Of a stretch of 64,000 nt of DNA, positions 1-64,000 are shown in pieces. The number at the start of each line of letters is the position of its first letter. The first letter of the stretch is position 1. The notes under the pieces are model-generated. The model worked only from the letters and a program-made list of their open reading frames with translations. It was not told the DNA's origin and searched no databases. Made by a program: the position numbers and the translations under genes. This DNA comes from Flavobacterium sp. LMO8 (lineage in GTDB: Bacteria; Bacteroidota; Bacteroidia; Flavobacteriales; Flavobacteriaceae): contig NZ_WIBJ01000031.1 of assembly GCF_009495755.1 (NCBI RefSeq), positions 1-64,000 on the forward strand. Reading direction: 5' to 3'.

Positions 1-228
1 TATTATGTTCATTATGATTCTATTTTTAATTATAATTTTAAATAATAAATCAAGTATAAAAGTAAAAAGTGATAATGGAATCAATAAAATATTATAAACT
101 AAAATAATATCTTGTTGAGTTCCTTTCTTTTCATAGAAAAAGTAAATCTTAAAAAAAATGAAAACTAATATAATTCCTAAAACACTAAAAACTGAAATAT
201 TCCTTTTTATAAATTCGATTACTTTCAT
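1..228 (-). CDS. Partial small membrane protein, cut by the left window edge
   Basis: An open frame begins with ATG at 228 and runs leftward for 76 codons to the window edge without a stop. The N-terminus is basic (MKVIEFIKRN) and is followed by a hydrophobic stretch at about residues 11-31. A short polar loop (YEKKGTQQD) and a second hydrophobic stretch at about 41-66 come next. This is the pattern of a small polytopic inner-membrane protein. I do not recognise the family. It lies downstream of rnr on the same strand, separated by about 100 bases. The real length is unknown because the gene is truncated by the window. Confidence 0.5.
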   Translation of the reverse strand, partial: MKVIEFIKRNISVFSVLGIILVFIFFKIYFFYEKKGTQQDIILVYNILLIPLSLFTFILDLLFKIIIKNRIIMNII

Positions 229-333
229 ATTATTATGAGATCTAGTTTCACTGAACTAACGTTTCTCCTTACGTCGAAATGACAACTTTGTGATTAACTA
301 ATCACTTAATTACTTTTCACTAATCACTAAAAA
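229..333. other. Short intergenic spacer with a repeat-like tail
   Basis: About 105 bases between rnr and the partial membrane gene. It contains a phrase ending GTCGAAATGACAA (273-285) that resembles the ends of dispersed repeats in this genus, and a short direct repeat of TAATCACT/TAATCACT (298-327). No gene or strong terminator hairpin was seen. Confidence 0.3.
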
Positions 334-2511
334 TTACTCTCTCTTTCTCAAATAATGAAAATCCAATTGTTTCTTCACTAAATCGGCATTTTTTACTTTA
401 ACGTAAATTTCGTCTCCTAATTGTAAAATATTTTTAGAAACTTCACCCACTAAAGCATATTGTTTGTCATCAAAAGTGTAATAATCATCTCTAATTTCAC
501 GAATTCTAACCATTCCTTCACATTTATTTTCGATGATTTCTACATAAATTCCCCATTCGGTTACACCAGAAATGACACCTAAAAACTCTTCGTCTTTATG
601 ATCTTGCATGTATTTTACTTGCATGTATTTCACAGAATCGCGTTCGGCTTGAGCCGCTAAACCTTCCATTTGTGAAGAGTGCACACATTTTTCTTCGTAT
701 TCTTCTTCACTTACACTTTTTCCGCCGTCTATGTAAAATTGTAACAAACGGTGTGCCATAACATCTGGATAACGACGAATTGGTGATGTAAAATGACTAT
801 AATAATCAAATGCTAATCCGTAATGACCAATATTTTCAGTTGAATAAGCTGCCTTACTCATACTTCTAATTGTAAGTGTATCAACCAAATTTTGTTCTTT
901 TTTACCCACAACTTCTGAAAGTAAATTATTCAATGAACTTGAAATATCTTTTTTAGAACGGAAATTTATCGAATATCCAAACTTAGCAATCACGGTTTGA
1001 AGATTGATTAATTTATCTTCATTAGGTTCATCGTGAATTCTATAAATGAAAGTTTTCTTTTGTTTCCCAATGAATTCGGCTACTTTTCTGTTCGCTAACA
1101 ACATGAATTCTTCAATCAAATGATTCGCATCTTTACTTTGTTTGAAATAAACTCCAATTGGTTCTGCTTCTTCATTCAAATTGAATTTTACTTCTACTTT
1201 ATCAAACGAAATTGCGCCAGCTGCCATTCTTTTTCTTCTAAGAATTTTAGCCAAATCATCCATTTTAAGAGTAGCATCTACAATTGGTTTTGGAACAATA
1301 TATTCGTTTCCAGTTAATGAAATTTCGGCTGGAATAACGTCTGATTTTGTTTCTATGATACTTTGTGCTTCTTCATACGCAAAACGTTGATCAGAATACG
1401 TTACTGTTCTTCCAAACCATGCATCTAATACTTCTGCTTTATTATTCAATTGAAAAACAGCTGAAAATGTATATTTTTCTTCATGAGGACGAAGTGAACA
1501 AGCAAAGTTGGATAACACTTCAGGTAACATTGGAACCACTCTATCTACTAAATAAACCGAAGTAGCTCTTTTATAAGCTTCATCATCTAAAATAGTTCCT
1601 TCTTGAAGATAATGTGAAACATCGGCAATATGAACTCCGATTTCGTAATTTCCATTTTCTAAAACTTGAAACGATAACGCATCATCAAAATCTTTAGCAT
1701 CTTTTGGATCAATCGTAAAGGTTAAAACATCACGCATATCGCGACGTTTTTTAATTTCTTCTTCAGTGATTGAAGTATCTATTTTATTTGCATACGCTTC
1801 CACTTCAATTGGAAAATCATAAGGTAAACCATATTCAGCTAAAATTGCATGAATTTCTGTATTGTGTTCGCCTGGTTTTCCTAATACTTTTATTACCGAA
1901 CCAAAAGGAGAATCGGCTTTTTTAGGCCAATCTTCTAAGGTTACTAAAACAACATCACCGTGTTCTGCATCACCAATTTTATTTTTTGGAATAAAAATAT
2001 CGGTATACATTTTAGCATTAGCAGTGGTTACGAAAGCAAAGTTTTTTTGCACATCGATAACACCAACAAATTCTGATTTTTTACGTTCTAAAATTTCTAA
2101 AACTTCTGCTTCTGGTTTACGAGAACTTCTTCTATTGTAAATATAAGCTTTCACTTTATCACCATCTAAAGCATGATTTAAGTTAATAAACGGAACAAAA
2201 ACATCGTCTTCTAATTCGTCACAGACAAAATATCCTGTTTTACGAGAAGTCATATCAATAACTCCTTCGTAATATTCGGCTTTGGAAATAATTTGATATT
2301 TTCCAATTTCAGTTTCGTGAATTTTATCTTGTGCTTTAAGTATTTTTAAATCTCTAATTATTTCGTTTCGGCTTTTGGTATCGTTTAACTCTAAAACAGC
2401 AGCTATTTGCTTGTAATTAAAAGATTTAGAAGGTTCTCTTGAAAGTATTTTAAATATTTGTGCAGTAAAATCTTTTGGTTTATTTCCTAATTTTTTTGGT
2501 TTCTTACTCAT
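334..2511 (-). CDS. rnr: Ribonuclease R (3'-5' exoribonuclease)
   Basis: Hydrolytic 3'-5' exoribonuclease of the RNB (RNase II/R) family. It degrades structured RNA and takes part in RNA quality control in the cytoplasm. The 725-residue protein has the family order: an N-terminal winged-helix-like region (about 10-75), cold-shock/OB domains (about 80-210), the RNB catalytic domain with the acidic metal-binding motif DPKDAKDFDDA at 268-278, and a C-terminal S1 RNA-binding domain (about 640-720). The length is close to typical bacterial RNase R and the ATG at 2511 is followed by a normal basic N-terminus. The gene diverges from the DUF2007 pair. Assignment is by family recognition and is secure. 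Confidence 0.96.
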   Translation of the reverse strand: MSKKPKKLGNKPKDFTAQIFKILSREPSKSFNYKQIAAVLELNDTKSRNEIIRDLKILKAQDKIHETEIGKYQIISKAEYYEGVIDMTSRKTGYFVCDELEDDVFVPFINLNHALDGDKVKAYIYNRRSSRKPEAEVLEILERKKSEFVGVIDVQKNFAFVTTANAKMYTDIFIPKNKIGDAEHGDVVLVTLEDWPKKADSPFGSVIKVLGKPGEHNTEIHAILAEYGLPYDFPIEVEAYANKIDTSITEEEIKKRRDMRDVLTFTIDPKDAKDFDDALSFQVLENGNYEIGVHIADVSHYLQEGTILDDEAYKRATSVYLVDRVVPMLPEVLSNFACSLRPHEEKYTFSAVFQLNNKAEVLDAWFGRTVTYSDQRFAYEEAQSIIETKSDVIPAEISLTGNEYIVPKPIVDATLKMDDLAKILRRKRMAAGAISFDKVEVKFNLNEEAEPIGVYFKQSKDANHLIEEFMLLANRKVAEFIGKQKKTFIYRIHDEPNEDKLINLQTVIAKFGYSINFRSKKDISSSLNNLLSEVVGKKEQNLVDTLTIRSMSKAAYSTENIGHYGLAFDYYSHFTSPIRRYPDVMAHRLLQFYIDGGKSVSEEEYEEKCVHSSQMEGLAAQAERDSVKYMQVKYMQDHKDEEFLGVISGVTEWGIYVEIIENKCEGMVRIREIRDDYYTFDDKQYALVGEVSKNILQLGDEIYVKVKNADLVKKQLDFHYLRKRE

Positions 2512-2601
2512 TGTATCATTTTCAATTATTGCTGAAAGTTACGAAATTGTTATAAGTAATTGGTAAGAGAGGCTCAGTTTTAATGAAAAAATAACTTTTC
2601 G

Positions 2602-2609
2602 TATATTTG
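2602..2609 (+). promoter_or_regulatory. -7 promoter element TATATTTG
   Basis: Exact match to the Bacteroidota -7 consensus TAnnTTTG, 25 bases before the ATG of the first DUF2007 gene. Confidence 0.55.
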
Positions 2610-2634
2610 TTACTTAACGAAAAATGTAAAAGAT

Positions 2635-2868
2635 ATGAATGATTTTGTAGTAGTTGCTATTTTTAACAACCAGAAAGAAACCATGAAATTAAGAAGTGTA
2701 TTGGAACGAAAAAAAATTCCATACATTATTCAAGATGAAACTGTAGTATCGGTTGATCCATTGCAAAGTATTGGTTTTGGAAACATTACTTTGAAAGTTG
2801 AAGAACAAAATGTTGATAAAGTAAAAAAGATACTTATCGATAATAAAAAAGAAAAATTAATTATTTAA
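2635..2868 (+). CDS. DUF2007-family small protein (first of a tandem pair)
   Basis: A 77-residue protein of the DUF2007 family, sometimes described as a putative prokaryotic signal-transducing protein; its biochemical role is unknown. The sequence shows the typical pattern: a beta strand (VVVAIFNNQKE), a helix (TMKLRSVLERKKIPYIIQDE), then VDPLQSIGFGNITLKV and a final helix. No signal peptide or membrane segment is present, so it is probably cytosolic. The next gene is a close paralogue 47 bases downstream, so the two are probably a tandem duplication transcribed from the -7 element at 2602. Confidence 0.8.
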   Translation: MNDFVVVAIFNNQKETMKLRSVLERKKIPYIIQDETVVSVDPLQSIGFGNITLKVEEQNVDKVKKILIDNKKEKLII

Positions 2869-2915
2869 TAAAAAACTAGGATTTACTTATTGTGAATCCT
2901 TTTTTATTTCATCAC

Positions 2916-3155
2916 ATGGAAAACTTTATAACCGTTGCTATTTTTAACTACCAACATGAAACTTTAATTATTAAAAATTTATTAGAGCAAGAAGGAATTG
3001 CTTACTTTTTTGAAAACGAAACTATCGTTGGAATAGATCCATTAGCTACAATTGCTTACGGTGGAATCAAATTAAAAGTACATCCAAACGATGAAGCAAC
3101 GGTAAAAGAAATTCTAAAAAAACTAAATGAAGACGATCATTTAAAAATTGTTTAA
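2916..3155 (+). CDS. DUF2007-family small protein (second of a tandem pair)
   Basis: A 79-residue paralogue of the preceding gene. Both begin with M-x-x-F-(I/V)-x-V-A-I-F and share the central VDPL-x(3)-G/A-G-x-(I/T)-x-L-K-V stretch. The open frame extends upstream to a GTG at 2892. The ATG at 2916 is chosen because it aligns exactly with the N-terminus of the paralogue. Function is not known for the family. It precedes a gene-free 0.6-kb gap. Confidence 0.78.
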   Translation: MENFITVAIFNYQHETLIIKNLLEQEGIAYFFENETIVGIDPLATIAYGGIKLKVHPNDEATVKEILKKLNEDDHLKIV

Positions 3156-3746
3156 TTTTTTAAAAGCTGAAAGTTTTCAACATTTATTAAATACAACAAA
3201 AAATATTTTTAATTAAATTTAAATTTATGATGGTTATTATAGCGTGTTAATATGTGGAATAAGTTTTTTTACAGAAGTAGTTTTTAAAAGTTATCGTTAC
3301 TTATACAACGTAATTAACAATTCTTAAATTTAGTAAAGAACTGAAAATAAGACCTTCTAAATTCTTTCTTTTGTAGTTATCAACAGTTGTTGAAATTTGA
3401 TTTTATATTAGTTTTGTAAATAACTTCAATTATTGATTTCTGTTGAAAACTGATTTTTTTCTATTGATAACTTTTCTAAAAAATCGTGAAACTAAATTAG
3501 GAATTTTGATAATGGTTTTGGATTACAATTTTTTAATCAACATCAAAAAAAAACTTCTTATTTTCTATTCAAAGTTGTTAACATAAGTTGTTAATTTAAA
3601 GTTAACTGATTATCAAGGATTTGTAAAAAAGAATTAACAAAGTTTAATTTTTAGTTTACTTTCTTATATAATTCATTGATTTTAAAGGATTTGTTTAAAA
3701 AAATATCAAAATCAAAACCATATTATTATTAGTCCTTTATCTTTAG
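3156..3746. other. Gene-free AT-rich gap with DnaA-box-like words; possible replication origin
   Basis: About 590 bases without a credible reading frame, in a window where most gaps are under 200 bases. It is very AT-rich. It contains TTTTCAACA (3174-3182) and TTATCAACA (3377-3385, one mismatch to the DnaA box TTATCCACA). On the opposite strand are TGTTGAAA (3388-3395) and TGTTGAAAA (3441-3449), and TTGTTAACA lies at 3575-3583. CAACA-GT-TGTTG at 3381-3392 is an inverted repeat. These are features of a bacterial oriC, but dnaA is not visible here and no DnaA box matches perfectly. An alternative is a long untranslated or regulatory region upstream of rpiB. Confidence 0.3.
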
Positions 3747-3754
3747 TATTTTTG
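3747..3754 (+). promoter_or_regulatory. -7 promoter element TATTTTTG for rpiB
   Basis: Exact TAnnTTTG match. The longest open frame for rpiB would start at 3752, inside this element. The promoter therefore supports the internal ATG at 3779 as the true start. Confidence 0.6.
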
Positions 3755-3778
3755 CATATACAAAACACACAACAACTT

Positions 3779-4210
3779 ATGAAAATTTCAATTGGAAACG
3801 ACCACGCTGGTCCAGATTATAAAAAAGCTATTGTTCAATATTTAGAAGAAAAAGGACACACCATTTTTAATCACGGAACCGATACTTTTGATAGTGTAGA
3901 TTATCCTGATTTTGGTCATCCAGTAGCCTACGATGTAGAAAGTAAAAAAGCAGATTTAGGAATTGTAATCTGCGGTTCAGGAAACGGAATTGCCATGACT
4001 GCTAACAAACACCAAGATATTCGTGCGGCTTTATGTTGGACAAAAGAAATTGCCGCTTTAGCGCGTCAGCATAATGATGCGAACATTATTAGTATTCCAG
4101 CTCGTTATACTTCAATCCAGCAAGCTATAGAAATGGTAGATACTTTTTTAAATACTCCTTTTGAAGGCGGAAGACATGGTAATCGCGTAAATAAAATCGC
4201 TTGTAAATAA
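3779..4210 (+). CDS. rpiB: Ribose-5-phosphate isomerase B
   Basis: Interconverts ribulose 5-phosphate and ribose 5-phosphate in the pentose phosphate pathway. The 143-residue protein is full length for the RpiB/LacAB family. It starts with MKISIGNDHAG, which holds the substrate-binding D8-H9. The catalytic cysteine is C65 in CGSGNG, and the downstream H98-N99 (RQHNDAN) is also conserved. The ATG at 3779 is chosen because the upstream extension overlaps the -7 element at 3747-3754 and family members start here. The next gene, a cation efflux protein, starts 7 bases after the stop, so the two are probably co-transcribed. Confidence 0.95.
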   Translation: MKISIGNDHAGPDYKKAIVQYLEEKGHTIFNHGTDTFDSVDYPDFGHPVAYDVESKKADLGIVICGSGNGIAMTANKHQDIRAALCWTKEIAALARQHNDANIISIPARYTSIQQAIEMVDTFLNTPFEGGRHGNRVNKIACK

Positions 4211-4216
4211 TTTTAA

Positions 4217-5125
4217 ATGAACCACAACCATGTTCACATAGAAAAGCATGAAGTAAAAGGTAAAAATTTAGTGTATTCTATTTTACTTAATTTACTTATT
4301 ACGATTGCTCAAATTGTGGGCGGAATAGTTTCTGGAAGTTTAGCATTAATTTCTGATGCTTTACATAATTTTTCTGATGTACTTTCATTGATTTTTAGTT
4401 TAGTGGCTCATAAGTTATCCAGAAGAAAAGCGTCAATTGATCAAACTTTTGGTTTAAAAAGAGCTGAACTTATTGCTGCTTTTGTAAATGCTGCTACTCT
4501 AATTATCGTTGCTTTTATTCTTATCTATGGAGCAGTTGAACGATTTTTTCATCCTCATGAAATTCAATCAAATCTTGTAATTTGGTTAGCTGCTCTTGGT
4601 ATTGCTGTAAATGGGTTATCGGTACTTTTATTAAAAAAAGATGCCGACCATAATTTGAATATGAAATCTGCTTATTTACATTTGTTAACTGATATGATGG
4701 CTTCTGTTGCTGTTTTGGTAGGTGGTTTATTAATGAAATTTTACGGCTGGTTTTGGGTAGATAGTGTAATGACTATTTTAATTGCTATTTATTTAATTGC
4801 GGTAGGTTATGATTTACTAAAAAAAGCAACAAAAATGTTAATGCTTTTTACTCCAGAACATATTGATATTAAAGAAATTGTTAGAGAAGTTCATAAAGTT
4901 TCAGGAGCTGGAAAATTACATCATATACATGTATGGCATTTGAACGAAGAAGAAATTCATTTAGAAGCGCATTTAGATTGCCCAAAAGATTTTACTCTAA
5001 CACAATTTGATGATATTTTACAACGAATTGAATTGGTTTTATTTGAAAAATTTGGCATCAATCATATCACTATTCAACCCGAATTTAAAAAAGAAGACCC
5101 AAAAGATTTTATCGTTCAAGATTAA
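4217..5125 (+). CDS. Cation diffusion facilitator family metal efflux transporter
   Basis: An inner-membrane proton/divalent-metal antiporter of the CDF (CzcD/ZitB-like) family, exporting Zn2+ or related cations. The 302-residue protein begins with a His-rich cytoplasmic tail (MNHNHVHIEKHE) and has about six hydrophobic segments between residues 18 and 205. A cytoplasmic C-terminal domain (about 215-295) contains HHIHVWHL. The two membrane metal-site motifs are present: H50-x3-D54 (DALHNFSD) and H155-x3-D159 (HLLTD). The metal preference cannot be read from sequence alone, though HxxxD in both helices fits the zinc group. Confidence 0.92.
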   Translation: MNHNHVHIEKHEVKGKNLVYSILLNLLITIAQIVGGIVSGSLALISDALHNFSDVLSLIFSLVAHKLSRRKASIDQTFGLKRAELIAAFVNAATLIIVAFILIYGAVERFFHPHEIQSNLVIWLAALGIAVNGLSVLLLKKDADHNLNMKSAYLHLLTDMMASVAVLVGGLLMKFYGWFWVDSVMTILIAIYLIAVGYDLLKKATKMLMLFTPEHIDIKEIVREVHKVSGAGKLHHIHVWHLNEEEIHLEAHLDCPKDFTLTQFDDILQRIELVLFEKFGINHITIQPEFKKEDPKDFIVQD

Positions 5126-5126
5126 T

Positions 5127-5208
5127 CAACTGACGGAATTTGTATTAATTCAGTCAGTTGATTGACGGAATTTATATTAATTCAGTCAGTTGATTGACGG
5201 AATTTACA
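5127..5208. repeat. Tandem 32-bp repeat, about 2.5 copies, with hairpin potential
   Basis: Two 32-base units (5129-5160 and 5161-5192) differ at only a few positions, and a third partial unit starts at 5193. The first unit is bounded by CAACTGAC (5127-5134) and GTCAGTTG (5153-5160), an exact inverted repeat that could form a hairpin after the efflux gene. The third partial unit supplies the TTG of the next promoter. There are no spacers, so it is not a CRISPR array. Confidence 0.75.
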
Positions 5209-5225
5209 TTTTTTTATTATATTTG
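5194..5225 (+). promoter_or_regulatory. Promoter TTG-N21-TATATTTG for the AAA ATPase
   Basis: TTG at 5194-5196 and TATATTTG at 5218-5225, 21 bases apart, match the Bacteroidota -33/-7 consensus. The ATG of the ATPase follows at 5252. The -33 element lies inside the partial third copy of the tandem repeat. Confidence 0.6.
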
Positions 5226-5251
5226 TACTTCAATTCAAATACAAAAGTATC

Positions 5252-6388
5252 ATGAATTATTACAAAAGAGCTGTTTTAGATGATTTTCATTCCAAACTCA
5301 AACCTAATAAAGTATTAATTTTATTAGGCGCAAGACGTGTGGGAAAAACACAATTAATTAAAAAATATTTGCAAGCCACTAACGAAAAGGTATTGCAGTT
5401 AAATGGAGAAGATAGTAACGATGCGCGATTGCTAGAAGAAAGAAGCATTGCTAATTATTCTAAATTACTTCAAGATATTTCAATTTTAGTGATTGATGAA
5501 GCGCAAAATATTCCCGAAATTGGTCAAATATTAAAATTAATTGTCGATTCTATCGAAGGAATAAAAGTGATAGCAACTGGTTCGTCTATGTTTGATTTAG
5601 CTAATAAATTAGGTGAACCTTTAGTGGGAAGAAAAAACACGTTATTTTTGTTTCCACTTGCTCAAATAGAATTTTCACAGTTTGAAAATTATAAACAAAC
5701 TACAGAAAATTTAGAGGAACGCTTGATTTATGGCGGTTATCCAGAGTTAACACATCACGAATCCTGGTACGAAAAAAAGGATTATTTAAAAGAAATCGTT
5801 AATTCGTATTTATTAAAAGATATTTTAATTTTCGATGGAATTAAAAACTCGGACAAAATTTATGATTTACTTCGTTTGATTGCGTTTCAAGTTGGTAAAG
5901 AGGTTTCGTTACAGGAGTTAGGAAATCAATTAAACATGTCGAAAAATACAGTAGAACGCTATTTAGATTTACTTTCTAAAGTATTTATTGTGTTTAAAAT
6001 TGAAGGATTTTCGAGAAATCTACGTAAAGAAATTACAAAATCTTCGCGATGGTATTTTTACGATAACGGAATTAGAAATGCGATTATCAATAATTTCAAT
6101 AACTTACAAAATCGAACCGATGTTGGTGATTTATGGGAAAATTATATTGCTTCGGAACGAATGAAAAAACAAGAATATCATAAAATGTTCAAACAGAATT
6201 ATTTTTGGAGAACCTATGACCAACAAGAATTAGATTGGTTAGAAACCGAAGCTGATGAAATTGCAGGATACGAATTCAAATGGAACGAAAATAAAAAATC
6301 AAAAATTCCTACTGCCTTTGCAAAAGCTTATCCAGAAGCTACTTTTGAAGTAATTAACAAACAAAACTATTTAGATTTTATTACATAA
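5252..6388 (+). CDS. AAA-type ATPase with DUF4143 domain
   Basis: A 378-residue cytosolic P-loop ATPase of the AAA_14/DUF4143 group, which is abundant and poorly characterised in Bacteroidota. The Walker A motif is GARRVGKT at 26-33, the Walker B motif is ILVIDEAQ at 78-85, and a sensor-like ATGSS follows at about 110. The C-terminal half (about 180-345) matches the DUF4143 winged-helix/nuclease-like region. Its TAA overlaps the ATG of tex in TAATG, which suggests translational coupling. It is read from its own promoter inside a tandem repeat. Its role is unknown; some relatives are suspected of links to mobile or defence functions, but nothing here shows that. Confidence 0.88.
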   Translation: MNYYKRAVLDDFHSKLKPNKVLILLGARRVGKTQLIKKYLQATNEKVLQLNGEDSNDARLLEERSIANYSKLLQDISILVIDEAQNIPEIGQILKLIVDSIEGIKVIATGSSMFDLANKLGEPLVGRKNTLFLFPLAQIEFSQFENYKQTTENLEERLIYGGYPELTHHESWYEKKDYLKEIVNSYLLKDILIFDGIKNSDKIYDLLRLIAFQVGKEVSLQELGNQLNMSKNTVERYLDLLSKVFIVFKIEGFSRNLRKEITKSSRWYFYDNGIRNAIINNFNNLQNRTDVGDLWENYIASERMKKQEYHKMFKQNYFWRTYDQQELDWLETEADEIAGYEFKWNENKKSKIPTAFAKAYPEATFEVINKQNYLDFIT

Positions 6389-8514
6389 TGACCCACATTC
6401 AATTCATACAAAACCAAACCAATATTGCTCCAAAAAGCATTGAAGCTACTTTACAATTACTTTCAGAAGATTGTACGATTCCATTTATTTCGCGATACCG
6501 AAAAGATCAAACCGGCAATTTAGATGAGGTACAAATTGAAGCCATTTCGAAATTAAACAAGCAATTTGACGAAATCATCAAGCGAAAAGAAAGCATTCTA
6601 AAATCGATTGAAGAACAAAATGCACTTACACCTGAATTGAAATCAAAAATTGAAAACAGTTTTTATTTACAAGAATTGGAGGATTTCTATTTGCCTTACA
6701 AAAAGAAGAAAAAAACCAAAGCTGATGTAGCTCGTGAAAACGGATTAGAGCCTTTAGCAAAAATAATAATGTCTCAAAAAAATGATGATATTGAGTTTTT
6801 AGCTTCGAAATATTTGAATGCAAACGTTAAAAACGAAGACGAAGCCTTACAAGGCGCACGCGATATTATTGCCGAATGGATTAACGAAAACATCTTTATT
6901 CGTAAAAATTTACGTCGCCTATTTCAACGAAAAGCCGAAATCACAACCAAAGTCGTTAAAACTAAAAAGGATGACGAAGCGGCTCAAAAATTTTCCCAAT
7001 ATTTTGATTGGAACGAACCGATTTCAAAAGCACCATCACATCGTTTATTAGCTATGTTGCGTGCTGAAGCGGAAGGTTTTGTCAAACTAAATGTAGCGAT
7101 TGAAAAAGAAGAAGCCTTAGATTTTATCGAAGAAAATATCATTAAAAATAAAAATTCTGATGCAACTTCTCATTTAGAATTGGCCATTAAAGACAGTTAT
7201 AAACGTTTGTTAGAACCAGCTATTTCAAACGAAACCTTGCAAGAAGCCAAAGCAAAAGCGGATATTAAAGCGATTGATGTATTTTCCGAAAATTTACGTC
7301 AGTTGTTGTTAGCTCCACCATTAGGTGAAAAACGAATTTTAGCTATCGATCCAGGTTATAGAACGGGTTGTAAAGTCGTGTGTTTGGATGAAAAAGGAGA
7401 TTTACTAAATAACGAAACCATTTATCCACACGCACCTCAAAACGATACCGCGATGGCGATGAAGAAAATTCGTTCGATGGTGAATGCGTATAATATTGAA
7501 GCCATTTCTATTGGAAACGGAACCGCTTCTCGTGAAACGGAATTTTTCATTAAAAAAATTGCTTTTGACAAACCTGTTCAGGTTTTTGTGGTTTCAGAAG
7601 CGGGCGCATCGGTGTATTCTGCAAGTAAAATTGCACGTGAAGAATTTTCAAATTATGATGTAACGGTTCGTGGTTCGGTTTCGATAGGAAGACGACTTTC
7701 CGATCCATTGGCAGAATTGGTAAAAATCGATCCAAAATCGATCGGTGTTGGACAATATCAACACGATGTAGATCAAACGAAATTGCAATCTGCATTGGAT
7801 AGCACTGTAATGAGTTGTGTGAATTCAGTGGGGATTAACATCAATACCGCAAGTAAATCGTTATTGAGTTATGTTTCTGGAATTGGTGAAAAAATGGCAG
7901 AAAACATCGTTACTTATCGTTCAGAAAACGGACCTTTTGAAGATAGAAAACAATTGAAAAAAGTACCGCGTTTAGGCGAAAAAGCGTACCAACAAGCCGC
8001 AGCTTTCATTAGAATTCGCGATGGGAAAAATCCATTAGATAATTCGGCAGTACATCCAGAAGCGTATCCTATTGTGGAAAAAATGGCAAAAGATTTAGGC
8101 ATTCAAACCAATGAATTAATCGCCAATAAAGAAAAAATCGCTCAAATAAAGCCAGAGAATTATATCACAGCTGAAATCGGAATTTTAACGTTGAAAGACA
8201 TTTTAAAAGAGTTAGAAAAACCAGGTTTAGACCCAAGAAAAGGGGCTAAAATTTTTGAATTCGATCCAAATGTAAAAACGATAAAAGATTTACGTGTTGG
8301 TATGATTTTACCTGGAATCGTAAATAACATTACCGCTTTTGGTTGTTTTGTTGATGTGGGAATCAAAGAAAGTGGTTTAGTGCACATTTCCCAACTTAAA
8401 GAAGGTTATGTTTCCGATGTAAACGAAGTCGTAAAAATGCATCAACATGTGCAAGTAAAAGTTGTTGAGGTAGACGAAGCTAGAAAGAGGATTCAACTGA
8501 CGATGATATTATAA
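6388..8514 (+). CDS. tex: Tex-type RNA-binding transcription accessory protein
   Basis: A cytosolic S1-domain nucleic-acid-binding protein of the Tex family (related to eukaryotic Spt6), thought to act in transcription and stress tolerance. At 708 residues it has the family's order: a helical Tex N-terminal region (1-190), a YqgF/RNase H-like domain starting near residue 315 (ILAIDPGYRTGCK), helix-hairpin-helix units (about 485-560, NINTASKSLLSYVSGIG) and a C-terminal S1 domain (about 635-708, GMILPGIVNNITAFGCFVDVG). It starts at ATG 6388, overlapping the stop of the ATPase gene by one base. A strong hairpin terminator follows the stop. Confidence 0.93.
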   Translation: MTHIQFIQNQTNIAPKSIEATLQLLSEDCTIPFISRYRKDQTGNLDEVQIEAISKLNKQFDEIIKRKESILKSIEEQNALTPELKSKIENSFYLQELEDFYLPYKKKKKTKADVARENGLEPLAKIIMSQKNDDIEFLASKYLNANVKNEDEALQGARDIIAEWINENIFIRKNLRRLFQRKAEITTKVVKTKKDDEAAQKFSQYFDWNEPISKAPSHRLLAMLRAEAEGFVKLNVAIEKEEALDFIEENIIKNKNSDATSHLELAIKDSYKRLLEPAISNETLQEAKAKADIKAIDVFSENLRQLLLAPPLGEKRILAIDPGYRTGCKVVCLDEKGDLLNNETIYPHAPQNDTAMAMKKIRSMVNAYNIEAISIGNGTASRETEFFIKKIAFDKPVQVFVVSEAGASVYSASKIAREEFSNYDVTVRGSVSIGRRLSDPLAELVKIDPKSIGVGQYQHDVDQTKLQSALDSTVMSCVNSVGININTASKSLLSYVSGIGEKMAENIVTYRSENGPFEDRKQLKKVPRLGEKAYQQAAAFIRIRDGKNPLDNSAVHPEAYPIVEKMAKDLGIQTNELIANKEKIAQIKPENYITAEIGILTLKDILKELEKPGLDPRKGAKIFEFDPNVKTIKDLRVGMILPGIVNNITAFGCFVDVGIKESGLVHISQLKEGYVSDVNEVVKMHQHVQVKVVEVDEARKRIQLTMIL

Positions 8515-8520
8515 AAGCAA

Positions 8521-8553
8521 AAATTCCAAATTCTAAATTAGAATTTGGAATTT
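8521..8553. terminator. Bidirectional hairpin terminator after tex
   Basis: A 33-base near-perfect palindrome with 16-base arms (AAATTCCAAATTCTAA and its complement) around one central base, 6 bases after the tex stop. It is flanked by A-rich sequence on one side and T-rich on the other. It sits between convergent genes and could stop transcription from both sides. Confidence 0.75.
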
Positions 8554-8620
8554 ATTTTTAATTCTTTAATAAACTCTTTAAGGAAAGATTTTTGAAAAAG
8601 TTTAATCTTTATAATTAATT

Positions 8621-9514
8621 CTATTTAAGTCTAAAATATTTATAAGCAAAAAATGCAATTATTAATGATTGTAATAAAGTTAATATGGTTACCATTTCAA
8701 TAGAAGGCATATCTAAAATAAAAGGGGCAACCGTTTCAATTTTGTCTCCATTTACACCAATAAATAGCATACCAAATAAATTGTTATTCCAATGTAACCC
8801 AATCGACATCCATAATGAACCTGTTTTATATGCAACCCATCCGTATAATAATCCAGATATAAAATAAGGTAAAAGAGTGGTTATTTTCCCTCCAAATTGC
8901 TCAATATTGGTTAAATGTGGTATCGAAAACATAACAGCTGTAATAGTTATATAAACGATAGGATGTTTAGTAATTCTTCTAAGAAATTGTGTTAAATATC
9001 CTCTAAAAAGTAATTCTTCTGCAGAAGTTTGAACAAATAATCCAATGCTACCAACAATTAAAAGAGGTAAAAATGATTCCACATTAATCCCAACATAATT
9101 CACATTTAATACACCAAATAGTTGAAAAATATAAGTAACAACAATACCTACAATAGTTGAAATAAAAAATCCCCAAAATAAATTTTTAAAGTCAAAATGC
9201 AGTTTTGGCATTGCCACAGACCAAGAAGGTCTTTTGTGAATCCATTGTGTGATTAATGGAATAAATAAAAAAGATAAAATAAAACAAGATAACAAAACCA
9301 AATTTCTTGAAACAATTGAATCATTGTAATTTGGATACATAATTGCAATAGGAATTATTAAAAAACCCGAAACAACAAAAAACAAAAAAAACATAAGTAT
9401 TAACCCAAGTATATATCTAGGAATACCATTTTTTGCTTTATCAGACCACTCTAAATAACTTTTAATCGAAGCATCATTTGTTTGAATGTTTTCGTTTTGA
9501 TTTGTGTTTTCCAT
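8621..9514 (-). CDS. CPBP family intramembrane metalloprotease
   Basis: A polytopic inner-membrane protein (297 residues) of the CPBP (CAAX protease and bacteriocin-processing, formerly Abi) family. About eight hydrophobic segments are visible. The three catalytic motifs are intact: E166-E167-x3-R171 (EELLFRGY), F-x3-H200 (FSIPH), and H241-x-N (GLHWNNN). This supports an active glutamic intramembrane protease. The substrate is unknown. It follows the zinc-ribbon membrane gene by 15 bases on the same strand, so the two probably form an operon. Confidence 0.9.
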   Translation of the reverse strand: MENTNQNENIQTNDASIKSYLEWSDKAKNGIPRYILGLILMFFLFFVVSGFLIIPIAIMYPNYNDSIVSRNLVLLSCFILSFLFIPLITQWIHKRPSWSVAMPKLHFDFKNLFWGFFISTIVGIVVTYIFQLFGVLNVNYVGINVESFLPLLIVGSIGLFVQTSAEELLFRGYLTQFLRRITKHPIVYITITAVMFSIPHLTNIEQFGGKITTLLPYFISGLLYGWVAYKTGSLWMSIGLHWNNNLFGMLFIGVNGDKIETVAPFILDMPSIEMVTILTLLQSLIIAFFAYKYFRLK

Positions 9515-9529
9515 ATTGAATTTAAATTA

Positions 9530-10285
9530 CTAAAGTTTTAATATCATAACAGTTATAAACCAATAAATAAACATAAAAATACTAGAAAATAACATTCCTA
9601 AAACAACAGATAAAATAGTTCTTGTGATAATACCTGCTTTAGAATACAAATTTTCATCATAAAAAAATTGATATAAAAACCAGAAAGAATAAGCAATTAT
9701 TCCATAATCTACAATTTGGTTAATTACTTTTAAAAAACTAATATTTGAAGTTATAATAGAAAATAAAACAATTAATTTACTAATTATTAATAAAGCAGAT
9801 GCTTTGTAAATATTTAAGATTAGGTGTTCCGAATAATTAAATTTGCTTTTTTTATAAAATTGAAAGGTAAAAAATGCAATAATTGGTATTGTGATAAAAA
9901 TAAATGTTTTAGGATTATCTCTAACAAAATTAAAATAATTACTTATTAAACTTTGCTCTTCTTTATTAGTTGAAATAATAGTTGCGAGAGAAACCTTAGA
10001 ATAACCATCTAATAAAATACCTAATCCTGATAATAAAACAAAAAGACTCATATAATTCATATGGCTTGCTCTTTTACCAAGAAGGTATTCTTTTATTGAA
10101 TGTCCAGGTCTTGTTGCTAATTCTTTTAAAGTAAAAAAGATACCATTATTCATAAAAGAATAATATTTACTAGCGATATCATTTTTAAAAATTTGTTTAA
10201 AAGAAAACCGAGTTGTACTTGTTTTTTGACCACAATTTTGACAAAAACTACCAGAGGTTTCAAAATCACAATTAAGACATTTCAT
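9530..10285 (-). CDS. Zinc-ribbon membrane protein, DUF3667-like
   Basis: A 251-residue protein with an N-terminal zinc ribbon (C3-x2-C6 and C15-x2-C18 in CLNCDF and FCQNCGQK) and a central region matching the DUF3667 pattern, including RPGHSIKEYLLGKR. It has about five hydrophobic segments from residue 78 onward. It is common in Flavobacteriaceae and its function is not known. The zinc ribbon should be cytoplasmic. It lies immediately upstream of the CPBP protease and could be its partner, but this is inference from position only. Confidence 0.78.
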   Translation of the reverse strand: MKCLNCDFETSGSFCQNCGQKTSTTRFSFKQIFKNDIASKYYSFMNNGIFFTLKELATRPGHSIKEYLLGKRASHMNYMSLFVLLSGLGILLDGYSKVSLATIISTNKEEQSLISNYFNFVRDNPKTFIFITIPIIAFFTFQFYKKSKFNYSEHLILNIYKASALLIISKLIVLFSIITSNISFLKVINQIVDYGIIAYSFWFLYQFFYDENLYSKAGIITRTILSVVLGMLFSSIFMFIYWFITVMILKL

Positions 10286-10405
10286 AAGATATTAATTAGA
10301 ATATAAAGGGTTAAACATAATTATCAAAATAGTTATAAAACACTAATTTTATTTAAAAGTAATTAAATATTTCACAAAAATCTACATTTATAGGTGTAAA
10401 ATTAA

Positions 10406-10443
10406 AAAAAGCCTCAAGAAAGTATTAATTCTTGAGGCTTTTT
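10406..10443 (-). terminator. Hairpin terminator downstream of tatA
   Basis: 15-base arms AAAAAGCCTCAAGAA (10406-10420) and TTCTTGAGGCTTTTT (10429-10443) around an 8-base loop, 28 bases past the tatA stop. On the minus strand it ends in a T run. Confidence 0.8.
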
Positions 10444-10471
10444 AAATATTTATTCGGTAATAAAACAGCAA

Positions 10472-10672
10472 TTATTCTTTGGTCTCTTCTTCTTTTTTAG
10501 AATTTGCTGGTTGATCATCTTTGGCTGCGTTTTTAAATTCTTTAATTCCGCTTCCAATTCCTTTCATTAATTCTGGAATTTTTTTTCCTCCAAAAAGTAA
10601 TAAAACGATTACCGCAATTAAGATTATTTGTGGAACTCCAACAATCCCCAAAGATATAGCTAATGTATTCAT
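10472..10672 (-). CDS. tatA: Sec-independent protein translocase subunit TatA
   Basis: A small inner-membrane pore-forming subunit of the twin-arginine translocase, which exports folded proteins. The 66-residue protein has the family layout: a short N-terminus with one membrane helix (about 11-28), the [14 protein letters not shown] hinge and amphipathic helix at 27-46, and a charged C-terminal tail (EEETKE). The gene stands alone between a -7 element and a terminator; tatC is not in the window. Confidence 0.95.
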
Positions 10673-10692
10673 GATTTTAATATTTTAAAGTA

Positions 10693-10700
10693 CAAAGATA
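10693..10700 (-). promoter_or_regulatory. -7 promoter element TATCTTTG for tatA
   Basis: On the minus strand this is an exact TAnnTTTG match, 20 bases before the tatA ATG. Confidence 0.55.
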
Positions 10701-10773
10701 TAAAGAAATTACCAATTCATTATTTTTTAACGATTTATTATCAGCTTTCAATTTACAAACACGTTGTATTTAG

Positions 10774-10781
10774 TATATTTG
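10774..10781 (+). promoter_or_regulatory. -7 promoter element TATATTTG for the LytM-like gene
   Basis: Exact TAnnTTTG match, 21 bases before the ATG at 10803. No well-spaced TTG was found upstream. Confidence 0.5.
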
Positions 10782-10802
10782 TGATATAAATTAATGCAAT
10801 AA

Positions 10803-11675
10803 ATGGCTAACAAAAAGCTAAAACGACAATTACTTCTTAAAAAGTTATACAACAAAAGAAGATTAGTTATTCTTAACGAAGATACTTTTGAAGAAACTTT
10901 TTCATTAAAATTAAACTTAATGAATGTCTTTGTTGTGGGAACAATTGGCGCTATTTTAATCATTTTTGTAACTACTTATATTATTGCATTTACACCTTTA
11001 CGCGAATATATTCCGGGTTATGCTTCTTCAAAATTAAAACAAGATGCTTTGGAAATGGCTATAAAATCAGACTCTCTTGAAAAATCAGTAAAAATCAACA
11101 ATGTTTATATCGCTTCCATAAAAAAAGTACTAACTGGTGATTTAGAATATGCAAAGTTGAACAAAGATTCTATTAAAGCTTTAAATATTTCTGATATAGA
11201 TGTTTCTGGACTTTCACCAACAGAAAAAGAGCAAGAATTAAGAGATCAAGTTATTAAAGAAGATAAATACAATGTATTTGAAACTTCAAAACCTAAAGTT
11301 AGTTTTGTATTATTTCCTCCTGCTCAAGGTGCTATTTTACAAAAATATAATGTAGCCAATAAACATTTAGCAGTTAAAATTGCTTTAACTAACAATACAC
11401 CAATAAAAGCCGTTGGAGCAGGAACCATCATTTTTTCCGATTGGACGCCAAGTTCAGGATATGTAGTAATTATTCGCCATAAAGATGATATTTTATCGGT
11501 CTATAAAAATGCGGCTTCGCTAACAAAATCGCAAGGAAATATAGTACGATCGGGTGAAGTTATTGCTCTTGCTGGAAATGCAAATAATGTACAAAATTCG
11601 GGTGCAACACTTCATTTTGAATTATGGAAAGATGGTTTCCCAATAGACCCAACGCAGTTTATCAATTTCAATTAA
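10803..11675 (+). CDS. Degenerate M23/LytM-domain membrane protein
   Basis: A 290-residue envelope protein: a basic cytoplasmic N-terminus, one membrane helix (about 41-64), a helical linker and a C-terminal LytM (peptidase M23) fold at about 175-285. Active M23 enzymes carry H-x3-D, Y-x-H and H-x-H. Here the first motif is H188-x3-K192 (HLAVK), the second is Y234-x-N236 and the third is T269-L-H271. Two catalytic histidines and one zinc ligand are therefore missing, so the domain is probably not catalytic. Such degenerate LytM proteins can activate amidases (EnvC/NlpD type), which is a reasonable but untested role here. The GH3-like gene starts 2 bases after its stop. Confidence 0.85.
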   Translation: MANKKLKRQLLLKKLYNKRRLVILNEDTFEETFSLKLNLMNVFVVGTIGAILIIFVTTYIIAFTPLREYIPGYASSKLKQDALEMAIKSDSLEKSVKINNVYIASIKKVLTGDLEYAKLNKDSIKALNISDIDVSGLSPTEKEQELRDQVIKEDKYNVFETSKPKVSFVLFPPAQGAILQKYNVANKHLAVKIALTNNTPIKAVGAGTIIFSDWTPSSGYVVIIRHKDDILSVYKNAASLTKSQGNIVRSGEVIALAGNANNVQNSGATLHFELWKDGFPIDPTQFINFN

Positions 11676-11676
11676 C

Positions 11677-13164
11677 ATGTCAGTAAAAGCTTTTGCAGCA
11701 AAATTATTTGCAAAAAGAATTCACGCTAAAACTCAAAAATGGGCCAATAATCCTATTGAAACCCAACAACAAGTTTTTGAAGCCTTAATTAAAGAAGCGG
11801 CACAAACGCAATTTGGAAAAGACCACGATTTTGGTTCGATAAAAAGTTATTCCGATTTTGCTCAAAAAGTCCCAGTTCGCGATTACGAAGGATTAAAACA
11901 CTATGTTGATAAAGTAGTAAAAGGCGAAGAAAATGTACTTTGGAAAGGAAAACCGCTTTATTTTGCTAAAACTTCTGGAACTACTTCGGGTGCGAAGTAT
12001 ATCCCATTGACAAAAGAATCAATGCCGTTTCATATTCAAGCAGCTCGGAATGCAATTTTAAGTTACATTCACGAAACTGGAAAAGCAGAATTTGTAAAAG
12101 GTAAAATGATTTTCTTGCAAGGAAGTCCACTTTTGGAAGAAAAAAACGGCATAAAATTGGGAAGATTATCAGGAATTGTGGCGCATTTTGTTCCGAAATA
12201 TTTACAAAAAAATCGCATGCCAAGTTGGGAAACCAATTGCATCGAAGATTGGGAAACCAAAGTCAATGCTATTGTTGAAGAAACCATCAATGAAGACATG
12301 TCGGTGATTTCAGGCATTCCGTCTTGGGTGCAAATGTATTTTGAGAAATTGGCAGCAAAAGCAGGAAAACCTGTTGGCGAAATCTTCAAAAACTTCAATT
12401 TGTTCATTTATGGCGGTGTAAATTACGAACCTTATCGTGCGAAATTCGAAAATTTAATTGGAAGAAAAGTCGATTCAATTGAATTATTTCCAGCTTCTGA
12501 AGGATTTTTTGCCTACCAAGATTCGCAGAAAGACAAAGGAATGCTATTGCTATTAAATTCTGGAATTTTCTACGAATTCATAAAAGCAGAGGAATTTTTT
12601 ACCGAAAATCCAAAGCGTTATACCATTGGCGAAGTAGAATTAGGCGTTAATTACGTTTTAATCATTTCAACGAACGCTGGACTTTGGGCTTACAATATTG
12701 GCGATACGATTCAGTTTACAAGTTTAAAACCGTATCGTGTAATCGTTTCGGGAAGAATCAAACATTACATCTCTGCTTTTGGCGAACACGTTATTGGAAA
12801 AGAAGTAGAATCGGCGCTAAAAGAAGCAATGGAAGAAACTGATGTTCGTGTAAACGAATTCACAGTCGCCCCACAAATAAATCCAACCGAAGGATTGCCT
12901 TATCACGAATGGTTTATCGAATTCGAAAATGAACCCGATAATTTAGAAGAATTTGCGCTAAAAATTGATGCCGCCATGCGCAAGCAAAACGTGTATTACG
13001 ATGATTTGATTGTAGGACATGTGTTGCGGACGTTAGTCATTAAAAGTGTTCCAAAAAAGGGTTTCCAAGAGTACATGAAATCGATAGGCAAATTAGGTGG
13101 ACAAAATAAATTACCAAGATTAAGCAACGATAGAAAAATTGCTCAGTTTTTTGAGAACAATTAA
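11677..13164 (+). CDS. GH3 auxin-responsive promoter family protein (acyl-adenylate-forming fold)
   Basis: A 495-residue cytosolic protein resembling plant GH3 acyl-acid amido synthetases, members of the firefly-luciferase adenylating superfamily. An ATP-binding P-loop-like motif is visible as KTSGTTSGAKYIPLT (about residues 98-112). Later motifs are FIYGGVNYEPY and ELFPASEGFFAYQ. Bacterial members are widespread in Bacteroidota and their substrate is unknown. It is probably co-transcribed with the LytM-like gene, which raises the possibility of an envelope-related role, but the sequence does not prove this. Confidence 0.87.
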   Translation: MSVKAFAAKLFAKRIHAKTQKWANNPIETQQQVFEALIKEAAQTQFGKDHDFGSIKSYSDFAQKVPVRDYEGLKHYVDKVVKGEENVLWKGKPLYFAKTSGTTSGAKYIPLTKESMPFHIQAARNAILSYIHETGKAEFVKGKMIFLQGSPLLEEKNGIKLGRLSGIVAHFVPKYLQKNRMPSWETNCIEDWETKVNAIVEETINEDMSVISGIPSWVQMYFEKLAAKAGKPVGEIFKNFNLFIYGGVNYEPYRAKFENLIGRKVDSIELFPASEGFFAYQDSQKDKGMLLLLNSGIFYEFIKAEEFFTENPKRYTIGEVELGVNYVLIISTNAGLWAYNIGDTIQFTSLKPYRVIVSGRIKHYISAFGEHVIGKEVESALKEAMEETDVRVNEFTVAPQINPTEGLPYHEWFIEFENEPDNLEEFALKIDAAMRKQNVYYDDLIVGHVLRTLVIKSVPKKGFQEYMKSIGKLGGQNKLPRLSNDRKIAQFFENN

Positions 13165-13174
13165 ATAACTGTTT

Positions 13175-13234
13175 TGTCATTCTGAACTCGTTTCAGAATC
13201 TAAGATAAGAAGCTGAAACAAGTTCAGCTTGACA
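13175..13234. repeat. Bipartite palindromic repeat, copy far from the GIY-YIG gene
   Basis: Two imperfect palindromes, ATTCTGAA-ctcgt-TTCAGAAT (13179-13199) and AAGCTGAA-acaag-TTCAGCTT (13210-13230), bounded by TGTCA (13175) and TGACA. Read on the minus strand it has the same order as the copies around 53.4-54 kb: an AAGC/GCTT arm first, then an AT(C/T)C-type arm. The spacer is shorter, about 7 bases. It lies in the gap between the GH3-like gene and the next gene. Confidence 0.8.
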
Positions 13235-13256
13235 AAGTTTCAAATATTATATTTTA

Positions 13257-14072
13257 ATGTACAAGTTTGTAGTTTTATTTTTTATTTCTTTTTCCCTTTC
13301 AGCACAAATTCGCGGTGTAGTCAATGACAGTATTTCGGGCGAACCGATTCCGTTTGTGAATATTTGGGTGGAGAATGAAACGATTGGAACTACTTCGGAA
13401 GCGGATGGAACGTTTTTTTTAGAGGCTTCAAAAGGAAAAAACATTGTGGTTTCGGTTTTGGGTTATGAAAGAAAAATACTAAAAGGCTCTGAAATTTCCG
13501 TTGTTCATTTGAAACCTATGGCTTATGACTTAAAAGAAGTGGTCATATTGAATAAAAAGCAAACAAAAAAAGTTGAAATTGGGGACGTTGAAAACGCGAT
13601 TTTTCAATCATTTGATAATGGACCAAAAATCGAAGCGAAGTTTTTTCCTTATCAATCTTCGTACAGTAAAACAAAGTTTATAAAAGAGGTCACTATTTTT
13701 ACCGATAGTAGAATAGACAACACCACTATAAAACTTCACTTTTACAGCGTTGATGAAAACGGATTTCCTGGAGAAGAATTATTGAACAAAGATTACATCG
13801 TAACGCTAAAAAAAGGCGTTATCAAACACCGTTTTAACATTTCGCAATTTGATTTGGTTTTTCCGGAAAAAGGCATGTTTGTAGCGTATGAAAAGTTATT
13901 AATCGAAAGCAATAAAACAGGCATAAAATACCAACCGTATGTATTGTATAATTATGTTGAAAGAGACTTTTTTTATACCTATGCTTACGGAAAATGGAGC
14001 AAACAATTGGGAAATAATTCTGAGAAAATCAGTATAAATGAACCCTCAATAAATCTGATATTATCTAACTAA
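13257..14072 (+). CDS. Exported carboxypeptidase-regulatory-like domain protein
   Basis: A 271-residue protein with a signal peptide (MYKFVVLFFISFSLSAQ, cleavage after about residue 16). A carboxypeptidase D regulatory-like beta-sandwich follows at about 18-100 (IRGVVNDSISGEPIPFVNIW and TTSEADGTFFLEA). The remaining 170 residues are not recognised. This domain pair is common in Bacteroidota outer-membrane and periplasmic proteins. There is no TonB plug or barrel, so it is not a SusC-type transporter. It is probably periplasmic or surface-associated; its function is unknown. Confidence 0.8.
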   Translation: MYKFVVLFFISFSLSAQIRGVVNDSISGEPIPFVNIWVENETIGTTSEADGTFFLEASKGKNIVVSVLGYERKILKGSEISVVHLKPMAYDLKEVVILNKKQTKKVEIGDVENAIFQSFDNGPKIEAKFFPYQSSYSKTKFIKEVTIFTDSRIDNTTIKLHFYSVDENGFPGEELLNKDYIVTLKKGVIKHRFNISQFDLVFPEKGMFVAYEKLLIESNKTGIKYQPYVLYNYVERDFFYTYAYGKWSKQLGNNSEKISINEPSINLILSN

Positions 14073-14083
14073 AATAAAAATCG

Positions 14084-14091
14084 TAACTTTG
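14084..14091 (+). promoter_or_regulatory. -7 promoter element TAACTTTG
   Basis: Exact TAnnTTTG match 23 bases before the ATG at 14115. It may also drive the Wzz-like gene and rfbB, which follow with minimal gaps. Confidence 0.6.
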
Positions 14092-14114
14092 CAGGTTAGA
14101 AAAACAAAATATTA

Positions 14115-15806
14115 ATGAAGGACATTAAAAACATTTCGCGCTCAAGAGCGCAAGAGTCGTCAGCAGCTATTGAACGACTGTACATTACCATGAGACATTT
14201 ATTTAACAGAGGTTTTTATAAACCAATGGGTGTTTCAGGAGAAACTTTAAGAGAAGCTTTATTAGCGCTTCGACCAGAAATTTACGGTTCTATTGCCGAA
14301 GAAAAGGTAGAATTAAACGGACTTTTATACGTAATTGAACGTTTACCAATTGGAATTGAAGAATGCCGTTACATCAATTTAACTTCAGATGAAGGCTATT
14401 CGAATTCGCACTTTAAAGCCATTGTTCCACCAAAAAGAAGAAGAAATTGTTATCGTATCGACGACGAACAAATGAATGTGGAAATCACACGCGGTCGTTC
14501 AGACATCTACGATATTTTAACACATTTGACCTTTATTTTCATCGAATCACACAAAATTAAAGATAGAGTTTTAATTGATGATGAAGGTTCGGTTTCTCGC
14601 GATTGGCAAAAATTAGAATTAGCGGTAAAACAAACTAAAAAATTAAGCTTGATTGACCGCGAAAAAGCGATTTCTCACGCAGCTAATGTTTTAGGAAGAA
14701 CTTTTGCCGAAGTACAAGATATTTATGATGATTTCGCTACAGCTGAAGCGCCAGATAGATTCTTACACGTAGTATATTGGTTAGGAAAATTAGCGATCGA
14801 AGAAGTAGTCGATAATAACAAAAGAACGATTACGTTTAGTCCAATTTTGAGAGAAAGATTAGGGCACCATATTTATGGGGATATTTGGGCAACTACTATT
14901 AAAGATGTTTTGCTTAAAAACGACTTAATTGAAAGACCTATCCACATCATAAGTGCGAATATGCACAGTGTAATGAATTCAATTTTTGCGGAACCTGTTT
15001 TAGGAAAAAAATATAAAAACACACCTGAATTTCAGATATTTGAAGATTTAAGTAGTTCGGCAAGTAAAGAATTACGCAAGAAAGTAGAAGAATTAGCGTT
15101 ACAACAAGGAATGATTTCGTTGCCAGATGCATCAGGAACCAATATCGACGTTCAAATTTTTGATACCGCTAAAATTGATTTTAAGAAAACCATTTTTGCT
15201 GAAGCGAAGTTAGCCAAAGAAAAACCAGTTATTATTGTAATGGATTATGCGTTTGGTGAGCAAGCTTTTGAAACCATTGACGAATTGTTGAAACCCTATA
15301 AAACAGACAAGAAAAGTAAAATTTTCTTAAACGTGGAATCGGTTTCTATAATGGGTAAAGCCGGAATTTTAGAAGGTGGAAAAGGCGATATTATGATTCC
15401 AACAGCGCACGTAAATGAAGGAACAGCCGATAATTATCCGTTTGAAAACGAGTTAACCAAAGCTATGTTTGATGGAAATGAAATACCAGTTTTTGAAGGT
15501 CCAATGATTACGGTTTTAGGAACGTCACTTCAAAATAGAGATTTATTAAAGTTTTTCCACGAATCTACTTGGGAAGCAATTGGTTTAGAAATGGAAGGTG
15601 CTTATTATCAAAAAGCGATTCAATCGGCATCTAAAATTAGAAAAAGTATAAATCCTGATGTAAAAGTTAGATATGCTTATTATGCTTCGGATAACCCATT
15701 AGAAACAGGAAGCACGTTAGCATCGGGTGGATTAGGAACCACAGGAGTAAAACCTACGTATTTAATTACGATAAAAATATTAGAACAAATCTTTAACGTA
15801 AAATAA
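14115..15806 (+). CDS. AMP nucleosidase-like protein with a nucleoside-phosphorylase-type C-terminus
   Basis: A 563-residue cytosolic protein. The C-terminal part (about 370-560) looks like the purine nucleoside phosphorylase/nucleosidase superfamily: SVSIMGKAGILEGGKGDIM, an AHVNEGT segment and the characteristic GLEMEGAYY near residue 492. Relatives in Flavobacteriaceae have been annotated as AMP nucleosidase, which would cleave AMP to adenine and ribose 5-phosphate. I could not recognise the N-terminal half (1-330) and it does not obviously match E. coli Amn, so the enzyme name is tentative. The Wzz-like gene begins 6 bases after its stop. Confidence 0.65.
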   Translation: MKDIKNISRSRAQESSAAIERLYITMRHLFNRGFYKPMGVSGETLREALLALRPEIYGSIAEEKVELNGLLYVIERLPIGIEECRYINLTSDEGYSNSHFKAIVPPKRRRNCYRIDDEQMNVEITRGRSDIYDILTHLTFIFIESHKIKDRVLIDDEGSVSRDWQKLELAVKQTKKLSLIDREKAISHAANVLGRTFAEVQDIYDDFATAEAPDRFLHVVYWLGKLAIEEVVDNNKRTITFSPILRERLGHHIYGDIWATTIKDVLLKNDLIERPIHIISANMHSVMNSIFAEPVLGKKYKNTPEFQIFEDLSSSASKELRKKVEELALQQGMISLPDASGTNIDVQIFDTAKIDFKKTIFAEAKLAKEKPVIIVMDYAFGEQAFETIDELLKPYKTDKKSKIFLNVESVSIMGKAGILEGGKGDIMIPTAHVNEGTADNYPFENELTKAMFDGNEIPVFEGPMITVLGTSLQNRDLLKFFHESTWEAIGLEMEGAYYQKAIQSASKIRKSINPDVKVRYAYYASDNPLETGSTLASGGLGTTGVKPTYLITIKILEQIFNVK

Positions 15807-15812
15807 GTGTAA

Positions 15813-16763
15813 ATGAGTACAAATTCTCAAGACCAAGAAATCGATTTAGGACAAATCGGAACCGGAATTAAAAACCTTTTGAATGGAATAATTAATTCTT
15901 TCTTCGATTTTATATTCTTTGTAAAAAAGAAGCTAGTAATTATTGGCGGCCTTTTTGTTTTAGGTATAGTATTAGGTTTTTTCTTAGACAAAGATCTTTC
16001 TTATAATCAAGAGATTTCGGTGATTCCTAACTTTGGGAGTAATGATTATTTGTATACCAAAACCGCATTTTTACAATCGCGTTTAAAAGAAAATGATGCG
16101 GCTTTTTTTAAATCAATTGGTGTAAAGAACCACCAAAAAATTTCCAATATTAAAGCGGAAGCTATCAATGGGGTTTTTAGTTTTATTGGTTCTAACGAAC
16201 AAAATTTCGAATTACTAAAATTAATGGCTGAAGATGGAAATTTAACAGAAATTATAAAAGACGATTTAACTAGTAAAAACTATTATTCGCATAATATCAC
16301 TGTGGCTACTTCTGAAAAAATAAATCAAAAAGAAATCATCGACCCTATTTTAAAATATTATCAAGAAAATACATTCTATCAAAAGCAACAAGTAATTCAT
16401 CAAGAGAATATAGATGAAAAAATCAAATTTAATGATTCATTAGTCAATCAAATAGACGGCTTAATTGTTAAATTATCTGATGCTAAAAGCTCAAGTAATG
16501 TAACTATTTCTGAAAATAGTAGTATTACAACATTGATTAACAAGAAAGATGAATTAATTAAAGAGTCTCAAAATTTAAAACTGAATAAAGGAGAATACGA
16601 ACAAATTATTAAAGTAATTAATGTTTCTTTGAACAATCTTAATACAAAAGGATTTAATAATAAAATGAAGCTTCTTTTACCTTTCTTATTTGTGTTTTTA
16701 TATTTTGTAGCTTTTACATTTAATAATTTGTACAAAAAACAATTAGCAAGAATTAAAGGGTAA
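15813..16763 (+). CDS. Wzz-like polysaccharide chain-length/co-polymerase protein
   Basis: A 316-residue inner-membrane protein with the Wzz topology. It has a cytoplasmic N-terminus, a first membrane helix at about 41-57 (LVIIGGLFVLGIVLGFF), a periplasmic domain rich in coiled-coil-forming residues (about 60-285) and a second helix near the C-terminus (about 287-307). There is no tyrosine-kinase domain. Proteins of this shape control O-antigen or capsule chain length, which suits its place at the head of the polysaccharide locus. Its stop overlaps the rfbB start in TAATG. Sequence identity to named Wzz proteins looks low, so the call rests on topology and context. Confidence 0.7.
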   Translation: MSTNSQDQEIDLGQIGTGIKNLLNGIINSFFDFIFFVKKKLVIIGGLFVLGIVLGFFLDKDLSYNQEISVIPNFGSNDYLYTKTAFLQSRLKENDAAFFKSIGVKNHQKISNIKAEAINGVFSFIGSNEQNFELLKLMAEDGNLTEIIKDDLTSKNYYSHNITVATSEKINQKEIIDPILKYYQENTFYQKQQVIHQENIDEKIKFNDSLVNQIDGLIVKLSDAKSSSNVTISENSSITTLINKKDELIKESQNLKLNKGEYEQIIKVINVSLNNLNTKGFNNKMKLLLPFLFVFLYFVAFTFNNLYKKQLARIKG

Positions 16764-17776
16764 TGAAATATATATTAGTTACAGGCGGTGCTGGATTTAT
16801 AGGAGCTAATTTTGTTCCCTACTTCATCGATAATAATACAGAATATCATTTAGTAAATTTAGATTTACTTACCTATGCTGGAAATTTAGAAAATGTTTCA
16901 GAAGTTGAAAATCATCCAAGATATACGTTTGTACAAGGCGATATTTGCGATAGAAATTTTGTTGAAGATTTGTTCCAAAAATATCAATTTCACGATGTGA
17001 TTCACTTTGCGGCAGAAAGCCATGTGGATAACTCAATTTCAGGTCCAGAAGCGTTTATTAAAACCAATGTTTTAGGAACATTTAATTTATTAGACACAGC
17101 CAGAAAATTTTGGATGTCAGCACCTAATCTATACAATGTTGGATTTGAAAATTCCCGTTTTCACCACGTTTCAACCGATGAGGTATATGGAACATTGGGT
17201 GAAACCGGTTTATTCGAAGAAACCACTCCTTACGCACCAAACAGTCCTTATTCAGCCTCAAAAGCAGGTTCGGATATGATTGTGAGAAGTTATTTTCATA
17301 CCTATGGAATGAATGTGGTAACGACCAATTGTTCTAATAATTACGGTCCAAAACAACATGACGAAAAGTTAATTCCAACCATCATTCGTAAAGCGATACA
17401 AGGCGAAAATATTCCGATTTATGGTGATGGAAAAAACGTACGCGATTGGTTATACGTTTTAGATCATTGTAAAGGAATTGAGTTAGCGTTCAAAATTGGA
17501 AAAGCAGGTGAAACCTATAATATTGGTGGAAGAAACGAACGCAATAATTTATATATCGTAGATATGGTTTGTTCGATTTTGAATGAATTACAACCAAAGT
17601 CAGAAGGAAAATATCAAGATCAAATTACATTTGTAAAAGACAGACCAGGACACGATTTGCGTTACGCCATTGATGCAACAAAAATCGAGAATGAATTAGG
17701 CTGGAAAGCCGATGAAAATTTTGAATCAGGAATCAAGAAAACCATTGAATGGTATTTGAAAAAGTTTCAAGTTTAA
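16763..17776 (+). CDS. rfbB: dTDP-glucose 4,6-dehydratase
   Basis: Second enzyme of dTDP-L-rhamnose synthesis, converting dTDP-glucose to dTDP-4-keto-6-deoxyglucose with bound NAD+. The 337-residue SDR protein has the nucleotide-binding GGAGFIG at 8-14, STDEVYG at 137-143 and the catalytic Y163-x3-K167 (YSASK). The C-terminal codons (FQV and stop) lie in a TTTCAAG-type repeat (17764-17778), so the last residues may be a recent addition. It is the first of rfbB-A-C-D. Confidence 0.96.
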   Translation: MKYILVTGGAGFIGANFVPYFIDNNTEYHLVNLDLLTYAGNLENVSEVENHPRYTFVQGDICDRNFVEDLFQKYQFHDVIHFAAESHVDNSISGPEAFIKTNVLGTFNLLDTARKFWMSAPNLYNVGFENSRFHHVSTDEVYGTLGETGLFEETTPYAPNSPYSASKAGSDMIVRSYFHTYGMNVVTTNCSNNYGPKQHDEKLIPTIIRKAIQGENIPIYGDGKNVRDWLYVLDHCKGIELAFKIGKAGETYNIGGRNERNNLYIVDMVCSILNELQPKSEGKYQDQITFVKDRPGHDLRYAIDATKIENELGWKADENFESGIKKTIEWYLKKFQV

Positions 17777-17778
17777 AG
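17764..17778. repeat. TTTCAAG-type short repeat at the rfbB stop
   Basis: GTTTCAAGTTTAAAG spans the rfbB stop codon (17774-17776). The same word recurs before rfbC (about 18709) and, in tandem, inside rfbD (19991-20018). Confidence 0.55.
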
Positions 17779-17835
17779 TTATTTTTGTTTCAAGCTCACC
17801 CAACCTGAAACTTTAAACAAAACAAACAAAAAAGT

Positions 17836-18693
17836 ATGAAAGGAATTATATTAGCTGGAGGTTCAGGCACACGTTTGCATCCGTTAACATTAGCGGTAAG
17901 CAAACAATTAATGCCTATTTATGATAAACCGATGATTTACTATCCATTATCTACTTTGATGTGGGCAGGAATCAGTGAAATTTTGATTATTTCAACACCG
18001 CACGATTTACCTTTATTTCGTCAATTATTAGGCGATGGAAAATCATTAGGTTGTAAATTTGAATACGCAGTTCAAGAACATCCAAATGGTTTAGCCGAAG
18101 CTTTTATTATCGGAAAAGAATTTATTGGAAACGATAAAGTAGCTTTAATACTTGGAGATAATATTTTCTACGGTACAGGTTTAGCTGAATTATTACAAGA
18201 AAACAGCAATCCAAACGGAGGAATTGTTTACGCTTATCATGTTCACGATCCTGAACGTTATGGTGTAGTTGAATTTGATGGCGCTGGAAAAGTTTTATCT
18301 ATTGAAGAAAAACCAGCGCAACCAAAATCAAATTTTGCGGTTCCGGGAATTTATTTTTACGATAATCAAGTAGTTGAAATAGCAGCAAATATTAAACCAA
18401 GTCCGCGCGGAGAATTAGAAATCACTGATATCAACAAAGCCTATTTAGAGCAAGGAAATTTAAAAGTTTCCATTTTAGATAGAGGAACTGCGTGGTTAGA
18501 CACTGGAACATTTCAATCGTTAATGCAGGCCGGACAGTTTGTACAAGTGATAGAAGAACGTCAAGGATTAAAAATTGGAGCTATTGAAGAAGCGGCTTAC
18601 AAAATGGGTTTCATCAATGCTGATCAATTAAAAAAATTAGCAGAACCGCTATTGAAAAGTGGTTACGGAAAACATTTAATGAGCTTAGTTTAA
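17836..18693 (+). CDS. rfbA: Glucose-1-phosphate thymidylyltransferase
   Basis: First enzyme of dTDP-L-rhamnose synthesis, joining dTTP and glucose 1-phosphate. The 285-residue protein has the nucleotidyltransferase signature [11 protein letters not shown] at 8-18, [15 protein letters not shown] at about 24-38 and LGDNIFYG near 107, and is the usual length. It sits 59 bases after rfbB and 83 bases before the first usable rfbC start. Confidence 0.97.
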
Positions 18694-18776
18694 AAATATT
18701 TGTTTAATGTTTCAAGTTTAATGTTTAACTTCGTTCTGTTCGGCATAGCCTCGGGTCAAGTTATTGAAGTTGAATT

Positions 18777-18806
18777 TTGAAATTGAAATTGAAATTGAAA
18801 TTGAAA
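18777..18806. repeat. (TTGAAA)5 hexanucleotide repeat at the rfbC start
   Basis: Five exact TTGAAA units. Each unit is two codons (Leu-Lys, or an initiating TTG followed by Lys), so changes in copy number would not shift the frame. There is no in-frame ATG upstream; a TGA lies at 18771-18773. Confidence 0.9.
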
Positions 18807-19352
18807 TTTACAGAAACCAAACTTAAAGGATGTTTTATCCTGGAACCAAAAATAATAAAAGACGAACGCGGTTACTTCATGGAAAGTTTCAACGAAAAGA
18901 CTTTTCAAGAAGGTGTTGGGCAAAAAGTAACTTTTGTACAAGACAATCAATCGTTTTCAACTAAAGGCGTTTTGCGCGGATTGCATTATCAATGTAATGA
19001 ACATGCGCAAGCAAAGTTAGTTCGTGTTCTTGATGGTGAAGTTTTAGATGTTGCAGTAGATTTACGACCTGAATCAGCAACATTTGGTCAATATGAAGCT
19101 GTTTTGCTTTCGGCAGAAAATCGAACACAGTTTTTTATACCAAGGGGTTTTGCTCATGGTTTTTTAGTTTTAAGTGAATCAGCAACTTTTTTTTACAAAT
19201 GTGATAATTTTTACAATAAGGAAAGCGAAGGTGGATTGCTATATAATGACGAAACAATAAATATCGATTGGAATTTTTCTGTCCAAGATTTGATAATTTC
19301 AGATAAAGACAAAGTATTACCGAATCTACAAAATGCTAAAAAAGTATGGTAG
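18777..19352 (+). CDS. rfbC: dTDP-4-dehydrorhamnose 3,5-epimerase
   Basis: Third enzyme of dTDP-L-rhamnose synthesis, a cupin-fold epimerase. Family motifs are present: DERGYFMESFN (about 29-39), RGLHYQ with catalytic H70, and FIPRGFAHGF. No ATG is available. The frame is closed by TGA at 18771 and opens with five TTG codons in a TTGAAA repeat. By comparison with the usual N-terminus, the last TTG (18801) may be the real start, giving a 183-residue protein; the coordinates here use the first TTG. The stop overlaps the rfbD start by 7 bases. The enzyme assignment is secure; the start is not. Confidence 0.92.
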   Translation: MKLKLKLKLKFTETKLKGCFILEPKIIKDERGYFMESFNEKTFQEGVGQKVTFVQDNQSFSTKGVLRGLHYQCNEHAQAKLVRVLDGEVLDVAVDLRPESATFGQYEAVLLSAENRTQFFIPRGFAHGFLVLSESATFFYKCDNFYNKESEGGLLYNDETINIDWNFSVQDLIISDKDKVLPNLQNAKKVW

Positions 19353-20257
19353 TATTGGTAACAGGAGCAAACGGACAATTAGGACAAGCCATTCAATCTA
19401 TTTCTAAAAACTACAAAGAAATAGATTTTGTGTTTTGTTCTTCGTCTGAATTAGATATTACTAATTTAGAAAATTGTCAAGCTGTTTTTTCAAACTATCA
19501 ACCACATTTTTGCATTAATACAGCGGCTTATACAGCAGTTGACAAAGCTGAAAGTGAACCAGCAAAAGCTTTTGATATCAATGCAAATGGAGCAGAAAAC
19601 TTAGCGATTACCAGCAAGAAGTTCAATACAATTTTAATTCATATTTCTACTGATTTTGTATTTGATGCTTATTTTTCAGATGGAATTGCCTATTATGATA
19701 GAGAACTTAGATTGCCTTTAAAAAGTAATTTAGGACTTACAGAAACCGATGTACCTTTTCCAAGTGGTGTGTATGGTTTAACAAAATTGCAAGGAGAACA
19801 AGCGATTAAGGCGAATTGGGAAAAACATTTTATCATTAGAACTTCTTGGGTATATTCTCAATTTGGAAACAACTTTATGAAAACCATGCTACGATTGGCA
19901 TCGGAACGTGATAGTCTTTCTGTTGTTGCAGACCAAATTGGAACGCCAACAAATGCTATTGATTTAGCTGAGGTTTTGATAGTTATCATAGTTTCAAGTT
20001 TCAAGTTTCAAGTTTCAAGTTTTGGAATTTATAATTTCAGTAACGAAGGGCAATGTTCCTGGTATGATTTTGCTAATGAAATATTTCGCCAAAAAGGAGT
20101 TTCAATAGATTTAAAACCTATTCCAACTTCAGCCTATCCTACGCCAGCCAAAAGACCAGCGTATAGTGTTTTGGATAAAACAAAAATTAAAAACACATTT
20201 GATATTGAAATCAACGAATGGCAAACTAGTTTAGCAAATTGTATAAATCAATTGTAA
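19346..20257 (+). CDS. rfbD: dTDP-4-dehydrorhamnose reductase
   Basis: Last enzyme of dTDP-L-rhamnose synthesis, an SDR reductase of 303 residues. It has GANGQLG at 7-13, STDFVFD at 101-107 and catalytic Y143-x3-K147 (YGLTK). Two oddities stand out. A stretch at about 109-131 (AYFSDGIAYYDRELRLPLK and following) is longer than the usual loop between STDxVFD and the tyrosine. Residues about 216-226 (VSSFKFQVSSF) are encoded by a 7-bp tandem repeat. Both lie where loops are expected, so the enzyme may still be active. If the repeat count changed by one, the frame would shift and remove the C-terminal quarter. Confidence 0.92.
   Translation: MVVLVTGANGQLGQAIQSISKNYKEIDFVFCSSSELDITNLENCQAVFSNYQPHFCINTAAYTAVDKAESEPAKAFDINANGAENLAITSKKFNTILIHISTDFVFDAYFSDGIAYYDRELRLPLKSNLGLTETDVPFPSGVYGLTKLQGEQAIKANWEKHFIIRTSWVYSQFGNNFMKTMLRLASERDSLSVVADQIGTPTNAIDLAEVLIVIIVSSFKFQVSSFGIYNFSNEGQCSWYDFANEIFRQKGVSIDLKPIPTSAYPTPAKRPAYSVLDKTKIKNTFDIEINEWQTSLANCINQL
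19991..20018. repeat. (GTTTCAA)4 heptanucleotide tandem repeat inside rfbD
   Basis: Four exact GTTTCAA units followed by GTTTTGG, inside the coding region. The unit length of 7 is not a multiple of 3, so slippage by one or two units would shift the reading frame. Confidence 0.9.
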
Positions 20258-20261
20258 ATTC

Positions 20262-21359
20262 ATGAAAAAAATAATTTTACTCTTTTGCTTTACCTTCTTT
20301 TTATCCTTTTCACAAGAAAAAGCATCAACTTATTTTGATGTGCAACTTTTTAGAGGGAATATTTATAAACACACGGATGATGTTGGTCATTTAATCACTG
20401 GTCATCCCGACGGATTTTTACTGAGTTACAACTGGAAAACTTTTGGAAAAAAAGAATGGCAACAAGTATACAATTATCCTGATTATGGAGTTTCGTATCA
20501 TTATTTAGACTTCAAAAACCAATATTTAGGTGTTAATCATGCGGTTGGAGTGCATTATAATTTTTATTTTTTTAAGCGTCAGTTAATGTTTCGAATTTCG
20601 CAAGGAATTGGTATGACTTCAAATCCTTATGACAAAGAAACTAACAATAAAAACAACGCTTTTGGAACTAAGATAATGGACAATAATTACTTTTTATTGG
20701 AATATAAGAAGGAAAACATTATTGATAAAATTGGTTTTCAAGCCGGATTTATGCTGACTCATTTTTCTAACGGAAGATTCAAAGCACCAAACAGTGGAAT
20801 CAACACAATAGCTTTTAATGTAGGATTGAATTATAATTTTAACGACAAGCAAGAATTTATAGTTGATTCGTTACCATCAAAATACACTTACAAAGAAAGA
20901 ATAAAATACAATATCGCTTTTAGAACGGGAATTTCTGAAGGACCAGTTCCTCATTTGGGACAACGTCAATTTTATCATATTGGTTTGTATGCCGATAAAC
21001 GAATTGGAAGAAAAAGCGCTCTACAGCTGGGAACAGATGTTTTTTTTTCCCGATATTTACAAGATTATATAAAATTTGTATCGGTGGCTTTTCCAGAGAA
21101 TCATGATTCTTATGCCGATCCAGATACCGATTATAAACGAATCGGATTGTTTGTTGGACATGAGTTGTTTATTAACAAACTGTCTATCGAAACACAATTT
21201 GGATATTATGTTTACAAGCCTTTTGATTATGAAATTGATATCTATCAAAGAGTTGGGATAAAATATTATCTTTATAAAAATATTTTTACTGGTGTAGGTT
21301 TAAAAACCCATGGAGGAAGAGCTGAAGCTATTGAAGCTACACTTGGTGTACGATTATAA
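20262..21359 (+). CDS. PagL-like acyloxyacyl hydrolase (lipid A 3-O-deacylase family)
   Basis: A 365-residue protein with a signal peptide (MKKIILLFCFTFFLSFSQ) and many alternating beta-strand segments with aromatic girdles, as in an outer-membrane barrel. The region around H167-F-S169-N170 (LTHFSNGRF), followed by NSGIN, matches the PagL catalytic His-Ser motif. PagL-type enzymes remove a 3-O-linked acyl chain from lipid A. It is longer than the classical 150-170-residue PagL, as is usual in Bacteroidota relatives. Its position between rfbD and a glycosyltransferase fits a role in lipopolysaccharide remodelling. Confidence 0.8.
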   Translation: MKKIILLFCFTFFLSFSQEKASTYFDVQLFRGNIYKHTDDVGHLITGHPDGFLLSYNWKTFGKKEWQQVYNYPDYGVSYHYLDFKNQYLGVNHAVGVHYNFYFFKRQLMFRISQGIGMTSNPYDKETNNKNNAFGTKIMDNNYFLLEYKKENIIDKIGFQAGFMLTHFSNGRFKAPNSGINTIAFNVGLNYNFNDKQEFIVDSLPSKYTYKERIKYNIAFRTGISEGPVPHLGQRQFYHIGLYADKRIGRKSALQLGTDVFFSRYLQDYIKFVSVAFPENHDSYADPDTDYKRIGLFVGHELFINKLSIETQFGYYVYKPFDYEIDIYQRVGIKYYLYKNIFTGVGLKTHGGRAEAIEATLGVRL

Positions 21360-21360
21360 T

Positions 21361-22131
21361 ATGAGAAAATTTGTTTTACATATAGTTACTTTTTGCTGCC
21401 TTGTTTTGGTAACCAGTTGTGGCATTTCTGAAGATTGTTTCAAAGGAAATGGGAATCAAATTACACAAACGTTTCCGATAGAGGACTTTACTAAAATTAA
21501 AGTTTATGATGGTGTTGGATTAGTTGTAAAAGAAGGCCCAAATTATGAAGTAAAAGTAAAAACTTCTGAAAATATTATTGATGAGATAGAAGTTAAATTA
21601 GTGGGCAACATGCTTGTTGTTAGAGATAATTCAACGTGTAATATTACTAGAGATTACGGACAAACAGTGGTTTATGTTACGGTACCAGATGGTTCGATTT
21701 TACCACTAATACAAGAATTAGAATTGTATTGTAAAACGGAACAAAAAATACAGTCAGAAGGTATATTACACTCGCCAATTATTCGTTTATTTTCAATAGG
21801 TGATGATGGTGATAGTGCAGGAATTGGTAATTTTTATATCGATGTTGACAATGGACAATTAGTAGTTGAAAGCAACAACATTTCTAACTTTTATATCAAT
21901 GGACATTGCGAGGAAATGTTATTGAATTTTTACTTTGGAGATGGTCGTTTTTATGGTGAAAACTTACAAGCCGAGAACATAAAAGTGTATCATAGAGGCT
22001 CTAATGATATGATGGTTTTCCCAATTCAAAAAATTGAGGGAACTATTTTTGCCACAGGAAATGTGATTTTAGAAAACATACCACCACTTGTTAATGTTGA
22101 AGAAGTGTTTAGAGGAAGAGTAATATACTAA
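21361..22131 (+). CDS. Head-GIN-domain (DUF2807-like) lipoprotein
   Basis: A 256-residue predicted lipoprotein. The signal peptide ends in the lipobox LVTSC, with the acylated cysteine at about residue 20. The mature part begins with FPIEDFTKIKVYDGVGLVVKEG, typical of the DUF2807 'head GIN' beta-helix domain found in putative adhesin-like envelope proteins of Bacteroidota. The ATG at 21361 is chosen because it begins the signal peptide and lies two bases past the previous stop; the open frame extends upstream into the preceding gene. The cellular role is unknown. It is probably co-transcribed with the neighbours. Confidence 0.78.
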   Translation: MRKFVLHIVTFCCLVLVTSCGISEDCFKGNGNQITQTFPIEDFTKIKVYDGVGLVVKEGPNYEVKVKTSENIIDEIEVKLVGNMLVVRDNSTCNITRDYGQTVVYVTVPDGSILPLIQELELYCKTEQKIQSEGILHSPIIRLFSIGDDGDSAGIGNFYIDVDNGQLVVESNNISNFYINGHCEEMLLNFYFGDGRFYGENLQAENIKVYHRGSNDMMVFPIQKIEGTIFATGNVILENIPPLVNVEEVFRGRVIY

Positions 22132-22133
22132 AA

Positions 22134-23105
22134 ATGAATTTAAAGAAAAACATTTATTGCTTAACACCCATTTATAACGATTGGGAAAGCTTTGCTATTT
22201 TGATTCAAGAGATTCATCAACTGAAACAAAATCTAAGTACTTACAATTTTTTTGTGTTAGCAGTAAATGATGGTTCTACCGAAGATTTACCTGAAGATTT
22301 TGATTACAAGAACATCTCTGCAACAGTTTTAAATTTAAAAATTAACATTGGACATCAAAGAGCTATTGCAGTTGGGTTGCAATATATTTACAATGAAGTG
22401 TCCGATTATGATTTTGTTGTGGTAATGGATAGTGACGGAGAAGACAAACCTCAAGACATTAAGGATTTAATCAACAAAGCAGAACAAGAACAAGAAAAGA
22501 AAATCATTTTCGCCCAACGTAAAAAACGTCAAGAATCTACATTTTTTAAAGTGGGTTATTTCTTTTATAAATACTTATTCTATTTCCTAACGGGACAAAA
22601 GATAAGCTTTGGAAATTTCAGTGTAATTCCAAAAAAATTACTTTCAAAAGTAGTCCATCAAAACAACATTTGGAACCATTATTCAGGTGGAATCATTCAA
22701 TCTAAAATTCCTTTTGAAAAAGTTTTACTAGACAGAGGTAAACGCTATAAAGGTGTTTCTAAAATGAATTTTAATAGTTTAATAGTTTACGGATTAAGTT
22801 CAATTTCGGTTTATTTTGATTTTTTATCTATTCGTATTTTAAGATTTTCATTGTATGGAATTGGAATTTGTTCCATTTCTGTTTTATATATTTTATACCA
22901 AAAATTATTTACCGATAATGCGATTCCTGGTTGGGCATCAAGTTTGACATTGATCATTTTGGGAATTATTTTACAATTGTTTTCAGTAACACTTGTTGTT
23001 TTGTTATTGCAATTGAGTTCTAGGAAGAATATTAGCACTCCAAATGCCAAACAATATTTCGATTTTATTGAAAATAAATTCAGAAATAGTTTTCTTAATA
23101 TTTGA
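22134..23105 (+). CDS. Family 2 glycosyltransferase, membrane-anchored
   Basis: A 323-residue GT-A-fold glycosyltransferase. The N-terminal region has YCLTPIYNDWESF and VNDGSTED for nucleotide-sugar binding and VVMDSDGEDKPQD (about 98-110) with the acidic metal-binding motif. Two C-terminal hydrophobic segments (about 240-260 and 270-300) resemble the DPM1/GtrB type that transfers sugar to polyprenyl phosphate. The donor and acceptor are not evident. The start is 3 bases after the lipoprotein gene, which suggests one transcript. Confidence 0.87.
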   Translation: MNLKKNIYCLTPIYNDWESFAILIQEIHQLKQNLSTYNFFVLAVNDGSTEDLPEDFDYKNISATVLNLKINIGHQRAIAVGLQYIYNEVSDYDFVVVMDSDGEDKPQDIKDLINKAEQEQEKKIIFAQRKKRQESTFFKVGYFFYKYLFYFLTGQKISFGNFSVIPKKLLSKVVHQNNIWNHYSGGIIQSKIPFEKVLLDRGKRYKGVSKMNFNSLIVYGLSSISVYFDFLSIRILRFSLYGIGICSISVLYILYQKLFTDNAIPGWASSLTLIILGIILQLFSVTLVVLLLQLSSRKNISTPNAKQYFDFIENKFRNSFLNI

Positions 23106-23135
23106 TTGAATATCAATATATTAAATTTAACTTTG
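23106..23135 (+). promoter_or_regulatory. Promoter TTG-N19-TAACTTTG for the T9SS cargo gene
   Basis: TTG at 23106-23108 and TAACTTTG at 23128-23135, 19 bases apart, match the Bacteroidota consensus. The ATG follows at 23176. Confidence 0.6.
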
Positions 23136-23175
23136 TATTGTCAAGTAAAATTCATCTTGTTGCTAAACCATAATT

Positions 23176-24675
23176 ATGAAACAATTTTTATTTACAATTA
23201 TTTTTTTGAGTACTTTTTTTAAGTTAAATGCTCAAAATTTTTCAGCAGATGTTTCATTTGGAAATAATGGCGTTGTCATAAATACAGCTATTTCAAAAAA
23301 TCCTATAGAGATTTTTTTTCAAGATGACAAGTATTTTTTTGTGTTGAGTGAGAATATAGTTTGTAGTTACAATTACAATGGCACAAGTAATATTGGATTT
23401 GGTTTAAATGGCGTTTTAACTTTTAATAATACAAGCGAAAATTATAAAATTAAAGGAGCCAAATTACATAATGGTTCTATTTATGTATATGGCCAGTTAA
23501 TAATTAATTCAAATTCTAATAAGAATGGATTTATTGTAAAATTATCTACAACAGGTGTTCTTGATTCAACATTTGGTTCTAATGGAAAAGTTGTTTTTGA
23601 TTTTGGTCATAATGAAGAGTCAATTAATGATATAGTTTTTACACCATCAAGTGAAATATATGCTATTGGAACAAGAAATTACTCAATTTTTTTATCTAAA
23701 ATGAATGTAGTGGGGAATTTAGATATCATGTTTGATAGCAATGGGTATAAAACATATCCTTTGAGTGCTAATGATTATTCAAATGGTATAAATATTTTTT
23801 CACAAAATAATGAATTGCTATTGACAGGAAGTTCTGTAATTGGTGCAAAATATTTAGCTTTATTGAAAGTTAACTTAAATGGTGATTTAATTCAAAGTTT
23901 TGGAATTAATGGGGTAAAAAAAATAGAAGTTGTAAGTTCTACTGACTCTTCTACTTTTGGTTTAATTAAAACATTAATTAAAAATGGTGTTTTATATTTT
24001 TCTTATACAAAGGCATACTCTTTTTCAACAATTTATAATTGGCTAGGGAAGTTTAATTTGAATGACGAGAGTTTAGAAATAGCGTATTCGTCATTACCTT
24101 TTTCGCTGCCATATTATTTTGTTGACGAAAACAATAAGCTCTATTATACTGGTAGCGTAAGATGTTCTCCTACAACAGCCACAAATTGTAAGAGAGATTT
24201 TTTTATTACAAAAAAGAATTTTGATGGTACAAATGATTTGTCTTTCAGTTCGACAGGAACTTATGTATATGATTTTTTTCCAAACGATTTCGTTTCTGAT
24301 GACCAATCTTCAGTTTTTTATTTGCATGATGATGGTAAAATTTTGATTGCAGGGTATTCATTTAATCCAATGACCACGAATGGTTCAGGTTTGTCAATTT
24401 TAAGATTAGGGGAAACCAATTTAAATTCTAGTGGTTTTAATTTTGAGAAAAGTATTTCAATCTATCCCAATCCAACAACCAACAAAATTTACATAGAAAA
24501 CAACAGTCAAAAAACAATCAAAAAGATTTTAATATTTGATACATCAGGTAAAATTCTTTTAGAAAAAGATTCTTTTGATCAAAATATTGACATAAGTGGT
24601 TTTCAAAATGGGATTTATTTTATTCAACTCAAAATGGATGATGCACATTTTTTTAAAAAAATTATGAAAATATAA
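23176..24675 (+). CDS. T9SS-secreted delta-60-repeat protein
   Basis: A 499-residue protein with a signal peptide (MKQFLFTIIFLSTFFKLNAQ) and a type A type IX secretion sorting domain at the C-terminus (about 425-499: ISIYPNPTTNKIYIENN, then NGIYFIQLK and a basic end). The body carries repeats of the delta-60 type, seen as D-x2-FG-x-NG-V-like units: DVSFGNNGVV, IGFGLNGVL, DSTFGSNGKVV, SFGINGVKK and DLSFSSTGTY. These build a beta-propeller-like fold. It is predicted to cross the outer membrane through the T9SS. Ligand and function are unknown. It has its own promoter and may be unrelated to the polysaccharide genes around it. Confidence 0.87.
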   Translation: MKQFLFTIIFLSTFFKLNAQNFSADVSFGNNGVVINTAISKNPIEIFFQDDKYFFVLSENIVCSYNYNGTSNIGFGLNGVLTFNNTSENYKIKGAKLHNGSIYVYGQLIINSNSNKNGFIVKLSTTGVLDSTFGSNGKVVFDFGHNEESINDIVFTPSSEIYAIGTRNYSIFLSKMNVVGNLDIMFDSNGYKTYPLSANDYSNGINIFSQNNELLLTGSSVIGAKYLALLKVNLNGDLIQSFGINGVKKIEVVSSTDSSTFGLIKTLIKNGVLYFSYTKAYSFSTIYNWLGKFNLNDESLEIAYSSLPFSLPYYFVDENNKLYYTGSVRCSPTTATNCKRDFFITKKNFDGTNDLSFSSTGTYVYDFFPNDFVSDDQSSVFYLHDDGKILIAGYSFNPMTTNGSGLSILRLGETNLNSSGFNFEKSISIYPNPTTNKIYIENNSQKTIKKILIFDTSGKILLEKDSFDQNIDISGFQNGIYFIQLKMDDAHFFKKIMKI

Positions 24676-24715
24676 AGAATACAATAAAAATTATTTTTCG
24701 AATTGTAAAAAACTA

Positions 24716-24723
24716 TATATTTG
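24716..24723 (+). promoter_or_regulatory. -7 promoter element TATATTTG
   Basis: Exact TAnnTTTG match 20 bases before the ATG of the lipoprotein gene at 24744. Confidence 0.55.
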
Positions 24724-24743
24724 CACAAAAATAAAATCAAAAA

Positions 24744-25289
24744 ATGAAAGCATTTATTTTATCAGGATTATTACTTAGTGTTTTATTTACATCTTGTAAA
24801 GAAGATAAAGCTGTAGGAGCAGAAACTATTGTTAAAGAAGAAACAAGTCCGTTTACAATTACCGTTAATGCAGTTGTAGATAAGGATGCGGAATTTCAAA
24901 TTTATTATAACGAAGACGGTTCTGAAAATTATCCAGCTGAACAATATATTAATGTGGCTATTAAAGCAAGTCAAGAGGCTCAAGATTTGGTTTTCAAATT
25001 ACCAAACGATGTTAGCCCAATGAATTTAAGATTTGATTTAGGTTCTACTAAAGAACTTAAAGAGGTTAAATTCAATAGTGTTAAAATAGACTTCAATGGT
25101 AAAAATTTAAGCATCCCTAAAGAAGCGATTTTTAGAAATTTTTATCCAAATATGCAGGTTGCAGTTGATACAATAAATGCAACAGCAAAAATTAATGTTA
25201 AAGAAGGAGAGCTTTATGATCCAATTGTTGGAGCAACTCCAGAGTTAAAGAAACAAATCGAAACTTTATATGCTAAAAAAGCAGAATAA
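24744..25289 (+). CDS. Predicted lipoprotein of unknown function
   Basis: A 181-residue protein with a lipoprotein signal peptide ending LFTSC (lipid-modified cysteine about residue 18). The mature part is a single small domain with alternating strands (SPFTITVNAVVDKDAEFQIYY, then VAIKASQEAQDLVFKLPND). I do not recognise the family. Its own -7 element and a strong terminator enclose it, so it appears to be a single-gene transcript. It sits between the T9SS cargo gene and the convergent glycosyltransferase operon. Confidence 0.75.
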   Translation: MKAFILSGLLLSVLFTSCKEDKAVGAETIVKEETSPFTITVNAVVDKDAEFQIYYNEDGSENYPAEQYINVAIKASQEAQDLVFKLPNDVSPMNLRFDLGSTKELKEVKFNSVKIDFNGKNLSIPKEAIFRNFYPNMQVAVDTINATAKINVKEGELYDPIVGATPELKKQIETLYAKKAE

Positions 25290-25306
25290 CGTTTTAAATA
25301 TTATAT

Positions 25307-25341
25307 AAAAATAGGGAGCTAAATTTTAGCTCCCTATTTTT
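25307..25341. terminator. Bidirectional terminator between convergent genes
   Basis: A 35-base palindrome with arms AAAAATAGGGAGCTAAA and its complement around one central T, ending in T runs on both strands. It overlaps the stop codon of the minus-strand glycosyltransferase gene (25334-25336). Confidence 0.85.
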
Positions 25342-26101
25342 TTAGTATTAGTTTTATGTAGCATTTTAATAAGGAAAAATAAAAATCAAAATAGGATATG
25401 AACCTTGAATTGTATCCATATTTTAATTTAACCACTAACGCTTCTTTAAGGGCTTTGTAAATCTGATTACTCACACCGCCATTTTGCATTTTTGCGGTTA
25501 TTTCATTAAAAAATGCAGGTTCAATCGTTTCTTTACATCTTATGTAAAAATCTAAATCCCCGACAATTTTGTATGCTGTACTGAAGTTGCCAACTTTCTC
25601 AAATAATTCTTTTTTATGAAAGGATCCCACTTGCGCAATATTCATATTTCTAACTACATTTACCCATTTAAATGGTTTGCCAATGACTCTTATGAACTGA
25701 TGTTTCTCATCAATAATCTCAACTTGTGAAGAGATATAATTTGTTTTACTACCGCTTTTGTTTATTTCGTTTGAATAATTAATTAGAGCATCTTCAATAT
25801 ACATATCATCCGATCCCAAAAAACTAATCCATTGACCCGAACTTAATTGTATTCCTTTGTTCCATGCATCGTAAATTCCTTTATCCTTTTCGGAGATGAA
25901 TTTATATGGAATTCCTTTTGCTTCAAATTTAGGCACAAATGATTGTATAATTTTCAGAGTGCTATCAGATGAATTACCATCTATTATGATGTATTCAAAA
26001 TCTTGAAAATCCAAATTTAGTACGGAATCTATCGTATCTGATATGGTTTTCTCGCTATTGTAGGAAGCGGTAACTATACTAAAAAAAGGGGTTGTACTCA
26101 T
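25334..26101 (-). CDS. Family 2 glycosyltransferase
   Basis: A 255-residue cytosolic GT-A glycosyltransferase. Motifs include FFSIVTASYNSEKTI at the N-terminus, YIIIDGNSSDST (about 37-48) for nucleotide binding, and WISFLGSDDMY (about 91-101) with the metal-binding acidic pair. It resembles WcaA-type polysaccharide glycosyltransferases. It is the last gene of the minus-strand set that begins with gmd, directly after the flippase gene with no gap. The sugar it transfers cannot be told from sequence. Confidence 0.9.
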   Translation of the reverse strand: MSTTPFFSIVTASYNSEKTISDTIDSVLNLDFQDFEYIIIDGNSSDSTLKIIQSFVPKFEAKGIPYKFISEKDKGIYDAWNKGIQLSSGQWISFLGSDDMYIEDALINYSNEINKSGSKTNYISSQVEIIDEKHQFIRVIGKPFKWVNVVRNMNIAQVGSFHKKELFEKVGNFSTAYKIVGDLDFYIRCKETIEPAFFNEITAKMQNGGVSNQIYKALKEALVVKLKYGYNSRFISYFDFYFSLLKCYIKLILKK

Positions 26102-27595
26102 TTATTTTTTTGTAAATAATTGCATTACTTTTCCTGTTACACTTTTCAAATGTTGGTTCTTAAAAAATGAAAGAACAAAAAAGATAAGACATAAAACAAA
26201 AATACAGATAAATAAATAATTTAGAGAAGCATTAAACCAACTAATTATAGCAAAGTATCCAAAAATACCGGTACCAATAGCCGAAAGCACAAAAAACAAA
26301 TCATTTTTCGAAATTAAGCTATTCCATGAAATACTATTTTCTTGTTGGTAAGAAACCAAAACCAAAAGCGAACCTATTAAAAAGGCTACATTCCATCCTA
26401 ATATTACACCATAACCGCCAAAATGAACGCCTAAAAAATAACCTAAAATGGGATTGATGATTGTAATGGCTATATACGAATAAATTAACCAATTCAATTT
26501 GCCTTCTCCTAAGTAACTAAAATATGCCGGATTGCTACAAATATTAACAAAGGCCACAATGCTGTTTAAAATTACTGCAAATAAGAAAAACGGAACGATT
26601 TCTCCAATCCATAAGAAGGAAACTATTGGAGCCGATATAATAATGCCGGTAATCAAAACAATATCAAAAAGCAGAACTATTGAAAATGTTTTGATGTATA
26701 ATTCTTTAACATAACTTTCATTTGTTTCTTTAGCTTCAGCTACTACTGGAATAATCACTTGGTTAGCGCTTACTATTAAACCTCTTAATTGTGTAACTAA
26801 ACGACTCGCCATTTCATAGTAACCCACCATAGCTAACCCACCATATTTACTCAAAAGTGCTTTAGTTACGGGTTCAAACGACATTTGCATGAACGATAAT
26901 GCTTGCATTTTTAAGCCATAATCAATAATTTCTTTGAATAAGTTTTTAGACCAATTCCATTGAAAGGTAAAAATCCCTTTTATGTATTTCGATAAAAAGT
27001 ATATAGAAGTTAGTAACACTACTGCAGCTTGAACAATTTGGGCAAAAATTAATCCTTTCAAACCAAATTTTGGTGTGAGTAAAACACTTAAACCAAAAAG
27101 TAAAATAGAAGTAAAGCTAACAATGTAACTTTTGATATAATTTTTCTGAATTCCATCTAAACAGCTACTGATTACACCGCCCAATGCATTGATGACTAAG
27201 CTGATTAGTGAAAATGGTAATATTTCTAATGCAATTGGAAGGTATTTGGCTTCAATAAAATGAGGTAAAATATAAGTGCCCGCTATTAAAATGATAACCG
27301 AAATAATTGAATAGGTAACAATAATAAAAATAGAAGCTGTAAAAATGAGTTTTTTTAAACTTTCAAAATCATTTCGGGTGTGATAGGTAGCTACAAATTT
27401 GACGATACTTGTACTGATACCAAAATTAGCTATTAAAGCTAATGAAGTAGAGGCAATGATTAAAGACCAAACGCCAAGCAATTCAATTCCTAAAGTAACC
27501 AATAAGTAACGGTACAAAAGCAAATATACAATTCCTACGACCAGAACTTGTCCTATCGCAGCGATTGAATTGAAAAGAAGTTTTGATTTTTGCAA
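26102..27595 (-). CDS. wzx: Wzx-type oligosaccharide flippase
   Basis: A 497-residue inner-membrane protein with about 12-14 hydrophobic segments along its full length. It matches the polysaccharide flippase (MOP/MATE-like) family that moves undecaprenyl-linked repeat units across the membrane. The start is a TTG at 27595: no ATG lies between the upstream in-frame stop and the first membrane helix (LLFNSIAAIGQVLVVGIVY). It lies 8 bases after the glycosyltransferase gene upstream and abuts the family 2 glycosyltransferase downstream. It is the only flippase seen in the locus. Confidence 0.88.
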   Translation of the reverse strand: MQKSKLLFNSIAAIGQVLVVGIVYLLLYRYLLVTLGIELLGVWSLIIASTSLALIANFGISTSIVKFVATYHTRNDFESLKKLIFTASIFIIVTYSIISVIILIAGTYILPHFIEAKYLPIALEILPFSLISLVINALGGVISSCLDGIQKNYIKSYIVSFTSILLFGLSVLLTPKFGLKGLIFAQIVQAAVVLLTSIYFLSKYIKGIFTFQWNWSKNLFKEIIDYGLKMQALSFMQMSFEPVTKALLSKYGGLAMVGYYEMASRLVTQLRGLIVSANQVIIPVVAEAKETNESYVKELYIKTFSIVLLFDIVLITGIIISAPIVSFLWIGEIVPFFLFAVILNSIVAFVNICSNPAYFSYLGEGKLNWLIYSYIAITIINPILGYFLGVHFGGYGVILGWNVAFLIGSLLVLVSYQQENSISWNSLISKNDLFFVLSAIGTGIFGYFAIISWFNASLNYLFICIFVLCLIFFVLSFFKNQHLKSVTGKVMQLFTKK

Positions 27596-27603
27596 ACGTT
27601 TCT

Positions 27604-28548
27604 TTATTTGGAATTAAGAATAAAATTTTCAATTTGAGTCACTCTATTGTCCCAATTGTGGAAGTTTTTCACTACATCATAATTTTTTTCAATTAGCGGA
27701 ATGTGAGTATCAAAGTTAGCTAAAATAGTTTCAATTTGTGCCACAGGATTTTCTTCATCAATTTCTATAATAGGATTATAATCAAACAGATGGAGCATAT
27801 CATGTGGTAGTTTACCTAAAATTAAACATTTAGACGCCATCGATTGCAGATAGCGATTTGTTATGGTAGAAATTTTGCCAGTTCTTTCAGGATGTGTTAT
27901 GTCTGAAGGAACACAAATAGATATTTTTGAATTGGCTAAACCAAATAAAAAGTCTTCGCGTGAAGGAAAAATAATTTGTCCCGCTTTTTTTTCGTATTGA
28001 TAAACCAAATGATTTTCAATTGATTTGATTTTTTCGTGATACTCATTCCATTTTCTACCTAATTGTAAAACGTCTGTTGTTCTTTCTTGATAAGGTATAA
28101 ATTGATATTGGGTAACATCAATTCCTTCTGGAATCCAATGCGATTGAAAATTTGGAATATTTAAAGTGTTGAAATAATCTGCCGATTGCTTACTTGCTGT
28201 GAAAACTAAATTGATTTTATAAGCACGTATCGTTTTTTCAATCTCATCAAACAAAGGTTCCCAGGCATCATACATCCAAAGCACTTTTAAATCGGCATTG
28301 AAATGAAAATAAGGAAAAAACTTTTCTTTTTGATATCCAATTACCACATAGTTTTTATGCTTTTTAATTGGTAGTTGAAACGGCGAAATGAATTTAAGGA
28401 GTTGGCGAAGCACTCGCGCTTGAATGCTTCCCACCCCGTTTATTATTTCCCAATTGGGTTTGTTTATAATTCTAGCTTCAAACTCATAATACAAATCCAT
28501 GGAAACATGGTGATTGAAATTGGTTTTAACCAAATTAAATTGTTTCAT
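27604..28548 (-). CDS. Glycosyltransferase (GT-B, CgeB-like)
   Basis: A 314-residue cytosolic protein without membrane segments. The second half has a GT-B type donor-binding look: IPEGIDVTQYQ, TDVLQLGRKWNEYH and a CVPSDITHPERTGKISTITNRYLQ-type segment with a C-terminal acidic region. It resembles CgeB-like glycosyltransferases, but the first half is divergent and the family call is moderate. Its place between wzx and colD in a polysaccharide operon supports the role. Donor and acceptor are unknown. Confidence 0.68.
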   Translation of the reverse strand: MKQFNLVKTNFNHHVSMDLYYEFEARIINKPNWEIINGVGSIQARVLRQLLKFISPFQLPIKKHKNYVVIGYQKEKFFPYFHFNADLKVLWMYDAWEPLFDEIEKTIRAYKINLVFTASKQSADYFNTLNIPNFQSHWIPEGIDVTQYQFIPYQERTTDVLQLGRKWNEYHEKIKSIENHLVYQYEKKAGQIIFPSREDFLFGLANSKISICVPSDITHPERTGKISTITNRYLQSMASKCLILGKLPHDMLHLFDYNPIIEIDEENPVAQIETILANFDTHIPLIEKNYDVVKNFHNWDNRVTQIENFILNSK

Positions 28549-28569
28549 GAGTAAAAATTTTAATTACAA

Positions 28570-29730
28570 CTAAGTTAATACTCGATGTAAATGCTTAATT
28601 TCTTCCGTTAAATCAATTTGGTGATTCCCAACAAAGAAACCTTTTTTGTCTAAGTATTGTGCGTTTTTCATTTCGCCAAAAATTTCACAATCGAAGTATT
28701 TCAAAACTTCATTTTTAGTAAAATCTCCAGTAACAATAGGACGACAATCGATGTGATTTTCTTCTAATTTTTTTACGATATCCAAACGGTTTAAATTAGA
28801 TTCGGGTTTAATGATAAAACTAAATCCAAACCAACTGCTGTTATCGATATCTTTTTGAATGTAGAAATCGTTACTATCTTTAAATAGAGAAATAAACAAT
28901 TCTGCATTTTTTCTTCTTTGGTCTAAGAAAGAAGGTAATTTTTTTAATTGTTCAACCCCAATAACACCACTCATTTCAACAGGTCGCACATTGTAACCTG
29001 GTAATAAGAAGCGGAACGATTCTTCGAACCAATTATCACTTTTGTTAGAAATTTTATTCTCTTTAGGTAAATGACGTGTCCATCCATGCGCTCTTAAGCA
29101 AACCATTACGTGATACATTTCCTCATCATCTGTTACAATTAAACCACCTTCCATGGTTGCCATGTGATGCGAAAAGAAAGTAGAAAAAGTTCCCACTAAA
29201 CCAAAAGTTCCGGTTTGTTTCCCTTTGAATTCAGCCCCCATTGATTCGCAGTTATCTTCCATTAAGATGATGTCTTTAGAACCGATGATGTCTTTTATAG
29301 CATCAAAATTATTTGGGTTACCCAAAAGGTTTACCGCTAAAATCATTTTAGTGCTGTCTGTAACGGCTAATTTCAATTGATCTAAATCAAAATTTAACGT
29401 GTGTAAATCCACATCTACAAACTTCAATTTTAAACCATATTGGTATAAAGGGTAATAAGTGGTTGACCATGAAACAGCTGGAACAATTACTTCATCTCCT
29501 CTTTTTAATTTTGGATTTTTAGTATAAAACATAGCGGCAACTGCAATTAAATTAGCAGATGAGCCCGAGTTTACCATAACCGCGTATTTTGAATTAACAA
29601 ATTTTGCAAAATCGTCTTCAAATTGTTTTACGCCTTCGCCCATAGTGTACATATCTTTTGCGATAACACCATTGATGGCTTCTATTTCTTTTTCATCCCA
29701 AGTTGAGGATGCTAATGGATATTTAATCAT
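28570..29730 (-). CDS. colD: GDP-4-keto-6-deoxy-D-mannose 3-dehydratase (ColD)
   Basis: A PLP-dependent sugar dehydratase of the DegT/DnrJ/EryC1/StrS fold. ColD removes the 3-hydroxyl of GDP-4-keto-6-deoxymannose with glutamate as co-substrate, on the way to GDP-colitose. The protein is 386 residues. In aminotransferases of this fold the PLP lysine lies in a K-x-L-x3-GEGG context. Here the site reads FFSH188HMATMEGG, with histidine in its place, as is known for ColD. The start at 29730 (MIKYPLAS) is preferred over 29757 because it aligns with the family and reduces overlap with the upstream gene to 8 bases. gmd and colC lie directly upstream. Confidence 0.85.
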   Translation of the reverse strand: MIKYPLASSTWDEKEIEAINGVIAKDMYTMGEGVKQFEDDFAKFVNSKYAVMVNSGSSANLIAVAAMFYTKNPKLKRGDEVIVPAVSWSTTYYPLYQYGLKLKFVDVDLHTLNFDLDQLKLAVTDSTKMILAVNLLGNPNNFDAIKDIIGSKDIILMEDNCESMGAEFKGKQTGTFGLVGTFSTFFSHHMATMEGGLIVTDDEEMYHVMVCLRAHGWTRHLPKENKISNKSDNWFEESFRFLLPGYNVRPVEMSGVIGVEQLKKLPSFLDQRRKNAELFISLFKDSNDFYIQKDIDNSSWFGFSFIIKPESNLNRLDIVKKLEENHIDCRPIVTGDFTKNEVLKYFDCEIFGEMKNAQYLDKKGFFVGNHQIDLTEEIKHLHRVLT

Positions 29731-30649
29731 GTAAAACCGATGTTTTAAAGTATTCAACTGTTTTTTTAATTCCTTCTTCTAAGGAGGTTTGATGTTGCCA
29801 ACCAAATTGCTTCAGTTTCAAATCATCAATTAATTTTTGTTTCATTCCGATAGGTTTAGACAAATCGTGAACAAATTTTCCTTCAAAACCAATTACGTTG
29901 GCAATGGTTTGATAGTATTCGTTAATAGTATAATCAAATCCTAATCCCACATTGATGTTTTGTGGCATTTGGTCAAATTTTTCTAAGGCATAAAATACAA
30001 AGTCAGCTAAATCACCTGTGTACATGAATTCTCTTCTGGCTAAACCATCACCCCAAATATCGATTTCGGTAGCGTTGTTTTGTTTGGCTTCGTAAATTTT
30101 CTTTATTACCGCCGGAACCATGTGTGAATGCTCGGGCGAAAATTTATCGTATTTCCCATATAAATTACATGGAATAACGGTTTTGTATTGCAATGTTGGA
30201 TTTTCTTTTACTATGTATTCGCACAAACGCGTAGCTACTACTTTTGCAATGGCATAGCCTTCGTTTGTAGGTTCTAATTCACCTTTTAAAATTAATTCTT
30301 CTTGCAATGGATTTTGCGCTTCACGCGGATACATGCATGAACTAGCCATATTCATAAACCCTTTGATTCCGTTTTCTTTAGCTGCCATGATGATGTTTCT
30401 TCCCATGTCTAAATTGAAAACTAGGAAATCCACAGGTCTTGCCATGTTAGCTTGAATTCCTCCTACTAAACCAGCAGAATGAATAATAAAATCAGGCTGG
30501 TGTTCTTTTATATAGGCATCCACTGCATTATAATCACGCAAGTTCAATTCAGTGCTTGAAGGAGCTAGTAAGATATGTTGAGCTGCTTTTGGATGTTCCA
30601 AAATATTACTTCCCACCATACCATTGCCGCCTGTAACTAATATTTTCAT
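29723..30649 (-). CDS. GDP-L-colitose synthase (ColC) or GDP-L-fucose synthase
   Basis: A 308-residue SDR epimerase/reductase with GGNGMVG at 7-13, S103-S104-C-M-Y-P and the catalytic Y132-x3-K136 (YAIAK). CNLYG...HSHMVPA also matches the GDP-fucose synthase (Fcl/WcaG) fold. ColC and Fcl are homologous and hard to tell apart. The neighbouring gmd and colD genes favour ColC, which epimerises C5 and reduces C4 to give GDP-L-colitose. If it were Fcl, the pathway would branch to GDP-fucose. It overlaps colD by 8 bases and follows gmd by 13 bases. Confidence 0.8.
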   Translation of the reverse strand: MKILVTGGNGMVGSNILEHPKAAQHILLAPSSTELNLRDYNAVDAYIKEHQPDFIIHSAGLVGGIQANMARPVDFLVFNLDMGRNIIMAAKENGIKGFMNMASSCMYPREAQNPLQEELILKGELEPTNEGYAIAKVVATRLCEYIVKENPTLQYKTVIPCNLYGKYDKFSPEHSHMVPAVIKKIYEAKQNNATEIDIWGDGLARREFMYTGDLADFVFYALEKFDQMPQNINVGLGFDYTINEYYQTIANVIGFEGKFVHDLSKPIGMKQKLIDDLKLKQFGWQHQTSLEEGIKKTVEYFKTSVLHD

Positions 30650-30662
30650 AAGGAAATTTTAG

Positions 30663-31748
30663 TTATTCGTATCTTTTTAATGAATCCCTGTCTTTAAAAC
30701 GAACGACATAGTTTAAATCGTGTTGCATCATGATTTTTACAAGTTCTTCGATAGAAGTACGACTTGGATTCCACCCTAATTGGGTTTTAGCTTTTGTAGG
30801 ATCACCTAATAAACTTTCTACTTCCGCAGGTCTGTAATAGTTACGATCTACTTCAATAATTACTTTTCCTGTAGCTTTACAAATTCCTTTTTCGTTTTCA
30901 TTTTCTCCTTGCCATACTAATTCGATACCCGCTTCTTTAAATGCTAATTCGCAGAAGTAACGCACTGAATATTGAATTCCAGTTGCAATTACATAATCTT
31001 CTGGTTGTTCTTGTTGAAGCATTAACCACATACATTCTACATAATCTTTAGCATAACCCCAATCGCGCATAGCGTTTAAGTTTCCTAAATATAATTTTTC
31101 TTGTAATCCGTGTTTAATTCTTGAAGCCGAAAGAGTGATTTTTCTGGTAACAAAAGTTTCACCTCTTCTTTCTGATTCATGGTTGAATAAGATTCCGTTT
31201 ACAGCGAACATGCCGTAAGACTCACGATAATTTTTGGTAATCCAAAACGCATAAATTTTAGCTACGCCATAAGGAGAGCGCGGATAAAAAGGAGTGGTTT
31301 CTTTTTGAGGTACTTCTTGTACTTTTCCGTACAATTCAGAAGTAGACGCTTGGTAAATTTTTGTTGTTTCTGTCAACCCACAAATTCTGATAGCTTCTAA
31401 CAAACGTAATGTTCCAACCGCATCAGTTTCTGCCGTATATTCTGGCATATCAAAAGACACTTTCACATGCGATTGCGCTGCTAAATTGTAAATTTCGTCT
31501 GGTTTAATTTGTTGCACTAAGCGAATTAGACTCGTAGAATCTGTCATATCCCCATAATGCAGGTTGATTTTTTTATCTTTATGTAAATCTCTAATTAAAG
31601 ATTCAATATATAAATGCTCAATTCTTTCGGTATTAAAAGTAGAACTTCTTCTTATGATTCCGTGAACTTCATATCCTTTTTCTAATAATAATTCGGCCAA
31701 ATACGAACCATCTTGTCCATTAATTCCGGTAATTAACGCTTTTTTCAT
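30663..31748 (-). CDS. gmd: GDP-mannose 4,6-dehydratase
   Basis: Converts GDP-mannose to GDP-4-keto-6-deoxymannose, the shared precursor of fucose, colitose and perosamine. The 361-residue SDR protein has GINGQDG at 8-14, the GMD-typical [22 protein letters not shown] and the catalytic Y160-x3-K164 (SPYGVAK). It is the first gene of the minus-strand operon gmd-colC-colD-GT-wzx-GT. A -7 element lies at 31773-31780. Confidence 0.96.
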
Positions 31749-31772
31749 CTCGGGTTAAAAATTTAATAGCTA

Positions 31773-31780
31773 CAAATATA
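31773..31780 (-). promoter_or_regulatory. -7 promoter element TATATTTG for the gmd operon
   Basis: Exact TAnnTTTG match on the minus strand, 24 bases before the gmd ATG. Confidence 0.55.
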
Positions 31781-31834
31781 TATCTTCAGTTAGTAAATGT
31801 ATAATTTTTAGCAATATATTTTGTGAAATAGCTT

Positions 31835-31842
31835 TATATTTG
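31835..31842 (+). promoter_or_regulatory. -7 promoter element TATATTTG for the divergent Wzy-like gene
   Basis: Exact TAnnTTTG match. The next ATG (31855) is only 12 bases beyond it, so the transcript would have a very short leader. The longer frame starting at 31840 would begin inside this element and is therefore disfavoured. Confidence 0.45.
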
Positions 31843-31854
31843 GGGGCTAAATAC

Positions 31855-33117
31855 ATGGCTTTGATTGCAAAAAAACACATTCCAATAATTCTTTTTATAC
31901 TTGTTTTATTGTGCGAGCTTTACTTGCCATCGTATAAATTAAATTTTGCTATTCAGTTTTCGACTTTAATTGGCGTTGTTTATAGTAGTAAGACAACTAT
32001 TTCTTTGCGATTTTTTAAGACAATTTTACCTTTATTATTGCTATTTCTAATTGGTTTTTTGGGATTTTTTCTTGATTTTTATCCGTTATCTGCCACAATT
32101 AAAGACATTACTTATTTTTTAAAACCCATTATAGCACTTGTTCTTAGTTATGTGTTAATTAAGAAGCAAAATGATTTATTTCTTTTTTTAAAGATTATAG
32201 TTTATGTAGCCGTATTTACTGCTTTTATTCATTTGTTTGGAATATTTGTCTTGGGAGATTTTAGGAGCAACTCCATTCACGAATTGAGAGGTGATTTTGG
32301 ATTGGATAATTTTATTGAAATTTTTGCTCTATATATATTATTATTCTCAAAACGATTTTTAGGAAAATCAATAATAAAAGATAGAAGATGGTATTATGTA
32401 TTGGTAATTATTTTTCTTTTATCCATCTATTTGTATTTTTCTAGAACGATGTTGGTAACCTTTTTTTTAATAGGTTTTTCAATGTTTGGATATGCTAAAA
32501 TTACAACTGGGACTTTAAAATTTATTGGATTTGTCTTCTTATTAATTGGGTTGCTTTATGCCTATTTATTTTCAGTAAAAATTGATAGAAATGCTAAAGG
32601 AGTAGAGGCGTTTTTATATAAGATAAAAATAGCTCCAGAAGAAATTTTCGAAACAAAAATAGATAGGGAAAACCATAAAGAGTTATGGGATCATTGGCGT
32701 GGGTATGAAGCCAAAAGAGCATTTTCACTGATGAAAAAAAAACCATCTAGTTATATTTTTGGAACAGGTTACGGCTCTTTAATTAACTTAAAATTTAAGG
32801 CACCGGTAGGAGAAAAAGATATGAAATTCATATCAAGAATACACAATGGTTATGTTTATGTTTTGTATAAAACAGGTTTTATAGGTTTGATTCTATACCT
32901 TCTTTTTTTACTTAATTTATACTTGAAAATTTATACAAAAAAAACATCTGAAGAAACTTATTTTGTAGATAGAATTATTGTTAGTATTAGTATTTTTTAT
33001 TTTTTCAGTTCTTTAATTATTACCGGAATTTATATCCCTATAGATGCAGTAGTTTTTATTCTAGGAGGTTTATTAGCTGTTGAAAAAGCAGGAAAAGATA
33101 TTAAAACGATATATTAG
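31855..33117 (+). CDS. O-antigen polymerase/ligase-like membrane protein
   Basis: A 420-residue inner-membrane protein with about 10-12 hydrophobic segments and one large periplasmic loop (about 240-330). It has the Wzy/WaaL features SRTMLVTFFLIGFS in the middle and the HNGYVYVLYKTGFIGLILYL stretch after the loop. Members polymerise repeat units or ligate glycan to lipid A-core. Sequence alone does not say which. The start is taken at ATG 31855 because the upstream extension overlaps a -7 element. It is the only plus-strand gene between two minus-strand groups, and its stop abuts the stop of the convergent glycosyltransferase. Confidence 0.8.
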   Translation: MALIAKKHIPIILFILVLLCELYLPSYKLNFAIQFSTLIGVVYSSKTTISLRFFKTILPLLLLFLIGFLGFFLDFYPLSATIKDITYFLKPIIALVLSYVLIKKQNDLFLFLKIIVYVAVFTAFIHLFGIFVLGDFRSNSIHELRGDFGLDNFIEIFALYILLFSKRFLGKSIIKDRRWYYVLVIIFLLSIYLYFSRTMLVTFFLIGFSMFGYAKITTGTLKFIGFVFLLIGLLYAYLFSVKIDRNAKGVEAFLYKIKIAPEEIFETKIDRENHKELWDHWRGYEAKRAFSLMKKKPSSYIFGTGYGSLINLKFKAPVGEKDMKFISRIHNGYVYVLYKTGFIGLILYLLFLLNLYLKIYTKKTSEETYFVDRIIVSISIFYFFSSLIITGIYIPIDAVVFILGGLLAVEKAGKDIKTIY

Positions 33118-34278
33118 TTATTGTGTTAATTTTTCATATTCATCTGTAAAACTTTTTACGTATTTTTTTGTAGAAAAGTTTTCGTTTACTCGTTTAAATC
33201 CATTTTCTCCATAAATTTTAATTAATTCAGGGTTTTCTAATAAAAAAGTAATTTTTTCTGTTAAATCTAAAGCATTATTTGCTTCAAATAGTAAACCAGT
33301 TTCATTTGGCTTTACAATCTCAACCAAACCACCATGATTAGCAGCAATAACTGGTTTTTTTGAAAGCATAGCTTCTGTAGCTACTAATCCAAAGGATTCT
33401 TTTTCGGTTGAAGGAACAACAGTTATATCGATTGTATCATAATAAGGCCAAATATTTTCTTTGAAATCAACGAACGAAACTTTGCTTTGCAAAGAATTTT
33501 CTTCAATTTTTTTCAAAATATCATTGAGATATTCTTCTTTTCCTTTAACAGCTGAACCTATAAATACTAGGTGAATATTAGAGTGTTTTTTTTGTAAAAT
33601 TGTAAAGGCATCCAGCATTAAATCCTGACCTTTAATCTTACTAATCCTACCGATTAATCCAATTAATATTTTATCATTAATTTCCGAAGAAATTGAACTT
33701 TTAATTTTGGTAATTTCTAGTTCATCAATTTTGTCAATTTTTCTTTCCTGACCATTATAAATAATAGTTGATTTACTCTTAATTTTTGGATAAATTGAAG
33801 TAAAATGATTTGAAGTAGCAACAGAGTTAAAAATTACTTTATCTGAAAAGAAATGAATAATTTTCGGATAAATTAAGGCAACTCTTTTTGGTTTCTCAAT
33901 TATTTCGTGTACGTGCCAAAGATGAGGAATTCGAAAAAAAAAGGAATAAAAAGCACCTATGAAAATAGATGTTGCATTGGAATGAATTAGATGTATTTTT
34001 TTTCCTTTCAGCTGTCTTTTAATGGTTAAAAACGATTTTATAATTTCAATTGGTAATTTGATAAAAAAAGAGGGTTTTAAAATACCTCTTTTTACTTTTA
34101 TCACAGATGAATGAATTACCTGAATTCCTTTTTTTTCAAGTAGTTGTTTTAACGGTCCTTCTTCATGTAAGACTACGATTGGTGTATAATTTTCTGGAAA
34201 ATTATTTATGAGTTCCAAAATTGCTTTATCAGCACCATATAATTCAGCCGACTGATTGACAATTAAAACATTTTTCAT
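33118..34278 (-). CDS. Family 4 glycosyltransferase
   Basis: A 386-residue GT-B glycosyltransferase. The N-terminal acceptor domain begins MKNVLIVNQSAELYGADKA. The C-terminal donor domain carries IGLIGRISKIKGQD (about 202-215) and the E-x7-E motif in STEKESFGLVATEAMLSKKP (about 295-314), typical of retaining GT4 enzymes. No membrane helices are seen. It lies 5 bases after the dioxygenase-like gene on the minus strand, so the two are probably co-expressed. Confidence 0.9.
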   Translation of the reverse strand: MKNVLIVNQSAELYGADKAILELINNFPENYTPIVVLHEEGPLKQLLEKKGIQVIHSSVIKVKRGILKPSFFIKLPIEIIKSFLTIKRQLKGKKIHLIHSNATSIFIGAFYSFFFRIPHLWHVHEIIEKPKRVALIYPKIIHFFSDKVIFNSVATSNHFTSIYPKIKSKSTIIYNGQERKIDKIDELEITKIKSSISSEINDKILIGLIGRISKIKGQDLMLDAFTILQKKHSNIHLVFIGSAVKGKEEYLNDILKKIEENSLQSKVSFVDFKENIWPYYDTIDITVVPSTEKESFGLVATEAMLSKKPVIAANHGGLVEIVKPNETGLLFEANNALDLTEKITFLLENPELIKIYGENGFKRVNENFSTKKYVKSFTDEYEKLTQ

Positions 34279-34283
34279 CTTAA

Positions 34284-35060
34284 TTACTGATTTTTAGCGG
34301 TACCGCTTCCAAAGAATTTATTCTTGGTTTGAACTAAAAAATTAAAGTTTTTTGCTAATAATTTTTTAAATACTGACGCATCCTCTTTGGGAAACCAATC
34401 AGTAGTTCTTGGAATTTCTAAATGTCTGTTGTGAATTTGATATGCATAGGTAGCTATAGATGTTCTGTAATTTCCTTCTGGGAAATTAGTCATATCATAG
34501 CCATGAAGCGTATAAGGCGCACATTGCTGAATGATTAATCTGTTAAAAGGAACATCTAATTCTGCTTCTTCATCTGTTCTTAAATCTCTAATTTTTAAAC
34601 CACCTTTATATTCAGGTTTCCAATCTTTGTTTAAATAAAGCAATAAGTTTAATTCTCGGTACCAATTTTTATTAATAGGATGATAGTTAAAATCAAGATG
34701 CATATCTAAAAAGCTATTCTTTTTACCTTGATGTAAACCACCTCCATGATTTTTAGGATCAACAAATACTTTTTTAGCCGTAATAAATGATAAAATTTTA
34801 TTGAAACGTTCAGAAGATAAGTCATTATAAAGTTCTTCTAATTCAGGAGATAAAACTTTGTAATTAGATTTTTCGAATTTATTATTAGCAAAAGCATAAT
34901 CTCTACTTTTGTTTTCTAATTCTGGAATGGAAGCATAAGCTCTATTTAATTTTTCTTCATCGCAAAATCCGTCAATTATTAAATGCGGAAATGGTTGAGC
35001 GGTTAAATATTTTGTTCTAAGTGCTTCTTGATTGCTTTCTAAAAACTCGAAATTTATCAT
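34284..35060 (-). CDS. 2-oxoglutarate/Fe(II)-dependent oxygenase
   Basis: A 258-residue cytosolic protein with the 2-oxoglutarate/Fe(II) oxygenase signature: H121-x-D123 (MHLDFNYH), a distal H186 (YTLHGYD) and R199 (NYRTS) placed to bind 2-oxoglutarate. It is similar to the prolyl-4-hydroxylase-like group often found in glycan clusters. The ATG at 35060 (MINFEFLESN) is used; the longest frame starts at 35084, inside the -7 element. The substrate is not known. Co-transcription with a GT4 gene suggests hydroxylation of a sugar, lipid carrier or glycan-modifying protein, which is inference. Confidence 0.8.
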   Translation of the reverse strand: MINFEFLESNQEALRTKYLTAQPFPHLIIDGFCDEEKLNRAYASIPELENKSRDYAFANNKFEKSNYKVLSPELEELYNDLSSERFNKILSFITAKKVFVDPKNHGGGLHQGKKNSFLDMHLDFNYHPINKNWYRELNLLLYLNKDWKPEYKGGLKIRDLRTDEEAELDVPFNRLIIQQCAPYTLHGYDMTNFPEGNYRTSIATYAYQIHNRHLEIPRTTDWFPKEDASVFKKLLAKNFNFLVQTKNKFFGSGTAKNQ

Positions 35061-35081
35061 AATAATGTTCTTGTATTGTAG

Positions 35082-35089
35082 CAAAAATA
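35082..35089 (-). promoter_or_regulatory. -7 promoter element TATTTTTG for the oxygenase-GT4 pair
   Basis: Exact TAnnTTTG match on the minus strand, 21 bases before the chosen ATG at 35060. It overlaps the longer alternative start. Confidence 0.55.
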
Positions 35090-35175
35090 GAAAATAAAAT
35101 TAGATAAATTAGATGACATTTGTCATAAACCTCAAAAAAATGGTCTTAAATGGGTAATAAACAAAAGAGAACCCT

Positions 35176-35183
35176 TATTTTTG
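35176..35183 (+). promoter_or_regulatory. -7 promoter element TATTTTTG for the plus-strand operon
   Basis: Exact TAnnTTTG match, 20 bases before the ATG at 35204. It probably drives the five-gene run to 40676. Confidence 0.55.
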
Positions 35184-35203
35184 CTTTTGTTAAAAAAATC
35201 TAA

Positions 35204-36310
35204 ATGAAAATTGGAATTTTAGGAACGCGTGGAATACCCAATCACTATGGTGGTTTTGAACAATTCGCTGAATTTTTTGCTACTTATGCTACGGGTCAAG
35301 GACACGAAGTGTACGTGTACAATTCCCACAGCCATCCATACAAAGAAACAGAATTCAAAAGTGTTAAAATCATACATTGCTTCGATCCTGAAAACAAAAT
35401 AGGAACCGTAGGTCAGTTTATATATGACTTAAATTGTATTAGAGACGCAAGAAAAAGAGATTTTGATATTATTCTTCAATTAGGCTATACCAGTAGTTCT
35501 GTTTGGTTTTCTTTGCATCCAAAAAGCGCTATTGTAATTACCAATATGGATGGATTAGAATGGAAACGTACTAAATATTCAAAAAAAGTTCAAAAAGCAC
35601 TTCAAATAGCAGAACGTTTAGCTGTAAAAAAGAGCGATTATTTGATTGCAGATTCTATTGGAATTCAAAAATATATCAAGGAAAAGTATCAAAAAGAAAG
35701 CACTTATATTGCCTACGGCGCTCACAATTTTAACAATCCCAATCCTGAAATTTTAAAAGAATATCAAGTCGAAAAAGAAAATTTCAACATGATTATGGCC
35801 CGTTTTGAGCCTGAAAACAATTTGGATATGGTGCTTGAAGGAGTTGCTATGGCGGAAGATAAAACACCAATTTTAGTAATTGGAAACCACAACACTAAAT
35901 ACGGAACTTATTTAAAAAATAAATTTGAAGCCTATTCACATATTCAATTTTTAGGAGCGGTTTATAATTTAGACCATTTAAATAATTTACGATATTATTC
36001 CAATCTTTATTTTCATGGACATACTGTTGGAGGTACTAATCCTTCTTTGCTAGAAGCTATGGCGTCAAAAGCATTGATTGCAGCTCATAACAATGATTTT
36101 AACAAAGGTGTTCTTAAAGAAAATGCTTTTTATTTTTCGTCTGCAGAAGAGGTTAAAAAAATCTTAAATGGAATCAAAAAAAATGATAACTTGCAATTCG
36201 TTGCAAACAACTATGAAGCAATAGCCTCGGATTTTAATTGGGAGAAAATAAATGAACAATATTTACAGTTTTTTAAACAATGTTTGGAAGGAACTTCTAG
36301 AAGAAAATAA
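35204..36310 (+). CDS. DUF1972-type glycosyltransferase (GT4-like)
   Basis: A 368-residue GT-B glycosyltransferase. The N-terminus MKIGILGTRGIPNHYGGFEQ is the hallmark of the DUF1972 family of rhamnosyl/GT4-like enzymes. The C-terminal donor region contains GHTVGGTNPSLLEAMASKA. It opens a plus-strand operon with a polymerase/ligase, UXS, sugar-phosphate transferase and another glycosyltransferase. Given the rfb genes nearby, dTDP-rhamnose is a plausible donor, but this is context only. Its 3' end overlaps the next gene by 59 bases. Confidence 0.88.
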   Translation: MKIGILGTRGIPNHYGGFEQFAEFFATYATGQGHEVYVYNSHSHPYKETEFKSVKIIHCFDPENKIGTVGQFIYDLNCIRDARKRDFDIILQLGYTSSSVWFSLHPKSAIVITNMDGLEWKRTKYSKKVQKALQIAERLAVKKSDYLIADSIGIQKYIKEKYQKESTYIAYGAHNFNNPNPEILKEYQVEKENFNMIMARFEPENNLDMVLEGVAMAEDKTPILVIGNHNTKYGTYLKNKFEAYSHIQFLGAVYNLDHLNNLRYYSNLYFHGHTVGGTNPSLLEAMASKALIAAHNNDFNKGVLKENAFYFSSAEEVKKILNGIKKNDNLQFVANNYEAIASDFNWEKINEQYLQFFKQCLEGTSRRK

Positions 36311-37586
36311 ACAAAATAAAGCGTTTATTCCTATTGTATTATTGTTAATAACATTGCCGATTTCTTTGGCTGTAAATAATATTTTATTAGGTGTTTTTTT
36401 TATTTCAGCACTTCTTTATCTTGGAAAAAATAAGTTGTCATTTTCCTTAGTTTATTTAGTTCCTATTTTGTTGTTTGCATTGATGAGTACTTCTTATTTC
36501 TGGTCAATTGATGTTAAAAGAACTTTAACTGCAATTCCAAAAGAAATTACTTTGTTACTTGTTCCAATTGCTTTTATGATTATTCCTGCTTTTACAAGAG
36601 AAAAGAAAGATAAGATTTTAAAATATTACGGTTATGCAATGTTGCTTTATGTAATGTTTTTTATAATTCGTGCTTTCATTCGATACATACTTACAAATGA
36701 AACTAGTGTTTTCTTTTATCACGGTCCTGATAATGATACCGATACGGGATTAGTGCCTAGATTATTGAATGCTATTCATGTTTCGGTATATGTTGCAATT
36801 GCTTTCTTTTATTTTTTTATTAAAGAACATAAAACAAAGTGGGAACAAGTTGCAAGTATCTTATTGTTTGTTTTTGTAATTCTTTTATCCTCTAAAAATA
36901 TTATTTTAGTTTTAGTCTTATTAATTTTAATTCAGGTTTTTTTCTATTCAAAAATTGCCAACCGTCTTCGATTACGAAATCTTACTATTATTTTAGTTTT
37001 ATTAGGGTTTATCATCTCTTTTAGCAAAATTAAAGAACGCTTTTTGGTTGAATTTAGAACCAATTCTGATAAAAGTATTTCACACAATGTCGCACTAAAT
37101 AAAAGCGAAGGAATCAACAATATTAGTATTGCGGATGCTTGGACCAAAGAACAATTTCATCCATCTGACTATTTTCCCGGAACCGCGTTTCGTGTTTATC
37201 AATTTAGAATGTTTACTGAATTTTTAGAGGAAGATGCTATTTTTTGGAAAGGGTTTGGATTGAATGCTTCTTTAAATAAATTATTAGAAAAAGAAAAGCA
37301 GTATAATTTATATCCTGGTTATGGAAGTTTTAATTTTCATAATCAATATGTTCAAAATTTTGCAGAATTAGGTGTTATTGGATTTGCGTTATTGATTCTA
37401 ATCTTATTTTTAAACACAAAAAACGCTTTTAATTCTAAAGATTTTCTTCATATTGCTTTTGCAATTCTAATGATAAGCTTATTTTTGACCGAATCGTTTT
37501 TGTGGCGACAAAGAGGCGTTTTGTTTTTTATGCTTTTTTATTGCCTCTTCAACACAAAAATAGATTCTCGAATAGAAAAAAAATAA
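36252..37586 (+). CDS. O-antigen ligase/polymerase family membrane protein (second)
   Basis: A 444-residue inner-membrane protein with about ten hydrophobic segments, a large periplasmic loop (about 265-365) and the Wzy_C/WaaL-like [24 protein letters not shown] region. It is a second member of the same broad family as the gene at 31855, so one may be the Wzy polymerase and the other a ligase. The only ATG at this end lies inside the preceding gene, giving a 59-base overlap. No in-frame start codon before the first helix would avoid it. Confidence 0.8.
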
Positions 37587-37587
37587 A

Positions 37588-38571
37588 ATGAAAAGAATAT
37601 TAATTACAGGTGCTGCGGGTTTTCTTGGCTCACATCTTTGCGATAGATTTATTAAAGAAGGCTATTTTGTTATCGGAATGGATAACTTAATTACTGGAGA
37701 TTTAAAAAACATTGAACATCTTTTTAAACTTCAAAACTTTGAATTCTACCATCATGATATTACCAAATTTGTTCATGTTCCAGGTAAATTAGATTATATT
37801 TTGCATTTTGCTTCACCTGCAAGTCCAATAGATTATTTGAAAATTCCAATTCAAACTTTAAAGGTGGGTTCATTAGGAACACATAATTTATTAGGCTTGG
37901 CTCGTGTAAAAAAAGCTAGAATTCTCATCGCTTCTACATCGGAAGTATATGGTGATCCATTAATTCATCCACAAACAGAAGAATATTATGGAAATGTAAA
38001 CACCATTGGACCTCGTGGAGTTTATGATGAAGCAAAACGTTTTCAAGAGTCTATTACTATGGCATATCATACTTTTCATGGTGTAGAAACTAGAATTGTT
38101 CGTATTTTTAACACATACGGACCAAGAATGCGATTAAACGACGGTCGTGTAATTCCAGCTTTTATTGGACAAGCACTTCGTGGAGAAGATTTAACCATTT
38201 TTGGAGATGGAAGTCAAACACGTTCGTTTTGTTACGTAGATGATCAAGTAGAAGGAATTTTCAGATTATTACATTCTGATTATCATTTGCCTGTTAATAT
38301 TGGGAATCCAGATGAAATTACCATTAAAGATTTTGCCGAAGAGATTATTAAATTAACGGGAACCAATCAAAAAGTAGTGTATCATCCACTTCCTGTTAAT
38401 GATCCAATGCAAAGACAACCTGATACTTCAAAAGCAAAAGAAATTTTGGGTTGGGAAGCAAAAGTGACAAGATCCGAAGGCATGAAAATTACGTATGATT
38501 ACTTTAAAACACTTTCTACAGAAGAACTTCTAAAAGAAGAACATAAAGATTTTACAAAATACATTCACTAA
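37588..38571 (+). CDS. UDP-glucuronate decarboxylase (UDP-xylose synthase)
   Basis: A 327-residue SDR enzyme that converts UDP-glucuronate to UDP-xylose. It has GAAGFLG at 8-14, STSEVYGDP at about 116-124 with the family-typical HPQ and [17 protein letters not shown], and the catalytic Y146-x3-K150. It closely fits the UXS subfamily. The start is one base after the previous stop and the end abuts the TTG start of the next gene. A Ugd enzyme to make UDP-glucuronate is not in the window. Confidence 0.92.
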
Positions 38572-39924
38572 TTGAAAAATAAAACCGGAAGATACTCAGT
38601 TTACATTAGACCCATAATAATATTTTTAGATTTACTTATTGTAAACCTATTGGTATTGTTGTGTATGCGCTCTGCTATGAGTAATTTTGGTTATCACTCT
38701 ATATTAACCATATTTTGGTTAATTATTTCTTATTATTCTGCTTATTATGAAGTGTATCGCTTTAGTAAAGGAATCGAAATTTTTGGAAAACTATTAAAGC
38801 AATTTTTCTTTATCAGTTTAATCACTTTTGCTTATGTAGGTTATAAATATAAATATGTAACAACTCAAGAAGTTGGGCAATACATTCTTTGGTCTTTCCT
38901 ACTTGTTGGATTAGTAAAGTTTTCAATATTTATTTTACTCAAAAAGTATCGTCTTTTGTATGGGGGAAATCACAGAAATGTAATTATCGTAGGACACGGA
39001 AAAAGTGTTGATGAGCTTAAAGATTTTTTCAACAGCAATCCTGATTATGGATATAATTTAGTTCATATTTTTGATTTAAAAGGGAATAAAAAAACTGAAT
39101 TAACAGATTGTAATAACTATGTTATTGAACATAAAATAGATGAAATTTATGCTTCTATAAATACCTTAACGAATAGAGAAAAAGATAATTTAATTCATTT
39201 TGCTGATAATAATTTAAAAACGATTAAGTTTTTACCCGATAGCAAAAACACTTTTTTAAGAAATTTAGCAGTAGAATATTATGACTATATTCCAATAATT
39301 TCTTTACGAACTATTCCTTTGGAAAAGGAAGTTAACAAACGCTTGAAAAGGGTTTTCGATGTATTTTTTTCTTTACTTATCATAATTTGTTTGTTATCGT
39401 GGCTAACACCTTTAATTTCGATTTTAATTTTACTCGAATCAAAAGGGCCAATATTTTTTAAACAAAAAAGAAATGGTTTAAATTATGATGAATTTTATTG
39501 TTATAAATTTCGTTCCATGCATCTAAATCCAATAGCAGATTTAGAACAAGTACAAAAAAATGACCCAAGAATTACTAAAGTGGGTAAATTTATCCGAAAA
39601 ACAAGTGTAGACGAACTTCCACAATTTTTTAATGTTTTACTTGGTGATATGTCTGTTGTTGGACCAAGACCTCACATGGTAAGTCATACAGAAATGTATG
39701 CCAAAACAGTTGATAAATTCATGGTGAGACACTTCATAAAACCAGGAATTACAGGTCTTGCACAAACTAATGGTTTTAGAGGAGAGGTAGAAAATGAAAA
39801 AGACATTATTAATCGTGTTAAATACGACATTTTCTATTTAGAAAATTGGTCAATTTTATTAGATATCAAAATCATTATAGCAACTGTTATTAATGCTATA
39901 AAAGGAGAGAAAAAAGCCTACTAA
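38572..39924 (+). CDS. Polyprenyl glycosylphosphotransferase (initiating sugar-phosphate transferase)
   Basis: A 450-residue inner-membrane protein of the WbaP/WcaJ type that attaches the first sugar phosphate to undecaprenyl phosphate. About four N-terminal membrane helices (residues about 11-125) are followed by a Rossmann-like region and the C-terminal bacterial sugar transferase domain (about 258-450). Visible motifs are KRVFDVFFSLLI, the KGPIFFKQKRNG loop, YKFRSM and GDMSVVGPRPHM. The start is TTG at 38572, directly after the UXS stop, because the next methionine (residue 32) would delete the first helix. Substrate sugar is unknown. Confidence 0.9.
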   Translation: MKNKTGRYSVYIRPIIIFLDLLIVNLLVLLCMRSAMSNFGYHSILTIFWLIISYYSAYYEVYRFSKGIEIFGKLLKQFFFISLITFAYVGYKYKYVTTQEVGQYILWSFLLVGLVKFSIFILLKKYRLLYGGNHRNVIIVGHGKSVDELKDFFNSNPDYGYNLVHIFDLKGNKKTELTDCNNYVIEHKIDEIYASINTLTNREKDNLIHFADNNLKTIKFLPDSKNTFLRNLAVEYYDYIPIISLRTIPLEKEVNKRLKRVFDVFFSLLIIICLLSWLTPLISILILLESKGPIFFKQKRNGLNYDEFYCYKFRSMHLNPIADLEQVQKNDPRITKVGKFIRKTSVDELPQFFNVLLGDMSVVGPRPHMVSHTEMYAKTVDKFMVRHFIKPGITGLAQTNGFRGEVENEKDIINRVKYDIFYLENWSILLDIKIIIATVINAIKGEKKAY

Positions 39925-40676
39925 TGAATGCTTTAGTTTCCATAATTACACCTTCATACAATTCTGCAAAATTTATTGCAGAAACCATTCAATCTGTACA
40001 AAATCAAACTTATCAAAATTGGGAAATGATTATTGTAGATGATGGTTCTTCGGATGAAACGGAAAATGTGGTTTTATCCATAATCCAAAATGATAATCGT
40101 ATTCAATTTCATAAATTAAATCAAAATTCAGGTCCAGCAGTTGCTCGAAATACAGGAATTGAAATAGCATCAGGAGATTATTTGACGTTCATTGATGCCG
40201 ATGATATTTGGTATCCAGCCTTTATCGAAAACAACATCAAAACGATTAAAGAAACCGGAATTCCATTCGTTTTTTCATCTTATAAAAGAGCTAATGAAGA
40301 ATTAGAATTCGTGTATTCCGATTTTATTGTTCCAAGTAAAGTTTCTTATACCGATATTCTAAAATCCAATTCTATTAGTTGTTTGACGGCTTTTGTTGAT
40401 ATTAAAAAGTTGGGTAAAAAATACATGCCTCTCATCCGAAAACGCCAAGACATGGGTTTGTGGTTGAATTATTTAAAAGTCATTCCATTCGCACACGGAA
40501 TTCAAGAAACTCAAGCGATTTACAGAATTAGAGAAAATTCGCTTTCCAGAAAAAAATCGGATTTAATTAAGTACCAATGGCAATTTTATAGAGAAGTTGA
40601 AAAATTGAATGTACTTCAATCCGCCTATTACATGTTGCATTGGATGTATCGTGGTTTTATGAAGTATAGGAATTAG
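39924..40676 (+). CDS. Family 2 glycosyltransferase
   Basis: A 250-residue cytosolic GT-A enzyme with VSIITPSYNSAKFI at the N-terminus, MIIVDDGSSDET (about 35-46) and YLTFIDADDIWY (about 88-99) bearing the metal-binding acidic motif. It starts inside the stop of the sugar-phosphate transferase gene (TAATG), which indicates translational coupling. It closes the plus-strand operon that starts at 35204. The sugar donor cannot be predicted. Confidence 0.92.
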   Translation: MNALVSIITPSYNSAKFIAETIQSVQNQTYQNWEMIIVDDGSSDETENVVLSIIQNDNRIQFHKLNQNSGPAVARNTGIEIASGDYLTFIDADDIWYPAFIENNIKTIKETGIPFVFSSYKRANEELEFVYSDFIVPSKVSYTDILKSNSISCLTAFVDIKKLGKKYMPLIRKRQDMGLWLNYLKVIPFAHGIQETQAIYRIRENSLSRKKSDLIKYQWQFYREVEKLNVLQSAYYMLHWMYRGFMKYRN

Positions 40677-40679
40677 GTT

Positions 40680-40735
40680 TTAACGCAAAGTTTTAAAGTC
40701 TTTCGCAAAGTTCGCAAAATCTAATAAAGTTAATT
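40680..40735. repeat. Degenerate CGCAAAG-type intergenic repeat
   Basis: Contains imperfect repeats of CGCAAAGTT (40684, 40707, 40716). A related stretch lies upstream of trpS at about 59028-59060. Such low-complexity fragments look like dispersed repeats of this genome. The rest of the gap to 40798 holds no gene. Confidence 0.4.
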
Positions 40736-40798
40736 AAAGAAGCTTCGCTTTGAAAGACATAAATCTCTGTGCTAATTTGTGAAATCTGTGTTTATAAA

Positions 40799-42109
40799 TC
40801 AAAGCATCGACTGAAATTGCTTCAATTTTCCTCTTTTCGTGCGTTCTAAAACTTCTTTTCGGTTGTAAGTGAAATGCAATCCGGGTTCTAAATATTTGGC
40901 AATCGCTTTTTCAATTTCTATAATTTGCTCTGAAGTCAATTCCACCGAACTCACATAATCAATTTCAAAACTATCTAATTTGGTTTGACGTACAATAAAT
41001 TCTTTTACGTTTCCATCGTCTTCGATGATGCTTTTGGTTACGTAGTAAAACGTTAATCCAGGCGATTTTTTTCCACTTGGTAAAAGTGCCACATCGCTGG
41101 TTCTTCCGATTAATTTTTTCAGAATGGGTTTTTTCAATGTACTTTTTTCGTCTAAAATCCCAACATCGCCAATTTCATAACGAATAAACGGATGTGCTTT
41201 GTTGTATAAGGAAGTAATCACCACTTTTCCTTCTTTTCCGTATGGAACAGGTTGGTTATTTTCATCCAAAATTTCCACAAATAAGGTTTCCGAATTCACT
41301 TGCCATTCGTCTTTTGGATTTTGAAAAGCAATCAAATCCAATTCCGAAGCGCCATATTCATTAACAACTGGAATTCCTAAATGTTTTTCCAATAAAATTT
41401 TATCTTCTTCAAACAACATTTCGGAAGTTACCATGCAAACTTTCAAAGTCGGACAAACATCGGTTAAAATGATATTTCTTGCTTGTAAATATTTTCCAAA
41501 AAGCACAATTGAACTCGTATAACCATTGATGTAATCAAATTTTTTAGTTTTAAAATGTTCAAAAACTCCATCTAAAACTTTGTCCGATAAATCAAAAATA
41601 GGAAAACGATATCTTTTGCTTAAAAAGTCTTTCAAACGTTCTTTTCGATATCCAATAAAATCCAACGGAATACCATAAAACCGCGCTTGATACGACGAAT
41701 TAAAATCAACTCCATACCAATCAAAACGATAAATAATCGAAGCCCAAGTTATCGCATGAGCCTCTTTGTCTTTCGCGAAAACAAATGGATCACCACTTGA
41801 ACCCGAAGTTTTATTAACGAAAACCGTTTTCTCGGAATAACCTTTGGAAATTCGGTCTTTTAAAGGTTTTTGCAAATCTTTTTTGGTGAGAATAGGTAAA
41901 TCGTTCCAGTTTTTAAAGCTGTCTTTTCCAACTAAATTTTGATAAAATGGATTATTTCTCAAATGAAATTCCACAATTTCTCGCTTTTTAGTTTCGAGAT
42001 AATCGGGAAAATCTGCTTCCGAAATTTGTAGAATTTTCTCAAAATCAGCCTGAGCTTTCGCAATAGGAAAACCGCTTAATTTTAAAGAAAGATGAAACAA
42101 GTTGAACAT
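40799..42109 (-). CDS. CapK/PaaK-like adenylate-forming protein
   Basis: A 436-residue cytosolic member of the phenylacetate-CoA ligase/CapK group. The ATP-binding P-loop is TSGSSG at about 101-106. EYGASELD (near 256) and RYEIGDVG further on are also family motifs. Several polysaccharide clusters carry such CapK proteins, probably to activate an acyl group for glycan decoration. The frame extends to a TTG at 42127, but that codon lies inside an exact -7 element (42125-42132), so the ATG at 42109 (MFNLFHLSLK) is used. The gene is convergent with the glycosyltransferase operon. Confidence 0.82.
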   Translation of the reverse strand: MFNLFHLSLKLSGFPIAKAQADFEKILQISEADFPDYLETKKREIVEFHLRNNPFYQNLVGKDSFKNWNDLPILTKKDLQKPLKDRISKGYSEKTVFVNKTSGSSGDPFVFAKDKEAHAITWASIIYRFDWYGVDFNSSYQARFYGIPLDFIGYRKERLKDFLSKRYRFPIFDLSDKVLDGVFEHFKTKKFDYINGYTSSIVLFGKYLQARNIILTDVCPTLKVCMVTSEMLFEEDKILLEKHLGIPVVNEYGASELDLIAFQNPKDEWQVNSETLFVEILDENNQPVPYGKEGKVVITSLYNKAHPFIRYEIGDVGILDEKSTLKKPILKKLIGRTSDVALLPSGKKSPGLTFYYVTKSIIEDDGNVKEFIVRQTKLDSFEIDYVSSVELTSEQIIEIEKAIAKYLEPGLHFTYNRKEVLERTKRGKLKQFQSML

Positions 42110-42124
42110 TCGTTGGAATTTATC

Positions 42125-42132
42125 CAAAAGTA
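42125..42132 (-). promoter_or_regulatory. -7 promoter element TACTTTTG for the CapK-like gene
   Basis: Exact TAnnTTTG match on the minus strand. It covers the longest-frame TTG start and so supports the later ATG, although the implied leader is short. Confidence 0.45.
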
Positions 42133-42189
42133 ATAAATCTGAAAATAATCTTTCTTCTTTTTTCTTTTTTCTTTCTTCTTAAGAAATAG

Positions 42190-42197
42190 TACTTTTG
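42190..42197 (+). promoter_or_regulatory. -7 promoter element TACTTTTG for purD
   Basis: Exact TAnnTTTG match, 24 bases before the purD ATG at 42222. The longest open frame starts inside it at 42195. Confidence 0.55.
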
Positions 42198-42221
42198 CCA
42201 AACAACATAACAACACACAAA

Positions 42222-43493
42222 ATGACTATTTTACTACTTGGTTCTGGCGGTCGCGAACACGCACTGGCTTGGAAAATGCTTCAATCTTCAAAATGCACTT
42301 CTCTTTTTGTTGCGCCTGGAAATGCAGGAACAGCAACTATTGCAAAAAATGTGGATTTAAATCCTAATAATTTTGATGCCGTTAAAGCTTTTGTTTTACA
42401 AGAAAAAGTAGAAATGGTTGTGGTTGGACCAGAAGATCCATTGGTTTTAGGAATTTATGATTTCTTCAAAAACGATGCAGAAATCAATCACATTCCAGTA
42501 ATCGGACCATCAAAAGTGGGAGCACAATTAGAAGGAAGTAAAGAATTTGCAAAAGAATTTTTAGTAAAACATAACATTCCAACCGCTCGTTACGAAAGTT
42601 TCACTAAAGAAACGGTAGAGCAAGGTTGCCAATTTTTAGAAACTTTAGAAGCTCCATACGTTTTAAAAGCAGATGGATTAGCTGCCGGAAAAGGCGTTTT
42701 AATCTTATCCGATTTAGAGGAAGCAAAAACAGAGTTGAGAAATATGTTGGTGGGTGCTAAGTTTGGACAAGCGAGTTCAAAAGTAGTCATCGAAGAATTT
42801 TTAGACGGAATCGAATTAAGCTGTTTTGTTTTAACCGACGGAAAATCATATAAAGTATTACCAACAGCAAAAGATTACAAACGTATTGGAGAAGGCGATA
42901 CAGGATTGAATACAGGAGGAATGGGTGCGGTTTCTCCAGTTCCATTTGCGGATGCAGTTTTATTAGAAAAAATTGAAACTCGAATTGTAAAACCAACTAT
43001 CGCAGGTTTACAAAAAGACGGAATCGAATATAAAGGATTTGTTTTCATCGGATTAATCAACGTAAAAGGCGAACCTATGGTTATCGAATACAACGTTCGT
43101 ATGGGCGATCCAGAAACGGAAGTAGTTATGCCAAGATTAAAAAGTGATTTAGTCGAAATTTTTGAAGCTATTGGAAATCAAGAATTAGATAAAATTACCT
43201 TGGAAATCGATGAAAGAGCTGCTACAACTATCATGGTAGTTTCAGGCGGTTATCCAGAGGATTATGAAAAAGGAAAAGAGATTTTCGGATTAGAAAACAT
43301 CACCGATTCTATTCCATTTCATGCGGGAACAAAATTAGAAAACGGAAAAGTAGTTACAAATGGAGGTCGCGTAATTGCGGTTACTTCGTACGGAAATGAC
43401 TTTCAAGAAGCCATAAAAAAATCTTATCAAAGTATAGCTAAGCTACAATTTGATAAGATGTATTTTAGAACAGATATTGGTAAGGATTTATAA
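42222..43493 (+). CDS. purD: Phosphoribosylamine-glycine ligase (GARS)
   Basis: ATP-grasp enzyme of purine synthesis that joins glycine and phosphoribosylamine. The 423-residue protein is the usual length and has [18 protein letters not shown] at the N-terminus. The GARS signatures follow: [20 protein letters not shown] and [14 protein letters not shown]. The ATG at 42222 is chosen because the upstream part of the frame overlaps the -7 element. A hairpin spans the stop codon. Confidence 0.97.
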
Positions 43494-43508
43494 TCCTTGC
43501 TAATATCT
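43472..43508. terminator. Hairpin terminator across the purD stop
   Basis: AGATATT (43472-43478) and AATATCT (43502-43508) flank an inner stem AAGGATT/AATCCTT, with a small internal loop. It lies between convergent genes and could act on both strands. The purD stop codon is in the structure. Confidence 0.6.
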
Positions 43509-43513
43509 TAAGA

Positions 43514-43744
43514 TTATTTTAAAAATGAGTGTGCAGTTGTATCTTGCTCATCTTCTTTATTTGCATTGAAGATGTTCAATTGCTTAATCCAATAAGTCAT
43601 TGCTGCACAGCAGATAATAATAAAAATCCAGTTTAAGATATTTGCAGTCCACCAATTAGTTAATTCTAGTTCTCTTAACCAATCCATTGGTAAGAATAAA
43701 AAATCTACGAAAAGTGATTGTATTCCTTCAAAAAATGATTTCAT
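43514..43744 (-). CDS. Small conserved membrane protein (DUF6341-like)
   Basis: A 76-residue protein with one clear membrane helix (about 33-53, TANILNWIFIIICCAAMTYW) and an amphipathic N-terminus (FFEGIQSLFVDFLFLPMDWL), followed by a polar acidic tail. I associate it with the Flavobacteriaceae family DUF6341, from memory. Function is unknown. It is divergent from the larger membrane protein at 43791 and convergent with purD; this arrangement is common in the family. Confidence 0.75.
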   Translation of the reverse strand: MKSFFEGIQSLFVDFLFLPMDWLRELELTNWWTANILNWIFIIICCAAMTYWIKQLNIFNANKEDEQDTTAHSFLK

Positions 43745-43770
43745 TTTGATAAAGTATTATATTTACACCA

Positions 43771-43778
43771 CAAAAATA
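43771..43778 (-). promoter_or_regulatory. -7 promoter element TATTTTTG
   Basis: Exact TAnnTTTG match on the minus strand, 26 bases before the ATG of the small membrane protein. Confidence 0.5.
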
Positions 43779-43790
43779 TAAAATATTCGG

Positions 43791-44720
43791 ATGTTAGCAA
43801 GCATTTTTAGTAAAACAAGACCATTTAATTATTTAGTAGTAGGGATTCTTTCGCTTTTTTTCTTTTCTGTTAAGATAATTGCGATGGCTCAACCTAAAGC
43901 AGGATGGGTTTTTTATGCTGAAGAGTTTGGGTTATATCTGTTACTTTTTACTTCATTATTCATATTAAATTTTATTACGCTTAAGAACGGATTGACAAAA
44001 GGGAATAATTATGCGTTGTTTTTATTCTTTGTTTTTTTATTGTTTTTTTCTTCCATTTTCCAAAATAAAAATATCATTATCTCTAATTTTTTATTACTCT
44101 TGGCTTTAAGAAGATTGATTTCTTTGAAATCGTTACTTCAAACTAAAGAGAAAGTTTTTGATGCCTCTTTTTGGATATTCTTGGCGGCTTTGTTTCACTT
44201 TTGGAGTATTTTTTATATAGTTATAGTTTTTGTTGCCATCATACTTCACGTATCCAAAGATTATCGAAATTGGATTATTCCTTTTATTGCATTATTTGCA
44301 GTAACCATTTTGTTTTTCCTTGCGAATAGTTTGTTAGATAACAGCTTAATGGGAACACTTTTAAGTAAAGCTTATATTAGTTTTGATTTTTATTACTTTG
44401 ATAATATTTACCAACGAATTGCCTTAGCGACTTTTACATCATTGAGTTTATTCGCATTTGTTTTACATGTTTTTGATCTTCCAAATAAAGCCTTGAACAT
44501 GCAATCTTCTCACAAAACCATTTTATTTTCCTTTATTTTGGGTGTTGGAATCTACGTGCTTTCAGCCAATAAAAATAATGGAAGTTTGGCTTTTTGTTTT
44601 GGACCTTTGGCGATTATTGGGGCTAATTTTATAGAAAAAATTGAGAACAATTGGGTAAAAGAAATTGTGGTTTATGCCTTGTTAGCTTTGGGAATTTTCT
44701 TCTTTGTAATGCAATTATAA
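43791..44720 (+). CDS. Polytopic membrane protein (DUF6427-like)
   Basis: A 309-residue inner-membrane protein with about nine hydrophobic segments and little soluble sequence (MLASIFSKTRPFNYLVVGIL at the N-terminus). I associate it with DUF6427, a Flavobacteriia family of unknown function. Its stop overlaps the stop region of the convergent upp gene by 6 bases, with no hairpin terminator between them. Confidence 0.75.
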   Translation: MLASIFSKTRPFNYLVVGILSLFFFSVKIIAMAQPKAGWVFYAEEFGLYLLLFTSLFILNFITLKNGLTKGNNYALFLFFVFLLFFSSIFQNKNIIISNFLLLLALRRLISLKSLLQTKEKVFDASFWIFLAALFHFWSIFYIVIVFVAIILHVSKDYRNWIIPFIALFAVTILFFLANSLLDNSLMGTLLSKAYISFDFYYFDNIYQRIALATFTSLSLFAFVLHVFDLPNKALNMQSSHKTILFSFILGVGIYVLSANKNNGSLAFCFGPLAIIGANFIEKIENNWVKEIVVYALLALGIFFFVMQL

Positions 44721-45368
44721 TTTAATTCCGTAAGCTAAATCTCCGGCATCACCTAAACCAGGAACGATGTAATTGTGTTCGTTTAGTTTTTCGTCTAAAG
44801 CCGCTACCCACAAGTGACAGTTTTCAGGAACATTTTTCTCTAAGTATTCAATTCCTTCAGGAGTTGCGATAACCACTGCAATGTGAATTTCTTTTGGTTT
44901 TTGTTCCAAATGTAATTTATGTAAAACAGCTACTAATGATTGTCCAGTAGCCAACATAGGATCAATTAAAATTAAATTTTTTCCTTCGAATGATGGCGCT
45001 GCTTGATATTCCACTAAAATTTCAAATTTATCATCGTTGTCGTAATGATGACGATAAGCTGATACAAATCCGTTTTCTGCATTGTCAAAAAAGCTCATGA
45101 AACCTTGATGTAAAGCCAAACCAGCACGTAAAATCGAACATAAAACTACAGGTTCGGCAATGGTTGTCGTGTGTTTAATACCAAGTGGTGTTTGCACATC
45201 TATATTTTTGTATTCAAGCGTTTTACTTAATTCATAAGCCATTATTTCTCCAATACGCTCAATATTTTTTCTAAAACGCATGCTATCGTTTTGGATGTTC
45301 ACATCACGAATTTGCGCCAAGAAATGATTAAGAATACTGTTTTGTTCAGAGATATAATGAATGTGCAT
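44715..45368 (-). CDS. upp: Uracil phosphoribosyltransferase
   Basis: Pyrimidine salvage enzyme that makes UMP from uracil and PRPP. The 217-residue protein has the PRPP-binding loop in NLILIDPMLATGQSLVAVL (about 130-148) and the C-terminal uracil-binding region VPGLGDAGDLAYG. The N-terminus MHIHYISEQNSILNHFLAQIRD matches the Bacteroidota form. The divergent DUF4254 gene shares its upstream region. Confidence 0.96.
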   Translation of the reverse strand: MHIHYISEQNSILNHFLAQIRDVNIQNDSMRFRKNIERIGEIMAYELSKTLEYKNIDVQTPLGIKHTTTIAEPVVLCSILRAGLALHQGFMSFFDNAENGFVSAYRHHYDNDDKFEILVEYQAAPSFEGKNLILIDPMLATGQSLVAVLHKLHLEQKPKEIHIAVVIATPEGIEYLEKNVPENCHLWVAALDEKLNEHNYIVPGLGDAGDLAYGIKL

Positions 45369-45412
45369 TGGATTTTATTTTTGATTTTCAGGATAAAAGT
45401 ACAAAAAATCGC

Positions 45413-45420
45413 TATTTTTG
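45413..45420 (+). promoter_or_regulatory. -7 promoter element TATTTTTG for the DUF4254 gene
   Basis: Exact TAnnTTTG match, 22 bases before the ATG at 45443. It rules out the longer frame starting at 45368. Confidence 0.6.
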
Positions 45421-45442
45421 TATCAATTTTAAAGCTATAATT

Positions 45443-46048
45443 ATGTTTGCTGAATTTGCATTTCCCATTTTTGAACAAAGTATCAAAACATATCACATTG
45501 TTGACGATGTGTATCAACCAGTTGTAAATCCTTTCGAAAAAGGAACTATTGAATTTTTGTTGTTTGCAAAAAACTGGGTAGACACTGTGCAATGGCATTA
45601 TGAGGATATCGTTCGTGACCCAAATATTGACCCAGTTGCAGCTCTAGATTTAAAACGTAAAATTGATGCTTCGAACCAAGTTCGTACGGATATGGTGGAA
45701 TACATCGATAGTTATTTCTTAGATAAATACAAAGATGTTCAAGTAAAACCAAATGCAAAAATCAACACAGAAAGTCCAGCTTGGGCAATTGACCGTTTGT
45801 CGATTTTAGCATTGAAAATTTACCACATGAACGAAGAGGCAACTCGTGCAGAAGCAACTGCTGAACACAGAGCAAAATGTCAAGAAAAATTGAATGTTTT
45901 GTTAGACCAAAAAAACGATATGTTTACTTCAATCAGTCAATTAATTGAAGACATTGAAGCGGGTGACAAATACATGAAAGTGTACAAACAAATGAAAATG
46001 TACAACGATGAGGAGTTAAATCCGGTGTTGTATCAGAATAAAAAGTAA
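45443..46048 (+). CDS. DUF4254 domain protein
   Basis: A 201-residue soluble, mostly helical protein of the DUF4254 family. The ATG at 45443 (MFAEFAFPIFEQ) follows a clear -7 element. Conserved-looking features are NPFEKGTIEFLLFAKNWVDT, WHYEDIVRDP and a C-terminal helical pair. Function is unknown, although it neighbours a family 9 glycosyltransferase in many relatives. Here a 65-residue membrane protein and that glycosyltransferase follow directly, giving a three-gene operon. Confidence 0.82.
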   Translation: MFAEFAFPIFEQSIKTYHIVDDVYQPVVNPFEKGTIEFLLFAKNWVDTVQWHYEDIVRDPNIDPVAALDLKRKIDASNQVRTDMVEYIDSYFLDKYKDVQVKPNAKINTESPAWAIDRLSILALKIYHMNEEATRAEATAEHRAKCQEKLNVLLDQKNDMFTSISQLIEDIEAGDKYMKVYKQMKMYNDEELNPVLYQNKK

Positions 46049-46050
46049 TT

Positions 46051-46248
46051 ATGGATAAAAGATCGTACTTCGCAAGTGAAAACATCTTTTTTAAAATAAT
46101 ATTTATTTTAGCTTTTATTTTGTTTTTCATTGCGATGTATGAATATATTTTTTTACCGAGATTTGAAAGAACAAAATATTTAAGCTTAGTTGTAATGATT
46201 TTGTTTTCTTTGTTATTTTTCAGAAGAAAATTTAGAAATAGGTGGTAA
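46051..46248 (+). CDS. Small membrane protein between DUF4254 and GT9 genes
   Basis: A 65-residue protein with two hydrophobic stretches (about 13-34 and 43-57) separated by a short polar segment (RFERTKYLS) and ending in a basic tail (RRKFRNRW). It starts 3 bases after the DUF4254 stop and its end overlaps the GTG start of the glycosyltransferase gene by 7 bases. The tight spacing supports a real gene. No family is recognised. Confidence 0.6.
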   Translation: MDKRSYFASENIFFKIIFILAFILFFIAMYEYIFLPRFERTKYLSLVVMILFSLLFFRRKFRNRW

Positions 46249-47306
46249 ACAAAAATCATATATTGGTAATAAGGCTCTCAGCCATGGGCGATGTCGCGAT
46301 GACAGTTCCTGTGTTGAGAGCCTTAGTTTTGCTATATCCAGAAGTAAAAATTACGGTAGTTTCCCGACCCTTTTTTCAACCTTTTTTTGATGGTATTCCG
46401 AATGTGAATTTCTTCGGTGTGGATTTGAATAAACGTCACAAAGGTTTCTTAGGTTTACTCCGTTTATTTTCCGATTTACGGAAATTGAACATTGATTTGG
46501 TTGCCGATTTGCATAATGTGCTTCGTTCTAAAGTTGTCAGAACCTTATTTGCTTTAAGTGGGAAAAAAGTCGCCGCAACGAATAAAGGAAGAGCCGAAAA
46601 AAAAGCATTAACCAGTTTAACTAACAAAGTCTTTGCTCCAGTAAAATCAATGGTTGAAAGACATGTGGATACTTTCAAGCAGCTTGGATTTTTAGTTGAT
46701 TTATCATCCCGAAGTGTCGGGACACAATTTCCGGAAAAAGCTAATTTATCAGAAAAAATTCTTTCCATCACAGGAACTAAAAATCAAAATTGGATAGGAA
46801 TTGCGCCTTTTGCGCAATATGAAAGTAAGGTGTATCCGTTTGATTTAATGCAAGAAGTAATTGATGGTTTAGCCGAAAATAGAGACCAAAAAATCTTTCT
46901 TTTTGGTGGAGGAGAAAAAGAAATACAATTGTTGAATCAATTGCAAAACCAACATGATAACGTAATCGTTTTGGCTGGAAAACTAAAATTCAAACAAGAG
47001 TTAGAAGTGATTTCCAATTTAGATGCCATGCTTTCCATGGATTCAGGTAATGCACATATGGCAGCAATGTTAGGCGTGAAAGTTATTACGCTTTGGGGAG
47101 CAACGCATCCTTTTGCAGGTTTTAAACCATTTAACCAACCCGATGATTTTTGTTTGACTTCAGATAGAGTACAATATCCATTATTACCAACTTCCATTTA
47201 TGGAAATAAAAAGGTTGAGGGGTATGAAGATGTGATGCGAACGATTTTGCCAGAAAAAATAGTGTTCAGTATTCAGTCGCAGTTAGCAGATAAAACTGAA
47301 CACTAA
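46242..47306 (+). CDS. Family 9 glycosyltransferase (heptosyltransferase-like)
   Basis: A 354-residue GT-B enzyme of the heptosyltransferase family (GT9), which builds lipopolysaccharide core. The N-terminus ILVIRLSAMGDVAMTVPVLR is the family hallmark, and the C-terminal half has IGIAPFAQYESKVYP and SMDSGNAHMAAMLGVKVITLWGATHP. The start is GTG at 46242, since no ATG precedes this motif. The last residues (FSIQSQLADKTEH) are encoded by an AGTGTTCAGT-type inverted repeat, so the native C-terminus may have been replaced by repeat sequence. Confidence 0.9.
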   Translation: MVNKNHILVIRLSAMGDVAMTVPVLRALVLLYPEVKITVVSRPFFQPFFDGIPNVNFFGVDLNKRHKGFLGLLRLFSDLRKLNIDLVADLHNVLRSKVVRTLFALSGKKVAATNKGRAEKKALTSLTNKVFAPVKSMVERHVDTFKQLGFLVDLSSRSVGTQFPEKANLSEKILSITGTKNQNWIGIAPFAQYESKVYPFDLMQEVIDGLAENRDQKIFLFGGGEKEIQLLNQLQNQHDNVIVLAGKLKFKQELEVISNLDAMLSMDSGNAHMAAMLGVKVITLWGATHPFAGFKPFNQPDDFCLTSDRVQYPLLPTSIYGNKKVEGYEDVMRTILPEKIVFSIQSQLADKTEH

Positions 47307-47318
47307 AAACTGAACACT
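47261..47318. repeat. AGTGTTCAGT/ACTGAACACT inverted repeat at the GT9 3' end
   Basis: AGTGTTCAGT at 47261-47270 is an exact inverted copy of ACTGAACACT at 47295-47304 and 47309-47318. The first two copies are inside the coding region and include the stop codon (47304-47306). Confidence 0.7.
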
Positions 47319-47327
47319 GTTTACTGA

Positions 47328-48380
47328 TTATACATCATCAAAATCAATCTTAATCGAAGCTGTTGTTGGATGCGCCTGACAAGCCAATGTTAATCCTTCT
47401 GCTAGTTCTGCATCGGTTAAAATTTGGTTCTTTTTCAAGACGGCTTCTCCTTCGGTAATTCTACAAATACAACTGCTGCAAATGCCTCCTTGGCAAGAAT
47501 ATGGAACATCTAAACCTTGTTTTAATGCCGCTTCTAATAAGGTTTGCTTTTGACTCATTTCGAAAGTTGTTTCTTCATCATCAACTAAAATCGAAATTTT
47601 AGTATGACCATCAGCGCTAGCAACGGTTTCTCCTTCGCTTGATGAAGTAGAAAACAATTCGAATTTAATATCAGAACTTGAAACGTTATTTTCTTTCAAT
47701 GTATCCGAAACCAAATTAATCATTTCTTCTGGGCCACATAAATAGAATTTTGAGAATTCCATTTCAGCATGTTTGTTTTTCAAGATGAAATTTACGGTTG
47801 ATTTATCAATTCTACCAAACAAAGCATTATCTGCAGTTGATTGACTGTACACATATTGTACAAACAAACGGCCTACATATTGCAATTGCAAATCGTGTAA
47901 TTGGTTGTGGAAAATGGTATTTTTTTCTGATTTATTTCCATAAACCAAAACAAAAGTACTATTTGGTTCTTCTTCTAAAACCGATTTTAAAATCGAGTAA
48001 ACAGGTGTAATTCCGCTTCCAGCCACGAAAGCTGCATAGTTTTTCTGACGTTCTGCTTTAGGTTCGAAAGTGAATTTTCCTTCTGGAGTTCCTACTTCGA
48101 TTACATTTCCAACAGCTAATTTTTCATTGGCAAACTTAGAGAAGAATCCAGTTTTGATGGCTTTAACAGCAATTCGTAATTCGCCACTTTTTGGAGAAGA
48201 ACAAATCGAATACGCTCTTCTAATTTCTTGTCCGTCAAGTGTAACTTTTAAGTTTACATATTGTCCGGCAACAAAAGTGTAATATGATTTTAATTCGTCT
48301 GGTACATTAAAAAGAATGGAAACCGCATCAGCAGTTTCTTTGATGATTTCTTTAATGCTTAATTTATAAAATGATGACAT
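47328..48380 (-). CDS. PaaE-type ferredoxin-NADP reductase with 2Fe-2S domain
   Basis: A 350-residue electron-transfer protein. It comprises an FAD-binding domain (about 1-105, with RRAYSICSS), an NAD(P)-binding domain (about 110-230, with AAFVAGSGITPVYSILK) and a C-terminal plant-type 2Fe-2S ferredoxin domain. Its cysteines are C296, C301, C304 and C334 (C-x4-C-x2-C-x29-C). The architecture matches phenylacetyl-CoA epoxidase reductase PaaE, but no paa genes are here, so the partner is unknown. The ATG at 48380 is chosen because it precedes SSFYKLSIKEI, the domain start, and a -7 element lies 17 bases upstream; the longer frame runs through that promoter. Confidence 0.88.
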   Translation of the reverse strand: MSSFYKLSIKEIIKETADAVSILFNVPDELKSYYTFVAGQYVNLKVTLDGQEIRRAYSICSSPKSGELRIAVKAIKTGFFSKFANEKLAVGNVIEVGTPEGKFTFEPKAERQKNYAAFVAGSGITPVYSILKSVLEEEPNSTFVLVYGNKSEKNTIFHNQLHDLQLQYVGRLFVQYVYSQSTADNALFGRIDKSTVNFILKNKHAEMEFSKFYLCGPEEMINLVSDTLKENNVSSSDIKFELFSTSSSEGETVASADGHTKISILVDDEETTFEMSQKQTLLEAALKQGLDVPYSCQGGICSSCICRITEGEAVLKKNQILTDAELAEGLTLACQAHPTTASIKIDFDDV

Positions 48381-48396
48381 GTGATTTAATTTTCTA

Positions 48397-48404
48397 CAAA
48401 AATA
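48397..48404 (-). promoter_or_regulatory. -7 promoter element TATTTTTG for the reductase gene
   Basis: Exact TAnnTTTG match on the minus strand. It lies within the longest open frame and so argues for the ATG at 48380. Confidence 0.55.
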
Positions 48405-48704
48405 ACTAATCTTATTTTTTAATTTATGATAATTATCAGAAAATAGATTTTCGGATTTTATTTTAACCACAAGGACCACAAGGAAGGTACAAAGTTCAAT
48501 AAGATTTCAGATTTTCGGATGTTAGATTTTCAGGTTTTTTAGAACACAGATTAATAAAATTATTGAAATAATTATAATCTTTTATGAACTTATTAAAGTA
48601 AACTAAGTTTCGCTTTTTATATTCTTCTATGACTTTTATTTTTTTTAACTTGATTTTTGAATTTGTTCTTGTTCTTGAATTTGAAAAAACATACTTAAGA
48701 ATGT
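48405..48704. other. Intergenic region with degenerate repeats
   Basis: About 300 bases between the divergent reductase and PadR genes. It contains imperfect direct repeats of ACCACAAGGA (48467, 48475) and of AGATTTTCGGAT/AGATTTTCAGG (48446-48535), which look like decayed dispersed repeats. A minus-strand frame across it (48496-48798) has low-complexity Asn/Lys content and crosses the PadR start, so it is not credible. Confidence 0.45.
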
Positions 48705-48714
48705 TATGCATAAG
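48705..48714. promoter_or_regulatory. Candidate PadR operator TTATGCATAA
   Basis: A perfect 10-base palindrome, 11 bases upstream of the -7 element of the PadR operon. A related half-site TTATGTATA follows at 48720-48728. The position between -33 and -7 suits repression, and PadR regulators often control their own operon. Binding is inferred. Confidence 0.35.
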
Positions 48715-48725
48715 AAAATTATGTA

Positions 48726-48733
48726 TATATTTG
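48726..48733 (+). promoter_or_regulatory. -7 promoter element TATATTTG for the PadR operon
   Basis: Exact TAnnTTTG match, 18 bases before the ATG at 48752. It excludes the longer frame that begins at 48629. Confidence 0.6.
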
Positions 48734-48751
48734 TTTTCAAATTTTAGATTT

Positions 48752-49087
48752 ATGAAAAATTCACAATTATATAAAGGCAGTTTAAACACCATCATCATGA
48801 AGCTCTTAGAAGAGCAAGGCAGAATGTACGGCTATGAAATTACGCAAAAAGTAAAAGAAATTACTAAAGGCGAATTGAACATCACCGAAGGCGCTTTATA
48901 TCCAGCTTTGCATAAATTAGAAGCCGATGGTTTATTAGATGTTGAAGTAGAAAAAGTAGACAATCGCTTAAGAAAATACTACAAACTTACCGAAAAAGGA
49001 ACCACAGAAACCGTAAATCGTTTAGTTGAATTAGAAGAATTCATTAAAAACATGCAAGCAATTGTAAATCCTAAATTGAGTTATTAA
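48752..49087 (+). CDS. PadR family transcriptional regulator
   Basis: A 111-residue winged-helix DNA-binding protein of the PadR family. The N-terminus SQLYKGSLNTIIMKLLEEQGRMYGYEITQKV and the following NITEGALYPALHKLEADGLL are the classical helix-turn-helix and wing region (residues about 1-75). A C-terminal helix forms the dimer. The ATG at 48752 is used because an exact -7 element lies within the longer frame. Two membrane proteins with shared N-terminal domains follow directly, forming a typical PadR-plus-membrane-partner operon. Confidence 0.92.
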   Translation: MKNSQLYKGSLNTIIMKLLEEQGRMYGYEITQKVKEITKGELNITEGALYPALHKLEADGLLDVEVEKVDNRLRKYYKLTEKGTTETVNRLVELEEFIKNMQAIVNPKLSY

Positions 49088-49088
49088 G

Positions 49089-49712
49089 ATGAAGTTGACA
49101 TCACAAAACATCCAATTCATAGACAATTACCTAAAAAACAGCGAAGTCATTTATTATGACATTCGCATGGAAATGCTCGACCACGTAGCAACGGCAGTGG
49201 AACAAAAAATGGAGGTAGAAAATATAGATTTCTACGATGCTTTCAAAAGTTATATGATGGTGAATAAAAAAGAAATTTTGAAAGGGAATAAATTTTGGTC
49301 TATCTATTCAAAAGATACAATTTTAAATTTCTTGAAGTTTTTAATTCATCCATTAATTATTTTAATAGGTGTTTCTTTTTATTTTTTCTATGAGAATGTA
49401 TCGATTTCTAATTATTTTTCGGAAGCGTTTACTATTAGACATTTATTCTATGTTATAATTTTAATTCTTGCTTTTTTTCAATTCATCTATTTTCATTTGA
49501 TCTTGAAGAAAAGGTTTTTTGTTTTAGAAAAACTTGCAGGTTTATTGATGATTATTTATTATTTGCAAATGTTTTTTGTGAATCAATATAATGATGAAAA
49601 ACCTTCTGTATTTACATTAACACTGTTTAGTTACATAATTATTGCTTATCTTTTATATTTTGCAAAAGAGGTTTATAAATTCAATACGAATCAAAAAAAT
49701 CTTATGTTATGA
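49089..49712 (+). CDS. PadR-associated membrane protein with HAAS-like N-terminus (first)
   Basis: A 207-residue protein. Residues 1-80 are helical and soluble, with YYDIRMEMLDHVATAVEQKM resembling the HAAS/DUF1700-type domain that accompanies PadR regulators in other phyla. Four hydrophobic segments follow (about 85-205). The next gene has the same layout and similar YD-x5-DH motifs, so the two are paralogues. It starts 2 bases after the padR-like stop and overlaps the next gene in ATGTTATGA style (4 bases). A role in membrane sensing or response is inferred from this context. Confidence 0.72.
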   Translation: MKLTSQNIQFIDNYLKNSEVIYYDIRMEMLDHVATAVEQKMEVENIDFYDAFKSYMMVNKKEILKGNKFWSIYSKDTILNFLKFLIHPLIILIGVSFYFFYENVSISNYFSEAFTIRHLFYVIILILAFFQFIYFHLILKKRFFVLEKLAGLLMIIYYLQMFFVNQYNDEKPSVFTLTLFSYIIIAYLLYFAKEVYKFNTNQKNLML

Positions 49713-50407
49713 AACTAATTGCTGAACAAATAGAATGCTTATACCAATTCACGCGTAAACATTACGTGGAATGGTATGATTTACAAACCGAATTAGTAGA
49801 TCATTTAGCGAATTCAATTGAAGCGCAATGGCAAGAAAATCCAAAAATCTCATTTGAAGATGCGCTGCAAGTGGAATTCAAAAAATTTGGAGTATTTGGG
49901 TTTATGGAGGTTGTGGAACAAAGACAATTAGTTTTAAATAAAAAATACAATTCAATTATTTGGAAGCATTTCAAAGCATTTTTTACAATTCCTAAAATCA
50001 TTGTAACATTAGGAGCAATAATAGCAACATTTTTGTCATTAAGCTATCTGTCAAATCGAACAGATGTGGTACTTATCGTTTTTGTGATAATCGTTTTAAG
50101 TTTCTATTTTTCTATTATTTTCTTTTCAAGAAAAAACAGAAAAGCAAACAAATTAACTCACAAAAAATGGTTGTTTAAAGAAATTATATTAGGACGTTCT
50201 TCTCTTGTGGGAATGACCTATTTACCCATTCAAATTTTTATTCATTCTGAAAAAGTTATGGATAGTGCTTTTGGTATTTTTATTATAAGTTTTTTAATAG
50301 TTGCAATGGCATTAATAGAATACATTATTTTAATTGAAGTTCCTAGGAAAGCAGAAGACTACTTAAAAGAAACCTATCCTGAATATACATTAGAAAATGC
50401 TAATTAA
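49709..50407 (+). CDS. PadR-associated membrane protein with HAAS-like N-terminus (second)
   Basis: A 232-residue paralogue of the preceding gene. The N-terminal helical domain contains WYDLQTELVDHLANSIEAQW (about 21-40) followed by a FEDALQVEFKKFG segment. About four hydrophobic segments occupy residues 90-215. The W/YYD-(L/I)-(Q/R)-x-E-(L/M)-(V/L)-DH motif is shared with the first copy and is the best mark of the family. The gene overlaps the first copy by 4 bases and ends just before a terminator. Function is unknown. Confidence 0.72.
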   Translation: MKLIAEQIECLYQFTRKHYVEWYDLQTELVDHLANSIEAQWQENPKISFEDALQVEFKKFGVFGFMEVVEQRQLVLNKKYNSIIWKHFKAFFTIPKIIVTLGAIIATFLSLSYLSNRTDVVLIVFVIIVLSFYFSIIFFSRKNRKANKLTHKKWLFKEIILGRSSLVGMTYLPIQIFIHSEKVMDSAFGIFIISFLIVAMALIEYIILIEVPRKAEDYLKETYPEYTLENAN

Positions 50408-50411
50408 ACAA

Positions 50412-50436
50412 AAAGCCTACTCATAAAGTAGGCTTT
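50412..50436. terminator. Terminator between the PadR operon and the thioesterase gene
   Basis: Stem AAAGCCTAC (50412-50420) with GTAGGCTTT (50428-50436) and a 7-base loop, between convergent genes. T-rich and A-rich flanks suit both directions. Confidence 0.75.
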
Positions 50437-50442
50437 CGTTTG

Positions 50443-50955
50443 TTATTCCATAAACAACGCTTTTAATTCTGTTGCTTCGCTTGGTTTCATTTTTCCGGCT
50501 AAGACTAAGCTTAGTTGTTTTCTTCTTAAAGCTGCTGCAAATCGTTCTTTTTCCAAATCGGTTTCAGGAACAATTGGTGGAACTGGAATGGGTCTTCCTG
50601 TTTCATCAACTGCTACAAAAGTATAGATGGCTTCGTTCGCTTTATTTTTAATTCCTGATTCACGGTCTTCAATCCATACATCAATAAAAATTTCCATAGA
50701 AGTGTTGAACGTTCTTGAAACTTTCGATTCAACAGTAACAACACTTCCTAAAGGAATAGCTCTGTTAAACGCCACGTGATTCACCGATGCTGTCACACAA
50801 ATTCTACGTGAGTGTCTTCTAGCAGTAATACTCGCTGCTCTATCCATACGAGCAAGCAATTCACCACCAAATAAATTGTTCAATGGATTCGTTTCACCTG
50901 GTAAAACTAAGTCGGTTAAAGTAGTTACCGATTCTGAAGGAAATTTTGGTTGCAT
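50443..50955 (-). CDS. Acyl-CoA thioesterase (hotdog fold)
   Basis: A 170-residue cytosolic protein of the YciA/BACH-type hotdog thioesterase family that hydrolyses acyl-CoA. Motifs are LPGETNPLNNLFGGELLARMDRAAS (about 20-43) with the catalytic Asn/Asp region, and VTASVNHVAFNRAIPLGSVV. The ATG at 50955 is chosen because an exact -7 element lies 11 bases upstream, inside the longer frame. The preferred chain length is not evident. Confidence 0.88.
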   Translation of the reverse strand: MQPKFPSESVTTLTDLVLPGETNPLNNLFGGELLARMDRAASITARRHSRRICVTASVNHVAFNRAIPLGSVVTVESKVSRTFNTSMEIFIDVWIEDRESGIKNKANEAIYTFVAVDETGRPIPVPPIVPETDLEKERFAAALRRKQLSLVLAGKMKPSEATELKALFME

Positions 50956-50966
50956 TGTTTTTTTTG

Positions 50967-50974
50967 CAAAGATA
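50967..50974 (-). promoter_or_regulatory. -7 promoter element TATCTTTG for the thioesterase gene
   Basis: Exact TAnnTTTG match on the minus strand, overlapping the longest frame, which supports the start at 50955. Confidence 0.5.
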
Positions 50975-51003
50975 ATGAGGTTTTCGAATATTATATGCAA
51001 AAA

Positions 51004-51025
51004 AAAATCCCCAAAAAGGGATTTT
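51004..51025 (-). terminator. Short hairpin terminator after the HU/SPOR gene
   Basis: AAAATCCC (51004-51011) and GGGATTTT (51018-51025) around a 6-base loop. On the minus strand the hairpin is followed by a T run. Confidence 0.65.
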
Positions 51026-51053
51026 AATAATTATTACGCAAAGTGTTAAAAAA

Positions 51054-51995
51054 TTATTCTATCATTAACCACGCTTCCGCATTATGTGTTTTTTGTATGT
51101 TTTTTCTATCGGTTTGCGCTTCTTCTAATGTTTTAAAACTGGCATACACTACCGGATATAAGTTGTGTTTGTTTAAAGGAAGCATTTTTGCGTTTTCAAA
51201 ACCAGCTGCTTTTAATTCGGCAATAGCTTTGTTGGCATTTTCTTCACTTCTATAAGCACCAGCTACTAAATGATAAGGCATTTTTTCTTCAACCGGAGCT
51301 GCCACACTTAATTCAACCGCTTCAACAGGAGCGCTAATTACAAAAGTCGCTTGTTGAATTTGGTGTTGTACTTTCTCTTGTACGTTTTTCTGAACCGCTA
51401 AAGTTTTAGTCTCAATTTGTTGATCGTAATACGTTTTATAACCAAAACCACCAACACCCAACATCACCACAAAAACAGCGGCATATTTTAAATACGAGTA
51501 ATCTCTTTTTCTTTCAGGAGTAAAAATAATTGGTGCTTTTTCTTCTAAATCTTCTACTTCTTGTTTTAAAACTTCTCTTGTAATTTCAGGAGAAACAAAA
51601 CTGCTCAAACCAAACGAATCCGTTAAGAAATTTACAGTATTCGATGGTTCAAAAACCCAATTCATTTCATTATTTACCGAAATCTCGCCAATGTTTTTCA
51701 ACACCACACGATTGCGGTTTTGTAACAAATAAGTCCATTCGTTCACCACATCACCAATTTTGATTACAGCTAATTCGTAGGACATTTTTTCTTGTAATGC
51801 CACATGATTCGCTAATAAACCATCATTATTTTTTACATTCGCATTAAACGAAACCACTTTTTTAGGTGGAAAAAACGAACCTGCGCTTCCAGTTACGTGA
51901 GCCGACACAGTTTCGGTTAAAAAAGCACCAAAGCCAGGAACAGTAACGCACTGATAACGATATAATAAGTCGGATATGTGTTTTTCTATCTGCAT
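51054..51995 (-). CDS. HU-CCDC81-like and SPOR domain protein
   Basis: A 313-residue envelope protein. Residues 1-120 resemble the paired prokaryotic HU-CCDC81 domains (MQIEKHISDLLYRYQCVTVP, then VVLKNIGEISVNNE). A membrane helix lies at about 169-187, a linker follows, and a C-terminal SPOR domain at about 241-313 (YHLVAGAYRSEENANKAIAEL). SPOR domains bind denuded peptidoglycan and direct proteins to division sites. The HU-like half would face the cytoplasm and may bind DNA or protein, so the protein could link the nucleoid or cytoplasm to the cell wall. That last step is inference. Confidence 0.82.
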   Translation of the reverse strand: MQIEKHISDLLYRYQCVTVPGFGAFLTETVSAHVTGSAGSFFPPKKVVSFNANVKNNDGLLANHVALQEKMSYELAVIKIGDVVNEWTYLLQNRNRVVLKNIGEISVNNEMNWVFEPSNTVNFLTDSFGLSSFVSPEITREVLKQEVEDLEEKAPIIFTPERKRDYSYLKYAAVFVVMLGVGGFGYKTYYDQQIETKTLAVQKNVQEKVQHQIQQATFVISAPVEAVELSVAAPVEEKMPYHLVAGAYRSEENANKAIAELKAAGFENAKMLPLNKHNLYPVVYASFKTLEEAQTDRKNIQKTHNAEAWLMIE

Positions 51996-52000
51996 AACAA

Positions 52001-52029
52001 CAAAGTTAGATAATCAATAGCAATATCAA
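52001..52029 (-). promoter_or_regulatory. Promoter TTG-N18-TAACTTTG for the HU/SPOR gene
   Basis: On the minus strand, TTG (complement of 52027-52029) and TAACTTTG (52001-52008) are 18 bases apart, matching the consensus. The gene starts at 51995, only about 5 bases further, so the leader would be very short. Confidence 0.5.
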
Positions 52030-52090
52030 AATTTTATCAACAAAAATTATTAACAATTGCGATTTTTGCTGTAAATTATTGGAAGCGAAT

Positions 52091-52160
52091 GGCTTGGGCT
52101 TTCTTGGTTTCCCTATTCCTGCTGTCCGCTCTACATGGTGCCGCTCCCATCAGGGCTAAT
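52091..52160. other. GC-rich noncoding block between divergent promoters; possible structured element
   Basis: Seventy bases with 39 G or C (about 56%) in an otherwise strongly AT-rich intergenic region. Neither strand gives a credible gene. On the minus strand it reads GCCCTGATGGGAGCGGC, then AGAGCGGACAGCAGG. AGCGG recurs 15 bases apart, and I recall similar phrases from intergenic regions of related bacteria. It might be a conserved RNA or a repeat-derived element. It lies between the start of the HU/SPOR gene and the promoter of dprA. Confidence 0.45.
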
Positions 52161-52179
52161 TAGGTTTCTATTTTCTTTT

Positions 52180-52209
52180 TTGGATTATTGCTAAAAAGAA
52201 CTATTTTTG
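52180..52209 (+). promoter_or_regulatory. Promoter TTG-N19-TATTTTTG for dprA
   Basis: TTG at 52180-52182 and TATTTTTG at 52202-52209, 19 bases apart. The longest frame begins inside it at 52207, so the ATG at 52246 is the likely start. Confidence 0.6.
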
Positions 52210-52245
52210 TTCTTCAATTATACGCCAAATAAATTTTTATACGCC

Positions 52246-53349
52246 ATGACACAGTCAGAATTATACCACACGCTTGCGTTGATGCAAGTGGAAGGAGTAG
52301 GAGATGTAATCGCTAAAAAACTCATCCAACATTGCGGAAACGCTACAGAAGTATTCGCTTCAAAAAAATCCCAACTTCAAAAAATTGACGGCATTGGTTC
52401 GGTTGTAGTTAAAAATTTACAAGACAAATCAGTATTTGCAAAAGCGGAAGCCGAACTACAATTTCTTGCACAAGAAAATATTTCCACTACTTATTTTCAA
52501 GACGATAATTATCCCGAGCGTTTAAAACATTGCTACGACAGTCCCGTACTTTTATTCCAAGCCGGAAATATCGATTTACAAAACAAAAGAATCATTAGTA
52601 TCGTCGGCACACGTCAAATTACGACGTATGGCATGGAATTTACTAAAAAATTAATTGAAGAAATTTCACCTCTAAATCCAATCATTGTTAGTGGTTTTGC
52701 TTATGGCGTGGACATTTACGCCCATCAAATGGCAATGGATTGTGGTTTGCAAACCATCGGTGTTTTAGCACATGGATTGAATCAAATTTATCCGAAAACC
52801 CACAAAAAGTACATGGCAAAAATGGAACAAAACGGCGGCTTTTTAACCGAATTTTGGAGCACCAGCAATCCTGACAAAGAAAATTTCATCAAACGAAATC
52901 GGATTGTGGCTGGTATTAGCGAAGCTACCATCGTAATTGAAAGTGCAGAAAGAGGCGGTTCGTTAGTCACGGCTAATTTAGCTAACGACTACAACCGAGA
53001 CGTTTTCGCAGTTCCAGGAAGAACAACGGATAAATACAGTCAAGGCTGCAATAATTTGTTAAAAACCCAACGTGCTAATTTGCTTACTTCGGCAGCTGAT
53101 TTGCTGTATATTTTAAATTGGGAATTGCAACGCGAATCTCAAAAAGCAGTTCAAAAGCAATTGTTCGTTACCTTAACTGAAGAAGAACAAATTATTTACG
53201 ATTACCTTCAAAAAACAGGAAAAGAAATGATGGATATCATCGCTTTAGAATGTGATTTTCCCATTTATCGCATTTCGTCTATTTTGTTAAATATGGAGTT
53301 GAAAGGAGTAGTTAGACCTTTGCCGGGAAAAATGTTTGAAGTAGTTTAA
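52246..53349 (+). CDS. dprA: DNA-processing protein DprA
   Basis: A 367-residue cytosolic protein that loads RecA on incoming single-stranded DNA during natural transformation. An N-terminal helix-hairpin-helix region (about 15-60) is followed by a Rossmann-like domain with ISIVGTRQITTYG (about 116-128), SGFAYGVDIYAHQMA and ERGGSLVTANLANDY. A C-terminal winged-helix domain lies at about 305-365. The start at 52246 (MTQSELYHTLALM) is fixed by the promoter. Bipartite palindromic repeats follow 9 bases after the stop. Confidence 0.94.
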   Translation: MTQSELYHTLALMQVEGVGDVIAKKLIQHCGNATEVFASKKSQLQKIDGIGSVVVKNLQDKSVFAKAEAELQFLAQENISTTYFQDDNYPERLKHCYDSPVLLFQAGNIDLQNKRIISIVGTRQITTYGMEFTKKLIEEISPLNPIIVSGFAYGVDIYAHQMAMDCGLQTIGVLAHGLNQIYPKTHKKYMAKMEQNGGFLTEFWSTSNPDKENFIKRNRIVAGISEATIVIESAERGGSLVTANLANDYNRDVFAVPGRTTDKYSQGCNNLLKTQRANLLTSAADLLYILNWELQRESQKAVQKQLFVTLTEEEQIIYDYLQKTGKEMMDIIALECDFPIYRISSILLNMELKGVVRPLPGKMFEVV

Positions 53350-53357
53350 AAGTCTAC

Positions 53358-53430
53358 CTGTCAAGCTGAACTCGTTTCAGCTTCTCTGAATTTAAAATAC
53401 ATAGATCCTGAAACGAGTTCAGGATGACAG
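53358..53430. repeat. Bipartite palindromic repeat, copy 1 upstream of the GIY-YIG gene
   Basis: Left arm AAGCTGAA-ctcgt-TTCAGCTT (53363-53383) and right arm ATCCTGAA-acgag-TTCAGGAT (53405-53425), separated by about 20 bases and bounded by TGTCA and TGACA. The right 27 bases (53404-53430) are identical to 53852-53878. Confidence 0.85.
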
Positions 53431-53461
53431 AAAGTTAAGTTTAAAAAATAATAATATACAG

Positions 53462-53537
53462 TTTGTCAAGCTGGACTTGTTTCAGCTTCTCAATAATTAA
53501 AAGTTAATAGATCTTGAAACAAGTTCGGGATGACAAA
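53462..53537. repeat. Bipartite palindromic repeat, copy 2 upstream of the GIY-YIG gene
   Basis: Same order as copy 1: left arm AAGCTGGA-cttgt-TTCAGCTT and right arm ATCTTGAA-acaag-TTCGGGAT. In the right arm the two changes keep the stem through T-G wobble pairs. The GIY-YIG ATG lies 17 bases beyond. Confidence 0.82.
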
Positions 53538-53554
53538 ACTAAAAATAAACAAAA

Positions 53555-53875
53555 ATGCCATATAGAACATATCATAATTATTGGGTTTATATTCTCACCA
53601 ACAAACCAAAAGGCACACTTTATATAGGTGTAACTGGAGGATTAGATGATAGAATGGAGCGACATATAAATGAAGAAGGAAGTAAATTTACTTCGAAATA
53701 TAATCTGAAAAATTTAGTTTATTTTGAAGAATTTCAGTTTATAAATGATGCAATAGCAAGAGAAAAACAGCTAAAAAATTGGCATCGACAATGGAAAATT
53801 AATTTGATTGAAGCGTCTAACCCTAATTGGGAGAATCTTTGGAAATCATTAGATCCTGAAACGAGTTCAGGATGA
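53555..53875 (+). CDS. Small GIY-YIG nuclease-like protein
   Basis: A 106-residue protein of the GIY-YIG family (small stand-alone type, UPF0213/YhbQ-like). The two family strands are visible as W10-V-Y-I13 and Y23-I-G25, followed by R33 and H37 (RMERHI) and the catalytic-type glutamate E70 (AIAREKQLKNWHRQWK). All key residues seem intact. The last seven codons and the stop (DPETSSG, 53852-53875) are made of a copy of the surrounding palindromic repeat, identical over 27 bases to the right arm at 53404-53430. It has no clear promoter. Association with the repeats suggests a mobile or repeat-maintaining role, by analogy with other repeat-linked nucleases; this is untested. Confidence 0.9.
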   Translation: MPYRTYHNYWVYILTNKPKGTLYIGVTGGLDDRMERHINEEGSKFTSKYNLKNLVYFEEFQFINDAIAREKQLKNWHRQWKINLIEASNPNWENLWKSLDPETSSG

Positions 53876-53878
53876 CAG
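53852..53878. repeat. Right-arm repeat that forms the GIY-YIG C-terminus and stop
   Basis: A 27-base right arm identical to 53404-53430. Read in frame it encodes D-P-E-T-S-S-G and TGA. It has no left arm directly upstream, so here the repeat is half a unit joined to the gene. Confidence 0.85.
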
Positions 53879-53910
53879 AAGTTAAATTTATAAAATAATA
53901 ACACATAGTT

Positions 53911-53982
53911 TGTCAAGCTGAACTCGTTTCAGCTTCTCATCTTGTAAATACTTTAGAATCGAAAACAAGTTCAGGATGACAA
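53911..53982. repeat. Bipartite palindromic repeat downstream of the GIY-YIG gene
   Basis: Left arm intact (AAGCTGAA-ctcgt-TTCAGCTT, 53914-53934). The right arm is damaged on one side (GAATCGAAAACAAG) but keeps TTCAGGATGACA. Left-to-right order is the same as upstream. Confidence 0.78.
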
Positions 53983-54031
53983 GTAATACATTTTAATTTT
54001 AAACTCGTAAATTAGTACAAATTTAAAAATC

Positions 54032-56605
54032 ATGTATACGCTTCCAAAAATTGAGCGATTTAATCAAAGTGTCGCATCCAAATACAACATTTATAACAGT
54101 GTTTTTATCACTTTACCTTTTGACGAAATTAACAATACCGGAGTTCTGTTACCATTGTTTGCAGAGGTTTGCGAAAGTGGTTTTAAAAACCATAATAGTC
54201 CAGAGGAGATTTTTGACACTTTTGTTTCTAAATATTTAGACAATCCAACGCAACAAGAAAAAGAATCGTTAATGTTTCGATTTATTCAATATATTGAACG
54301 TCAAGTGGTGCTTTTTGATGCCATAGAAGATGCCGCTTTTTCAGTTGTTAATAATTTGGAAGGCAGAGGTTCGTTACGTGACATGAAAGAAAATGCCGAA
54401 CAAAAAAACAAACAAGAAGAACTAAAAGAGTTTTTGGAAAATTTTAAAATAAGAACTGTTTTAACTGCACATCCAACACAATTTTACCCAGGTTCGGTTT
54501 TAGGAATTATAACTGATTTGACAGAAGCAATAAGAGAAAACAATTTAAATTCTATAAAAGAATTATTAGCACAATTAGGCAAAACGCCTTTTATAAAACA
54601 CGAAAAACCAACACCATATGACGAAGCAGTTAGTCTTATATGGTATTTGGAAAACGTATTTTATGAAACCGCTGGAGCGATGATGCAATACATTCAAAAA
54701 AACATTTTAAAGGGCGAAATGCCGAAAAATGATATTTTAAATTTAGGTTTTTGGCCTGGTGGCGATAGAGATGGAAATCCGTACGTAACCACTGAAATCA
54801 CTTTAAAAGTGGCAGATAGATTAAGAACGTCTATTTTAAAAAGTTACTACAATGATATTCGAAAATTAAAAAGAAAACTAACTTTTGCAGGAGTTGATAT
54901 CATAATTGCCGATATTGAAAGTAAGTTATATCGTTCTGTTTTTTATTCTCAAGGAGAAATTTTCATCACTTTAGAAGATTTAAAAGATAAATTATTGCAG
55001 GTTAAAATGTTGGTTACAACCAAACACCAATCACTTTATATAGATGAAATTGATTTGTTATTGAATAAACTAAATTTATTTGGATTCCATTTTGCAACAC
55101 TAGATATTCGCCAAAACAGTAAAATTCATGCTCGTGTTTTTGATGCAATTATAGCAAATAAAAAAACCAACTTCCCGGAGAATTATAAAACACTTTCTGA
55201 AGACGATAAATTTCATTTTTTATCAAATGTTTTTTCTGATTTAGACGTTACTGATTTTGAAGATGAAATCGTAAAATCAACAATTGGATCTATTAAAGCC
55301 ATGAAAACAATTCAGCAAAATAATGGTGAAAAAGCTTCCAACAGATATATAATAAGCAATAATGAAAGTGCTTTACATGTTTTTGAAACCTTAAGTATGT
55401 TTCATTTATGTGGATGGAAAAATCCTACGGTTGATATTGTACCGCTTTTTGAATCGGTAGAAGATTTGGAAAAAGCAGATCGTGTTATGGAGCAATTATA
55501 CACGAATGAAACTTACGCAAATCATTTAAAGATGCGTGGAAATGAGCAAACTATTATGCTTGGTTTTTCTGACGGGACAAAAGATGGTGGTTATTTAATG
55601 GCGAATTGGGGAATTTACAAAGCAAAAGAAGCGCTAACCGCTATTTCAAGAAAATACGATATTAAAGTGGTATTTTTTGATGGTCGTGGCGGACCACCAG
55701 CTCGTGGCGGAGGAAAAACCAATAAATTTTATGCTTCATTAGGACCAACAATCGAAAACCAGCAAATTCAATTAACCGTGCAAGGGCAAACCATTAGTTC
55801 TAATTTTGGCACAATAGATTCTTGTCGTTACAATTTAGAAAATTTATTAAGTGCAGGAGCAAAGAATCAGGTGTTTACTAAAAACGAAAACGAATTAACT
55901 TCTGAAGAAAAAGAAGTGTTGCAAAACCTTTCGGAAATTAGTTATCAAAAATATGTTGATTTTAAAAATCACGAAATGTTTGTGCCTTATTTGGAACGAA
56001 TGAGTACGTTGAATTATTACGCAAAAACCAATATTGGAAGTCGCCCATCTAAAAGAAATGCTTCTGACAAATTGAATTTTGCAGATTTAAGAGCGATACC
56101 TTTTGTGGGTTCGTGGAGTCAATTGAAACAAAATGTTCCTGGGTTTTTTGGAGTGGGAACCGCATTGAAAAATTACGAAGACAACAACGAATGGCAAAAA
56201 GTTTCCGATTTATACCACAACTCGTTATTCTTTAAAACGCTTATCGAAAACAGTATGATGGCATTGAGCAAATCGTTCTTTCCATTAACTGCTTACATGA
56301 AAAATGATAAAGAATTTGGCGAATTTTGGCAATTGATTTACACCGAATTTTTAGAAACCAAACGTTTGTTATTGAAGCTTTCGGGCTACTCAGCATTAAT
56401 GGAAAACTATCCAGACGGAAAAGCATCCGTTGAACTTCGTGAGAAAATTGTTTTGCCACTTTTAACTATTCAGCAATATGCGTTATTAAAAATTAAAGAA
56501 TTAAAAGAGAGCGAAACTCCAAATGAAAAGCAAATTGCTATTTATGAAAAAATAGTAACGCGTTCGTTGTTTGGAAATATTAATGCGAGTAGAAATTCGG
56601 CTTAG
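54032..56605 (+). CDS. ppc: Phosphoenolpyruvate carboxylase, divergent Bacteroidota type
   Basis: Carboxylates PEP to oxaloacetate to refill the TCA cycle. The 857-residue protein is the usual length. It keeps LTAHPTQ with H147, WPGGDRDGNPYVT near residue 247 and MLGFSDGTKDGGY near 510. The glycine-rich loop reads FFDGRGGPPARGGG (D550), where classical enzymes have FHGRGG with histidine. The C-terminus is RSLFGNINASRNSA rather than ...GMRNTG. It is therefore a divergent clade. Activity is likely, but the H-to-D change deserves attention. It has no clear -7 element nearby; the repeat cluster is directly upstream. Confidence 0.92.
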   Translation: MYTLPKIERFNQSVASKYNIYNSVFITLPFDEINNTGVLLPLFAEVCESGFKNHNSPEEIFDTFVSKYLDNPTQQEKESLMFRFIQYIERQVVLFDAIEDAAFSVVNNLEGRGSLRDMKENAEQKNKQEELKEFLENFKIRTVLTAHPTQFYPGSVLGIITDLTEAIRENNLNSIKELLAQLGKTPFIKHEKPTPYDEAVSLIWYLENVFYETAGAMMQYIQKNILKGEMPKNDILNLGFWPGGDRDGNPYVTTEITLKVADRLRTSILKSYYNDIRKLKRKLTFAGVDIIIADIESKLYRSVFYSQGEIFITLEDLKDKLLQVKMLVTTKHQSLYIDEIDLLLNKLNLFGFHFATLDIRQNSKIHARVFDAIIANKKTNFPENYKTLSEDDKFHFLSNVFSDLDVTDFEDEIVKSTIGSIKAMKTIQQNNGEKASNRYIISNNESALHVFETLSMFHLCGWKNPTVDIVPLFESVEDLEKADRVMEQLYTNETYANHLKMRGNEQTIMLGFSDGTKDGGYLMANWGIYKAKEALTAISRKYDIKVVFFDGRGGPPARGGGKTNKFYASLGPTIENQQIQLTVQGQTISSNFGTIDSCRYNLENLLSAGAKNQVFTKNENELTSEEKEVLQNLSEISYQKYVDFKNHEMFVPYLERMSTLNYYAKTNIGSRPSKRNASDKLNFADLRAIPFVGSWSQLKQNVPGFFGVGTALKNYEDNNEWQKVSDLYHNSLFFKTLIENSMMALSKSFFPLTAYMKNDKEFGEFWQLIYTEFLETKRLLLKLSGYSALMENYPDGKASVELREKIVLPLLTIQQYALLKIKELKESETPNEKQIAIYEKIVTRSLFGNINASRNSA

Positions 56606-56633
56606 TTTTTGTATTTGATTTTATAAATTCAAA

Positions 56634-57278
56634 ATGATGCAAAAATTAATTCTACTTACATTTTTTTCTTTATTTATATTTTCTTGTACCGAGAAAGAAA
56701 AAACCTATGAAGAATTAGAAGCGGAAGTTTTGTGTGATGTGTTGCCGGAAATTGCAAAATATGAATTAAATCAAAGTCAAAACAATTTTCTTCCTCCTCC
56801 TTTAGAAATGGATAGTTTGAAATTTTCAAAAGAAGAGATTCAACAATTAAATAAGAAACGTGATGAAGATTGGATGACTTTTAAGTTAGAATTAAAACAA
56901 AATATTGAAATTGCAATCAAAAAAACAGATCAATTTAAAAAATATAAATACGTAGTTATTGACACTTTACTTTCAGTAAATAAACCAACCACGGAAGAAT
57001 TCAAATATGAATATGATTCATTACCCGAGCGTAAATTAAGTGTTAATGAATTTGAAAAATCAAATCTTAATGTTGTTTTAGTTTCTTATTCAGATACTTT
57101 TGAAGGTGGTGTAAGAAATGATGAACATCTTCCACTTTCTGGATTGAGTAGGGTTTTAATTCACAAAAATGGAAAAGCTTTTTTCCAATGTAATAAAATG
57201 TATTATCATTATAACGTATTTTGTAATTTCTCACAAAAGCAGAAAAAATGGAAAATTGAAAAAATCATTAAAGAATAA
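56634..57278 (+). CDS. Predicted lipoprotein of unknown function
   Basis: A 214-residue protein with a lipoprotein signal peptide (MMQKLILLTFFSLFIFSC; acylated cysteine at about residue 18). The mature part is rich in Lys and Glu and has two likely strand-helix segments (EVLCDVLPEIAKYEL, then KYKYVVIDTLLSVNK and SRVLIHKNGKAFFQCNKMYYHYNVFC). I recognise no family. It starts 28 bases after ppc and may share its transcript. A hairpin terminator follows. Confidence 0.75.
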   Translation: MMQKLILLTFFSLFIFSCTEKEKTYEELEAEVLCDVLPEIAKYELNQSQNNFLPPPLEMDSLKFSKEEIQQLNKKRDEDWMTFKLELKQNIEIAIKKTDQFKKYKYVVIDTLLSVNKPTTEEFKYEYDSLPERKLSVNEFEKSNLNVVLVSYSDTFEGGVRNDEHLPLSGLSRVLIHKNGKAFFQCNKMYYHYNVFCNFSQKQKKWKIEKIIKE

Positions 57279-57289
57279 AAAAACCTCAA

Positions 57290-57317
57290 AATTCAGACTT
57301 CTAAACTTTGAGGTTTT
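57290..57317. terminator. Hairpin terminator between convergent genes
   Basis: AAAACCTCAAA (57290-57300) with TTTGAGGTTTT (57307-57317) around a 6-base loop, between the lipoprotein gene and the convergent PliI-like gene. Confidence 0.78.
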
Positions 57318-57332
57318 ACATTAATTCATTTA

Positions 57333-57953
57333 TTAATATTCTGAAACGTTATTTACAATTAATTGTCTTGATGCTTCACCTTCTACAAGATTGTATTCAA
57401 TTTGTCTCGTTTTTCCTGATGGTTTTCCATCAGTATTGAAAATTGGGAATCTTCTTGCTAAAGTATTTTCAACAACTGTAAATTGATCTTGACCATTATA
57501 CCCGTTATTAATTTCTTTATTTTCGCTTGTTTTTGGATAATTTACATCACTAACCGATTTTTTATTATTAACAGAAAATGCAATTACATTACCAAATTTA
57601 TTTTCACCATCTGAAGTATAGATAAATAAATCAGGAGAACCATCAGAATTTAAATCTTCTATTTCTGCACCTGTAACATAACCTTCAATAGTTTTGGAAA
57701 TGGTTTCATTGCTAATTTCTAATCCAGATAGCTGAACTGTTAGTTGATTCCCATTTGCCTTTACTATAAATGTTATCCCTTGAAGTGATAATTCTTTATA
57801 AAATTCGGTATTCGGTTCATCATTTGAAGCTGATTGGGTTTCAACTACAGAATCCTTTTTAACATCATTTGAGGATTCGTCAGTTTTTTTCTGACAACTT
57901 AGAATTACAAAAAAAACAAAAAAGAATTGGGTAATTTTTACTAACTGTTTCAT
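57333..57953 (-). CDS. PliI-like periplasmic lysozyme-inhibitor lipoprotein
   Basis: A 206-residue lipoprotein: the signal peptide ends VILSC, with the ATG at 57953 beginning it (the longer frame adds 12 residues without function). The mature domain shows the PliI (inhibitor of I-type lysozyme) pattern: an opening strand ITFIVKANGNQLTVQ, then EIEDLNSDGSPDLFIYTSDG, NGYNGQDQFTV, RRFPIFNTDGKPSGKTRQIEYNL and a terminal GEASRQLIV. If correct, it would sit in the envelope and block invertebrate-type lysozyme. The call is by remembered family pattern and is moderate. Confidence 0.7.
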   Translation of the reverse strand: MKQLVKITQFFFVFFVILSCQKKTDESSNDVKKDSVVETQSASNDEPNTEFYKELSLQGITFIVKANGNQLTVQLSGLEISNETISKTIEGYVTGAEIEDLNSDGSPDLFIYTSDGENKFGNVIAFSVNNKKSVSDVNYPKTSENKEINNGYNGQDQFTVVENTLARRFPIFNTDGKPSGKTRQIEYNLVEGEASRQLIVNNVSEY

Positions 57954-58048
57954 AATGTTTGTTTTAAAATTTAATACTAAGTTATACAAAAAAAATGATT
58001 TAAAAAAAATCAGAATTTTTTTATTTATTTAAAACATTTAATTGAAGT

Positions 58049-59017
58049 TTAATATCCTAATTTTTCTCTTACTCTTTTCAAAACTCCATTTGCAACTTCA
58101 CTTGCTTTTGTAGCACCTTCAAGCAATAATTTATCTACTTCTTCTAGGTTGTTTATGTAGTAATTGTACTTTTCTCTTTCGGTTTTAAATTTTTCTATTA
58201 TTAACTCAAACAAGGCTTGTTTAGCATGACCGTAGCCGTAATTTCCGCCTACATAATTGGCTCTCATTATTTCTGTTTGTTCAGGTGTTGCTAACAATTT
58301 ATACAATGAAAAACAATTACATGTATCAGGATTTTTTGGATCTTCTAATGGTGTGCTATCGGTTTGAATTCCCATAATTTGTTTGCGAAGCGCTTTGTCA
58401 TCCACAAAAATATTAATGAAATTGTTTCTCGATTTGCTCATTTTTTGTCCATCCGTACCGGGAATTAGCATGGTTTCCTCACTTGTTTTTCCTTCTGGTA
58501 AAACAAAGGTTTCTCCCATTTGATGATTAAATCTTGAAGCCACATCTCGGGTAATTTCAATGTGTTGCATTTGATCTTTTCCCACCGGAACAATATTGGC
58601 ATCGTACAATAAAATATCAGCCGCCATTAGCATAGGATACGTAAATAATCCAGCATTGACATCTTCTAATCTATCTGCTTTATCTTTGAATGAGTGTGCC
58701 AATGTTAAACGTTGGAACGGAAAAAAACAGCTCAAATACCAAGACAACTCTGCTGTTTGAGGCACATCAGATTGACGATAAAAAACAATTTTATTTGTAT
58801 CTAAACCACAAGCCAGCCAAGCCGAAGCCGTACTGTAGGTGTTTTGTCTTAATTCTGCTCCATTTTTGATTTGCGTAATCGAATGCAAATCGGCAATGAA
58901 AAGAAAAGACTCGTTATCAGGATTGTTTGCCATTTGTATAGCAGGGATAATTGCTCCTAATAAATTTCCTAAGTGTGGCGTTCCTGTACTTTGAACTCCG
59001 GTTAAGATTTTTGCCAT
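58049..59017 (-). CDS. trpS: Tryptophan-tRNA ligase
   Basis: Class I aminoacyl-tRNA synthetase that charges tRNA(Trp). The 322-residue protein has the HIGH-like motif PHLGN (14-18) and the KMSKS motif at 192-196, both needed for adenylate formation, and DQMQHIEITRDVA for tryptophan/ATP binding. The length is normal. Degenerate CGCAAAG-type repeat sequence lies between it and plsC. Confidence 0.97.
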   Translation of the reverse strand: MAKILTGVQSTGTPHLGNLLGAIIPAIQMANNPDNESFLFIADLHSITQIKNGAELRQNTYSTASAWLACGLDTNKIVFYRQSDVPQTAELSWYLSCFFPFQRLTLAHSFKDKADRLEDVNAGLFTYPMLMAADILLYDANIVPVGKDQMQHIEITRDVASRFNHQMGETFVLPEGKTSEETMLIPGTDGQKMSKSRNNFINIFVDDKALRKQIMGIQTDSTPLEDPKNPDTCNCFSLYKLLATPEQTEIMRANYVGGNYGYGHAKQALFELIIEKFKTEREKYNYYINNLEEVDKLLLEGATKASEVANGVLKRVREKLGY

Positions 59018-59027
59018 TGTTATTTTT

Positions 59028-59100
59028 TAAACGCAAAGTCGCGCAAGTTATTCGCAAAGCTTCGCCAAATTTTATAATTGGTTTAATGAAACGCAAATGT
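59028..59100. repeat. Degenerate CGCAAAG-type intergenic repeat
   Basis: Imperfect repeats of CGCAAAG/CGCAAG (59031, 59041, 59051) and an ACGCAAATG (59091), similar to the stretch at 40680-40735. No gene. Confidence 0.4.
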
Positions 59101-59147
59101 AGCGTAAAAACAGAAAAGTAAAAAGAGATAGGTTTTATTAAAATGAT

Positions 59148-59155
59148 TACTTTTG
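59148..59155 (+). promoter_or_regulatory. -7 promoter element TACTTTTG for plsC
   Basis: Exact TAnnTTTG match, 21 bases before the ATG at 59177. Confidence 0.5.
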
Positions 59156-59176
59156 AAAATCAAATAAACTTGCTAA

Positions 59177-59917
59177 ATGAAATTTTTAAAATATCCGCTC
59201 ACACTTCTATATCGTATTTGGTTTTACATTTTAGTTTTAGTCCCAATTATTGTGCTATTTCCATTAATTTTAGCTACGATTTTGAGCGAAAAAACCTATC
59301 CATTATTTTTTAGAATTGCTAGGTTGTGGTCTAAGGTAATTTTGATAGGAATGGGTTTTAATTATTCTATTGAAGGTGATGAAGTTTTTGAGGATGGTAA
59401 AAGTTATATGTTAGTAGCCAATCATACTTCAATGACGGATATTATGTTGATGTTAATTGCGGTTAAAAATCATCCGTTTGTTTTTGTAGGAAAGAAGGAA
59501 TTAGCTAAGATTCCGATTTTTGGATTTATTTACAAACGGGTTTGTATTTTGGTAGACAGAAGCAGTAGTAAAAGTAGATATGCCGTTTTTGAACGTGCTC
59601 AAAAAAGAATTCATCAAGGTTTGAGTATTTGTATTTTTCCAGAAGGAGGTGTTCCTGAAGAACATATTGTTTTAGATGAATTTAAAGATGGTGCTTTCAG
59701 AATTGCTATTGAACACGGATTACCAATTGTACCAATGGCTTTTTTCGATAACAAAAAACGTTTTTCTTATACTTTTTTCAGTGGAACTCCCGGAAAAATG
59801 AGAGCTAAAATTTTTCCAATTATAGAAACTAAGGGAAAAACATTAGAAGACAGACATGAGTTAAAAACACAAGTTCGTCAAATTATTTTAGGGTCTTTAG
59901 AAAATGATTTAAAATAA
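59177..59917 (+). CDS. plsC: 1-acyl-sn-glycerol-3-phosphate acyltransferase
   Basis: Second acyltransferase of phospholipid synthesis, at the inner face of the cytoplasmic membrane. The 246-residue protein has an N-terminal membrane segment (about 10-35), the catalytic N82-H83-x4-D88 (NHTSMTD) and the FPEG motif at 154-157. It is monocistronic, with its own -7 element and terminator. Confidence 0.92.
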   Translation: MKFLKYPLTLLYRIWFYILVLVPIIVLFPLILATILSEKTYPLFFRIARLWSKVILIGMGFNYSIEGDEVFEDGKSYMLVANHTSMTDIMLMLIAVKNHPFVFVGKKELAKIPIFGFIYKRVCILVDRSSSKSRYAVFERAQKRIHQGLSICIFPEGGVPEEHIVLDEFKDGAFRIAIEHGLPIVPMAFFDNKKRFSYTFFSGTPGKMRAKIFPIIETKGKTLEDRHELKTQVRQIILGSLENDLK

Positions 59918-59944
59918 AAAAGTCCAAACGCATTTGGACTTTTT
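59917..59944. terminator. Hairpin terminator after plsC
   Basis: 12-base arms AAAAAGTCCAAA (59917-59928) and TTTGGACTTTTT (59933-59944) around a 4-base loop, overlapping the last base of the plsC stop codon. Confidence 0.85.
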
Positions 59945-60006
59945 CAGTTTCATTTTAACTAGAAATGAAACAACTTAACTATAAATTTAAGCTTAACCAA
60001 CAAAGC

Positions 60007-61686
60007 TTAAAAACTAAAACTAACTCCGGTATACAAGCCTATAAAATAAGGTTTGAAATTACCAGAGTTTTCATTAAAGGTATTGATCTGGTATTTAAAC
60101 ATAGGTTGGAAATTTGCATTGAAGCTTTTCCAAAAGGAGTATTTAAAACCCAAACCGACATTACTACTAAAATGTATATTGTTTAAATTATTAGCTTCGC
60201 CAATAACTATTTCTTGTCCGTTTGAAACAATTGAAACAGAGTTATCATTTAAAAACAAAGTACTTATTCCTCCAATAAGTTCAATTCCAAATTTTCTGTC
60301 TAATAATTTATAACCTAATTCTAATGGAACCTCTATGAAGCTAATTTGTTGGTTAATGGCGCCATCATATTTTCTAGTTTCAAATTCTTCAACGGATATA
60401 AATGAATTGTCTTCTAATTTACTTTTGATATTTATCATCTTACCCATACTATTTGTGTTTAAGTTTTCAATTGGTTTAGCACTCACGTCTTGGTAAAAAG
60501 TAATATCAGTTGTATTATAATCAAGGCTTAAATTATTAACTCCTGTTTTAATCGTCCATTTATTATTAATGGCATAATTTACTCCAACGCCATAACTTAA
60601 GGTATTGTTATATTCTTTTTGATTGGCGTTGAATCTGCTGTCTAATGAAGAACCTTCGGCAACTGAATTAAAATAAACGGGCGATGCGTTTGTACTTACC
60701 GCCCATCTACTTCTTTTTTCTTTTTCATCTTCATTTTTCCCAGCCTCTTTTTCTTTCAGCAATTCTTCTAGTGGATTAATTTCCGGAGAAATAGCAGCCA
60801 CTAGCGTACTATCGTTATTTATGATACTTTCTGATGATGCTACAATGACATTTGTGTTGTCGGTGCTTTTTTTCTCGGTATCATTATTTATATTTACGAA
60901 ATTTTTCTCGGTTTGGTTTTTATCAAAAAACGAATCTATCTTATCAGCATTAATCTTTTCGTTTTGATTTTTCTTGTTTTTTGAATTTTTAGTTCCAACC
61001 CAATTGTTTGTATTATTATTTTTATCATCAGCTAAAAGAAGAATATCTTCATTTGAAATTAAAGTTTCATATGCAGATTTGTTTCTTTTTGCTTTTGTTT
61101 TCTTAGAATTAGCCACAATAATTGAATTAGATTCTTTTGTATTATTGTTGTAACGAATTCCGGTTTTATTCTTTTTAGTATCAGAAATAATTGAACGATT
61201 AGTTTTATTATTCTTTTCGTTTGAGCGAACGTTTTTCTTTTCGTTTGAAACAACTCCATTGATTGATTTTTTTGAATGTATCAAATCAGAATCAAATTTT
61301 GAACTTTTATTTTCCGATGTGTTCGTGTTCTCTTCAGCCGAAACAATTTGATTCTTTATATTCGTATTTAAAGTGTTGTTGTCTTGAGAATTTAAGTTTG
61401 AATTTTGACTATCCTTATTTTCATTTTCAAAACCAACAACTGTTTGATTAGGGTTGTTAAATGGAGATGTGTTTTCCTTAGATTGAAAATTCCAAATTAA
61501 AGTTCCAATAATGAATAAAGAAGCAGCAATACCAGATAGTTGAAACCAAAATGGAACCACTCTTTTCTTCTTTTTCTTTTCATTTAATAGTGAAGCGATA
61601 GCGTCCCAAGAACCCCGAGGCGGAATCGCTTCAAAGTCTTTAAATTTTTCTTGGAATAATCGTTCTATATTTTTTTGATCTTTCAT
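60007..61686 (-). CDS. Anti-sigma-like membrane protein with C-terminal outer-membrane beta-barrel domain
   Basis: A 559-residue protein with an unusual three-part layout. A cytoplasmic N-terminus (1-45, RLFQEKFKDFEAIPPRGSW) precedes one membrane helix (about 46-66). A long Asn/Lys/Ser-rich disordered region follows (about 67-325). The C-terminal part (about 330-559) resembles the outer-membrane beta-barrel domain of Bacteroidota (RWAVSTNASPVYFNS, GVGVNYAINNKWTIKTGVN, final aromatic ISFSF). The gene overlaps the ECF sigma gene by 4 bases. Anti-sigma function is inferred from position and N-terminus; I see no classical zinc anti-sigma motif. Confidence 0.8.
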   Translation of the reverse strand: MKDQKNIERLFQEKFKDFEAIPPRGSWDAIASLLNEKKKKKRVVPFWFQLSGIAASLFIIGTLIWNFQSKENTSPFNNPNQTVVGFENENKDSQNSNLNSQDNNTLNTNIKNQIVSAEENTNTSENKSSKFDSDLIHSKKSINGVVSNEKKNVRSNEKNNKTNRSIISDTKKNKTGIRYNNNTKESNSIIVANSKKTKAKRNKSAYETLISNEDILLLADDKNNNTNNWVGTKNSKNKKNQNEKINADKIDSFFDKNQTEKNFVNINNDTEKKSTDNTNVIVASSESIINNDSTLVAAISPEINPLEELLKEKEAGKNEDEKEKRSRWAVSTNASPVYFNSVAEGSSLDSRFNANQKEYNNTLSYGVGVNYAINNKWTIKTGVNNLSLDYNTTDITFYQDVSAKPIENLNTNSMGKMINIKSKLEDNSFISVEEFETRKYDGAINQQISFIEVPLELGYKLLDRKFGIELIGGISTLFLNDNSVSIVSNGQEIVIGEANNLNNIHFSSNVGLGFKYSFWKSFNANFQPMFKYQINTFNENSGNFKPYFIGLYTGVSFSF

Positions 61687-62225
61687 TTTGTCTTTTTAAT
61701 TGAATAGTTGTTATTCGATTCAATTTTGTCTTTTAATATGGCTTTAGCTCTTGCTAAATTAGATTTTGATGTTCCAATGTTAATGCCTAACATTTCAGCA
61801 ATTTCTTTGTGTGAATAACCATCCATCACATATAAATTAAAAACCAGTCGATATCTATCGGGTAGTTCCTGAATAATTTTTGTTAAAAATTCAATGGATA
61901 CATTTTCATCTTCAATTTCTAGTTCATCAGTAGCTGGAATCTTTTCTGAAACAATCTCAAAAACTTTTTGGTTTCGATATTGTTGTAAAACATAATTAAT
62001 TACTACTCTTTTTGCCCAACCTTCAAAAGAACCTGAGTTTTTGTACTGACTAATTTTTTCAAAAATTAGTAAAATACTTTCTTGTAAATTATCTTGTGCT
62101 TCCTCATAACTTCTCGAATACTTCAAACACACAGCAAACAACTTTGGCGCTAATAAGTGATAAAGTTGTTCTTGTGCTTTGGTATTGTTTTTAGTACATT
62201 CATATATGAGTTGCTCTAAAATCAA
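61683..62225 (-). CDS. ECF-type RNA polymerase sigma factor
   Basis: A 180-residue sigma-70 family factor. Region 2 (about 20-90) has the ...YSRSYEEAQDNLQESILLIFEKI pattern, and region 4 (about 110-165) shows ELPDRYRLVFNLYVMDGYSHKEIAEMLGINIGTSKSNLARAK with the DNA-binding helix-turn-helix. It shares a 4-base ATGA overlap with the downstream membrane-barrel gene and lies 12 bases after a lipoprotein gene, so the three are probably one operon from the -7 element at 62677. Confidence 0.93.
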   Translation of the reverse strand: MILEQLIYECTKNNTKAQEQLYHLLAPKLFAVCLKYSRSYEEAQDNLQESILLIFEKISQYKNSGSFEGWAKRVVINYVLQQYRNQKVFEIVSEKIPATDELEIEDENVSIEFLTKIIQELPDRYRLVFNLYVMDGYSHKEIAEMLGINIGTSKSNLARAKAILKDKIESNNNYSIKKTK

Positions 62226-62237
62226 ATTGTAATTGTA

Positions 62238-62648
62238 TTAATTAATTACGACTTCTTCAGTTATATATTCGTCTACACCTTGACTATTTGTTCCAGTCCA
62301 AAATTTGAAAGTATAAGTTTCAGTTTCAGTCGGTTTAAAATCAAGATTAACCTCATAAGGACCTTCTTCTGTAGCATCTTCACAAATAGTTTGATTTAGT
62401 CTTACTGCCCTAATTGCAATTGTTTGTGTACGATCATTTGTTTCAACATAAAAATTATCATATAAATGACAAGTGGTTGGTCTTCTGTATTTAACCTTAA
62501 TGAAATTTACTTCGTTTATATTAAATCCTCCCACTGGCATTTCAACAGATTCAACAGGCAATAACACATAATCTGACTTAGGTTCGTCATCTAAATTACA
62601 AGAAATTAGAGCGAACAAAATACTTAGTATTAAAAAGAACTTTCTCAT
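62238..62648 (-). CDS. Small lipoprotein in the ECF sigma operon
   Basis: A 136-residue lipoprotein (signal peptide MRKFFLILSILFALISC). The mature part is likely all-beta, with a repeated V-x-V and aromatic pattern and two cysteines (CHLYD and ICED), possibly a disulphide. I recognise no family. It is the first gene of the minus-strand operon with the sigma factor and the barrel protein. It could be a signal sensor or an unrelated passenger; the sequence does not decide. Confidence 0.72.
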   Translation of the reverse strand: MRKFFLILSILFALISCNLDDEPKSDYVLLPVESVEMPVGGFNINEVNFIKVKYRRPTTCHLYDNFYVETNDRTQTIAIRAVRLNQTICEDATEEGPYEVNLDFKPTETETYTFKFWTGTNSQGVDEYITEEVVIN

Positions 62649-62676
62649 TTTAATGGTTTATTATATATAGTAGATT

Positions 62677-62684
62677 CAAATTTA
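62677..62684 (-). promoter_or_regulatory. -7 promoter element TAAATTTG for the lipoprotein-sigma operon
   Basis: Exact TAnnTTTG match on the minus strand, 28 bases before the ATG at 62648. Confidence 0.5.
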
Positions 62685-62712
62685 ATTAAAAGGTTGCGTT
62701 AAATTACAAAAA

Positions 62713-62735
62713 AAATCACGCTCAAGGCGTGATTT
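62713..62735 (-). terminator. Hairpin terminator downstream of recA
   Basis: AAATCACGC (62713-62721) with GCGTGATTT (62727-62735) around a 5-base loop, 4 bases past the recA stop. A long T run follows on the minus strand. Confidence 0.85.
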
Positions 62736-62739
62736 AATT

Positions 62740-63744
62740 TTATGTGTTATTTTCTTTGATGAGATCTTTAATTTTTTGTTCTAATTCGTCCATTAATTCT
62801 GGATTGTCTTTGATTAAAGCTTTTACGGCATCTCTACCTTGACCTAATTTAGTTTCACCGTAACTAAACCAAGAGCCACTTTTCTTAATGATTTCAAATT
62901 CTACTGCTAAGTCTAAAACCTCACCTACTTTTGAAATTCCTTCACCATACATGATGTCAAATTCTGCAGTTCTAAAAGGTGGTGCTACTTTGTTTTTAAC
63001 GATTTTAACTTTGGTTCTGTTTCCTAAAACATTATCACCATCTTTAATTTGAGTCGATTTACGAATGTCAATACGAACTGAAGCGTAGAATTTTAATGCA
63101 TTTCCTCCCGTTGTAGTTTCTGGACTTCCAAACATAACTCCAATTTTATCACGTAACTGATTAATGAAAAACACCGTACAGTTTGTTTTGTGAATGGTTC
63201 CAGTTAACTTTCTCAATGCTTGCGACATTAAACGTGCGTGTAATCCCATTTTAGAATCACCCATATCACCTTCAATTTCACTTTTTGGTGTTAAAGCAGC
63301 AACAGAGTCAATAACAACAATGTCAATGGCACCAGAACGAATCAAATTTTCTGCAATTTCTAATGCTTGTTCTCCATTATCTGGTTGCGAAATAATTAAG
63401 TTGTCAATATCTACACCTAATTTTTCGGCATAAAAACGATCAAATGCGTGTTCTGCATCAATAAATGCGGCAATCCCTCCTGCTTTTTGAGCTTCAGCAA
63501 TGGCGTGTAATGTTAATGTAGTCTTACCTGACGATTCTGGTCCGTAGATTTCAATAACTCTTCCTCTTGGATAACCATTTACACCTAGAGCTAGGTCTAC
63601 ACCTAATGAACCTGAAGAAATAGCTTCTATCTCTTCAACAGCGCTATCGCCTAATTTCATTACGGTTCCTTTTCCGTACGTTTTGTCAAGTTTGTCTAAT
63701 GTTAGTTGTAAGGCTTTTAATTTGGCTTCTTTATCTGCACTCAT
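62740..63744 (-). CDS. recA: Recombinase RecA
   Basis: ATP-dependent strand-exchange protein for homologous recombination and SOS induction. The 334-residue protein has the Walker A motif GPESSGKT at 68-75, the MAW-like loop [12 protein letters not shown] and the L1/L2-loop sequences [10 protein letters not shown] and [18 protein letters not shown]. Length and motifs are normal. It is a monocistronic gene with a strong terminator. It lies about 9 kb from dprA, whose product partners RecA during transformation. Confidence 0.98.
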
Positions 63745-63825
63745 AATATGATATTTTTCGTAAAAATACAGCTTTTTTTATTTGTTCCAAAAATTGTTAA
63801 TATGTTTTCAGATGTATTTAAAGAT

Positions 63826-63854
63826 TTGATTTTTAATCAATTTTATTACCTTTG
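63826..63854 (+). promoter_or_regulatory. Promoter TTG-N18-TACCTTTG for trhO
   Basis: TTG at 63826-63828 and TACCTTTG at 63847-63854, 18 bases apart, followed by the ATG at 63912. Confidence 0.6.
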
Positions 63855-63911
63855 CACCCGAATTCTTCCATTTAGAATTCATAACACATTTCTCACTTAA
63901 ACGTTTATAGC

Positions 63912-64000
63912 ATGCAACTGTATAACACCTTAAGCGCAGAAGAAAGAGCTCAATTAATTGATGAAGCCGGAAAACAACGTCTTACATTATCTTTCTATGC
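63912..64000 (+). CDS. trhO: TrhO-like rhodanese protein, N-terminal fragment at the window edge
   Basis: A frame begins with ATG at 63912 (MQLYNTLSAEERAQL) and continues through ...GKQRLTLSFYA to the window end. This N-terminus matches the rhodanese-related TrhO/YceA proteins of Flavobacteria, which hydroxylate uridine 34 of some tRNAs with oxygen. Only about 29 codons are visible, so the catalytic cysteine cannot be checked. The call rests on the N-terminal sequence and a good promoter. Confidence 0.7.
   Translation, partial: MQLYNTLSAEERAQLIDEAGKQRLTLSFY

Follow-up and report, generated by a model that had tools for sequence, protein, structure and literature searches.

A GIY-YIG gene among seven palindromes

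The window analyzed here is a 64,000-nt stretch of the Flavobacterium sp. LMO8 genome (2.74 Mb in 33 contigs), taken from contig NZ_WIBJ01000031.1. A small GIY-YIG nuclease gene lies in it, bounded by dprA on the left and the phosphoenolpyruvate carboxylase gene (ppc) on the right, with seven 25-nt palindromes (REPs) around it, which together span 53360–53980. Elsewhere in the window is a further, gene-less pair of this class. The features, in window coordinates, are as follows.

13176..13233, no strand: gene-less dispersed REP pair of the same class, tags outward, 58 bp (core search)
52207..53349, + strand: dprA, left neighbour (PF02481, 5.5e-76)
53360..53384, + strand: REP 1 of unit 1, GTC tag outward (unit 1 DNA fold z −8.1)
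53404..53428, − strand: REP 2, partner of REP 1 (exact match to the searched core)
53465..53489, + strand: REP 3 of unit 2 (unit 2 fold z −4.9)
53510..53534, − strand: REP 4, partner of REP 3 (core search)
53555..53875, + strand: single-domain GIY-YIG nuclease gene, 106 aa (ORF and PF01541)
53852..53876, − strand: REP 5, a half unit lying across the 3' end of the GIY-YIG ORF (exact core match and fold)
53912..53936, + strand: REP 6 of unit 3 (core search)
53956..53980, − strand: REP 7, decayed, paired with REP 6 (core matched with 3 mismatches)
54032..56605, + strand: ppc, right neighbour (PF00311, 2.1e-143)

Each palindrome carries a GTC tag at one end, followed by a stem opening AA or AT, a loop, the second stem arm and a C. 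The tag reads TGTC at 7 of 7 REPs of the locus and faces outward in every full pair, and the unpaired tail is CT. The original prediction, made from the sequence alone, had described an intact-looking 106-residue GIY-YIG gene with two full repeat units upstream and a half unit plus one full unit downstream; the coordinates bear out this arrangement, and ORF 53555–53875 contains the whole PF01541 domain. The unit ends that it named, TGTCA and TGACA, can be read in the sequence. Its bipartite units were also recovered, with the refinement that the left (AAGC..GCTT) and right (ATCC..GGAT) palindromes represent a single element in two variants of opposite orientation.

REP 5 folds as DNA into an 8-bp stem with a 5-nt loop, and it overlaps the gene: its tag supplies the TGA stop of the ORF and it codes for the last residues, LDPETSSG. 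The half unit folds with a z of −4.9 against shuffles, and the folding of units 1 and 2 and of the half unit is not due to chance; unit 3 is decayed (z −2.2), and folded equally well in 7 of 200 shuffles. A search of the locus with Rfam at E ≤ 1 returned 15 matches, none reaching its gathering score and most of them microRNA look-alikes, as expected of hairpins. A 21-nt core, searched with up to three mismatches, gave 46 matches in the 2.7-Mb genome and none for the reversed control. Many of the 46 form inverted pairs; only three are perfect, and two of these adjoin the GIY-YIG gene.

For characterization of the protein, domain, structure and substitution analyses were combined. The GIY-YIG domain is the sole Pfam match and is intact (PF01541, 56.7 bits against a cut-off of 22.6, E 3.1e-15); NCBIfam gave no match above cut-off, and PADLOC no match whatever. 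Residues Y12, Y23, G25, R33, H37, E70 and N89, which we take to be the catalytic-type residues of the domain, are invariant across eight diverse relatives (alignment A1), and the best matches of this alignment in named records are Flavobacteriaceae, partly Flavobacterium. An AlphaFold model (mean pLDDT 82.9, pTM 0.74) was matched best by Foldseek to UPF0213 BH0048 (E 3.8e-4), with Slx1 next. A second fold comparison placed Slx1 at Z 7.0 (94–96 residues aligned, 17–21% identity), UPF0213 at 6.9, I-TevI at 5.7 and UvrC at 5.5, although a Z below 8 proves little alone. The sequence search agrees with the fold: the best solved relative is 1zg2 (1.6e-7). The UPF0213 proteins 1zg2 and 1ywl are the best solved relatives by sequence, 1zg2 also by fold, and like the window protein they consist of one GIY-YIG domain of about 100 aa. 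PDB titles for Slx1 refer to branched-DNA processing, which makes the cutting of hairpins or cruciforms a natural guess. Substitution rates between coding sequences show that the gene is under purifying selection: dN is 0.028 and dS 0.43 between the window gene (host genome, G000) and the G023 copy, and dN lies far below dS in the gene pairs computed.

Linkage, class specificity and copy number

The core and the protein were both searched for in the genome and its relatives, as the original prediction had proposed. The protein search covered 101 genomes of the same genus and found matches in 80. Group A comprised all 97 rows listed down to E 4.6e-16, and group B comprised 20 weaker rows picked by hand. 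Flanks were scanned with a strict detector that calls for a GTCA tag, a 6-nt stem and a closing C. Close homologues without repeats would have spoken against the original prediction, and 71 of the 97 group A genes had a tagged palindrome no more than 300 nt away (56 upstream, 64 downstream and 49 on both sides). With the same detector, the flanks of ribD, used as a control, had none at 29 loci (one of 30 was dropped for length). Further controls gave 22 of 387 for 300-nt tiles across the ribD loci and 8 of 120 for 300-nt segments lying 0.7–1.3 kb from 30 of the genes. At the first 70 loci, palindromes stood on both sides in 38 cases and in none after each of three flank shuffles; these shuffled flanks gave one to three upstream matches per run. 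Of the 26 group A genes missed, most have variant palindromes by eye, with a shorter loop (GTCATTCCGTAGGAATC) or with the tag GTCTT or TTTA; three (L098, L174 and L180) have no clear variant. A separate protein clade (L046, L054 and L076) has the window-type palindrome core with the tag TTTA or TTCA, not GTCA.

An alignment score over whole flanks had been tried (≥14 in 57 of 70 close and 19 of 20 distant homologues) and gave way to the motif detector for two reasons: distant homologues have other repeats in common, and the two "flanks" of the truncated L117 overlap. Strict GTCA palindromes were found at 0 of 18 group B loci, two having been skipped as truncated. Ten of the 20 group B loci (L107–L126) are flanked on both sides by another repeat type, either CTGAGC-AGTCGAAG, GCTGAGG-CTCGAAGC or TCGAGCG-AGTCGAG. 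Judging by these sequences, the link between GIY-YIG genes and repeats may extend past CGTC-type REPs.

The palindromes differ in type from gene to gene. CTGAAC-GTTTCAG, CCCGC-GCGGG, GCGAGGNACGAAGC, TTTCGACG and TTCCGACG types were seen, with CTGAGGAACGAAG, ATTCCGTAGGAAT and ATGCTGTCAAGCAT as further types beside group A genes, and loop size varies among the classes other than the window's. Class labels were assigned by pattern match to the flanks and merged to seven states (88 of 97 genes labelled, nine unlabelled dropped), then mapped on a maximum-likelihood tree of 97 proteins and 98 columns in which 44 of 94 inner branches are open. Class changed 11 times on the tree of the 88 labelled genes, compared with 38–47 times in 1000 shuffles: each GIY-YIG clade has its own palindrome class. 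Paralogues within one genome differ in class, three paralogues having three classes in G013 and G066 likewise holding three with differing classes, so genome-wide composition cannot explain the match.

For the relation between gene and copy number, three classes were counted in the 101 genomes, with reversed controls near 0 and the gene's own flank copies removed. Where a gene flanked by the class was present, the median number of dispersed copies was 25.5 (8 genomes) versus 0 where it was absent (93 genomes; p 8e-6); for another class it was 20 (17 genomes) versus 1 (84; p 2e-5), and for the remaining one 8 (12 genomes) versus 0 (89; p 9e-6), these p values being optimistic because the genomes are related and not mutually independent. 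Repeats spread with no relation to the gene, the other outcome that would have counted against the original prediction, are therefore not what was observed: copy number tracks the class-matched gene, with exceptions. G081 has 52 class-T1 copies and no GIY-YIG match at E ≤ 0.001, and G039, G014 and G027 have 58, 41 and 35 T1 copies without a T1-flanked gene. Also rich in copies without the matching gene are G014 and G099 for T3, and G008 and G024 for T4. Conversely, the T3-flanked genes of G085 and G061 and the T4-flanked genes of G065 and G017 go with zero dispersed copies. Pairs are common among class-T4 matches also.

The host's second GIY-YIG gene, L077, goes with another palindrome, of which the genome has 13 copies, four of them adjoining L077; across seven genomes this class numbers 13, 11 and 6 copies with the gene and 3, 2, 0 and 0 without. 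One palindrome class was also counted in ten alphaproteobacterial genomes, giving 98–173 copies in five of six Bradyrhizobium and 14 in the other one; three of the remaining four genomes had 0, and Devosia had 86 matches, of which those listed nearly all carry three mismatches and represent a related palindrome. This count agrees with the idea that gene and repeat belong together and is non-discriminating, since not every GIY-YIG gene in these genomes is known.

Breadth was examined by scanning named bacterial and archaeal genomes with the eight-protein alignment, which found at least 560 relatives, the best 80 of which were kept. By NCBI label these 80 comprise Bacteroidota (45), Pseudomonadota (23), Ignavibacteriota, Fibrobacterota and Melainabacteria (2 each), and one each of Balneolota, Bacillota, Falkowbacteria, Berkelbacteria, Shapirobacteria and an unplaced Patescibacteria record. 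A relaxed detector found a tagged palindrome within 350 nt at 65 of the best 80 loci (upstream 57, downstream 51, both sides 43); control segments at least 1.7 kb from these loci had a palindrome in 24 of 292 cases. Among the best 80, the positive loci cover nine named phyla and the unplaced Patescibacteria record. The 15 loci where the relaxed detector found no palindrome within 350 nt include the only Bacillota locus. The tag is TGTC or CGTC at most of the 65 positive loci, and the tail is CC or CCC at several from Pseudomonadota. On the cross-phylum tree, coarse class changed 14 times versus 21–28 times when shuffled (51 of 80 loci labelled, 29 dropped).

Occupied sites, empty sites and element ends

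The unit between dprA and ppc is present or absent as a whole. In G067 the junction reads ..GGTTTAATTTTAAACTCG.. with no insert, gene and repeats both being absent; in the host (G000) and in G032 it reads ..GTTTAA, unit, TTTAATTTTAAACTCG.., and the whole unit lies between copies of TTTAA. Set against relatives with an empty site, the insertion begins directly 3' of the dprA stop codon, and about 10 nt outside the tags belong to the insert. The original prediction had proposed that occupied and empty sites be compared for target duplication. That comparison yielded one candidate, the 5-bp TTTAA at dprA–ppc, which stands in AT-rich DNA; no clean general target duplication was found when one was sought in dispersed pairs and at other empty sites. 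Elsewhere, G023 has the unit after dprA with different DNA downstream, and in G012, G013 and G080 the unit is absent at dprA and the downstream DNA is different. The gene copy of G032 is broken, in two pieces with one stop. Judging from these junctions, the unit may have been lost from G067, since it is also present in G032, which among the five genomes closest by dprA is the most divergent (91%). Among 183 protein pairs at least 78% identical and from different genomes, which are not mutually independent, 109 share neither outer flank, 57 share one and 17 were undecided; units have thus both stayed and moved.

Gene-less pairs were followed in the same way. Twenty class-T4 pairs, selected among the listed matches for being close and inverted, measure 98–102 bp each and have inverted ends. 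For one of them, a pair of 100 bp in G015, ten relatives were aligned: eight have nothing inserted at its site, and the other two, G057 and G008, carry there a pair from a different class. At the L284 site, split matches were also found in G042, G049, G077, G088, G091 and G096, among others. The spacer of about 50 nt in the class-T4 pairs (L279–L298) is itself an imperfect palindrome. A CACAATCTT-like stretch is repeated immediately beyond the tags of class-T4 pairs, from which the element may reach 10–16 nt past the tags.

Two repeats of the host lie in frame within coding genes, with a net gain of 15 and 18 nt relative to three close relatives. One is in ribD and occurs also in G032; the other is in an acetyltransferase gene and is confined to the host among ten aligned. 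Neither shows a simple duplication, and in this they are unlike simple insertions. In-frame REPs within genes were noted in ribD, a GNAT acetyltransferase and an aminotransferase-like ORF (L034, L035 and L027, each at 1501–1521), and such REPs resemble the Rickettsia palindromic elements.

A putative enzyme for CGTC-type REPs

The available text of Di Nocera et al. 2013 (PMC3733652) defines CGTC-tagged REPs by the tag CGTC, also TGTC or CCTC, with 8–9-bp stems, 4–5-nt loops and an unpaired tail that is usually CCA. As described there, they are mostly dimers in a single orientation, have some copies in genes, occur in five phyla including Bacteroidetes, and count among them Neisseria dRS3 and Rickettsia RPE-4 and RPE-6. 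The window repeats match this description in tag, stem, loop and dispersal, and differ in their CT tail. According to the same portions of PMC3733652, these REPs "apparently lack a dedicated transposase", and it was proposed that their enzyme has died out or that many transposases serve them. The word GIY-YIG is absent from the accessible text of PMC3733652 and of the 2025 RepRanger paper (PMC12306157). Among the papers listed by a search of the open-licence literature, none tied GIY-YIG to palindromic, interspersed, REP, RAYT or MITE repeats.

The closest parallel is with RAYT/REP systems (REPtrons), to which the original prediction had likened the gene and its repeats; the linkage and class-specificity data support that link. 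In both, a small nuclease gene is enclosed by palindromes that are dispersed through the genome and often paired, and copies of the enzyme are repeat-specific. They differ in that a RAYT is a Y1 (HUH) transposase with GTAG tags, whereas here the protein is of the GIY-YIG type with a GTC tag (TGTC or CGTC); Pfam finds no Y1 domain in the window protein. Among RAYTs the enzyme clade matches the palindrome class, a feature also seen here (11 changes versus 38–47 shuffled). The GIY-YIG protein is probably the nuclease that mobilizes or processes CGTC-type REPs as its cognate repeats, in the manner of RAYT and REP; its cutting and moving of them is what we infer from these patterns. We consider it likely that the locus belongs to a two-part selfish system, made up of a small hydrolytic GIY-YIG endonuclease and the GTC-tagged palindromes that it recognizes.

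In such a system, the unit that carries the gene would be autonomous, and the pairs that lack one (58 bp at 13176–13233; about 100 bp for class T4) would be non-autonomous, MITE-like derivatives of it. The enzyme would bind the palindrome cognate to it in extruded form, as a hairpin or cruciform that perhaps forms on a replication fork, and would cut both ends of a pair close to their GTC tags. Hydrolytic GIY-YIG chemistry leaves no covalent intermediate, for which reason the freed or copied pair would be joined into T-rich DNA through host repair or replication.

The gene occupies the place of a pair's spacer, which would also be seen if a free-standing GIY-YIG homing endonuclease inserted itself into REP pairs spread by something else. 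Weak matches to group I intron and phage homing endonucleases point the same way (TIGR01453, E 1.5e-4 and 21.9 bits against a cut-off of 56; phrog_314, E 0.0025). Group I intron homing endonucleases, and Penelope elements, which use a GIY-YIG enzyme, resemble the present case as GIY-YIG nucleases serving mobility, but at 106 aa the protein is too short to include a reverse transcriptase or a large DNA-binding domain. Homing is nevertheless unlikely, because the dprA–ppc site of G067 lacks repeats and gene jointly, not merely the gene, and because it leaves the association of class copy number with the gene unexplained. We judge it similarly improbable that the protein is a host-serving or addiction-like hairpin nuclease that trims, resolves or restrains palindromes spread by other means. 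A fold like that of Slx1, whose PDB titles describe a branched-DNA nuclease, and the excess of dS over dN in the computed pairs would suit such maintenance; however, close homologues are often found, together with their repeats, at unrelated positions, and each clade has its own palindrome, as expected of a selfish pair and not of a general housekeeping nuclease. Maintenance and the selfish pair are compatible readings.

Of 21 genomes selected on account of their repeats, 19 have some Y1 (PF01797) match, and Y1/RAYT or other transposases might move the repeats with the GIY-YIG gene as cargo. This is very doubtful: a strict GTCA palindrome lay within 400 nt at 0 of 12 Y1 loci fetched, G081 and G039 have 52 and 58 T1 copies and no Y1 match, and the available text of the 2013 survey reports no tyrosine transposase gene with CGTC repeats flanking it (PMC3733652). 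Nor would cargo be expected to match palindrome class with protein clade. Hairpins 3' of genes are common, and the palindromes could be plain terminators or hairpins that happen to adjoin a small gene; the ribD flanks (0 of 29), the distant segments (24 of 292) and the class specificity make this scarcely credible. The two-part selfish system, if true, would be a second, unrelated solution to the REP–RAYT arrangement, one in which a GIY-YIG nuclease provides the mobility.

Whether the same holds generally, with a lone GIY-YIG hydrolase of about 100 aa mobilizing CGTC-type REPs, each clade its own hairpin, as a widespread and so far unrecognized class of mobile element, seems to us evenly balanced. 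By analogy, GIY-YIG proteins may also account for Rickettsia RPE-4 and RPE-6 and Neisseria dRS3. A candidate enzyme can now be named for CGTC-type repeats in many genomes, and the code relating protein clade to palindrome brings the question within reach of experiments on a small protein and short stretches of DNA.

Other GIY-YIG genes were noted alongside. The host genome's top Pfam GIY-YIG match is L001 (G000:C29:109055), of another subfamily, with GTCAAGCTGAGCTTGTCGAAG-type repeats on both sides. A short GIY-YIG subfamily (L111, L114, L117, L120, L122, L123, L124 and L126) lies near tRNA-Val(tac) in 8 of 8 cases by ARAGORN. At four of these loci (L114, L120, L122 and L126) a tRNA-like arm is repeated across the gene from tRNA-Val(tac), an arrangement that looks, in its sequence, as if these genes moved via duplication of the tRNA end.
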